From Struthio camelus (taxonomy: Eukaryota > Chordata > Aves > Struthioniformes > Struthionidae): a stretch of 64,000 bases of DNA. The position numbers were made by a program, and so were the translations under genes. Where the stretch lies: contig NC_090956.1 in assembly GCF_040807025.1 (NCBI RefSeq), forward strand, positions 3,646,517 through 3,710,516. Direction: 5' to 3'. Under the pieces are notes generated by a model that saw only the letters and a program-made list of their open reading frames with translations, ran no database searches and was not told the DNA's origin. The stretch's first letter is position 1; each line of letters starts with the position of its first letter. Below, piece after piece: positions 1 to 64,000 of the stretch.

Positions 1-136
1 CTCCCCACCCTTGGGAGGCGCTGAGCCCAGCCAGGGCTCGCGCCCAGCCAGCACTGATCTGCAGCCCAGATCCACCTGGAGCGCGCTGTGGGCTCAACAG
101 CTCCACATCTCCCACCCAGCAAGAGCTGTTACTCAC
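1..136 (-). other. LLGL1: Start of LLGL1 intron 10 (truncated by the window)
   Basis: Follows the exon 10 donor on the minus strand. I looked for the next Lgl block (expected around an LSWPIT-like motif) and did not find it, so the next exon lies outside the window. Confidence 0.7.
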
Positions 137-354
137 CGCAGAGGAGAGCCGGGGGCTCTGCTGCTCCCCTACGCTGATAATCCTCTCCCAGAGCTTGAGG
201 GGCACGTTGGAGATGTGATAGGAGCAGGTGATGGCGGAGGAGTGGAGAGGTGCCAGGTACGGGGCTGGGATGGTAGGCCAGCCCGGGGTCTGCAGGTCGA
301 TCACCACCAGCTCTTCCTCCACTAGGACCACGAGGGCACGTGGGTTCTCAAAGC
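137..354 (-). CDS. LLGL1: LLGL1 coding exon 10 (last one in the window)
   Basis: 218 nt. Encodes [38 protein letters not shown] and [17 protein letters not shown]. It ends at a gtgagt donor in phase 0, so intron 10 runs off the left edge. Confidence 0.94.
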
Positions 355-3300
355 CTGGGGGAGAGATGGGTGCCGGTAGCAGAGACCCCCCGCTCTGGGG
401 ATGCCCTCCCCAGCCTGGATGGGACGTACCTCCCTCAGCCACCTCCGCGCCCTGCACAGTGAAGAAGTCGATGACGCGGGAGGTGAAGTCCAGCGTGGCG
501 AGGGTCTGGCCCTGCAGGACACTGACGCAGTGCCGGTCGCCGTAGCTGGCCCTCGGCATGCCACCATTGAAGATGATGAAGGGATTGCTGCAGGGAAGCA
601 GCTGGCGTCAGATACCTCTGTCCCTGCAGCGACTGCAGGGCAAACCCCGGGCTCTGCAGGACACCTTGCCCCACAGACTGGCAAGGCTGAGCCACCAGCA
701 TGCTCTCTGCAGTTCATATCTCTTCCAGCACCCAGGTTCCCCCAGCCGTACCTGTCACCCAGGCCCCCGGTGACAGAGGGGAGACTCCAGCAAGCCCGGG
801 GAGAGCCCAGCAAACCCACTGCTGCGCTGGACAGGCACATGCCAGCCCCAAGCCCACCTGGCCGGAGAAGCAACAAGCTCTGCAGGGACATACCCCGATT
901 CGCAGGTTCGCCACAGGATTTTGTTGATGGCTTTGCAAGGGAAAGGACCTGAAATGAAGACAACCCCATGGTTACAACTTCCCCACCGCACATGGGGTCC
1001 AAGGACACCTCAGTTTCCTGAGCATGAGATGAGACCCTGGGGGCTGCGGAGTCTTCCCAGCACCCAGGAGCTGGGACAGTGACATCAGTCTAAGCTCCAT
1101 GGCACTCAGGAGGTGACAAATCAGCCAATGCCACTCTACACCAGGACTCCAAGCCGCCCCTGGACCCTTCCTGCCCTGTTCACTGGTGCCAAGCACAGCA
1201 CCGGGGTCTCCGAGGGGGCAGGCACATTGTGAAGGCACGATGGGGCCAGGCCAACGCACCGTACGGGATGGTGGACATGACGGGCTGCTGGGTCTTCTGG
1301 CAGCTGCTGTTCACCGCCCACACCATGTAGCCCCCATCGCTGTGGGAGCTCACGATGGTCTTGCCGCTGTGCTCCCAGGCCAGGCTTTCCAGTTGCTGCA
1401 AAAGAGAAACAGGGGCTTGAAACCGGGGGAAAGGAGGCCCCAGCCCCACCACAGCTCCCCGCGGCAGGAGACAGACCCCCGAAGCCAGTGAACCAGGAAC
1501 CAGCAGCTCCAAGAAATGCTCCCGGTGCACTGACAGCCAGGAGATGACAGGCAGTCCTGCCCTGTCACACCCTGCCCCAGGCCACCAGCTGCACACCACC
1601 CTCGCAAGGTAGCCAAGAGGCCCAGGAAGGCTCTGCGCACCCGGGCGGCTGGAGGCACCGACCGGCCACGGACACCCAGGGCCGCGTGGCCAGGTCTGGC
1701 CGAGCTACCTGGTTCCCCAGGAAGAGATGATCCACGGTGCGCGTGCTCTGGTCCCAGATGATCACCAGCCCCCGGCTGTACCCGATCAGGAGCTTGCTAG
1801 GGTCCTGGGGGTGCTCCTGGATGGACTCCACTGGCCCCAGCGCCTTCCCGCAGCGGTAGTCATCGGGCACGCTGGCGGCAGAGGAGAGCGGGGTGAGGGG
1901 AGGTGGGGGCTGGTGGGAAGGGGCGCGTGCCCGGCCGGCACTCACCTTTGCAGGATCTCGTCCTGGAAGAGGGTTTTCTCCTCCAGCAGCGTGAGGCCAG
2001 GGAGCGCGAGAAAGTACACCCCGCCACCCTCGGTGCCCAGGCAGGCCACGTCACAGGCGGACTTCAGCAGGATCACCGTCACCCGGGTGATGCTGGGGGA
2101 ACAGCTGCAGAGAGAAGCGCGGGGCTGCGTCAGCCGCGCTGCCCCTCTCCGCAGGACACAGGCGCCCCGGGCTGCGAGAGGCGCGTGGCGCGGCGTGGGG
2201 CACCCCCACGCGCGGGGACAGCCCGCTGCTCATGGCAGGAGGGTGCCGAGACTCCATCCCTCTCCAGCCCCGCTCCGATGTTCACCCCACCGTCCCCGGT
2301 CCCCACTCGGGCGCAGACCCGCCGAGAGGATGGAGATGATGCTCAGGGAAAGCAGCCAGGCAGACTCCAGCTGTTTGGTCATCACCATTCACCGCCATCT
2401 CCCCTTCAGCCTAGATGCTAACAGTTCCGTCTACAGCCAGTTACAGAGCCATTAATTACAAACCAGGCCTTGCCAACACCTAAAAAAAGATCACTCGAGT
2501 CCAGGACTGCAATTTTCCCCATTGCACGCTGTCTCTTTAAAGTTCCTCCTTGCTAGCTAAAGAGCAGCCGCTGGTTTGGAGCACAGAGGCCAAGCTGCTT
2601 CGCTAGAGGGGACATGCAGGGGCGAGACACGCTAACGCGGGGGGCCCTGCCGAACCCCGCACCTGCGGCTGCTCCTCCAGCCGCCGTGGGGATGCAGGTG
2701 GCCACACGGGCTCCCATAAGCCAGGCCTCCAGGGGCTGTTTTGCCAGGCACGCTGAGGATGGAGAAAGGGATGGCCAGCCCCCGCAACCGTCCGTCCCCC
2801 CTGGCAATCACAGCGCCTGGCTCGGAGCCCTGCTGCAGGCATGCAAGAGGGGGACAAGGACTCACGGCCGGGCATTCGGTCGTGCATGGGACAAGGCAGC
2901 TGGCGGATGCGGGGCCGGTCGCACTCCTCTGCCTACTCGCGCTCACCGAGCACAGGATTTAGCCCCAGGTTTTCCTTGCTGGGTTCAGAGCTGTGGTGCG
3001 GACAGGCTCAGACCGCAGACCCAGGGCTGTTCGGATAAACCCCATCCAGCAGCTCCCAGCACAAATGGGGCGACTGCCCGGCCCAAGCACCGAGGAGCAT
3101 CCAGGGCTTGGCACCGCTCCTCTCCTAAAGCACTGCTAGACCTGTGGCAGGAGTGTGCCCAGGGCAATGAAATCCAGTCGTTATCACCTCTGCTTGGGAA
3201 CCGCCTGGATGGGGAGCCGGAGGCTGGGAGAGCAGCAGCGATCCCTCCCTGCACGCCAGCCCTGACCTCGAGTTCTCCCCTAGGCAACTGCTTTGGCCGC

Positions 3301-6300
3301 TATCAATAGGATCTTGGCCAGGATCCCAACCTGACCTGGGACGGCGGCTCCTACGCGCCGTTCCCAGCCGCCGCTCCCGGGTGATGCTTTCCACCAGGCC
3401 TCGAGCGCTATCGCGGGGTCTCTGCTCCCCTGCTGCAGCCCTTGGACCGGGGCAGCGTCACGACAGGGCAGCCAGCCCTGCTGCAACACCTTCTCCCGCC
3501 CTCCTGGAGCCAGGGAAAGCCTTGCAAAGTGCCTTCTGCCCACCGAGCACATCCCAGGAGGCATCCGGAGAGGCTGGGAGCTCAGCGAAAGCTGGCTCAG
3601 GCCATGCCCGGGGCAGATCATCCTCCAGCCCCAGAGCCCTGCGGGCAGGGAGCTCGTGCCTAAATGCACTCACGCCGGGACAGCTGCTCTGTGCCCATCC
3701 CTACGCGGCCGAGCACAGAGGCTCGGAGCCTATTTCAATCTTCTGTTGTTTTTAAAAGAAAAAAAAAAAAAACCAGCGCACAACTGCATCTGGCAGCGCG
3801 GGAGCCAAGCCCCACCCCGGCACATCACAGATCTCAGCCTAAACTCTGGCAGACCTCGCCGGGAGCCGCCTGCGGCCCGCGGCCCGCCCGGGGAGGGGGT
3901 GAATCGCAAAGACACGAATTTGCAGAGTGCAGCGAAAAGGCGAGACCCCGGCACCAACGCCCGTGCCGCTCGGCCCAGCCTGCCGCGCGGGGGCTATTTT
4001 TCGCCACGGTCGCCACAGCAACGGAGCGAGAGGCGAGCTGCACGCTCGGGCACAAAAGGAGGGCTGGGAAGCGCCGCCGAGCCGGATGCAGGCCGCGAGA
4101 CGCCGCGGGGGCAGCGCTCGCGGACCCCTTTGCAGCCCTAACGCAGTCCCGGCTGGCGAGAAGGGCAGGAGCAGCCCAGAGCCGGCAGCCCCCCGAGGCC
4201 CGCCGCCCAGAGCCAAGCGCCGAGGAGGAAGGAGGCAGGCGGGACGAGTACTTAGCGCTGTCGAACCCTGGGCGTCCCGGCAGGCCGAAGCTGCGCGTCT
4301 CCTCGAGGTGGGAGCAGCCCTCCTTTTGGTAGATCTCCCAGAGGTGCAGCGTGTTGTCGTCGAGCAGGGACAGCAGCGAGCCCTGCAACGGCGAGACAGA
4401 GAGGTCGGCGAGGCGGCCGGGCCCGCGGCCAGGCTCCTCGCCGCGGCGGCTACATACCTGGCCGGGTAGGAAGTGCATCTGCGTGACGGTGGCCGTCTCC
4501 TTGTGCAAGCCCGTGAACTCCACTCCTGGCGCGCCGTAGCTGGCGGGGCCGTCAAAGAAGCAACAACGGCAGAGCCCAACCCCGGCTGACTCCGGCCCCG
4601 GCGCGACGCGGGCCCCCGGGCGCACCAGCCCCGCGACCGCCCTTGCCCTGCCACGGTGGAGCTGGCCCAACGCACGGGCCACCCTGGCAGGGAGGCAGGA
4701 TTAGCCCGACCGCCGCGGGGGTCCCCGCTCTGGCACGCCAGCGCTGCAAGAGGATGCAGGTTTAGCCCAGTTTAACCCCGAAGCCGCAGCACCCCTTCCT
4801 CCACGGCCCCTTTCAGGGCATCGCGGGTCCCCCACGGCCTCGGGGGGAGGCCGCGCAGGACATCCCACGCGGCGCCCCCGGCCCGCTCCCCCTTGCCCCC
4901 CGCCTCCCCTTCCCCGCCGGCTGCCGCGGCCCCTCGGAGCCGCCGCGATCCCTCGCCGAGGGTCACCAAGCAACCAGCCTCCGGCTCGCGCGTTGCTGGG
5001 AGCAACCCGCGCTCCCGCCGCCAGGCTCCACGCTATGCTTATTCAGCAACTCCCCCTGCTCGTTTCCTGTCCCCAAACCCACCCCAGCTCCTGCAAGAAG
5101 GGGCCTGGAGCAGCCCCAGGCGGGGAGGGAGCCCTGCGGCGGCGAGCCGGCGGGCTCGGGCTGCACGAGGCGAGGGGCTCGGTGCCGCCGCAGCCCAGGG
5201 CGGGCTCGAATCCGTCCCCTTCAGGGGATCCCGCACAGCCTGGGATTTGCAGGCTTGATCCAAGAAAACAAGTTTAAAAAGAGCCAGCAGCCCAGGCTAT
5301 TTCCGCAGGGCAGGACCTGCCCTGCCGTCTCCGAAGCGGGCGTTGGGACCCCCGGCCGCAGCGCACCCCAGCCCTCCCGGGCCCTTTTGGGCTGGCTCCC
5401 CGGCCCTCTGCAGCCCCGTCCCCAGCCGCAGCCTCCCGCTGCATCGCAGGGTGCGGAGAAGGTGACATGACGGATTTGAGTCACTTCCCAACCTCGTTTC
5501 ACTGCCCAGTTACGCTCCAAACGGTCGGCGCACCGGAGACGAGCGCCCGACGGGCTGGGGATGCCTCCGATTAGCCGCGCTCCTTTGGGCCCGGACAACG
5601 GCGTTAGCTCTCGGCGTCTCCAGGACCCTGAACTTTCCCACGGGCTCCTTCCGTGCCACCCGACCCGGGGCAGCAGCGCTGCCACCGCCGCCCGGGGACG
5701 GGCACAGCCCGGTCCCCTGCTCCAGGTGTCCCCACGGCGCTGGGCCGTGCCGGCACGGTTCAGGACACCAAACGCTTCCCATGCCTTTAACCCGCGCGCC
5801 CGGCACTTCCGACTCGCAGCGGAGGCAGCGGGGCCGCCCCGGGTCAGGAAGCGGGTTGGCAGGCGGCCGGGGCCGGGCCGGCTCCCGCCCTCCGCCACCC
5901 CCTGCTTTCTCACCCGCGCACGCGCGCGGCGAGGACGCGCGGAGCCGCCGGGCAGCCCGGGCCAGCCCGGTGCAGCGCGCACCGGCTGCAGGGTGGGGTT
6001 TGGTATGCGCCGCCACGGCCTCACTCACCCAACTGGTCCCGGCTCCTCCGCCGGCGACGCGGCGGAGCAGCAACCGCGGCGGGCCCTCCGCCGGCTCCAA
6101 GGCTGGCGCAGCCGGCTGCGAGGACCCTCCCGGATCCGCACCACGCGCCCCCTCCCCGGCACGTCCCTAAGAGGAGCCCGGAGCAGCTACCAGCTCGCTG
6201 CTCTTCCCACCGCGGGGCAGCACCAGGGAGAGCCCGCGTGCCCGGTCCATCGCGCGCGGTCACGGCTCAGCCCCCGCGTGCGTCGGGTCAGCCAGGACCC

Positions 6301-9300
6301 AGCTCGCGCGGGGGCTGCATCTCTTGCACCCCGAGGCCGCGTCTGGGCTCACCAGGCTGGAGGACGTCCCGAGACGAACCCTAAAAGCAACATGCCTATG
6401 CGGTCCTTTCCCCAGGTCACCCATCGCCTCCCCAAAGCACGGACCCGTGCTCTCGGAGCAGGGAACCGGCCCGGCAGCTCAGCCCGGACCGACAGGCAGG
6501 AGCTGTCTGGCAGCACCACGCATTGCCGAAGCCAGGCCAGGCCAGGCCCGCCGAGGCTTTGGGGACGTCCTCGAGGAGCCAGACAACCGGGTTTGAGATA
6601 AGTGGAGCATCAGACACCATGGAGAAAGTAATAAGGCAAAACTCCCGCTGCGAAGCGCCAGCTCCACATGAGCATGTCGGGGGTCCAAGCGCAGGGACCC
6701 CCGCTTCCCGGCAGGACGGGAGCTCCCCCAGGGGGGCGACAGCCCCTCGCGATGCGGGGTCGTCCGCAGCCTGCTTCACCCAGCCCCGGCCACAGACCAG
6801 CAGCACCAGCCCAGCCATCTCCTCAGCCGCGTGGCTGGCACAGGGCTCCCACCTCGCCTCGGCCCCGCAGGCGGCAGCGGCTTCCCCGGCACTGCCGGCT
6901 CTGAAGCTTCTTGTCTGCAGCGACCAGCCGGGGCCGAGCAGGAACGAGCCGTACCACCAGGGAGCTGCATCCCAGGAGGTGCCCGGCTGCAGCTGTAGGC
7001 ATCACTGCGGGCACCAGCACGGTCACGCAGGACCGTGGGGCCCAGCTGCCGCAGGGCCCGGCACGCTGCCCGCTGCGCGGCTTTGTCTGCAGCCGGACAC
7101 CTCCAGGGCGCCCGCGACGCGGCGCAGGGAGGGGAACGTCTCCGCGTGCTGCCTACAGCCGCGAGCTACGGACACCGGGGAAAACAGCTCTGGCTGCACC
7201 GATCGCGCATGGCCCCTTCCTCCCTTCCAGCCCCGAGCCGAAACACAGCAGCGAGAGGCCGCTGGGGCGTTACCACCTTGCAGAGCCTCACCGTGCCACG
7301 GGTGTAACAACCTGAGACCCCAAAACAAAGCCCCCGCGGAGGACGCACAGGGCACCAGCACCCCTCTCCAACGGGTGCTCCCAGCGCCAAGTCGCCTGCC
7401 CCAGTTCCCAGCCCTGCTCCTCCGAACGGCAGCCCATAGCCGCTCGCCCCCGGGAGGAAGGAGCAGGAGCAGGGCCTGGAGGAAGCAGCCACGGCTCGCG
7501 AAAGGCCGGTAGCCGCAGCGAGCGGATGTCTATTGTCTCCCGCCGCCTGCGGGAGCACGGCGGCAGGAAGCGCTGCTGGAGGAGCCGCGGCTCGCAGGTG
7601 AGCAGAGGGACGGAGCAGAGGGGTGGGCAGGGGATCCCCGGCCGGCACGCAGCCTGTGCGGCACGCAAACGGCATCTCTCCCGCTACCTCTGCGCCGAAC
7701 AGGATCAATAAATCCACGCGCCAGCAGCCGACTCGCGGCCCACGGGCTCCTTACAAGGAGATGGCATGCATAGCCCAGCTTGGGGGTCACCACAGGTGCT
7801 CCTCTACGCCCGGCACGCCGAGCTCGGGACAGGGCACAGCCACATCCGGCACACGGGACGGCAGAGGCCAGCTGGAGGCACCGCTCCAGGAACGGCTGGA
7901 AACAAGCTCCCGTGGAGAGATCATACACCAGACCCAGGACACGGCGCTCAGAGTGCCCTGGGCACGGAGGAGGATCCCAGCCAGAGCCTGGGATGGCCCC
8001 TCGGTGCAGCCCCTTGGCAGGAACAGCCTTCGTCCTGCTGGGGGCTGGAGAAGGGGCTGAGCTGCCCCAGCGCTGTGGGACCCGACGGGGACGGTGCTGC
8101 CGGGGCGGCTCTTCCAGGCAGCGCGTGAGCCGCGGGCAAGGCAGGAACGGGATGGGAGACAGGGGCACCGCGCTGGTCCTGCTCTCCCTGCTAGATCCCC
8201 GTCGCTGGGATCCGGAGATGGAGCCGGAGCCGGCTGGTCCCCGGAAAACATCACTGCACCCGAGTGCGGTTCGGCGAGCAATCGGCTCGCCCGGGCCCCG
8301 CATCGCCGTACCGGCCATGCACCAAAGCTAACCGCCATCGGGGCACGCAACGGGGCCGGCCCTCCCCGGCGCTCGGACCGGCTCCCTGGCGAGCCCGCAG
8401 CTGTAAGCCGAGCCGGGGTCCCGGGCAGGATGCAGCCCTCGGCCGCTCCGCGCCGCTCCGGGGCCGAGCGGCCCACGACGTCGCTGCCGGGCTGCCACCC
8501 GGGGCAGAGAAACACCGTCTTTGTGCTCCGGAGGTAGAAGAAAGGGAGCTCCGGTCTGGGGGAGGGGAGACGATCCGCTCAGGAGGCGTCCCGGCCCCCC
8601 CGGACCACGCCGCAGCCGCCCGCGCGCCTCCCCGCTCCATCCGGGCCCGGCCGAACGCCCACCCCACATTCCTGCAGCGCGGGGCCTCCGAGCGCAGGGA
8701 CAAATCGATTCCTGGCCGCCCGCCAGCAGCCCTCTGAAGTCTCTTTACGCGCAGTGAGCAACAAAGCCCTGCCAGGCCCCACGGAGCCCTGCCAGGGCCG
8801 CTCCGCGCCGCCGGCCGCTGGCTACGTGCAGCCGCCCGGGCACCCCGGTCCCCCCCGCTTCCTCCTCCCGTCGCTGCTTCCCGGAGTGGCCAGAGGCAGC
8901 GAGTCGCGGGGACGAGGAGCACCCTTCTCCCGGGCCCCGCACCTCCATCCCGGCACGCTCCCGCCACCCCAGACCCAGCTCCGCGGCTGGGCAGCCCCGA
9001 GGCCCCGCTACCCCTCGCGCCGGCTGCAGGGTTTATCTGGCAGCTGCACAAAGCCAACGCGTTCTCTACCCAAACGCTGTTTCAGCCGAGCAACGGCTCC
9101 AATCGCCGGAGCGACACGGGGAGGAAAGGCCCCGCTGCGGACCAGTGCACGGCACTGCACGGGCCCGTACGTAGAATAAGGGTGCACCCGGGCCTGGGAA
9201 GCACCGACCACCCTGGGATGCTGACAGACGGGTCCCTGCTAGCACCAGGGTCACCTTCCCCCAGGGAAAGAGATGTGACAACAGCTTTTCCCCCAGCATT

Positions 9301-12300
9301 TCATCCGGCTGTTCCCTGCTCCCTAGCAGAAATCGCTGTTCATCCTCCACCTACAGTTTGCATTCCCTAAACAGACAGGCAGGAGGGCTCCTCTGCACGG
9401 GTCCCTGCCCTCGCAGAGGGGCTGCGGGGACAGAGCACCGAGCACCCTGGGCTCGCCCGCCCGTGCCCCTGGGCTCCCTCCGGCCGGCGATGCTGGCTCC
9501 CCTCGTCCGCAGGGCTCTTCCCCACTGGCCCCGTTCCACCGCGGGGTTTACGGTGTGGCTATTTCAAGGCGAGGACGTCTCCATTCATACATCAGGCGTT
9601 TGAGACGACGCAGCAGTTCCTTCCCGCTCCCCACCCACTCCCGTCTCCCCGCCTGCGGTTCCCCCTTCCCCCCGAGACGTGCATCCCGGGCCAGATGCAG
9701 GCCAGCTGCTGCAGACGGACGCGGCCGAGGGCCGCCCGGCCCCAGCGTCGCCCGGTCGCGCTAACCGGGCCAACCGCGTCCGGGGAGGCTGCTGCGTCCG
9801 AGGCCAACCGCTGCCTCTGCTGGGATTCGGGGAAGCCAGCGAGAGCTCTTACCTGCTGCCCTCGCGGGGCAGCCCGGAGAGACCAGCGCCGAGGAAAAGG
9901 ATACATCTTCACCGCTCCCGACTTGGTGCCGATGGCCATGATCCTCAGCTTGGGGTCGTAGGCCAGGGAGCTCGGCTGGTTGGGGAAGCCATGCTCCACC
10001 GTCTGGGGGAGAGAGGAGGGTCAGAGCAGAGATGGGAGCCCTGCGGCACCTCCGTCCTCCCCACCCCGGTCCTCTGCTGATGGAAACCATCCACGTCCCC
10101 CGGCAGCACCGGAGGCGGCCAAAAAGCATCACCAGGAAAAACAAGGCCCCCTCAAACGAGGAGCCGGTAAAACCCTTGGCCGAGGCAGAGTCTCCGGCCC
10201 CTCGGGGTGGCTCAGGGCCTCCGCGGCCCACGCAGCGCAGCTGCGGACGCCGCTAGCCCGGCTCCAGGCCCGCGGCTCCCGGGAGCCCTTCGGCAGGAGG
10301 GGAAGGGAGCGGCGGGGAGACGGATCCAACTTGGCCGCGGAGCCCGCCAGCGGCTCCCCCAGTTCCCCAGGCCTGGCCGGCTTCCCTGGCGCGCCGGCTC
10401 CGAAGCCCAGCCCGGCTCCCACACGCCAAGCGTGCAAAGCGCCACGCAGCGGAGCCCGGATTTGGGCTTCACGGCACAAACATCCCGCGGCCAGAGCTGG
10501 AGGCTGGCGCGGCCGACGGGTGCTCATCGCCAAGGGTCATCTCCTGCACGCGATCCACAGCGCTGCCCTGGCTGCACCTCCCACGCTCCCTCCATGGAGA
10601 TGATCCCACTAGAGACACGCCGCAGATCCAGGCCCCACCAGCATGACCCACAGCACCGCAGTCAGCAAGGGACTTGTCTCCAGCAGAAAGGATGCTAAGG
10701 ACAGCAGGACAGCTCTGGGAGGACGGCTCTGTCCCACCGACCTCTCCCAGCCCAAAAACTCCCCAGCACAAACCGATTTAGACTGATGCTTTTCAGAGTT
10801 CAGCCTCCCCCCAGGCATCAGGCACTCTCCCCAAAACCTCGGCCAAGGGCACAGCGGAGGCGACCTCCGGCCAAGGAGAGGCCGTCCAAGCTAGCAAGAG
10901 GCCTGAGCACAGGCCTACAGCCAGGACACTACCTTGCTAAAAGCCAAACCTCTGCTTCAGCGGAAGAAGTTAATCAGGAGAGCAGTCGTTCCCAAACTGG
11001 CTGGGCCCTCAAAGAGAGGGATGGGGGACCAGGACGAGCACAAAACGCAGCAGCAGCGGGACTGGCCGCTGGCCTCCCGCCCCCTCCCCGCACTGACACC
11101 GGCCAGCTCGCCTGCCAAGACGTAATGTAGAGCAGACCCAGGATGTCATCAGCGCAATTACAAGCCATAACGCAAAGTGCGCACAGATCTGTCCCATAGC
11201 TCTCGTGCATATTTTGGCACAGCCGAGACCAGCACAGAGCCTTTTGTGCACAGGATGTTCTGCACTAGCCTTGCACGAAGGGCAGTCCCCAACCCCGGGC
11301 AGACCCCCCCCCCCGGGCTCATCGCCAGTGATGCAAGCCGGCCGGAGCGCGTGGCGGCTGGCGATCCCTGCCCCGGCCGCGGCTAGGAGCCTCCAGCGCC
11401 TCCGCAGAGCCGCGCCGCTGCACGGGACGCTGGCGGGAGGCGAGCGAGGGTTTGCTCCGTGCTCACCACTGCTTCATGAGAAAGAGCCTGCCAACGGATC
11501 AGCTTGGAGAAGGGACCCATCCAGCGGCTTTCAGGGCATCCTGGAGGGAAAGGGGCCAACCGAGGCCTGCTCACCCATCACCCCAATCCTCTGCCCTCGG
11601 TCCCCACCACCATGGACAGCCTGGTTCCTACTGCTGCCCATGGCCCTTCCCACCACGTGGTGCTAGATGGGTAGAGGAGCCCTCCCACAGCTAAATCCCT
11701 GCCCGAGGGCAGGACGGCACAGGAGGAAACACACCGCCACGCTTGGCTCAGCTACGGACCACAGGCTCACCCTGGCCACGGGCTCTCATCAGGGCACGGC
11801 GCTGGCATCGCGCTAGCCCAGGAGCGGCTCGCGCCCAGCTCAGCTCACCGTGCCGTTGCACAACCACCTCCGCTGGCATGGGGGAAATGTGGGAGTGGAA
11901 ACGTGGCCCGGCAGGAACTGTGTCATCCAAACAGTGGCTGCAAAAATTCATAAACAAGTGGTTTACCTTGCAGCCACCCCAGCGCAGGGTCCCCCGCGAG
12001 GAGCGGAGCGCGGCGCTGCCCGGGTTCGCCTCCCTGGCCGCAGCGCCTCGCAGCTTTCCAAGGAAAGGAGGCAGAACCAGGAGAGCTGGACGCTCAAGTG
12101 ACTCGGAGCTGAGACCTTCCCCAGCCAGAGCCGCACACCGGGGCCTGCAGGCATCTTCCCAAGGAAGTCCCGGATGGCGGCGCTCCGGCAGCGTGCCCGG
12201 GCTCGTCGTCTCGGGAGAGGCTGTGCCTCCTTGCAGCGGGAAGTCGGAGGGGCACCTTGCCACCGCCATCCTCTCCTTCGGCGAGAGCCAGGAGCCCTCG

Positions 12301-15300
12301 GGGGAGCAGCCCCGGGGGCAGCTTTGCCAAGCAGCGCGTACAACAACTGTTTGCCATTTGCATGATCAAGCGATAGGGAGGCCACTGGAGCCAGACGGGC
12401 AGGATCCCTGCCCGCTCCCTTTGTCCGGGGCTGCGCAGAGGCGCGCCAGGGCTGCGGAGAGGCTTCTCGCACCCACCTGCCGCGCACAGCTGGCGCGGCA
12501 CAGCGCGACACCACGCGAGGCTGTCGCGGTTCGCTTCCCCGGGACCTCCCCGTGCCCTGCTCTCCTCCGGGGGTGGATTTCAGGAGTCCTTTGAAAGCCC
12601 CCGGCTGCGCTCCCGGCCTGGATGAGGGGCTCTGGCTCGGAGCGCGAGTTTGAGGACTTGTTGCAAGCAGCCTCCAGACTGCTCCCGGGTCCCTGCGCAC
12701 CTGCATCGACGCACTCGGCGTTTCCCTACGCAATAGCCAGCCGCAGACCACGTGCCAGACCCCAGGAGCCTGCTCCCGGCCCCTTCCAGATCCCCAGGAC
12801 ACCCCCAAACCCGTGGCAAAGGCCCCAAAGCCTCTCCCAGGGTGCACCCTACGCTCAAGGACATAAAGCTGACTGCAGGCTCAGTCTCACTCCCCACGGG
12901 ACAGGAGCCGCTCGGGGCTGCCACAAAACTGCTTTAGGTGGGGAACCGATGAGATGGCCTCGGATGCTGCCCACCAAGCGCTCTCCCACCCCGGGGCAGA
13001 GACCTCGCGGGGGTCTCGAGCCTGGGCAGCCTCGTGCCGGGGCTGGGAAGCGGCGAGGAGGTTGTCCCCCGCTGCCTGTGCAACAGATTCCTCATCACTC
13101 CCAGCCCCGTATCAAGCAACAAATTACACGGCGGTTGCAGTAGCCTCCAGGGACCGCGTTCGGAGGCCATTCATTTTCTTTGTTAACAGGTCCCCAGGGT
13201 GAGAGGTTAGTGCATCGGCCCGCTCCCCCCACGAGCCCCGGGCGCCCGGTGCAGCACTCCCTCCCCGCACCGAGCCCTTCCTCCCACCAGGCACCCGGGG
13301 CTGCATCCGGCAGGCTGGGCTGCCTGATCCAAGGCATGCTCTGGGCCAAATTACAGCAAATACAAGGCAGATTTCAAGCTCACAAGTAAAAACAAGATCT
13401 TAATAGGAGTCAGGTGGGCAGCCAGCGTCCTGGAGTGCTTGGCCGGCCGGCACGGAGCTGCTCCCTGGCTGTTTCCGCTGCGGCCTGGAGACTCTTGTCT
13501 CCAACACCCGCAGGAAGAGCCCCTCCGAGCACAGACCTCCCAGGCAGCCCAGGGCTCGCGCCCGAGCAGGACCCCACTGCACAATCCTGCCGGCACAGCC
13601 CGCCGGCCCTCTTCCAGCACGCGGCTCGCTCGAGACGGATCCACAGAACTGAACGGGAGCCCCAGGCTTTGGTTCGAGCTCTGCCGGTGGCTCCCTTGGG
13701 ACCACGCATGCCGTACCCGTCCTGCACAGCCCGTACGGCAGAGCCCGGACCACGCCACGTCCATCGGCTGCAGCCCGCCCTGGCCACGCTGCCCGAGGAC
13801 AGGGTGCGAACGAGGGGGCTCCTCCTGCACGCACGGGGGTCCCCATCACCCTGTACTTTTCGGTGAGCTGCAAGCGCCCAGCCCATCGGCTGGGCTAGGC
13901 AAACAACGCAGCTATCTACTCCCGCTGCTGAAGGACACGCTGTTTGGTCTCTGCTCAGCTGGGGGCCGCTCCCGCTGTTTTCCTACACCTCAGGGTCATC
14001 CGATGCAAGGAGAGCCCTGTCCCAGCACCGCAGTGGGCTCAGGATGGAGATGCAGCAAGCCAGAGCCGGGCATCTGTCCCTAGAGCTGGCCGAGGGGCAG
14101 CAGGCCACGGCTAATGCTCAGCCCATCCCGCACAAACAGCAGATGAGCTGCAAAGCCGCGCAGGGGCCAAGAGATGCAGCCAGCAAACGAAGGCTCGGGA
14201 GGCTCTTCCTGCAGCCCTCCGCCAGCTGCCGGAGATATTTAGGCCGCGTCCTGCGACTAACGGGCCTGTATGCCAATCCTATCAAACCGAGTTAGCTCCA
14301 GGGGGTCTATTCTCTCAGCTCAGGAGCTTCACGCAGAGCTCATTAATGGGAGACTAAATCCTCATCATGTCTAGAGGAGCAGATTACACAGTCCCAGTTC
14401 CTGTACATCCCGTATGCCAGCGGGGAAAAGAGGAGGAAAGATCAGAGCCCCGTGTCCCCTCCGGCGCAACGCCAAGACGGGAGCCCCGCTGCGACCGCGT
14501 GGCCCTGCCCCAATCGGGGACCACCAGCGCCAGAGCAGACGTCACCAGCTGACATCCCAGGCAGGGGGCAGTTAGCGGGCTCGGGGGCACCAAACCCGGT
14601 CTGGGGAGCCCAGGGAGAGCAGACGGCAGCGGGTGCCCCCGGCGTCGGGCCACGCAGCTGAGCCTCGGCTCTCTGCAGAGCTCGCGAGCTGGAAGGAGGC
14701 GGCGATTCCCGGCGCGCCGGCCGGGCAAGAGGAGAGACGAGGCGCCCCGCAGGGATCCACGAGACGGAGAAGGAAACCCAGAGCGAGCGGAGGGCAGGGG
14801 AGGTCGGGAAACGTCCTCCCAGCCCTGGGCGGGCAGCTGCAGCCCGCTCTGCCTTGGCAGCGGCCCGGGTGCCTTCGGAGACAGCTCTCGGGATGGGACC
14901 TGGGCGTGCAGTCTCCCGAGAGCCGGCCGCACCTACGAGCTGCTTCCCAGCAAAACGGGGCTGCACGGAGCCCGGCACGGAGCCCGGCACGGCGGCCGCA
15001 CGGGGCCAGCTGTGGCTTCCCAAGGCCACAAAACATCCCGTGGCGGCCGGGAGCCCGGGGACCGCGGGTGGACGTGCTGCTCCCGCCGCCGATCTCGGGG
15101 CGGCTTCCCCGCCGCAGCCCCTGAAAAGGTTAATTTTAAGAGCCCAGCAGGCTCGTTAAGGCTGCACAATAAAGAGACAGGAGCACAGGGGAAAAAAAAG
15201 CTGTAAATCTCCGCGACGCAGCTCTGCCCTTCAAGGGGGAGAGCGCCCGGCTCAGGCACCGGGGAAACTTTGGGCCTTTGATCCCCACCCCGCGGAGGCG

Positions 15301-16358
15301 GCTTCGGGGAGCGACCGGCCCCCGCCAGCCCCGCGGCCCCTTCGCGACGGCGGCTCGGAGCCGGAGCCCGTTTCCGCGTCGGGGCGGCCTGTTCCGCGGA
15401 CGAAGCGGGGTGGGGGGCACGTCCCAGGCGCCGGAGCGGGGCTCTGCCCCCCGCGCGCGCTTTCGGCTGGCTATTGTGGCCGCGGCATCCCGGAGGCACG
15501 CGGAGCCCTCCGCGAGGGAAGTCGTAGAGCTCTCCCGCGGCGGGGTTTCGTGCCGCCGGGCCGGCCGGAGCGCCGAGCCGCGTCCCGGCTCTGCCCGCGC
15601 CGCCGGTCCCGGGCACCCAGAGTCTTGGGGGGGGAGCTGAGGGGAGAAGGAGCCGGGGAGGGGGACACCTCGCCGCTCCAGCACAGCCCCAAAGGGGATG
15701 CAAGGGACCCCCCCACCCCAGAGCTAAAAAGGGGGGGAAATAGGGGTGTCCCTCAAGGTTGGGGGGGCGCAGCCTGCCCTGGGGGACCCCCCACTCCTGA
15801 GGGAGGGCAGCCTGCCACAGGGGACCCCCCCACACCCCCTCCCAGGTGCATCTGCACCTCGGGGGTCCCCGTACGAGCCCCCCCCCCCCCGGGGTCACAT
15901 CCTGCCCCATGGCAGTCCCATAGGCTGCACCTCGGGGGCTCCCCGATCCCCGCTCCCTACAGCCCCCAGGGGGGCACCCTGCCCCGGGGGGGGGGGGTCC
16001 CACACACACTGCCCCCCGTGCAATGCTCCCCCCACCCCCGGGGGTGCATCCTGCCCCGGGGGGCCCCGCATCGACCTCCCGGAGCGGGAGGGGGGGGTCC
16101 CGTGCATTGCTCGCCCCCAGGAGTTGCAGCCCGCCCGGGGCGTGCCACAGCTGCACCCCCGGGGGCGCGGGGCGGGGTACGGGCACCCCCGGTAGGGCCC
16201 GTGTCCCTGCAACCTCGGGGGGCGCCTCCCGTGCCCGGCACCCCCGCGGGGTGGGGGTCCCGGTCCCGCTGCCGCACCTTGCTGAAGGCGAAGAGGTCGT
16301 GCCGGAGGCGGTCGCGGTGCGGGTCGGTGCCCTGCCGCCGGAACCGAAACTTCATCAT
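137..16358 (-). CDS. LLGL1: LLGL1 (lethal giant larvae homologue 1), 5' part, coding exons 1-10
   Basis: Lgl proteins are cytoplasmic and cortical scaffolds of the Scribble/Dlg polarity module. They bind and restrain aPKC-PAR6 and non-muscle myosin II and mark the basolateral domain. Ten exons with GT-AG borders join without a frame break into 427 codons, starting [16 protein letters not shown], then [53 protein letters not shown] and [18 protein letters not shown]. These are the WD40 blades of the N-terminal propeller. The family is normally about 1,000-1,060 residues, so more than half, including the aPKC-phosphorylated loop, lies beyond the left edge. The [10 protein letters not shown] start and the ALKBH5/MYO15A neighbours favour LLGL1 over LLGL2, which starts differently. 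The start has a good context (CCACC before a doubled ATG). Introns 1 and 2 are long (6.3 and 5.4 kb); later ones are under 2.2 kb. Confidence 0.96.
430..587 (-). CDS. LLGL1: LLGL1 coding exon 9
   Basis: 158 nt. Encodes [40 protein letters not shown] and QGAEVAEG. Donor gtacgt. Confidence 0.94.
894..948 (-). CDS. LLGL1: LLGL1 coding exon 8
   Basis: 55 nt. Encodes [18 protein letters not shown]. Donor gtatgt. The small exon matches a conserved short block of the Lgl family. Confidence 0.94.
1260..1395 (-). CDS. LLGL1: LLGL1 coding exon 7
   Basis: 136 nt after a tcttttgcag acceptor. Encodes [29 protein letters not shown] and TIPYG. The [11 protein letters not shown] stretch is a typical propeller strand pair. 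Confidence 0.95.
1709..1871 (-). CDS. LLGL1: LLGL1 coding exon 6
   Basis: 163 nt. Encodes [35 protein letters not shown] and VDHLFLGNQ. Strong WD-repeat signature. Donor gtagct. Confidence 0.95.
1946..2104 (-). CDS. LLGL1: LLGL1 coding exon 5
   Basis: 159 nt after a ctctctgcag acceptor. Encodes [18 protein letters not shown], then [16 protein letters not shown] and [13 protein letters not shown]. Donor gtgagt. Confidence 0.94.
2105..4251 (-). other. LLGL1: LLGL1 intron 4
   Basis: About 2.1 kb, GC-rich, with no recognisable exon or mobile element. It includes a run of about 14 A at 3,759-3,772 on the plus strand. Confidence 0.75.
4252..4382 (-). CDS. LLGL1: LLGL1 coding exon 4
   Basis: 131 nt, separated from exon 3 by an intron of only 75 nt. 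Encodes [18 protein letters not shown] and [17 protein letters not shown]. The LHLWEI stretch is a WD-type strand. Donor gtactc. Confidence 0.95.
4458..4539 (-). CDS. LLGL1: LLGL1 coding exon 3
   Basis: 82 nt. Completes Ile, then [18 protein letters not shown] and QMHFLPGQ. Donor gtatgt. The YGAPGVEF motif is shared by vertebrate Lgl proteins. Confidence 0.95.
4540..9904 (-). other. LLGL1: LLGL1 intron 2, CpG-rich
   Basis: About 5.4 kb of very GC-rich DNA dense in CpG. Open frames occur on both strands, as expected when stop codons are rare, but none resembles a known protein or continues Lgl. No transposon recognised. Confidence 0.75.
9905..10002 (-). CDS. LLGL1: LLGL1 coding exon 2
   Basis: 98 nt between a ctcccccag acceptor and a gtatcc donor. 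It encodes [16 protein letters not shown] and ends [10 protein letters not shown] plus two bases. First blade of the N-terminal propeller. Confidence 0.95.
10003..16277 (-). other. LLGL1: LLGL1 intron 1
   Basis: About 6.3 kb. The upstream half is GC-rich and CpG-rich and merges with the promoter island. It carries the C/G-run repeat zone at 15,690-16,240. No additional coding exon fits, because exon 1 (phase 0) joins exon 2 directly. Confidence 0.75.
15690..16240. repeat. Imperfect C-run/G-run repeat zone in LLGL1 intron 1
   Basis: Successive degenerate units alternate long C or G runs with CTGCCC or GCATCC words. The plus strand has homopolymer runs of about ten C near 15,881 and ten G near 15,988. 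The unit length is not constant. It lies just inside the first intron, close to the start codon. Confidence 0.75.
16278..16358 (-). CDS. LLGL1: LLGL1 coding exon 1
   Basis: 27 codons from tandem ATG ATG (16,353-16,358) to LFAFSK, followed by a gtgcgg donor. The 5' UTR lies just above and is CCG-rich. Phase 0 at the 3' end. Confidence 0.95.
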
Positions 16359-16410
16359 GGTGGGGCCGGTGGCGGCGGCGGCGCGGCTACGGGTACCGGG
16401 CGGGGCCAAA

Positions 16411-16433
16411 CGGCGGCGGCGGCGGCGGCGGCG
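16411..16433 (-). repeat. LLGL1: CCG trinucleotide repeat in probable LLGL1 5' UTR
   Basis: Seven CGG units plus two bases on the plus strand (CCG in the transcript), 53 nt or more upstream of the LLGL1 ATG. Another shorter CGG run sits at about 16,371-16,384. Whether it is transcribed depends on the unmapped start site. Confidence 0.7.
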
Positions 16434-16569
16434 ACAGCGGGCGCTCCCCCCGCCCCCCGCCCTAGCGCGCGCCGAGCCCCGAGCGCCGCGCGCCGAGCCC
16501 GGGCAGGCACCGCCGCGGCGGGGCGGGGCGGGGCCAAGCGCCCCCGCGCCGTGACGGGCAGCCCGCACC

Positions 16570-16576
16570 GCCAATC
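16570..16576. promoter_or_regulatory. CCAAT-type (NF-Y) motif GCCAATC
   Basis: GCCAATC on the plus strand, some 20 nt from the NRF1 palindrome. The orientation is reversed relative to LLGL1, which NF-Y tolerates. Confidence 0.45.
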
Positions 16577-16592
16577 GGCGCCCGCCCGCGCC

Positions 16593-16602
16593 GCGCATGC
16601 GC
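16593..16602. promoter_or_regulatory. NRF1 palindrome GCGCATGCGC
   Basis: Perfect NRF1 core about 235 nt upstream of the LLGL1 ATG inside the CpG island. NRF1 sites typically mark TATA-less promoters close to the start site. Confidence 0.65.
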
Positions 16603-16627
16603 CCGCCCGCCCGCGAGAGGGGGTTGA

Positions 16628-16641
16628 TGGGAGTTGTAGTT
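16628..16641 (-). promoter_or_regulatory. ZNF143/THAP11-like motif
   Basis: The minus strand reads AACTACAACTCCCA, the left part of the ACTACAACTCCCAGCATGC element. The GCATGC half is not kept. It lies about 30 nt upstream of the NRF1 palindrome. Confidence 0.5.
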
Positions 16642-16678
16642 CCCGCCCCTGGCCCGCCGCCCTCCCTGGGAAGCTTTT

Positions 16679-16734
16679 CCCCCCCCCCCCCCCTTCTTTT
16701 CTTCCTTTCTTTCTCTCTCCCTCTTTCCGCAGAG
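16679..16734. repeat. Poly-C run followed by pyrimidine tract
   Basis: About 15 C followed by some 40 nt of almost pure C/T (TTCTTTTCTTCCTTTC and so on) on the plus strand, upstream of the LLGL1 motif cluster. Purine/pyrimidine asymmetry of this kind can form triplex or G4/i-motif structures. Confidence 0.7.
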
Positions 16735-19364
16735 CCCCGGGGTGAGGCGGCCGCAGCCCGGCAGGACAAGCCCCCCCTCCCCCCACCGCCATTTCACCCA
16801 CCGAGGCGTGCAGCACCGCGAACAGTCGTCGTTGCCGCCCGCAACACTAGTCACTAATTAACACAATTAATAATATTAAGGGCCGCAGCGGTCTTGTGGC
16901 CACGCTGGGCTCACGCCACGCCGGCTGCCATGAATCGCCACCCGGGGCCTTGGCCTCCCGGCTGCCAGGGAAGGGCCCAAGGCCCGGCCCGGCCTGGGGG
17001 CCCATGGCGGCCACGGGACATCATGGCCTCCGGGCCTCGCGGGCCACCCGGGGCCTGCGTGGGGACCGAGGGGGACAGGGCGGATCCCGCCAGCCCCTGT
17101 GTTGGGCATGTTTCCCCCTCCCACCCCACGCTGAGCCCAGCGCCGCTCGGGGGAGCAGCGGGAGCCACCGCGGGCCCCTTGGGGCCGCCTCGCCGCCCGC
17201 CGTATTAGTATTCGGGAGCCGTCACCGGCCGGCGGCCGATTGTCTCCGCGCCGCCGCTGGGCTGGCAAATGCCCCCCGCCGCCCCGGGCGCTGCTTCCCG
17301 GCTCCCGCGGCGGGGGCCAGCCGGGGCGCTCGCAGCTGGATTCGCCCCCAGCGGCTGTCCTCCCCGTCCCCGAAATGCCGGATGGGTGCCCGCTGCCCTG
17401 GCCGGCTTGCTGCCCCATGGCGCGGGGCACCCTCTGCTCGCTTCCCCCCGCCCAGGGGGCTGGGGACCTGCCGGGACACGGCCGCATCGGGCCCATCGAG
17501 CTGGAAGAAGGCTTTATGTTTCAGCGGAAATGAAATAATGAGAAGCAGCCGGGCTCGGAGCCGGGGCGGGGAGGGTGGGTCGAGAAGCAGGAGCCGGCGG
17601 CGAGGCGCGCGGGGATGCCTGCCGGCTCCGTCCTGCGCTGGCATCGCCCCCGGGGGCGGCGGGGGGCGAGCCGGCCTCAGCAGGGGGGAGCAGGGGGCGA
17701 AGCGGAGGGGGACGCGGGGAGCGGCGGAGGGCGAGGCGGCCCCGTGGGAGGTGTCACCCTGCCCAGCGCCACGGCGCACGGGGGTGAGTCAGGCGAGCGC
17801 CGTCACCCGGCGCAACATCAGCCGGGCAGGGCTGGGCCGGGCCGGCCTCCCCTCCCTGCTGACTAACGCTGTCCCGGGGCCGCACGGGCCAGCGCCCGAG
17901 ACCCCCCGTGGCGATGCATCTGGGGGGGGGGTTCTTTGCCCATCGCTTCCCTGGAGAACCCGGGGCCGAGGCTGGGGCGAGCGGTGATGGCGCTAAGGGG
18001 GCTGGCGCTGGACAGCCGCCGAGGCCGGGGCTGCGCCGTGCCCCCGTCAAGGCCCTCGCGGCGCCGGCGAGGGCTCGGGAGCGAGGTGCCGTGCCCCGTG
18101 GCAGGGCGCTCCCGGACATCCGCCGCTCCGGGGAGGCCGTTTCCTTCCACAAAGGCGTCTTTGTTCGAGGGCGCTCCCGGGAACAGGCCGCCTCGCGCCT
18201 CGGTTCAGAAACGCTCGGTTAAGGACGGAGCCGTTGCAGCCGACGGGGTGACGTTGCGCCCGACGTGGTGACGACGACACGCAGGCGGCCGCCCTGGCCC
18301 CGCGAGGCCGGGGACCGTCCCCCAGCCACGCACGGCGCCCCGGGTGCCAAGCCAGCGCAGCCTGCCCAGCGCCGGCACGGCCTCCTGCCTCGTTTTCCCC
18401 TCCTCGCTGCAGCGCAGCGCCGGGATGCAATGCCGCGCCGCAGGCCCCGTCCATGCCTTCCCCTCCCCGGCGCTGCGCGGCCGCCCGCCGCGCTGCCATC
18501 TCCCTCTTGCGGGAGGAAGGAGCAGGGCAGGGCGGGCGAGGGGCCGCGCGGCCAGGCCGAAGCGCAGGGCCGCAGCAGCCCGGCCCGCCGAGGAGCCCGC
18601 ACCCGTGCCTCCCGGCGGGGTGACCCACCGGTCGCGGCTAACGCGGCACGCGAAGGAGGGGGAATCCCAGCCCGCTGCCGGGACGGCTCGGCAGACCCCG
18701 CCGAGCCTTCCCGGCGAGGAGGCTGGGCGGCCTGCAAGCATCCCGGACGTGGGTTACGTGGCCAGGAGCCGGCCGGCCAGCGCTCACCACCCCAGGCCAC
18801 CGAGCCGGGGTCCCGGCGGAGGCTGCTGCGGGGGGACCCTGGGCACAGGGGATCCCACCAGGCTCTGCTCTCACCCCAGCGGGCTGCAGCGCTCCGCTCC
18901 CGCCTCCGCACCGGCTCCAAGCCGTGGCAGGAGGGAGCGAAGCCAAGTCAGGCTTCGAGCCGGACGGGGCTGAGAGAACGGGGACAGCTTTGACTTTTGC
19001 TCCCTGCCGCTGTCGGTACTGACAGCAGGCAGGGGAAGACGGGGACAGGAGGGGACGCGAGCGCCTGCCACAGCTTTGTCCCCAGTTTCTAGGGCAGTGC
19101 AAGAGAAGTCGAGGAGACTTTGTATTTAAATGCCCCCCGTCCCCAAGGAGCTAGAGACTCCCTTTATTTAGAACCATTTCTCTGCGCCGCAACCTCTTTT
19201 CTGCCGCTGGGGAAGGGAGGCACAGATCTGAGCGCCGGGCTCCGCGACGCTCAGAGCCGGGCGTTACCTAAGCCAGGGGCCGAGGCGGCCGGGGAGAGGA
19301 AAGACACCGGTCCTGGGGGCGAGCCAGGCACCACCACGCAGGCAGGCAAGTGATGCTTTCTGCT

Positions 19365-19370
19365 TTTATT
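19365..19370 (-). terminator. ALKBH5: Likely distal ALKBH5 polyadenylation signal AATAAA
   Basis: Canonical hexamer on the minus strand at the border between the AT-richer UTR and the CpG-rich LLGL1 upstream DNA. Cleavage would fall near 19,340-19,355. Confidence 0.6.
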
Positions 19371-21074
19371 AATGCAGCAATCTATACAAGAAAAAAAAAA
19401 AAATGAAACCATGAAATTCCAAACCCTGACAGTGAAGAACCAAATTCTTCCTAAGAATCAACCAGAATTAAAAGATTCCCCCCACATCAGACTGTACATA
19501 AAATAATCTCTGCCCCATTTACAGCGTTTCACACAGTACTTCTTGTATCTCAAACTTCAGAACTGTACAACTTTGTTACAAACCACGCTTTTTCCTAGGA
19601 AAAGCTTACAGAAAAAAATATTGCCACTTTCTTTTTTATTTGTAACCAAAAAAATTAGAATCTTTAAAAAACAAAACTAAAGTCAGCCAGAACTTGTAAG
19701 TGTGGACAGGGGAGCGGGAAGGAGCAGACGTGCACTTCTCGGCCTAACATTCCTCCTCCCAACTTGAAAAGGGAACTGCATTTGGCATATAAAAGACTAT
19801 TTGCCGCTAGAGGTGGGTCCAAACCTCTACATTCAGGCCCGGCTCTGAACCATCCTCAAAGCGTCGCAGCCGTTTAGACCTGTGGGTTTGGGCTCGGACC
19901 CCCTCCAGCGAGCACTATGCACAGCACGTACTAACAGCCTTAACGCCAACTCTGGCCCCAGCCTGGGAGCCGGGCCGACGCTTCGCAGGAGGAGCGAAGT
20001 CAGCTCGTGCCTGGGTCGCTGTTTGTTCAGCGCAGCCACCCGAACGGCTCACCCCGCGGAGCGAGTTCACAGCCTGGCAAATGAACAACCCTCCCGAGGG
20101 GAACCAAGCCTTTGGATTACAGCTCATGTGTGTCACAACTCTTATTTCACTAACAGCTGGATTAGAGTACAGCAGGTGTGGAGAGCCAGATGCGGCAACC
20201 GGGATTTTCCTGTTACATGCAATCTACCTAGACAAAGTTAAGTGGAAGCTGTCTCCAGGCATCTGGCAACCTCAGCAAAGCAGTCATCTGCTTACAGACT
20301 CGAATCTAAAAGCCACTCCCTCGGCCAGCTCACCCCTCTACAGCGGCAAACAGCCCTTCCTTCTCTGGCAATGGACCCGTCAAGCCCACACAACCAACTC
20401 GAGAGCTTTTATTTGAACGCTGAGTCTTCTCAAGATACAGGTAAGTAACAAAAACAAATTCCTCCCTTTGACTGCAGAAAAGCGGGGACGAAACCCCTGC
20501 CTACCTCCCCCTTCCTTAGGGAAGAAAGTTCTTCCGTGGTCCGGGCTGTGGGTCCAGGGTGTGTGCGTGGGGTTATTGCATTATACGTAGCCTTATTCCC
20601 AGTGACGGGCTGAGCAGGTTATACAAACTACATGCTGCAAGTGGATGGAGAGGAATTCAAACTGCCTTACTGGACCAGACGAAGACAACAAAGCCAACGG
20701 GCTCAGGTCTGCAACGAGCCCGTCTCATGCGGCGGATGGGGAGAAGTTCCACTTTCTCTGCAGGCAGCGAGGCGCGTTCGGGCAGGTGGCTGCAAACCAG
20801 AGCTCGCTGCCATCCGTTCTCCACACTAGACTCACGTCACCGGCCTGCCCCAAAGTCTGCACGCAGCCCACAGACCTGACAGAGCCAGCTGCAGAGAACA
20901 GATATGGGTATCATCAATATTTTGAGCCACGGTGTTACCAAACAGGTTGCAGTAAGAGATCTAGACATCTGGATCCATGTGAAAAATGCATCTTCTGGTT
21001 TTGAATCAAGGTTTCACTCTGATGTTCTTCAGTGCAAAAGAGTTAAAAAACCATGTATCTACACATATACATAC

Positions 21075-21102
21075 GTGTGTGTGTGTGTGTATATATATAT
21101 AT
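21075..21102. repeat. (GT)n(AT)n microsatellite in ALKBH5 3' UTR
   Basis: Plus strand reads about 8 GT units followed by about 6 AT units. A composite dinucleotide repeat, probably length-polymorphic. Confidence 0.9.
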
Positions 21103-24047
21103 AAAATGTCTGTACAAGTGGGGAGAATAGCCTGCCTACACACTGGGGACTCCTTGCCCAAGAGATGCTATAGGTCAGACCAGTTGTGTCCCACTCTCTC
21201 TCCAAGGGGCCAAGCCCCAACCAGTCAGTTTGAAAACTAAAAACACAGCAGAAGAGAAGCAGACTCAAAAGCGACTCCAGCAAGGAGCTTCGCCCGCCCT
21301 TCAGAAACGGCTGCCAACTCAGACCCACAGCACAGATTTGGGGTGGGGGAAGGCAAGGCAGAGCTCCCAAACGTGGCATGCAGGAATACAAAACTGAAAC
21401 AGGTACCCATGCGTGTACAGCCTGCACAAGGACTGGGATGAGGTGACGGTTTGTACCGGGCGAGAGGAAAGCCCTCAAGATGCCTTAATCAGCCTTAATT
21501 AGCCTTCAGTGGAGATAGAGCCAATACTCGTCCCATAGGGGTCACAGCGATCCCGCTGCTTTGGGAGCTCTGAAACAGCCCCCAAAAGGCAGGTTGCCTC
21601 CAGTTTCATTTTGAGTCGAGACACCAGAGTACAGTATCCGTATTGCAGAGGTAGGCTTAAAATCAGGAGGGGCGGGGGGAGGAAGGAGAGGGGAAGAGCA
21701 GGCTGCGCAGAGCGGAGACCTCTGGCGAGGAAGCGCAGGCAGCTCTGCCTCCTGCGACTCAGCAGCCGCAGCAAACACCGCCACCGGCAACAGAGCGAGC
21801 AGCACAGTCTAACGCCCTAGGAGGGCGCAGGGCATTCTCAGGACAAATCCAGAAAGACAATTAGAAACAGCCATTCCCAGGCATCCTGCTAGCAGATCTC
21901 TAGCTTGCCAAAGACGTTTTCAGATGCCAGCCGTAAAGAGGCAAAGGGATCGATACTCCCCGCATGCTGCTTTGCTAGCGGGGGAACGCCAAGCTTTCTG
22001 AAATAGGGGTTCTGCAGCCAAGAGCTGGCCTGAATTCTCTGCAGCAAGGTAGGAGGGCGAGGAACACCCGCTTCAAATGCTGTGATCTGAAAATAGCTTC
22101 TTTTTAAAAAAAAAAAAAAAAGTTTCAGAAGCAGCAGAAGCATGAACTTTTCAGATCTCTGGGCAGAAAAGGCAGAGTTCCTTCGAAGGACGGCCAAGAG
22201 GCTGTTCTCATTCCTCCACATCGAGCGGACAGGTCTCAGCCAGGAAGGCAATCTAACAACGAGAGTCAAAGGTAGGCACCAAGCGCCTCACCTACGAAGC
22301 CTCCCACAGATGGGCGCTGCGCTGAAGGTGACACTGACACTAACTCCATTTGCCTAGTACCGCTGCTAGATCCAGCCTTAGCAGTAACCCCAGCAGTCGA
22401 GTAGCAGGAGCTGCAGAAGTCACGGGGGGAACACCACACCAAAACCCCTTTTTTAGCAAACATGCTCGACTGCTAAGGAACAGTGCTCCAGGGAACAATG
22501 CCTTGGTTTTTTGACTGAGAGCTCCTCATGACAGCAGCAAACGGGTTTCAAAATATATTACATCTTTTTATTGCCAAGCGTGCAGACCATGAAGTGTGGG
22601 GAACACAACGCTACGGAAAACTACAATTTGAGGGAAGGCAAAGCAGTAAAAATTATTTAAAAATAAGACTACTCCTTATGACTGCCAGCACTTGGGTTCA
22701 AAGAATCAACTTGAGGAAGTTTCTTAAAGTAGGGTTCTAAATATGGTGTTGGGCCCCAAACTTTGAAAGCGCTGAGACTTCAGGCCATAGTAATGCAAAC
22801 CGGGTGGGAGAAGAAAAGGAAGAATGGACACTTTCTGACATTAACTCCACAGAGACAAAAGCCTGATTCTTCTCAGCATTTTCTGTAGCAACCAGAAGAC
22901 TCCCTGCCACAAGAATACACTCAATGTTAAGCAAGAAAGAGGCACACGACCAATGCAGTGCTGGCTGCTGGATACTCCTGAACTGACAGTGTCTCCTGGG
23001 CCAAACCAGAGCTTTGTAATGCCTTGCAGTGTTCCCACTCCCTAAGCCAGCCCCAGAGGGGAAGGACCATGGCCAAGCTGCCCAGTAGCCCTGAGGCCAC
23101 AGCAACGCCTGTTCCTGCAGCAGCTCCCAAGGCACGGGATATTCTGCCATCTCAACTCACTCCGCCTAGAAGGGGATCAAAAGCCAGTCCACCACACTGC
23201 CAGGCAGCAGAGGACGGCTCTTCCTCAAGGGGTCCCAAGACAGGCACCCTCACAAGCGCAGCCTCTCTCCTACACCTCTTTGCTATCTCCAGCTCCAGAA
23301 AGCAGCATGTTTTCAATGCAGTCGCTCACTCGGCAGTCCCTCGACTCCAATACGGACCTCAGGTTAACGCTAGACTGGCCTTACGGAAGCCAGGCAAGAC
23401 ACCAGCCATGTTTCCTCTCACCTCAAACAAAATACATCCCTGGTCAAACCAGCACTGGGAAACCAGAGTTTAGGTACATTCTTAATGGAGATGGCAGTAC
23501 AGGGACACAAGGCTGCGAGCCCAAGCTGGCTTGGGAACAGGGACTGGAAAGGAAATCTACAGCATTTAAAACTGGTACTAAAGTGCAACAAAAATGTCCT
23601 AAATCTTTTGTAATCAATTGCAGTAAGAAGGGTCTGCAAAGCTTCAAGCTTCCAGTTACTGTAGGGCACCCTTAAAACACAACCCAACAACAACTAGGTA
23701 ATAGCAGACCAAGGAGCCCTTTGGTGAAGCAAGGAACACGAGGCCACCACAGAGAATTTCAGCTCCTGGGGTCAAACATCATATTTAGAACATTTGAAAA
23801 GGAAGAAAGTTAAAGCAAAAAACAAAAATACAATTCTTGAATCTTGCGCAATGAAACACTTAAACTTTTTGGTGTTTTCAAAAAAAAAAATCCCAACAGA
23901 CAGCCTGGCATAACTTTATCTGCTTCCTAAGGGAGAGATGCCCATTTGACCCATGACTCAGGACATCACGTGCACTGGACATGTTCCATCCTCACGTATG
24001 TCTCAGCATTCCTCCATTCATAAAAACAAATTGCTAGATCCTTCCTG

Positions 24048-24053
24048 TTTATT
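24048..24053 (-). terminator. ALKBH5: Proximal ALKBH5 polyadenylation signal AATAAA
   Basis: Canonical hexamer about 120 nt after the stop codon. If used, it would make a UTR about 30-fold shorter than the distal site. Confidence 0.4.
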
Positions 24054-24173
24054 CTTCAGCCTGAAAGGAAAAACCAAAACTGAAGCTAGATGGAAGATAG
24101 CCAGAGGGAGGAGAAAGTTTTCACAGACTGGAGGCCAATCTCATCAGCTCCACGAGCCTGGAAAGTGCATTCC

Positions 24174-39155
<14,982 letters not shown>

Positions 39156-39175
39156 TCATGGCATCCGCTGCCCTG

Positions 39176-39587
39176 CTGGAAGAACCCCAAAGGGATGAGA
39201 GACAGAGCAATCAGTCAGGCTTCCAGGCCGGGCTCCCCTGACCCCTCCCAGCCCCGGGCTGGAGGAAGCACCAAGGCAGCCCCTACGTCCAGGCTGGGGC
39301 ACCTGGGCGCAGGCTGGCCCCGGGACCCCCAGCCGGGCCCATGCACCCGTCCAGGCCGTGCCCGAGCCACCCCCCCGCCAGGAGTTGCTGCTGGATGGGG
39401 CCACGGCAGATCCCTCTCCCGTGGGGCTCGGCACCGGGAAGGAGGCCGGGGAGAGCCCCAACGCCCTCTCCTCGGCGGGGCACCCCGAGGTGCCCCCCAC
39501 CCCCTGCGGCCACACCATCCCCTGGGGCTCCCCTCCCCGGGCGGGGGGAGGAGGGGGGGGTAGGGGAGCGGCTGACGCCAAACTCAC
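39176..39587 (-). other. ALKBH5: Probable ALKBH5 5' UTR intron
   Basis: The 5' site on the minus strand reads AAGCC then gtgagttt. The 3' site has a branch-like CTGAC, a pyrimidine-rich tract and ttcttccag. The ATG exon would then have about 100 nt of leader. Confidence 0.5.
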
Positions 39588-39915
39588 GGCTTGCCCGGGG
39601 CGGCGGCGAGGCGGGAGGCGGTCCCGGCGGCGACGGCGGCAGCGGGGGGGGGGAGAAAGGAGGGGGAACGGCGCACGCAGACAAAGCTGCCGGTGCCGGC
39701 GGCGGCGGAGGCGCGGCGCTCACGCGGCGGCCGAGCCTGGCACATGCCCAGCGGCGGCCCCGGCTCGGCGCGGCGCCCTGCCCGCTCCCGCCGCCGCGGC
39801 GCTGCCCATGGCGGGGGCCGGGCCGGGGGCGCGGGGCCGGGGCGGCGGCGGCAGCGCGGGGGCGGCGGCGGTACCGGGGTCTCGCGCAGCACTTCCCGCG
39901 GCGCGAGCTCCGCGC

Positions 39916-39923
39916 TACGTCAC
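39916..39923 (-). promoter_or_regulatory. CRE/ATF-like site GTGACGTA
   Basis: Minus strand GTGACGTA inside the ALKBH5 CpG island. One mismatch to the full TGACGTCA palindrome, with an intact TGACG half. Confidence 0.4.
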
Positions 39924-39986
39924 CAGGAGCCAGCCCGACATCCCGGATCACCGAGGGGGCCGCCTAGAGCGCCGGCCCGCCCCCGC

Positions 39987-39998
39987 TGCGCACGCGCC
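39987..39998 (+). promoter_or_regulatory. NRF1-like site TGCGCACGCGCC
   Basis: Matches the NRF1 consensus YGCGCAYGCGCR at all but the last base, in the ALKBH5 promoter island. Confidence 0.5.
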
Positions 39999-40267
39999 CC
40001 GCGGCCGCTCCGCCTCCTCTCTGCTCCTCTCCTCTCCTCCCCTCCCCCCTCCGCCGCCCGCCCCTCCCGCCGCCCCGACACAGCCGCCCGCGGCGCCCCC
40101 GCCGCCCTCCCGGCCACCGAGAGGCTCCGCCCGCTCCCGTGCGCGCGGCCCCGGGCGGGTAACGGCGCCGCACAGCAGCCTCTTCCTCCCTCCCCCCGCC
40201 GCCTCACGCCGTAACGGACACCGGCGGCGCCGCGCTCCCCCTCCCCCGGCTCCCCGGCTCGGCGCTG

Positions 40268-40272
40268 ATTGG
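40268..40272 (-). promoter_or_regulatory. ALKBH5: CCAAT box 1 of the ALKBH5 promoter
   Basis: ATTGG on the plus strand, that is CCAAT in the ALKBH5 direction, in the context GGCCAATCAG. Confidence 0.55.
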
Positions 40273-40320
40273 CCGCGCCGGCCCGGTGGGCGGGAGCGAG
40301 CGGGCCCCAGCCGGCGCCTG

Positions 40321-40325
40321 ATTGG
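40321..40325 (-). promoter_or_regulatory. ALKBH5: CCAAT box 2 of the ALKBH5 promoter
   Basis: A second CCAAT in the ALKBH5 direction (GGCCAATCAGG), 53 nt from the first. The shared GGCCAATCAG context suggests a functional NF-Y pair. Confidence 0.55.
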
Positions 40326-40494
40326 CCTTTCGGTGGCGGCGCGGGGGCCTCGCGGCCGCGGCGGCTCGCGCGGCGCGCGGACGGGGTGGGGTGGCCACCG
40401 CGGTGCCTGCGGGGCGGGGTGGGGGGGGGTGGGGAAGGGGGAGCGCTCCGCGGCGCGATCGCCCCCTGGCGGCCGGGGGGAGGCACCGGGGCAC

Positions 40495-41167
40495 CTCCGG
40501 CCCGGGGACACCGGGGACACCTGGGGGACCAGGGCACCGCCGGCCCGGGGGGCCAGGGGACACCTATGGGGACTGGGGACACCCAGGGACATCCAGGGAC
40601 ACCTAGGACAAAGCCAGCCCGGGGACACCAGGGACACCAGGGGGATCGGGGACACCCAGGGACACCTAGGGACACCCGGGTGACCAGGGACACCCATGGG
40701 GACTGGGGACACCCAGGGACACCTAGGGACACCCAGGTGACCAGGGACACCCATGGGGATCGGGGACACCCAGGGAGACCAAGGGGATCGGGGACACCCA
40801 GGGACACCCATGGGGACTGGGGACACCCAGGGGGACCAAGGGGATTGGGGACACCCATGGGGACTGGGGACACCCAGGGACACCCAGGACACAGCCAGCC
40901 TGGGGACGCCCAGGGACACCTAGGGGACCAGGGATACCCAGGGGGTCTGGGGACACCTAGTGACACCTGGGGGGGGGCCAGGGACACCCAGGGGGTCATC
41001 CAGGGCACCACCAGCCTGGGGACACCCAGGGACACCATGGCACCACCTGCCAGGGACACCCAGGGGACCAGGGACACTCAGGGCTCTGCCAGCCTGGGGA
41101 CACCCAGAGACATCCGGAGGTACCCAGGACACAGCCAGCCTGGGGACACCTGGGAGCACCCAGGACG
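40495..41167. repeat. GGGACACCC minisatellite between ALKBH5 and MYO15A
   Basis: About 670 nt of imperfect GGGGACACCCAGGGACACC-type units. Two near-identical blocks of about 57 nt (roughly 40,649-40,705 and 40,706-40,763) each hold CCTAGGGACACCC, GTGACCAGGGACACCCATG and GGGGA. The word GCCAGCCTGGGGAC or close variants recurs near 40,613, 40,895, 41,017, 41,087 and 41,138, showing a higher-order pattern. G and C are strongly strand-biased (G-rich on plus). Confidence 0.9.
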
Positions 41168-41364
41168 CAGGAGCCGGGGGGTCACCGCGCGGGCCTGGGC
41201 ACCCCACCCGGAGCAGGGCCAGCTCGGCCCCTGGGCACCCGCAGCCCCCAGCCGGCCCCAGCCCCCGGGGAGCCCGGCTCTGGGGTGCGACCATCCCGAC
41301 CGGGCTCTGGGGACCGGCCGAGCCCCGGGGGGTTCCCGGGCGCCCGGAGCGAAGAGGCAGCTCG

Positions 41365-41826
41365 CTGACTGCGGAGGATGTTTTAATCCTGCTCCAGCAA
41401 AGAATAAAATCTCCAAGCAGCAGCGAGCGCGAGACACAACCTCCCTTCTGGGCCTGGCCCGCTCGCGTGGCCAGGGGTTACCGACGCCTATAAACATCTG
41501 AGCGAAACTGCAGACGAGTACGGGCAGAGAGAGGCGGGCGAGGGACGCGGGAGGCCCGGCCAGCGCGCAGGTGCGTCGCAGCCCCGCTGGCGGCGGGGCC
41601 GCCGGCCCGAGAGGAACTCTTAATAAGTCACTAATGAAATAACCGACTATGTACAGGCAGTTCCGGGAAGCGATTCCCCGGAGGTGGCCACGGGCTGCCG
41701 GTAAAAATAAATGAAGGCGTCTGTATTCACCACGGAGCCCGTCCCGGGCACCCGTCGCGTCCGCGGCCCGCCGCGGTGCCGGCGGCGCGGCGTGGGTCCC
41801 GGCGGCTCCGTGGCACGCCGCGGGGC
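41365..41826 (-). other. MYO15A: MYO15A 3' UTR
   Basis: About 460 nt after the stop. The only good polyadenylation hexamer on the minus strand is ATTAAA at 41,382-41,387, which puts the end near 41,365. The distal end is inferred. Confidence 0.6.
41382..41387 (-). terminator. MYO15A: Likely MYO15A polyadenylation signal ATTAAA
   Basis: Common variant hexamer on the minus strand about 440 nt after the stop codon, with no AATAAA nearer. The minisatellite starts about 200 nt downstream. Confidence 0.5.
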
Positions 41827-41928
41827 TCAGAGCAGCGTGATCTCGCTGGGCGGCAGCGTGAGCCTCTTCTCCCGGGCGCACAGCAGGCTCTCCATGTGCG
41901 TGGCGATCACGCGGCACAGCTCCAGGCC
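41827..41928 (-). CDS. MYO15A: MYO15A last coding exon with stop and PDZ ligand
   Basis: 102 nt. Encodes [20 protein letters not shown] and [13 protein letters not shown], then TGA at 41,827-41,829. The terminal ITLL is the class I PDZ-binding ligand that recruits whirlin. Confidence 0.97.
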   Translation of the reverse strand, partial: GLELCRVIATHMESLLCAREKRLTLPPSEITLL

Positions 41929-44900
41929 CTGGGGGGCGACGGGGGGGGACGCTGGCTGGGGCTGCCTTCGTCCCAAAAACGCAAGCCCCTTACCCCGAGC
42001 AACCCGGGCATCACCGCAGCGCCCTCCGTCCGTGCGTGCTGAGGACGTGCTGGCTCTGTAGGAGCCCACGGGAGCCGTCCCCCTACCTGCTCCAGCTGCA
42101 GCTGGGTGATGCCCCGCGACAGCAGGTCCCCCAGCGCGATCTCCACGTAGGGGTAGCTGGAGCCAGCCGTGGGCCGCTGCGTCCGCGTCGACTGGATCTC
42201 CTTCAGGGAGAACTTTGCGACGGGCTCCTGGGGAGGCAGGCAAGGTGGCACGTGCGCCCAGCGCTGCCGGCACCCGCCGCCAGTCCCCCAGACCCACGGG
42301 TGCACGTGGGGCGCCGGGAACCCTCACGCATCCTGCAGGAGGGGGCAAGGGAGTAAAGGGGGTGCAAACGGGAGCAGCTATTTCATGCTCTCCAGGGTGG
42401 GCACGACCACACGCTGGCAACCCCCTCTGGCCTGCTGGGGCCAAACCTAGGAAACCTGCTCGGTTGGGAGAGGGAGATCTCACTGTGCCATTGCATTGCA
42501 CAGTGGTGGCTGCATAGCACACGGCTGGATGCATTGCACACTCTTGGTTGCATTGCACTCTCCCTCTTGCATTGCACGCTCTCGGTTGTGTCGCATGCTC
42601 TCAGTTTCATTGCATGCTCTCGGTTGCATTGCATGCTGCTGGGAGCATTGCACACAGCCTGGACCGGGCCTGCCAGGGGGCCAGAGCGCAGGGGGTCCCC
42701 GGCCAGGCAGTGTCTGTGGGACACCCTGCGGCCCCCTTGCCCCACACCTACGTGTGTCTCCTTGCTGAGGAAGTTGAGGCCGTTCTGGTTGACGGCCAGG
42801 ATGCAGGGCGAGACGATGGTGTTGTTGCTGCAGCTCTGGATGTAGAAGAAGGAGGAGCCGAACATGGGGTAGGCGCTCAGCAGCCCTGCAGGGAGGACAA
42901 GAGGGCACTGAGCACGCTGCCGGCTGGCACCCAGCGCCTGCCTGAGCCTTGGGGGTGGCTCGCACCCATGGGGTCTCTGGGGAAGGACCCACACCTGGAG
43001 AGAGCTGGGTCGGTTCACAGAGCCTCACACCATGGCAGGCTCTGGACCATGAGCAGGATTGGACCCAGGCCCAGCAAAGGGGCCCCATTGCAGCCTGCCA
43101 GGAAAGTCAATGCAAGAGCTCGGGGCCTGGGGACCAGCTTGCCTTGCCTCTGCGGGTCCTGCCTCCCATGGTGGCATCCTGCTGGCTCTGCCCCGTGGCA
43201 GGCTCCGTGCAGTGCCCCGTTCTCCACCTCCCGGGCCACCCGCGGAGGAGCCAGCTGTCAACACCGCCTCCCCAGCACCATCGCTTCCCCGGCACCATCG
43301 CATCCCAGGCAGCATCCCCCCGCTGAGCAGCATTGCTTTCCCCGGCAGCATCGCCGCGCCATCAGTGTCGGTGCCCCATGAGCATCGCCTCCCCGTCCCC
43401 GTCCCCGTCCCGCTCACCCAGGAACTGTGCCCTGGCCTGGTGGGCACTGAGCGCCTGAGCCTGCTGCATGTGCTGCGTCACCATGTGGAGCCAGGACTGG
43501 GCCTTCAGCAGACGGAAGAGCTGCGGGGGGACGTAGTCCTGCACCTCCCGCCTGCGGGGAGAGGGAGGTCAGGGCCGGTGCAGGCCAGCGGGTCCCCGCA
43601 GCAGGATGCTCCTGCGCACGCATCCCCCACTCCCTGCCGGCGGCTTCTCCCGGCTCGGACCGCGGGCAGCGCGCCCTCGCCCCAGGGGCAGGCACCTACG
43701 CGCTGGGCAGCCCGCGGCCGTCCTTGGCGCGGTGCTGCAGCGCGGCCAGCTTGGACGCTTGCTGGAAGTGCTGCTCTCCGGGCCTCGCGGGCGGCAGGAC
43801 GTTGAAGAGCCCCTTGCGATAGTCGGGGAGGACCTGGGGGCACAGAGCATGGGGCCGGGAGCAGGCACAGCGGCCTGGGAGCCCCCTGCGAGGGGACGTC
43901 CCCGACGCGCCTGCCGAGACTCGCGACCGGGGCCGGAGAGGGGGATGCTGCGGCGGGATGGGACGGGACGGGGCCGTCGCCCCGGGGCCAGCCGGTGACG
44001 TGGCCGTACCTGGTTGTAGTGCACGGTGACGTAGAGCTCGTTGTCGAACTTGAGGGGCTGGCTCCAGACCACGCGGCGGCACCAGAACGTGTAGCTGGCG
44101 TCGAGGCGCTCCGTCTCGGTGGCCACGTCCAGGATGTACTCGCTGCGGGTCAGGGGCCGGACGCTCTGCCCTGCGCGCGGCCCCCGGCGCCTTAGCGCGA
44201 CAGCCCGGCTCGGTGCACACCCTGACACCTCGGCCCTCCCTGCCGGCCCCTCACCTCTGTCGGTGACCACGAAGACGATGTATTCGTCGAAGGCCTCGGG
44301 GCGCTGCAGCCCCATCTCGGAGCACAGCTCCTCTATCACGTCCAGAGCCACCTGGGCGCAAAGACACACGGCTGGCACGGGGCCCGGGGCGGGCGTCATG
44401 CCCCCGTCATGCCTCAGGTCTCGTCCCGCACGGCTCCCTGGGGTCTCCGGAGATGCTGCGGGATTTCTGGAGACACCCCTTTCCCAGAGAGCAAAATCCC
44501 CCAGCCCGGGGAGAGCGGGGCCACCGCGAGCCCCCGCTGCGGCCGAGCACGCCGGCTGCCGATGGCGCCTGCCACCCCGTCCCCGACCGGCGAGCGGCCC
44601 GGCGTTACAGCGAGGGGCGAGCGCGTCAGCCGCGGGGCCGGGCCGTCCCCCCCAGCTCCCCTCCAACTCACCGAGCACGTCTTGATCTTGAGGTGCCTCT
44701 CGACGCCGCCGGGCAGGAGGAAGAGCTGGCGCTTGGCGCTGCGGCCAGCCTGCGCGGGACGGCACGTCAGCGCCCGGGGAGCCCCACCGCCCCCGGGCCA
44801 TCCCATGGGGACCACCCCACGTCTTGCCTGTCCTGCCACAGTGACCCAGGGTGTCCCTCCCTGCTGGCACCCAGCAGGGTCCCAGCTGGGGCCCCCCGAA

Positions 44901-47900
44901 AGCTCAGGCCACCCCCAAAGTGCCCCACTGGCACAGAGCCCCCAACCCATGCTGCAGCAGGGATGCAGCCTGCCTGATCTGGGGGGACGATTTAGCCCCC
45001 CCTGGAGTGATCCCCCCCCAGAGAGGAGCCCCCGCAAAGAGCCAGGGTCCCTGCGCCAGCAAGGGGCTGCAGCTCAGCCCCCGGTGGCATCCCCACAGCA
45101 GATCCCGAACCCACGGGGGGATCCTCAGCCCACGGGGGGATCCCGAGCTGGCATCAGCCCTGCCGCGTGCCCTGCGGGCGCCAGCGAACACCCCGGCTCA
45201 CCACCATGGCTTTGAGCTCCATGCTGCTGGGGAAGAGGCTCCGGCCGCCGAACTGCAGGGTTTTACGCAGGTTTTGCTCGCAGGCTTTGGAGATGCCTGG
45301 GGGAGAAAGAGCTCAGCGTGAGGGCAGCAGTGCTGGGGGTACGCGGTGTGCCGGCTTCCCGGCACCCCAGGGCTGGCAGGCAAGGACAGGCGCCAGGGGC
45401 TGAGCCGCGATGTTCGTTCTTCCCAGCTCTGCCAAAGCATCTCGGGAGCCTGGGACACCCCAGGGCGTCTTTCCCCCCCCCCCCCCGGGCACCCAGGGTG
45501 CTGGCGAATGCAAAGCCCCTACCCTGGAAAGGCAGCCCCGGGCGCCCACTGGTGTCCTGCAGGAAGGCCAGGAGGAAGGGCTTGAGCACCTCGGAGCACT
45601 TGTAGTAGGCGGTGAGGATGTAGAGCAGCCTCCAGCCCTTCTGGCAGCTGTCACTGCAGGGCAAAAGTTGGGGCTGAGCCCCCAGGGAAAGCCAGGGGTG
45701 CCCGCGGCACCCAGACGGCACCCACAGCCCCCAGGACCAGCGCAGCCCCCCAGTCACTGCCCGGTAGGGTGCAGGCTGCAAGGAGCGGGGTGCCCAGCCT
45801 GGCCCCTGGGTCTGCCCGGCAGGCCGGGTGGCTCAGCCCGGCTGGGCACACAAGTGCCCCCAGCGCCAGCCTCCGTCTGCCGCCCCAGCCCAGCGCCGGG
45901 TGACACCGGGACTCACGTCTTGGAGCTGGTGTTGTCCGTGATCTGCTTGACGATCTGGCAATACACCTCGTCCCGCAGGACCTCGTGCTCCGCGCACAGC
46001 TGGGGGAGAGGCGCAGGCTTGGACCGCGGCTGGGGACGTCCCCGTGGCCCCCCCGGCTGCCCCCCCCAGGGCTCCCTGGGGGCTCACGGCCCCGCACAGG
46101 ATTTACCTTGAGGATGGTGCAAACGGCGTCCAGCTCCGTCTGTCCCCTCAGAGGGTAGTCGCCCATGAACTTCATCACGGCTGGGGACAAGAAAGCCACC
46201 CGGTGACATGCTTGTCTCCATCCCTTCCCTTCGGGGCGGGAAACGTCCCGGGCTCCCCGAACAACCGCACATGGGGCAACGAGGCTGAAGGAGCTACAGA
46301 CCCTCTGGCCACCCTATCTCCCATCCGGGTCCCGTCCCAGACCCTGCTCTGAGGACGGGGGTCCAGGATGGCCCCGAGGGGCAGAGGGACCAGGGTGCTG
46401 GAGACCCCGTGCCGCAGCGGCAGGGCGGGCGGCTGCACCTACCTTGGAAAGTCTCTGCAGCCAGTTTGCTGACGCTGCTGTCGGTGAATTCGATGAGCGA
46501 CTCCTGGATGGGGGCCTGCGGGATGGGAGCGGGGGCGAGGGTCAGCGGCCGGAGCTGGGACAGCCCGCGGGGCAGGACGGGGACGCGGCCACCCAGCCCC
46601 TCGGCCAGGAGCAGCCAGAGGGACGAGCTGGGGGTTTGGAGAGGTCTCCAGGACACCGGGGACCCACAGGTGATGGCACAGCGAGGGACCGCCCAGGGCG
46701 AGGGACGGCACGCCACGACGAGCCCTGATGTTGCACGCTGCTGCCCTTCCTGCGGGGCAGCTGCGGGGACCCCAGGGTGCCCCGTTTCCCCCAGTACCTT
46801 GGTGAACTTCAGCATCTCCATGCCGTCCAGCAGTGCCCCAGCCCACTTGGCCTTCTGCCCGCAGGAGTCCCTAGGAGAGACGCCAGAGGGGAAGGGGAGC
46901 GGGTGGGCTGGCCTGGTGCCCCCGCTGCGGGCTGGCTGCGCCCTGCCGCCCGGGGACCGTCCGCCGGGCATCCCCGCTGCCCCACCGGGCACTCACGTCT
47001 GCCCTTGCCGCGCCGCCCGGAAATATTGCCGGGCGAAGCCCAGCATGGGGAAGGCCCCGCACAGCGGGACACCGTCCCCGGGGCGCTCGCCACCATCTCC
47101 CTCCGGGCCCTTGGCGAAGCCGGCGCTGGCAGGGGACGCCTGCGGAGAGAGGCGAGGGGGCCGTGAGCGCTCGGGCACGGCCGCGGCCGGCATCACGCAG
47201 GCTGATGGTCCTCTGGGACAGCACCCACCTCCGTTTTCCGGTCCAGCTTCCAGGCCACAGCAGTGGAGGCCACGGCCACGGCCGCCGAGGCTGCCACCTT
47301 GCCCTGCTTGCCCCTGGGCTCCTCTTTCCTGTCCGCCGGCAAGTGGACAAAGTCGGGGGCTGCGACGGGCTGGACGTACTCGGCCGGGAAGAGCCCTGAC
47401 CTGCCGTGGATGGCCCCGAACTTCCAGCCTGCGCCGGGCAGACGGGTCGGGAGCAGCCCCAGGCTGGCAGCCCCCCCCGGGTTTACCCCGAGGAAGCCTC
47501 TGCCCTGCTGGCTCCCACCCTGGCGCACGAGCTGGCAGCTCCGTGGCACCCACGAGCCCTTTCCGAGGAGCCTGGCCATGGCTTTAGGCTGGAAACAGCT
47601 GTGGTTTGGCACTGCTCGAGGCAAAGCGGCAGAGCCTGAGCCAGCGGGGACGTGGGGCAGCACCCAGCTGGTCTGCTGCCACCCAGGCGGGGAACGGCAG
47701 GGGAGCACGCCCCTGCGCTGGATGGGCATCAGAAGAGCCAAAAACATCCTGCTGGTGGGTAACAGAGGTGGGATCCTGCCCTGTGCATTGGCCCCAGGAT
47801 GGGACACAGCTCGAGGCGGCCGTACACACCCCAGGGTCACGCACACGGGGACAGCATGGCACTGCAGAGCCACCCACCGAAGTCCTGGGTGCCCGTCTTC

Positions 47901-50900
47901 AGCTCCTCCAGGTACATCACCTTCTTGCGGACCACGCAGCCGTAGTAGTGGTCTGGGGGGGACAGGCGCAGCGTGTCCCGGGAGCGAGCCCGAGGCACAG
48001 CCGCATCTGCCCCCAGCGTGGGGGGCTGGCGAGGGCGTCAGTCCTGCTGCCCAAACGCAAAAGGAGGGGGCTCCTCCTGGGGCTCCCGGCTAAATCAGGG
48101 AGCTCCCCGCAGCAGGGTGCTGGGGAACGGGTGCCGGAGTGGGTGGCCGCGGGGCGGTGGGAAGAGCATCGCCCCTCAGGAGGCCACTCACCCCTCTCGG
48201 GGTGCTCCAGTGGCTGCAGGTGGATGATGTCCCCTTTGTGGAAGCTCAGTTGGCCCCTGTCCTCTGAGCTGTGGTTCCTCACGGCCACCACGTACTGGGA
48301 GTCCTGGGCACAAGGAGGGCTGGCATGCATGCACACGCATGCACACCCATGTAAATGCACACACTCATTCACGCACACGCACGAAGACCACACAGCACGG
48401 TGGGCAGGGTCCAAGCACCCACGGCCACACAACCACCCCAGGGTGCCACCCCTGCACCAAGGCCCAGGCATGGCCCTGTCTCCTGGGCATCCCCTGCTGC
48501 CCATCCTGGTGCTGTGAACACAGGCATGGGTGCAGGACCTGGCCCCCAGCCCCCAGCTGCACCAGCCCAGCCGCGACCCGGCCCTGGGGCTCCCCCACCT
48601 TCCTGAGCTCCGTGATGAAGTGGTCGACCATGGCCTTGACCTGGGGGGCCTTTGGGGAGAAGAGGATGAGCTTCTCGCTGCTCAGGTTGAACTCCAGCAT
48701 GTTCCTGGACGGGGTGGTCACGAACAGGACGTCGGCATAGCTGGGGCAGGGCAAGGCGAGGGTTATGCACCCCGGCACCCCCAGCACCCAGCCAGAGCGA
48801 GCCCACCCCGTAGGCGTGGGCAGGGGCAGGGCGGGCACCCAGGTGCCCTCACCCGGCTTTAGGGGACCCTGGATCAGAGCAGGGGGCAGGATGCAACCAG
48901 TAATTAATCCCCTGGCGCTCCAGGCTGTGTGCAGTACCTTGCACACCCACAGGGCCGTACCCCAGCAGGATGAGTGCATGGGGCTGACAGCAGCCCGGCC
49001 AGGAGGTACCCCCACCAGCTCGGCAGAAAAGCCATCTCCGTGTCTAATTGAAGCCAGGAGAGCAATCACTTCAGTCTCCCACCCGCTCTTCCCTTGGGAA
49101 GAGCCACGGTGCCCAGGGGGTAGGGGCTGCACAGCACCCAGCCCCGCCGCCCCTACCTGTAGCCCCGCAGCACCCGCAGCTGCTCCCCAGGCATGTTGGT
49201 GCCCTTCACCAGCCGCAGCAGCTTGATGCCGGCGTGGGACACGGCCAGGATCTGCACGCCGGTCCCAACGCTGCCCTGCGGGATGGCAGAGTGCGTTAGC
49301 TGGGGCACGGCACCGCCGCCGCGCCATCCTGCTCCGCGGGCTGCTCCTCACCGTGGCGGGGAAGAGGCGCGAGAAATACACCTCGCAGCCGTCGCGGGCC
49401 GCGGCGATGATCTCCTTCTTGACGCTCTCGGTGGCCACGGGGCTGAAGGAATCCAGCTTGTTTTCCGCTGCAGGGAGAAATAGTCCCCCGGTGAGTGTCT
49501 TCCCTCCCGTCGGAGGCGCCAGGGCTGGCAGGGTGCTGGACACTGGCTTCATGGCGAGAGCGAGGATGTGCATCCCCTCTCGCAGCCCAGCAGGAACCCG
49601 ATGGCGAGGCAGGTCCTGCCCAGGGCACCTACTAATGCAGCAAGCCCGGCTGAGACCTGGCAGAACTCATGACTTTTCTAGATGACAAAGGGCTCATTGT
49701 CTTCAGAGGCAAAACTACCCCAGCGTAAGCAGGGCAGGTTTTTGGCTACCCAGGAAATGAAGATAGGCACCAGTGTGGCCAGGTCTGAGCCACCCCAGGT
49801 CCGAGCCCCCCTCCCCGGGACCAGCGGGACTCAGCGGCGGCAAGGGTTACCGAAGAGGGACTTCATGCGGAGCCGCTCCTCCTGGCTGAGCCGGACGCAG
49901 GTGTCGGAGAGCGTGTCGTTGAAGATCTGGGAGAAGGGGGTTAGGAGCGGCAGGGCCATGCCACACAGAGCAGTGTCCCCTCCGGCCCCCTCCTCCCTGC
50001 GGCGTGCCGGGACCACCCGTGCCCTCCTCTGCCCTTAGCTTTCGCCCTGGCAGCGGGGTTTGGGGACTCCTCAAGACAGGACGCAGCGGCGTGGCCGATG
50101 GGAGGCCCCAGCGTGGAGCAGGTCGCTCCTGCCCGGCCGCTCGGCTCCACGTCCGCACTGGCAGGGCAGCGGCAGCCCGTTCCCGGGAGCTGCTCAGCAG
50201 GGGAAGAGCGGACGGCCACGGCGGGCCAAGAAAACCCTCACCCCAGGACAGCAAGGTGCCAGATGGGGAACCGCCTCGGCTCCCAGCGCCGGGGGACCCC
50301 GGGAAGCCTGGGGGCTTTGGGACCGGTTCGGCATCTCACCTGCCGGAAGATGAGATCCAGCAGGAGCGGGTCGTTGGAGTTGTCCTTGGGGTAGAAAACC
50401 TGCCAGGAGGAGACCAGCGCGGCTATCTTGCGTGGCCGAGCTGGGGGCAGAGCCCGCGCTCCCAGGAAAATCCCTTTTATCCAAGCAGCAGTTGGATGGT
50501 GACCTTATCCAAGCCCAGCGGTACCAGGGACTGGCTCCGCTGGGAGCACGGGGTGAAAAACCCTACCCATGCCATGTCCGTGCACCCGAGCTCTTCCCGC
50601 CAGAGCCCGGCGTGCGGCAGCCCAGCCCCGGCCCCGGCCCCAGCCCTGGCACCTCTTTGCGGACGTATATTTTCCATGGCACGTTGCGGTAGGTGTAGAA
50701 GTCCTCGCTACAGCTCCGGTGAAGCTGCGTCTGGACCTGCTGCGCCTCGGACGGGAGCTCCCGGGACACGGCGACTGCAAGGGGAAAAAAGCCCTGCCTG
50801 ACCCTGGGACAAGGGCACCACCAGCCCCTCTCTGCCAGGGGAAACTGAGGCCCGGTGGCCCGGCGTGGCGCAGGCAGCGTTCAGCAGGGCTCAGTGGTCA

Positions 50901-53900
50901 TGCCACGAGGATGCTGCAGAGCCGGAGCCTGCGACCAGCCGGATCGGGAGTCACCGGCTCCATGCCCGGGGCCACCAGAGAGGACAAGGTGCCACTGTGC
51001 CCTGGGACCCCTCCATGCCGCAGCTCTGCCCGCGGTACCTGGGGGCCTGGTGGTGGACAGAGGACACCCCGCAGGCGCTCGCAGCTGGTACCCGGCACTG
51101 GTGACCGGCTTGACCGCAGCCACCGCCTCCCTGGGCCCCTGCGAGGCAGAGCGCAGGCTGCTGACGGGGCCAGCCGCTCGCCCCGAGCCCGGCCCGGGGG
51201 CGGCGGGGGCCGCTGCCTGCCTACCGCGGCCGCGGGCGCCGCCAGCTGCCCCTTCAGGATCTGCATGGCTTCCTCGTGGGGGTCCAGCTTCTTCCCGAAG
51301 ATCTTGCTGCCCTCCTTCCTGCGGAGACGGCACCCCGTGGCATGGCCAGCGCCCCGCGGCACGGGGCTGGCAGGCGACGGGGCGGCGACACGCGCCGGCG
51401 GCTCGGCCGGGGAGGCCGGCGGTGCCGGGGCCGCGTGGGTACCTGCCGGGCGCGGGGCCGCGCACCGCCGGCTGGCACTGCCGGATGATGTTGCGGATGT
51501 TCTGCGTGGGCCGCGGGAAGTGCTCCGAGTTGAGCTGCGAGTGCCGCACCAGCTCGCCGGGCCAGCGCCGGCCGGCGGGCGCTGCGGAGCGAAACGCCGC
51601 GGCTGAGACGAGCCGGCGGCGGATCCCTCGAGCGTCACCGCCGGGCCGGATGCCCCCCTCGCTGCCCCGTGGCGGGGGGACCACGCGGGGCCGCCCCGTG
51701 GCCCGTGCCGCCGTGCCTTACCGGCTTTCTGCACGTAGGGCTGGGTCTGCAGCGGGGCCGGCGTCCCGTCCGCCGCTCTCCCCTGCGAAGGCAACCGCGC
51801 CGTGAGCCCCGCGGGCAGGGGCTGCCCCGCTGGCCGTGGCCCCTCGTCCCTGGGGAGCAGCCCCTGCCAGGCAGGGTTCGGCCCCCCACCCCGGCTCTGC
51901 CCCACTGACCGGGGGCCCAGGTGGCTGGTTGGCGTCTGCCCGGCGCTGGGGGGACGGGGCTGGTTCTGCACCTGCGAAGGCAAAGGGGCAGAGGTGACCC
52001 GAGCCGGGGAGCAGGTGGGGAAACTGAGGCACAGCGCCAGGGCAGGCTGGGCAGGGACCCCGGCGTGCCCCGGCTGCTCACCCCACTGCTGACGCATCTC
52101 AGCGGGTCCAGTTTGCTCGGCGTCGCCACCACCGGCCCCCCCGCCTACGCCGCCTCCTCCCTTCATCCGCTGCGAGATGGCGGCCGGCTTCTCCAGCTCC
52201 TGGGGACCAGGCGTCAGGAGGGCCGGGGCCTCGGCCAGGAGCACCCCTCGGTGCCCGCGCCCATGGGGAAACCGAGGCAGAGCGCTGCGAGCTGGGAGCT
52301 GGCCCAGGCCAGGGGCCCAAACCGCCATCCCTGCTCCGCCTCGGGCAGGGGGGACGCCCGTCTCACCCCGTTGCCGTAGGAGAGCACCGGGTCGAAGAGG
52401 CTGTCCAGGTAGCGGTCCAAACCCTTCTGGGTTCGCGGCTCGCCGAAGTCTGCGTCTGCTCAGGGCACAGGGGAGGATGAGCCCGGCAGTGCCGCGGGGC
52501 CCGGCCACGCGAAACGGCCCCGCGAGCCGCTCCGGGGAGAGGGGAGCAGCCGGGCGGGAGCGTGCAGGGGGGCAATGCCCTACCGTGAGCCGGGTACACC
52601 TCGGCGGCCGGCGCGACCAGAGACGGCAGCGTAGGGGCTTTCACGGCTGGAGGAGGAGGGACTTCATCCAAATCCAAGGTGTGCCCCAGCACCCTGCGGA
52701 CGGCGGGGTTTGGCTGCGCATCCCTGGCTCCCATCCCGCCCTGCGTTTCCCTGCGGCGTGAGGCTCGGCACGGGGCCGGATGGCACCGCTGGCGCTGGGA
52801 GCCCATCTCTGCCCGCCTGCAGCACGGCATCCCCCTGCCCGGTACCTACGCCCGGCCGGCACCGCCACGGCTCTCCGCTCCCTCCCAGGTGATGAGGAAG
52901 TACGACTTCTGCTTGGGGAAGCCCTGGAGCAGCTCGAGGTCGGAGATGAGGTCTAGCACGTAGTCATGGCCGGCCAGCTCGGCCCACTGGGCGCCCTCCT
53001 TCATGGACACGGACCAGCCACGCCAGCCCTCCGCCAGCCCCCTGCCGAAAGTGAGGCCACTGGGCACAGCGGCACCCGGGCTCCACGGGGACGCTGTGCA
53101 CCCCACGGCCAAGCTGGCTGTCCATGGCCCACTGGGCATCACGACTCCCACCCTGCCCGGCTGCATGGGACCCCAGCATCACCCCAAAATGGTGCCAGGG
53201 CATCTGGCCCTGGGGGATGCTGTGTCCTGGGCAGAGGGGGGCATCAAGCCAACAGGTACCTGTGCTTTAGGATGTCCCCTGCCAGGTCCTCGCCGGTGCT
53301 CCAGGAATGGACGGGGCAGGAGAACCTGTCACCTGGGGAGAGACTGGCGGTGAGCGGATCCCGACAGGTCCTCCGCCGCCAGGGACCAGCCAAGCCGGGG
53401 CTAACCCTCTCCGGGTGCCCCTCCGCAGCCGTGCGCCCCGGCCGGCCCCGTGCCAGCACCCGCGGGCCCCGCACCGTTGAAGCAGTGGACGTCGAGGGCC
53501 ATGCTGGCTTGCCGCCTGTTGGCCGTCCACTCCAGCAGCGAGGGCGGGTAGGCGCGAGCCGCCGCGGCGCCCAGCTGCGCCCGCGCCATGGCTTGCATCA
53601 GCTTTCGCTGGCACACCGGCTTGTAGCCGGCAAAGGCGTAGTCAGAGACGAACCTGCGGGGAAGGGAAGATGCTGCAGGGTGGCCTGGCCGTAGCCCTGG
53701 GCACGTGCACCGGGCTGTCCCCGGGGCAGCCGGCATGTCCCCAGGCAGCGTCCCGCCCCGGCTCACTTGAGCAGGTACTTGTCGAAGGCGGCCGAGGGGG
53801 GGAAGGCGCTGAGGCAGGCGGCCAGCAGCAGCCAGCCCCGCTCCTCGTTGTTGACGTTGGTGTTGCGCCAGACCTGGTTGGCGGCTTGCGCCAGGATCTC

Positions 53901-56900
53901 GTCCCGCAGCCCCGGTGCCGCCAGCCCCTTCTGCACGATGTAGTTGCCGAAGAGGGTCTCCTGCGGGCCGCCCAGCCCCGGGTCGCCCATGAAGCGCAGG
54001 ATCTGCCGCGGGGAGAGCGAGGGCAGAGTGGCACAGCGGCACCGCTGGCCTCGGCCCTTCCTCCTACCCCGGCTCCTCTTCCTCCTGCTCCTCCACCCCC
54101 AGGGCAGGGATGGGGCAAAGGCTGGGATCACGGTGCCCAACCGAGGAAGGATGGGCCAGGGTGAGCCCAAAGGATGGAGCTGAGCATCCTGTTCCCACAG
54201 GAAGGGATGGAGGGGATGGAGGCATGGAGGGGAAGAAGGTGACAGAGGGACAAAGGGATGGATGGGTGGAAGGATGCAGGGATGGAGGGGATAGAGGGAA
54301 AGGAGGGCTGGAGGGGACGCAGGGGACGCAGGGGATGCAGGGGATGGTGGGGAAAGAGAGGTAGAGGGGATGGAGAGGACAGAGGCGATAGAGGGGATGG
54401 TGGGGACAAAGAGGATGGAGGGGATGCAGGTATGGAGGGGATGGAGGGAACAGAGGGGACAGAGACCACAGCCACAACGGGAGAGACATCCCAGCACAGC
54501 GAGGGCAGGCACCATCCCACTTACCAGCTTGAAAAGGCCGAGTGCCTCGTGGCACAGCTCCTCCTCCAGCCGAGTCAGGGGGGCAGCCAGTGGGGCCGTG
54601 AGCATCCCAAACGCCGGCTCCTGCAGCGACACCGCGCACCTGTGGCTACCCAGCACCCGCGGCGCCCGGCTGCCACCAGCCTCGGCCCGCGGGAAGGCAG
54701 CGTGAGGCTGCAGGAGGGTCGGGGCCATGGTGCTGAGCGTCATGTCGCAGCCTGGATGGGCGCTGGAGCAGGGTGCTGCAAAAGGGCAGGGGTGCAGGAT
54801 GGGGCCGGTAGCCTCCAGGCTGCCAGCCAGCACTGGGCTCAGGCTGTGCCAGCAAGGCCAGGTGTGCCAGTGAGGCCGAGAGCCAGATCTGGCTCTGTTG
54901 CCTCCATTTGGGATCCCAGGGACTTGAAAACACAGCACAAAAATAGAGGAGGAGGAAGAGGAAGGGTGCAAAGCAGCCGTGCATTGATTTGGGCCAGGGA
55001 CGGGGGGCCCGGGAGCAAAGCGACCTGATCTCCCGGCCCTGTGGAGTGACCGAGGCGTTTCCAGATCCGCCCTGAGTCGGGCATCCAGGAGGGCTCGGCC
55101 GGTCTCTCACGTCACTCCAAAAACCTCAGCGGGGTCCCCCCGGCCTCTGCAGACAACAGGAACCCACGGGGAGGACGGGAGGCCATAGCCTGGCTCAGCA
55201 TAGCGCCTGCAGCCGCCCCTGGGTCCGGCCCCCCTGGGCACCGTGGGGCTGAACCCGGGGCCAAATCCCAGCTTGGGCTGCGCGGGAAGTCGGGCAGCGG
55301 AGCCAAACTCGGGGACCCTGAATCTAATCACGCGGCCGCGCTGCCCTCTGGGGCACCGAGGACTACCCGAAATCCCATTTCGCACACCCAAAAAGGGCTG
55401 GGAGCCAGTGGCGCACAGCTACCCTCCAGCGGGGCTGCCGGCGCCTCCCTTACCTGGAAGTGGCCCCGCACGTACTTGGCCATGGGGTAGTTGTTGATGT
55501 CGAGCGGGAGGGTGAGCTGGGAGTCGGGCTGCAGCGCCGGCGGGGGCACCAAGACCACGCAGCCGGCGTTCACCTGCCCAGCGGCTGCGGCACAGGGGGC
55601 AGCTCGAACCCCGTGGCAGCCCAGCCGTGCCCCCGGGGCTGCCGCGAGCCGGGCCGGCGGGGGCCGCTTACCTGCCGCGGCCTCCAGCAGCCCCATGAGC
55701 TCGGCGGGGATCTCCAGGTGCGTCACATCCACCACCTCCCTCCTCGTCAGCTCCTGCAGGGCAGGGGCAGGGGGATGGGTAGACACGCGGCATGGATGAG
55801 GGCACCGCAGCATCCCGGGCCAAGGCCACGCACACCCATGCGACCTGCACACGCTTTGCACCCCGCGCTCCTTGTCTGCATGCATGCACCTGCTCGCCCA
55901 CCTGGCACCCCCTTACCTGCTTCATCCTCTCCTTCTCCTCCTCTGCCCGCCTGCGGGCGTCCTCCTTCCTCTGCAAGCAGAACAGCCGCACTGAGCGCTG
56001 CGCTGGCCCCACAGCCACCTCGCCTGCCTTTGGCATGCCACGTTGGCACCGTGGCCACTTTGCCCATCCGCTGGCAGAGAAAACCTCTGGGCAGGAGCCA
56101 GCCCATCACATCAGCCCAGCCAGAGGCTGCTCAGCTCAGCTCGAGGCACCAGGCCCTCTCTGGGGGTGCCCAGCTGCACATGGGAGGGACAGAGGACACA
56201 GCACACCTGCATCCCTTCTGGCATCACTGGGGTTTTGTCTAAAAAAAGGCTCCACTCAGGCCAAATGGGGCATCACGGGCAGGAGGTGGCCGGGATAGGG
56301 GTTTGGGGGGCTCAGGAAGGTGCAGACACCAGGACTGGCCCCATGCCCTCTGCGGACCTGCCACCAAGGACGCAGCAGGGAAGCTTCCATCACCCCCAGG
56401 CCCCGCTGGCCCCTGGTCGCCCCCGCTCACCTTGAGGTACCGCCGGCGGTTCACGTAGATGTGCACCAGCGACCTGAACCTGATGAGCGTGTGCCTCATG
56501 CGCCGGTACCGCTGCCTGCGGGAGGGTGCCCGTCACCACTGGCTCCCTGCGATCCCACCCCCAGGCAGCCCTGTGGCCCCTCCATGACACCAGCTCTGGC
56601 CCTACCTGGCGAGGTAGCCACGGGCCCGGCTCTGCAGGAGGACGATCTTGCGGCGCAGGGAGCGGAAGCGTCTCTTGATGAAGAAGGTGCGGGCGTAGCG
56701 CTGCAGGGTGAGCGCCGCCAGGTGCTGGGCACGGGCCCGCTTGCTTTCCAGTGCCTGGTACAGCTGCTCCTTGAGGAAGAGCTGGGGGAGTGATGCCATG
56801 AGCCTCGGCATCCCTGCTGCCAGCCCCACACTGCCCCGGACATGCTCTGATTCCCAGAGCATGCGAGCATGCACGGCCCCACAGCATCACTGATACCCCA

Positions 56901-59900
56901 GGGGCTCTGAGCACCCTTAAACACATACCGCCGCAGGGACGGTACCTTGCTCACACCAACGTAGTACATGCTGGGGGTGACAGCGCAGAGGTTCCTCAGC
57001 ATCTCCACGCAGTTGGTCCCATTGGGAATGACGTTGGACCACATGTCGACAAGGCAGCGGTACCTGCGCGAACACCTGATGCTATTACGGGGCCCATGCG
57101 AGACCCGGCCCGAGGGAGACCTCCGGCCACCTGCCTTGGGTGCCTGTCTGGGGACATCAGCACAGGCCCACCCTGTCTTCCCCTCCCGGTGATTAGCTCC
57201 ACGTTGGGAAAAGTAGCTTATCCTGGGCTTTTTCACCAAATCTGGGGGGTTCCCAGCTCCCTGCCACTTTCCTGGGCTCATGGGAGCCCCTGGGGCCAAA
57301 CGCTGTCTCCTAGATTCCCACAAGGTTTTTGGTCTTTCACCCCATGGGTGGTGGCACCCAACCATATCTGGGTGCTCTCCATCGTCCCCAGCCCCTGCAG
57401 ACACGTGGCGCCATGCTGCGGCACCTGTCGATGAAGACAAGGAAGGGGATGCGGATGGGGAAGCCCTCCTTCCGGATGCGGATGGTCTCCAGGATGCCCG
57501 AGTAGCGGAGCTGGACGCTGACAACGTCGGCCTCGAAGAGCCCTGGCTCCTGGGCAGGAGGGAGAGGGGCACTGAGTCCCTGACCCGTGCCTGGGACACC
57601 AGTGCGGGCCATGGGGGACATTGCCGCCCCACACGACTCACCTTCTTGTTGTTGGGTTTGAGGCAGCGCACGAAGAAGGGGTTGCACCTGTGTCAGAGAG
57701 AAACCAATGGTGGTGGGGCAGCAGGGAGGAAGGTGTCCCTCACTGCCCTGCTGGATGGCTCAGCCTAGGTTCATCCCTCCCCACCAGCTGCCTGCCTGCG
57801 AGCCTGATGTAGCTCCTGCCTGCCCTGCCCGCGCTGACCTCTCCATCTTCTCCACCAGGTCCAGGAGCGACTGCTGGAACCTGGCAGCTACAGTGGGGGC
57901 CTTGTAGCGCCGCGTCCTGGTGCTGTTCCTCCCCACCAGGCTCTTCTGCCGCGCCATCACCTGGGCATGGCCGAAGAAGAGGTTGGCCACCACCTTGGAG
58001 GAATGGGAAGAGTTACAAAGGAGGAAAGTGTCCACAGTGGTGCAGGGCTCCTGGGGGCACAGCACCTTCACAAGCCTCATGGGTAAAGCTCTGGGGACAT
58101 TAGGTGTACCCACAAGCTGATGTGTGCACAGGGACCAAAGGGGGCTAACCCAGACCAGTGCCTCCCACCACCACTGCAGAGACCCAAGGCCAGGGCAGGG
58201 CCCTACCTTGGTCCTGCTGCTGATGAACAGGTCCAGAACATCCTGCCGCACCTGGTCATAGTTTTTATCCAAAAATTTGTGCACCTGCCGAAGAGCAAAG
58301 CCTGGCACTTAAGAGCACGTTGGCACGACAGGGGAGGCGAGAAACTACTGGCCAGGGCACCATAGGGTCGGTGGCAGCTCCTGGGTCCCAGCCAGACCCA
58401 TTGGGGCTGTCCCTCCCACCCAGCATGGGATCAACCCATAAACAGCCATGTCAGCACTTTCTCTAATCCACCCTTAAAACCCTTCACTAAAGCCCAGGCG
58501 AGGTGTCTCACTGCCACGCACCTGGTAGGTCACCTTCCCTGCATAGTGTTTGATGGTGAACTCTGGCAGTGGCATCTTCGGCTTGGTGTACAGCGGGTTC
58601 ATTCCATGGTGGTAGTGACACTTCTGGAGGAAAGTGTGGTCTGTAGCCTGGGAACAGATACAGGCATGAGCGTGGATGCTCTGAGACGTGTCTCATGCTG
58701 GTTAGCAGCCCCAGGCACGCACGCATTGGCATGGGTTCACCCATCCAGGTGAACGAAGGCAGTATGTTGTGCCTCCAGCTACACAAAATAATGCCCTCCT
58801 CGGAGAGGGCATGTCTCTGGTGAGGACGTGTCCCCCCCATGCTGCACAGTCCATGGGCCAGGCATGTGGCATGGAGCAGGCAGAAATACAGGGTGAATCA
58901 AGGAGGTAAAAATCACTCCAGCCAGGGCTGCAAGCTGGAAGGAGCAATCACAGCTACGTCCAGGGCCCCTGCTCTCAGTTCTGCCACCAAGTGGCTGCAT
59001 GGCCACAGGTGTCTGCTTCACTATGCAGACATCAGCACAGAGGGTGCAATCACCCTTCTCTGTTTTAGAGGGCAGCTAGGAGGTTTTTTCAGTAATTCCT
59101 GCAAAAGCAGGTCCTCTGCGGGAAGTTGCTTCATGGGCACTGAGCTGGGACCTCTCAGAGGTTGTGCTGTCCAGAGAGACCTGCAGGGTCTCCCCGTGTC
59201 ACCTAGGAGCTGAGCAGCTCTGGGATGTGGGGACACCTGGGCATGGTGACACCCCAGGCGTGGTGACATCCTGGGTGCATCGCCCTCACCACCTTCACAT
59301 CAGGCAGCACCTCACCTGGGGAAAGCAGCTCTGGTCGTCGAGGATGCGGAGGATGCCATAGGGCTTTTGGGAGATGAGGTCAATGCAGGGCTGGTTGTCG
59401 CTGAAGGGGATTTCCTTCCACTCGATCTGCTCCCGGAGGTACTCCTCCTGCAGAGCAGGCCGGCTTAGTGATCCTGGCTGCACAGCTGAATGTCCCAAAC
59501 ACCAGGAACAGGCTTTTGGGCACCCCAAAGCCCCCAGCTCCGCAGCAACCCTCAAGGCCATGCTGAGGGGCAGCCTGAGGACAGGAAGACATCAGGGACA
59601 CCTTGCCTTCCCACCTGCTCCTCCTGGAAGACGATCTTGTTGAAGAAGAACTGCAGGTACTCGTTGGCGTAGTTGATGCATAACTGCTCGAAGCTGTTGA
59701 AATTGAGATCCTGCAGAGAGAGGGGGCCACGGTGCCTGAGACCACAGAGGAGCCAGCCCCAGCAAGCCCAGCTGGCGTCCCGATGCATGCCAGACCCATC
59801 CGTGCAGCCCTGGGTGCCACTGCTGGGTGGCACACGATGCCCGCTGCAGGGTGAGCTGCAGGGAGCGCAAGGAGTGACAGAGCCAGCCCTGCTCACCTCG

Positions 59901-62900
59901 AACCCATAGATATCCAGGATGGCGATGGAGAGGGACTCCTGCCTGGGGTATACAAGCTTGTTGATGCGGTCCGTGAGCCAGCCAAAGAGCAGGGAATAGA
60001 GGATCTTGGCAATGGCGTCCCTGGGAACGAGGGTGAGACGAGCAAGAGCATTGGCTTGAGGAGCTCCCGGCAAGGAGCTGGAGCCCTGCCCGCTGCGAGG
60101 GCTTCCCACGGCACGACCCTCGTCCTTGCTGCCATTGCCAGGACCGATCCCAGCCCCACTGCCAAGCACAGCAGTCTGCAAACCACCCACCTGCTGTGCG
60201 CCAGGAGCCCTGACCTCCCCTTTCCCAGCCCTGGCTTTGCTGCCATGTGGCGCCCCATCGTCGTGACACACAGCACGGATCTGTCACAGCAGAGACCCTT
60301 TACCTGGCATCCACTGCACTTTCGACAGTGAGGGGGGTAAAAATCTTCTCCCGCAGTGTTTCCTGATTTGGGGGAAGCAAATGATGTGGCATGATGGAGA
60401 TTTTAGCAGCGCCCGCTACAGTCTGCAGGAACCAAACCCTGCCAAGCTCCTGCGCCACAGCCATCGCAGCTGCTCGCTGCGCACCGCTGCACACTCACCG
60501 TCACCTTGAAGGTGATGGCTTTCTGCAGGCCCTCGGGGGAGATCTGCAGCAGCTCAGCCACGGTCTGGATCTCCGTCGCGCTCACCACTGTTGCGACCTC
60601 CTGGCAGTCCGTCTGTGGACACAGGGCGATACGGTGGGAAGAGGCGGCCGCCAGGGTGGGAGAAGAGGCTCCGTGCGGGGGCCCCTCCAGTGCGGGATGG
60701 CCACCCGGTGGCAGCGGAGAGCACGCCCACTCCGTTCAGCCGAGCTGGTTTTCACTAGCTGAGCTGATTTTCACCAGCCAGGTCGCGGAGCCATCCCGCA
60801 GGGCCAGGCTGAATTTCCTCCCCACGGTTATAGTGATGTATTGGCACTTATCTGCATCCAAAGTCAAGCCAAAACACTGTTTTTAGTTTAATTTTGATTG
60901 TTTTTTCTGCAATGGAAAGTTCTAAGACTTTTTTCCCTATAAACCTGAAATATCAGAGCAAGATCACCATTTTCCCATGGAAAAAATGCAAGCAGACTCA
61001 GTGTTCCTCTTCCTCTTCCTCCACAGAAGCTCTGGGCAGAGATGCCTCCCAAGAGCCATGCCATTTACTCATCTCGGGAACCGGCCAAAACAGCTGGTTT
61101 GGGGACGCTACATCCAGATGTGGTGAGAAGCTGGCACATTTGCTCCCTGGCTCCCCTTGGCTTAGGGGAGAGACCAGCTTGGCAGCTTTCTGCAGCTGGG
61201 GACACGTGTGTGCAGGATGTCCCTCCTGCCCTCACCCTGCTCCAAGGCTGCCGCCAGCCCCGTCCCCTCCCTGATACCTCGTATTTTTCGAAGTAGACGT
61301 TGCCCAGGTGGAGGATGGAGGACAGGATGCGGAAGATGCTGTTCTGTTCCTCAACGCTGAAGCTCAGGACCTCCATGGTATTGAGCAGCCGCCGGAAATC
61401 CTCAGCATCGTCCTTGCCAGGGATCTCACAGTTCCCGCCCTGGAAGAATCCCACAGATGCGCTGTCAGGGCAGCACATGGCTGGGCTGGCCCTGGCCACC
61501 GCAGGGACCCTAGCAAGTGAGGACACCCTACTCCGAGCTTTGCCCAGAGCATCCTCCCCACCGGCCCGCAGGTACCCTGGTGGCTTCGTTCTGGCTTCAA
61601 CAGCCCTGAGTCCAGTGTCCAGGCACACGGGGCAGGCGACCCACCTGGTTCAGGTAGTAGTAGGTCTCTGCGTCCTGGAGGCAGTATTTCTGCCGCTGCT
61701 GGGCAGGGAGGCCGGCCAGCATCTCATAGAAGATGTGGTAGTTGCGCTCATTTTTGGCCTGTGGAGCAGAGGGCCGAGCTGAGATGGGTGGCGGTGCAAG
61801 CAGAGCTCCCGGCCGGCTCTCCACCCACCTGAAACACCACGCGGGATTTCTCCAGCAGGTACTGCGAGGTTATGGCACCACAAATCAAGCCGCTGCAGGG
61901 ACAGGATGGGGATCCCAGGCTGTCAACCTTGGCACGGCCGGGAACTGCCACCCGCCCTGGCCCGAGCCCCGTTTGCCTGGAACAAAAGGCTGCACCCACC
62001 CTGCGGTGCCCAGCTGTACCTGAGCCTGGTTGGAGCTGCTGCGCCCGCAGTGAAATTGGGCATGACCTAGCAGGGCCTGGTGGCCATGCTGGGTGCCTCC
62101 TGGGCAGGGGAGCATCTATAGGGCTGAGTGAGGGCAGGATGAGCTGGGGGGCTTGTTGGTAGGTCAGGGATGGGGGATCCGCAAGCAGGACCACTTCCCT
62201 TCCCCTAGCCCCAGCATGGGCACAGCACCAGAGGACACAGCCATACCAGTGCCTTGGGCAGGGGACAGCAAATGCTGCGTGAACAACCTCGTGTTTCTCC
62301 CACCTGCTTTTTGCCTCCCCAGAGGCAGACCCACGTGCGAGTCCGACACCAGCCGTGCTGGCAGCCAAGCAGAGCCAAGGGGGCAGTGAGATACAGGCAG
62401 CCCAGGACCAGCACTGGGGTCCAGGGCTGGGGCTGGGTCCTGATATGGGGCTGGAGTCCTGGGTCAGGGCTGGGGTGAGCCACAGTGGCACCCCCAGGAC
62501 AGGGAGGATGGGAGGGTTGGGGTCGGACATGCACGGATGTTGCTTAGCATTACTTACTCTTCCAGAAAGATTTCCACAAATTTCCCAAACCTGCTGGAAT
62601 TGTCATTCCTCACGGTTTTGGCATTGCCGAAGGATTCCAGCAAGGGGGTTGCCTCCAAGATCTGCCCGCAGTGGACATGGAGAGCCATGGCATGAGACTG
62701 CAGTCTGGGCACCCCAACACGCCATGGTCACAGGTTGTCCCCCTGGGGTGAGGGGGACCATGCCACCTTCCCAGCCGTGCCACCCTTCCTGCCACTTCCT
62801 GTCCAGAGCAGACAAGCTGGGGGCAACAAACGCCAATGTGTGCAACACTGCGGGGCTGTGCAAGGATGTGGGACGGCACAACGACCCCATGCACACACGC

Positions 62901-63795
62901 ACAGGCAGGATCCTACACCCATAGTCCCCGTGCGGCTGGGGTGATGTGCTGATGATGCCACCATGACACTCAGCTCCCTTGAACAGCCCCAGCCCACGCT
63001 TCCCCCTCCGGGTACCTCTATCTGCCATGGTCCGAGTGGAAGCATGAGGACAAGGAGAGTGGCAGACATGAGCGCAGCACATCAGCAGGGTGTAGGGACG
63101 GGGACATGCCTGCCACACGTGCCCAGCCGCATGGAGGTACGCTACCTGCTGAGCTGTGCTGCGTTTCTGACTGACGGCTGCCAGGTAGCGCAGGATCAGC
63201 TTGGTGGCTTCTGTCTTCCCTGAGCCACTCTCCCCGCTGAACCGAGGAGCAGAGACACAACCGGGGCCATCACCAGCCAAGCACAAGGGCCAGGGAACAC
63301 ATCCACCCCGAACATATCCATCCCGAGCGTGTCCAGCCCAAGCATGTCCAGCTTGAGGGCATCCATCCCAATTATGCACCCACCTCAAATGTGTCCATAC
63401 TAATCATGCATCTACCTCAAACATGTCCATCCCAAGCGCATCCACCTCAAATGTGCCCAGCATTGAGCATGTCCATCCCATGTGTCCATCCCAAGTGCAT
63501 CCATCCCAAGAGCAGCCAACCCAACCCAACGCAACACCATCGACCCCAAGGCTGGGCTATGCTGGTGGGAGATTATGCTGATGCTGGGTGCCGACACCCA
63601 GTGTAACGTGCAATCAGTGCAGCGCTAATTAAGGACACCATCTTAGCAGCCTGGAGGGATGCCAGCCAGGAGAGGGGTGTGCAGGGGGAATGGCACATGT
63701 GGGTCCCAGCTGCTTCTCACCTGATGACGATACACTGGTTGTGTTTGGCATCCATCATTTTAGTGTAGGCGACGTTTGCAATCGCAAAGAGGTGC
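41827..63795 (-). CDS. MYO15A: MYO15A (unconventional myosin XV), motor to C terminus, 60 coding exons
   Basis: Myosin XVa carries whirlin, EPS8 and partners to stereocilia tips in hair cells; human mutations cause DFNB3 deafness. Sixty exons, all GT-AG, join in one frame to 2,179 residues plus TGA. In window numbering: P-loop GESGSGKT 26-33, switch I NDNSSR 76-81, switch II DIYGFE 299-304, converter region to about 596, three IQ motifs about 618-683, a short charged helix 684-701, MyTH4-1 about 750-940 with a FERM-like segment to about 1030, a Pro/Gly-rich linker to about 1270, FERM F2/F3-like segments to 1500, SH3 about 1501-1585, MyTH4-2 and FERM about 1680-2150, and a C-terminal PDZ ligand ITLL. 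The start of the motor and the large exon-2-type N-terminal extension lie beyond the right edge. Human MYO15A has 3,530 residues, so about 60 percent is here. Confidence 0.97.
42087..42227 (-). CDS. MYO15A: MYO15A window exon 59 (FERM F3)
   Basis: 141 nt. Encodes [40 protein letters not shown] and LQLEQ. Confidence 0.96.
42485..42655. repeat. About 20-nt minisatellite in a MYO15A intron
   Basis: Eight or so copies of a TTGCATTGCATGCTCTCGG-like unit on the plus strand between exons 58 and 59, diverging at the ends. Confidence 0.85.
42752..42885 (-). CDS. MYO15A: MYO15A window exon 58 (FERM F3)
   Basis: 134 nt. Encodes [20 protein letters not shown] and [18 protein letters not shown]. Confidence 0.96.
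43262..43415. repeat. GCATCGC-type imperfect repeat in a MYO15A intron
   Basis: Plus strand shows recurring CCCCGGCACCATCGC and GGCAGCATC words, ending in tandem CCCCGT hexamers next to exon 57. Confidence 0.65.
43418..43551 (-). CDS. MYO15A: MYO15A window exon 57 (FERM F2)
   Basis: 134 nt. Encodes [20 protein letters not shown] and [11 protein letters not shown]. Confidence 0.95.
43700..43833 (-). CDS. MYO15A: MYO15A window exon 56 (FERM F2)
   Basis: 134 nt. Encodes [20 protein letters not shown] and [20 protein letters not shown]. Confidence 0.95.
44010..44170 (-). CDS. MYO15A: MYO15A window exon 55 (FERM F2)
   Basis: 161 nt. Encodes [40 protein letters not shown] and YVTVHYNQ. Confidence 0.96.
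44255..44351 (-). CDS. MYO15A: MYO15A window exon 54 (FERM)
   Basis: 97 nt. Encodes [20 protein letters not shown] and [11 protein letters not shown]. The following 84-nt intron is stop-free in frame. Confidence 0.96.
44672..44749 (-). CDS. MYO15A: MYO15A window exon 53 (FERM F1)
   Basis: 78 nt. Encodes [20 protein letters not shown] and KIKTCS, the ubiquitin-like F1 lobe of the C-terminal FERM. Confidence 0.96.
45202..45296 (-). CDS. MYO15A: MYO15A window exon 52
   Basis: 95 nt. Encodes [20 protein letters not shown] and [10 protein letters not shown]. Two overlapping gt donors (gtggtg, gtgagc); the second keeps the family residue count. Confidence 0.92.
45473..45486. repeat. Poly-C run of 14 in a MYO15A intron
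   Basis: C14 on plus (G14 in the transcript) just downstream of the exon 51 donor; potential G-quadruplex in the pre-mRNA. Confidence 0.85.
45523..45653 (-). CDS. MYO15A: MYO15A window exon 51 (MyTH4-2)
   Basis: 131 nt. Encodes [20 protein letters not shown] and [20 protein letters not shown] is a MyTH4 hallmark. Confidence 0.96.
45917..45999 (-). CDS. MYO15A: MYO15A window exon 50 (MyTH4-2)
   Basis: 83 nt. Encodes [20 protein letters not shown] and TDNTSSK, the LRDEVYCQ helix of MyTH4. Confidence 0.96.
46107..46180 (-). CDS. MYO15A: MYO15A window exon 49 (MyTH4-2)
   Basis: 74 nt. Encodes [20 protein letters not shown] and TILK. The KFMGD motif is the MyTH4 signature. Confidence 0.96.
46443..46515 (-). 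CDS. MYO15A: MYO15A window exon 48 (MyTH4-2)
   Basis: 73 nt. Encodes [20 protein letters not shown] and ETFQ. Confidence 0.95.
46798..46870 (-). CDS. MYO15A: MYO15A window exon 47 (MyTH4-2 start)
   Basis: 73 nt. Encodes [20 protein letters not shown] and KFTK. Acceptor ends tcctag. Confidence 0.92.
46997..47139 (-). CDS. MYO15A: MYO15A window exon 46 (linker)
   Basis: 143 nt. Encodes a Gly/Pro-rich stretch ending [19 protein letters not shown]. The FARQYFR motif is shared with human (FAQKYFR). Confidence 0.92.
47229..47428 (-). CDS. MYO15A: MYO15A window exon 45 (SH3 end and linker)
   Basis: 200 nt. Encodes [20 protein letters not shown] (SH3 GxFPxxYV end), then an alanine-rich [17 protein letters not shown] linker. 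Confidence 0.95.
47878..47952 (-). CDS. MYO15A: MYO15A window exon 44 (SH3)
   Basis: 75 nt. Encodes [20 protein letters not shown] and TQDF, an insert in the SH3 n-Src/distal region as in other class XV myosins. Confidence 0.93.
48192..48303 (-). CDS. MYO15A: MYO15A window exon 43 (SH3 start)
   Basis: 112 nt. Encodes [20 protein letters not shown] and [13 protein letters not shown]. Shows the ALYDY-like and FxKGDII strands of an SH3 domain. Confidence 0.95.
48305..48372. repeat. CA/CACGCATG-type simple repeat in a MYO15A intron
   Basis: Plus strand runs of GCATGCACACGCATGCACAC type with decay, next to the acceptor of exon 43. Confidence 0.75.
48599..48740 (-). CDS. MYO15A: MYO15A window exon 42
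   Basis: 142 nt. Encodes [20 protein letters not shown] and [18 protein letters not shown], the last part of the F3-like fold. Confidence 0.95.
49157..49275 (-). CDS. MYO15A: MYO15A window exon 41
   Basis: 119 nt. Encodes [35 protein letters not shown]3-like strands. Confidence 0.95.
49352..49467 (-). CDS. MYO15A: MYO15A window exon 40
   Basis: 116 nt. Encodes [34 protein letters not shown]. Confidence 0.95.
49851..49926 (-). CDS. MYO15A: MYO15A window exon 39
   Basis: 76 nt. Encodes [20 protein letters not shown] and MKSLF. FERM F2-like helices. Confidence 0.95.
50340..50399 (-). CDS. MYO15A: MYO15A window exon 38
   Basis: 60 nt. Encodes [20 protein letters not shown]. Confidence 0.95.
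50653..50774 (-). CDS. MYO15A: MYO15A window exon 37
   Basis: 122 nt. Encodes [20 protein letters not shown] and [15 protein letters not shown]. Entry to the middle FERM-like segment. Confidence 0.93.
51039..51138 (-). CDS. MYO15A: MYO15A window exon 36
   Basis: 100 nt. Encodes [19 protein letters not shown] and PLSTTRPP. A nearer gt at about 51,092 would break the frame, so the gtaccg donor with correct phase is preferred. Confidence 0.85.
51225..51318 (-). CDS. MYO15A: MYO15A window exon 35
   Basis: 94 nt. Encodes [20 protein letters not shown] and [11 protein letters not shown]; human keeps DPHEEALMILKGQ. Confidence 0.94.
51443..51581 (-). CDS. MYO15A: MYO15A window exon 34
   Basis: 139 nt. 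Encodes [20 protein letters not shown] and [14 protein letters not shown]. The LNSEHFPxPTQxI block is a conserved island within the linker. Confidence 0.94.
51722..51782 (-). CDS. MYO15A: MYO15A window exon 33 (linker)
   Basis: 61 nt. Encodes [20 protein letters not shown]. Supported by splice sites and phase only. Confidence 0.75.
51910..51971 (-). CDS. MYO15A: MYO15A window exon 32 (linker)
   Basis: 62 nt. Encodes [20 protein letters not shown]. Supported by splice sites and phase, with little family conservation. Confidence 0.75.
52082..52199 (-). CDS. MYO15A: MYO15A window exon 31 (glycine-rich linker)
   Basis: 118 nt. Encodes [35 protein letters not shown]. Human has a similar RMKGGG glycine-rich stretch. 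Confidence 0.88.
52367..52455 (-). CDS. MYO15A: MYO15A window exon 30
   Basis: 89 nt. Encodes [20 protein letters not shown] and DPVLSYGNG. The [16 protein letters not shown] block is highly conserved in myosin XVa. Confidence 0.95.
52584..52693 (-). CDS. MYO15A: MYO15A window exon 29 (linker)
   Basis: 110 nt. Encodes [20 protein letters not shown] and [14 protein letters not shown]. Proline-rich, poorly conserved linker; phase-consistent. Confidence 0.85.
52850..53041 (-). CDS. MYO15A: MYO15A window exon 28
   Basis: 192 nt. Encodes [40 protein letters not shown] and [18 protein letters not shown]. The donor gtaggt is chosen by phase with the next exon. Confidence 0.92.
53260..53332 (-). 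CDS. MYO15A: MYO15A window exon 27
   Basis: 73 nt. Encodes [20 protein letters not shown] and LKH. Start of the ubiquitin-like FERM F1 part. Confidence 0.95.
53475..53653 (-). CDS. MYO15A: MYO15A window exon 26
   Basis: 179 nt. Encodes [40 protein letters not shown] and HCFN. End of MyTH4-1. Confidence 0.95.
53767..54002 (-). CDS. MYO15A: MYO15A window exon 25 (MyTH4-1 core)
   Basis: 236 nt. Encodes [39 protein letters not shown] and [17 protein letters not shown]. MyTH4 helices. Confidence 0.96.
54187..54480. repeat. GGGGATGGAGG minisatellite in a MYO15A intron
   Basis: G/A-rich plus strand built of GGGATGGAG-type units, purine-only for long stretches. It fills most of the 522-nt intron between exons 24 and 25. 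Confidence 0.85.
54525..54620 (-). CDS. MYO15A: MYO15A window exon 24 (MyTH4-1)
   Basis: 96 nt. Encodes [20 protein letters not shown] and [10 protein letters not shown]. Donor gtaagt. The downstream intron is stop-free in frame. Confidence 0.95.
55454..55584 (-). CDS. MYO15A: MYO15A window exon 23 (MyTH4-1 start)
   Basis: 131 nt. Encodes [38 protein letters not shown] and [13 protein letters not shown] marks the entry to the first MyTH4 domain. Confidence 0.95.
55672..55753 (-). CDS. MYO15A: MYO15A window exon 22
   Basis: 82 nt. Encodes [20 protein letters not shown] and GLLEAAA; the human equivalent also keeps a REVV...LE.PAEL core. Confidence 0.94.
55917..55970 (-). CDS. MYO15A: MYO15A window exon 21 (charged helix)
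   Basis: 54 nt, phase 0 on both sides. Encodes [18 protein letters not shown], nearly all charged. It sits between IQ3 and the first MyTH4 domain. Confidence 0.92.
56431..56515 (-). CDS. MYO15A: MYO15A window exon 20 (IQ2-IQ3)
   Basis: 85 nt. Encodes [20 protein letters not shown] and VNRRRYLK, the end of IQ2 and a degenerate third IQ. Confidence 0.95.
56606..56781 (-). CDS. MYO15A: MYO15A window exon 19 (IQ1-IQ2)
   Basis: 176 nt. Encodes [39 protein letters not shown] (IQ1) and [14 protein letters not shown] (start of IQ2). Light-chain binding lever. Confidence 0.95.
56946..57063 (-). CDS. MYO15A: MYO15A window exon 18 (converter)
   Basis: 118 nt. Encodes [35 protein letters not shown]. 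Converter of the motor. Confidence 0.95.
57425..57549 (-). CDS. MYO15A: MYO15A window exon 17 (SH1 region)
   Basis: 125 nt. Encodes [41 protein letters not shown]1/SH2 helices leading to the converter. Confidence 0.96.
57642..57687 (-). CDS. MYO15A: MYO15A window exon 16
   Basis: 46 nt. Encodes [15 protein letters not shown]; the RCLKPN motif is invariant in myosin motors. Confidence 0.95.
57839..57993 (-). CDS. MYO15A: MYO15A window exon 15 (loop 2 region)
   Basis: 155 nt with an aag acceptor. Encodes [20 protein letters not shown], the basic [11 protein letters not shown] and [18 protein letters not shown]. The basic stretch lies in the actin-binding loop 2 region. Confidence 0.95.
58207..58284 (-). 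CDS. MYO15A: MYO15A window exon 14
   Basis: 78 nt. Encodes [20 protein letters not shown] and ISSRTK. Confidence 0.95.
58522..58647 (-). CDS. MYO15A: MYO15A window exon 13
   Basis: 126 nt. Encodes [35 protein letters not shown]. The HYAGKVTY motif is conserved in myosins. Confidence 0.96.
59316..59447 (-). CDS. MYO15A: MYO15A window exon 12
   Basis: 132 nt. Encodes [39 protein letters not shown]. Lower 50K domain. Confidence 0.96.
59615..59710 (-). CDS. MYO15A: MYO15A window exon 11
   Basis: 96 nt. Encodes [20 protein letters not shown] and [12 protein letters not shown], the relay-helix region of the motor. Confidence 0.96.
59897..60020 (-). CDS. MYO15A: MYO15A window exon 10 (switch II)
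   Basis: 124 nt. Encodes [20 protein letters not shown] and [19 protein letters not shown] is switch II. Confidence 0.96.
60304..60362 (-). CDS. MYO15A: MYO15A window exon 9
   Basis: 59 nt. Encodes [19 protein letters not shown] plus AG. Acceptor aaatcag. Confidence 0.95.
60499..60612 (-). CDS. MYO15A: MYO15A window exon 8
   Basis: 114 nt. Encodes [36 protein letters not shown]. Upper 50K region of the motor. Confidence 0.95.
61278..61439 (-). CDS. MYO15A: MYO15A window exon 7
   Basis: 162 nt, 54 codons. Encodes [40 protein letters not shown] and YE. The ILHLGN motif is typical of myosin motors. Confidence 0.96.
61645..61758 (-). CDS. MYO15A: MYO15A window exon 6
   Basis: 114 nt, 38 codons. 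Encodes [20 protein letters not shown] and [12 protein letters not shown] (upper 50K). Confidence 0.96.
61829..61892 (-). CDS. MYO15A: MYO15A window exon 5
   Basis: 64 nt. Encodes [20 protein letters not shown] plus Q, the conserved motor strand after switch I. Confidence 0.95.
62558..62661 (-). CDS. MYO15A: MYO15A window exon 4 (switch I)
   Basis: 104 nt. Encodes [20 protein letters not shown] and [14 protein letters not shown]. Contains the switch I NxNSSR motif. Confidence 0.96.
63016..63021 (-). CDS. MYO15A: MYO15A window exon 3, 6-nt microexon (Ile-Glu)
   Basis: ATAGAG flanked by ccatggcag and gtaccc on the minus strand. It is in phase 0 between AQQ and ILEATP. As I recall it, the human protein has IK at this place, encoded by a 6-nt exon. 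Upstream there is a pyrimidine-rich stretch. The flanking introns are 124 and 354 nt. Confidence 0.75.
63146..63236 (-). CDS. MYO15A: MYO15A window exon 2 (P-loop)
   Basis: 91 nt. Encodes [20 protein letters not shown] and [10 protein letters not shown]: Walker A of the myosin ATPase and the start of loop 1. Confidence 0.96.
63296..63520. repeat. About 15-nt minisatellite (CATCCATCCCAAGTG) in a MYO15A intron
   Basis: About 15 diverged copies of a CATCCATCCCAAGTG-like unit on the plus strand between exons 1 and 2 of the window, just upstream of the P-loop exon on that strand. Confidence 0.85.
63721..63795 (-). CDS. MYO15A: MYO15A window exon 1
   Basis: 75 nt. Encodes [20 protein letters not shown] and CIVI, the strand before the P-loop. 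It starts with the last base of a codon, so earlier exons exist outside the window. Confidence 0.94.
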
Positions 63796-64000
63796 CTGGC
63801 GGGGGGCAAAATGCACATGGGGAATGAGGTGCAGCATGGTGGTGACCCCAGCACCAAGCAGCACTCAAGCACAGAGGTAACTGCTCCAGCATCCTGTGGC
63901 CAAGAGGCCTCAGTGGGGCCATGGCACTTGAAGGATCAGAGCCCACCCAGGGGCTCCTACAAGAACCTGGGGCACGGGCAAAGGGTGGTAGCCAGTGCCG
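63796..64000 (-). other. MYO15A: MYO15A intron truncated by the right edge
   Basis: No further motor exon is recognisable in these 205 bases, so the preceding exon lies outside the window. Confidence 0.65.

Follow-up and report, generated by a model that had tools for sequence, protein, structure and literature searches.

A candidate six-nucleotide exon in motor loop 1 of a MYO15A gene, probably orthologous to MYO15 micro-exon 8

Loop 1 is known from other myosins to influence nucleotide exchange. Variation in conventional myosin and in Myo1b, the subject of titles in the reference list of PMC7948958, concerns this surface loop, which lies close to the nucleotide pocket, and tunes kinetics; those are different genes with different loops. 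The closest described system is MYO15 itself. In PMC7948958, micro-exon 8 is described (citing that paper's reference 2) as alternatively spliced and as encoding 'IK' in loop one, and an effect of 'IK' on access to the nucleotide pocket is offered as a possibility. In the consulted parts of PMC9299544 and in a figure legend of PMC7948958, MYO15 isoforms are described as differing solely by the N-terminal domain, with the micro-exon absent from the account; such descriptions count against a large role for its alternative use. Among the matches listed, no report of MYO15A micro-exon 8 outside mammals was found in titles and abstract openings. The main text of a paper on splicing in the chick cochlea (PMC8456117) contains 'myo15' twice, and the terms 'microexon', 'micro-exon' and 'short exon' are absent from it.

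The window (the whole stretch of DNA analysed, 64,000 nt) was modelled for motor and first-IQ exons, and the features are collected in Table 1. Spliced together, the 18 exons gave a product with a 652-residue match (1184.6 bits) to a solved myosin-15 chain. Eight of 61 coding-like picks were run against Pfam, with three above the curated cut-off (LLGL, MyTH4 and SH3), two below it and three unmatched. The MyTH4 domain (64.6 bits) and the SH3 domain (21.9 bits versus a cut-off of 21.8, thus passing by 0.1 bit) lie downstream of the motor on the same strand. ALKBH5 follows them, also on that strand, with 361.8 bits to a solved chain, and LLGL1, with a Pfam LLGL domain, is likewise downstream and in the same orientation as the motor exons. 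In the human genome MYO15A, ALKBH5 and LLGL1 adjoin one another, and this neighbourhood therefore favours MYO15A over MYO15B. By its predicted motor, its MyTH4 and SH3 domains and its neighbours the gene is identified as MYO15A, and the assignment made in the earlier note is thereby borne out.

Table 1. Positions, within the window, of the candidate microexon and of the exons and introns around it
Feature	Position	Strand	Remarks
Modelled motor and first-IQ exons (18)	56606..63795	-	Spliced product matches solved myosin-15 chain
P-loop exon	63146..63236	-	Ends CAGCAG / ...STAQQ, phase 0
Upstream intron, 124 nt	63022..63145	-	Acceptor ccatggcag
Microexon ATAGAG (Ile-Glu), 6 nt	63016..63021	-	Phase 0 at either end; probably orthologous to MYO15 micro-exon 8 (Ile-Lys)
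Downstream intron, 354 nt	62662..63015	-	Weak donor gtaccc; GGG runs from +10
Next long exon	62558..62661	-	Opens ILEATP, phase 0; presumably the switch 1 region

The P-loop exon and the ILEATP exon are 484 nt apart. On the minus strand the P-loop exon ends at 63146 with CAGCAG followed by gtagcg; the microexon site reads ggaccatggcag, then ATAGAG (63021-63016), then gtaccc; and at 62661 the acceptor ctgcgggcag is followed by the exon start ATCTTGGAG. Flanked by AG and GT, ATAGAG would add Ile-Glu and no stop. The earlier note had both flanking exons meeting the junction in phase 0, as confirmed here, and its coordinates held exactly; the acceptor and donor that it had named around ATAGAG are present and usable, and weak in comparison with the gene's own sites. 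The pyrimidine fraction upstream of the microexon acceptor was 0.73, against 0.44 to 0.73 at the 17 other acceptors, and the gtacc form of donor is also used in the exon model ending at 56946 (gtaccg).

Three solved myosin-15 chains, of mouse according to PMC9299544, read QQ-IK-ILEATP at this place, so that the additional pair of residues placed before ILEATP in the earlier note is seen in them. The skip form (its first 203 residues) was aligned to a solved chain with a single gap, of two residues, exactly at Ile-Lys after QQ. In the inclusion form (654 aa) that gap is closed, in agreement with the claim that ATAGAG restores the spacing; one gap is left in the 652-residue match, of two residues and elsewhere, with the extra residues carried by the window. 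MYO7A reads QQ-VLEATP; anchored on QQ, it is read here as lacking the pair, the alignment placing one gapped residue at this point because MYO7A is also one residue longer just upstream. The skip form here would read QQ-ILEATP, close to it. A plausible motor is therefore also predicted for the skip form, and the argument for the exon comes from myosin-15, not from myosins at large.

When set against micro-exon 8, the candidate was found in the same gene, MYO15A, and at the corresponding point of the motor, with the P-loop exon on one side and the ILEATP exon on the other, with the same length of 6 nt, in phase 0, encoding two residues after QQ of which the first is Ile, and in loop 1. The 6-bp mammalian exon mentioned in the earlier note corresponds to the 'IK' micro-exon of PMC7948958, and its location in loop 1 agrees with the placement given in that paper. 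The second residue is Glu in ATAGAG and Lys in the published exon and in the solved chains, the charge reversal that had been proposed; this mismatch was not counted as defining for an orthologous exon. On these grounds ATAGAG is taken, at a probability of about 0.92, to be orthologous to the micro-exon 8 known from mammalian MYO15, with Glu for Lys. Against this reading were counted the substitution itself, which is not conservative and which drift in a non-exon could equally give, and the strength of the splice sites, which is low within the gene's own range.

Splice-site strength was scored with weight matrices built from the 18 modelled motor exons of the same gene, true sites being scored leave-one-out. 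The ATAGAG acceptor scored 2.8 (true acceptors 0.5 to 12.0, 3/18 lower) and its donor 5.3 (true donors 2.4 to 10.4, 3/18 lower). Scanning the 484-nt interval for AG-N6-GT, apart from 20 nt at its start and 12 nt at its end, gave three sites, and credible splice sites were present at ATAGAG only. Its summed score was 8.0, compared with -5.4 and -2.1 at the other two; the donors of these two sites (62973-62968 and 62704-62699) scored -2.6 and -3.3. No 6-nt candidate with a better score was thus present among the three sites. Sums this high nevertheless also arise by chance. Across the 4747 nt of the 16 other modelled introns there were 13 AG-N6-GT sites, and four of them reached the ATAGAG sum, none being Ile-first. 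Over the whole window the minus strand had 237 no-stop candidates, 15 of which reached the sum (one Ile-first, ATAGAG itself), and the plus strand 187, of which 6 did (one Ile-first). The splice sites alone accordingly prove little, and their strength by itself is not discriminating.

It is on this ground that the motif might be taken for a chance AG-ATAGAG-GT within an intron, 63146 being spliced straight to 62661 and the two residues being absent from the protein, as they are from the related MYO7A. Dinucleotide shuffles of the interval held 1.94 AG-N6-GT sites on average, so about two are expected for an interval of such composition, and 554 of 5000 shuffles contained a no-stop 6-nt candidate whose summed score equalled or exceeded that of ATAGAG; in 148 of 5000 a no-stop candidate was at least as good at both splice sites. 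Any no-stop candidate starting with Ile was present in 112 of 5000, and what speaks against chance is that ATAGAG carries the expected Ile, has just the right length and phase, and sits in the intron where myosin-15 has its insert: an Ile-first no-stop candidate with a summed score equal or better was seen in 3 of 5000 shuffles. Chance is accordingly judged improbable, and the case for the orthologous microexon is strong because position, phase, length and first residue together agree with what solved myosin-15 leads one to expect.

Other routes to six additional bases were also tried. A P-loop exon donor moved 6 nt downstream would fall on TA and not GT, an acceptor of the next exon moved 6 nt upstream would fall on GC and not AG, and no split of donor and acceptor shifts adding six bases brings GT and AG together. 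When in-frame AG...GT cassettes free of stops and 3 to 60 nt long were enumerated in the interval, apart from 40 nt at either end, there were 33, three of them 6 nt long and ATAGAG among these. Three longer ones share the acceptor at 63021 (e.g., 24 nt ending at 62998), and one of these could be the main product in place of the 6-nt form; their lengths do not fit the two-residue insert of solved myosin-15, and such a cassette is considered very unlikely, even more so than chance.

SRRM4-dependent microexons are a neural and hair-cell class with a UGC motif close upstream of the acceptor. The presence of SRRM4 in hair cells is given in PMC10018040. As an in-frame exon of only six bases in a hair-cell gene, ATAGAG would resemble that class. 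The TGC nearest to its acceptor is at -23; among the 17 other modelled acceptors, 12 have a TGC that begins somewhere from -30 to -5, so this one does not stand out. Control by SRRM4 is possible but unsupported.

If spliced in, the microexon would insert Ile-Glu after ...STAQQ, in motor loop 1 beside the nucleotide pocket, while skipping would give the QQ-ILEATP motor. By analogy with published MYO15, the exon is probably a cassette whose inclusion makes loop 1 two residues longer, and the insert would probably change the flexibility of the loop and with it nucleotide entry or ADP release. The replacement of Lys by Glu would reverse the charge in a loop near the pocket and may itself alter kinetics. 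As a matter of judgement, use of the microexon in mRNA of this species is highly probable from the sequence, its alternative inclusion is likely by analogy, and the odds of a measurable kinetic effect are put at about even.

The exon has already been described in mammals; the new element is that the gene analysed here probably has it too, with Glu for Lys. A wider account, in which the microexon is of ancient origin among amniotes and under regulation in hair cells, with its second residue charge-switched (Lys in mammals, Glu here) and loop 1 kinetics differing between hearing lineages, is unlikely as matters stand. The finding is sound but largely expected, and does not point to a new kind of biology. 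In practice, leaving the six-base exon out of a gene model would give the protein a wrong loop 1. The site offers a natural Lys-to-Glu variant for motor kinetics, and its presence in a non-mammal would, if true, extend the two-residue loop 1 option of this deafness motor beyond mammals.

LLGL1 exons were located using Pfam and sequence comparison. The Pfam LLGL family was matched by the piece at 440-589 (-), and the piece at 1709-1879 (-) scored higher against solved LLGL1 (94.3 bits) than against LLGL2 (50.1 bits). A further piece, 9922-10011, is LLGL1-like in appearance but matched no family in a Pfam search. ALKBH5 shares its strand with MYO15A, and its coding piece is located downstream of that gene.

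Coding features assigned to neighboring genes
Feature	Position	Strand	Basis
LLGL1 exons	440-1879	-	Pfam LLGL match and solved LLGL1 match
ALKBH5 coding piece	38397-39059	-	Sequence match to solved ALKBH5, 361.8 bits

Within MYO15A, degenerate direct repeats (e.g., gggatggacatgtttgaggtagatgc and near variants) were seen by eye at 63300-63540 (-), in the intron preceding the P-loop exon of the motor. When the spliced motor was aligned with the solved myosin-15 chain, the exon at 57839-57993 (-) proved to be two residues longer than the matching stretch of that chain. This two-residue excess presumably lies close to loop 2, an actin-binding region.
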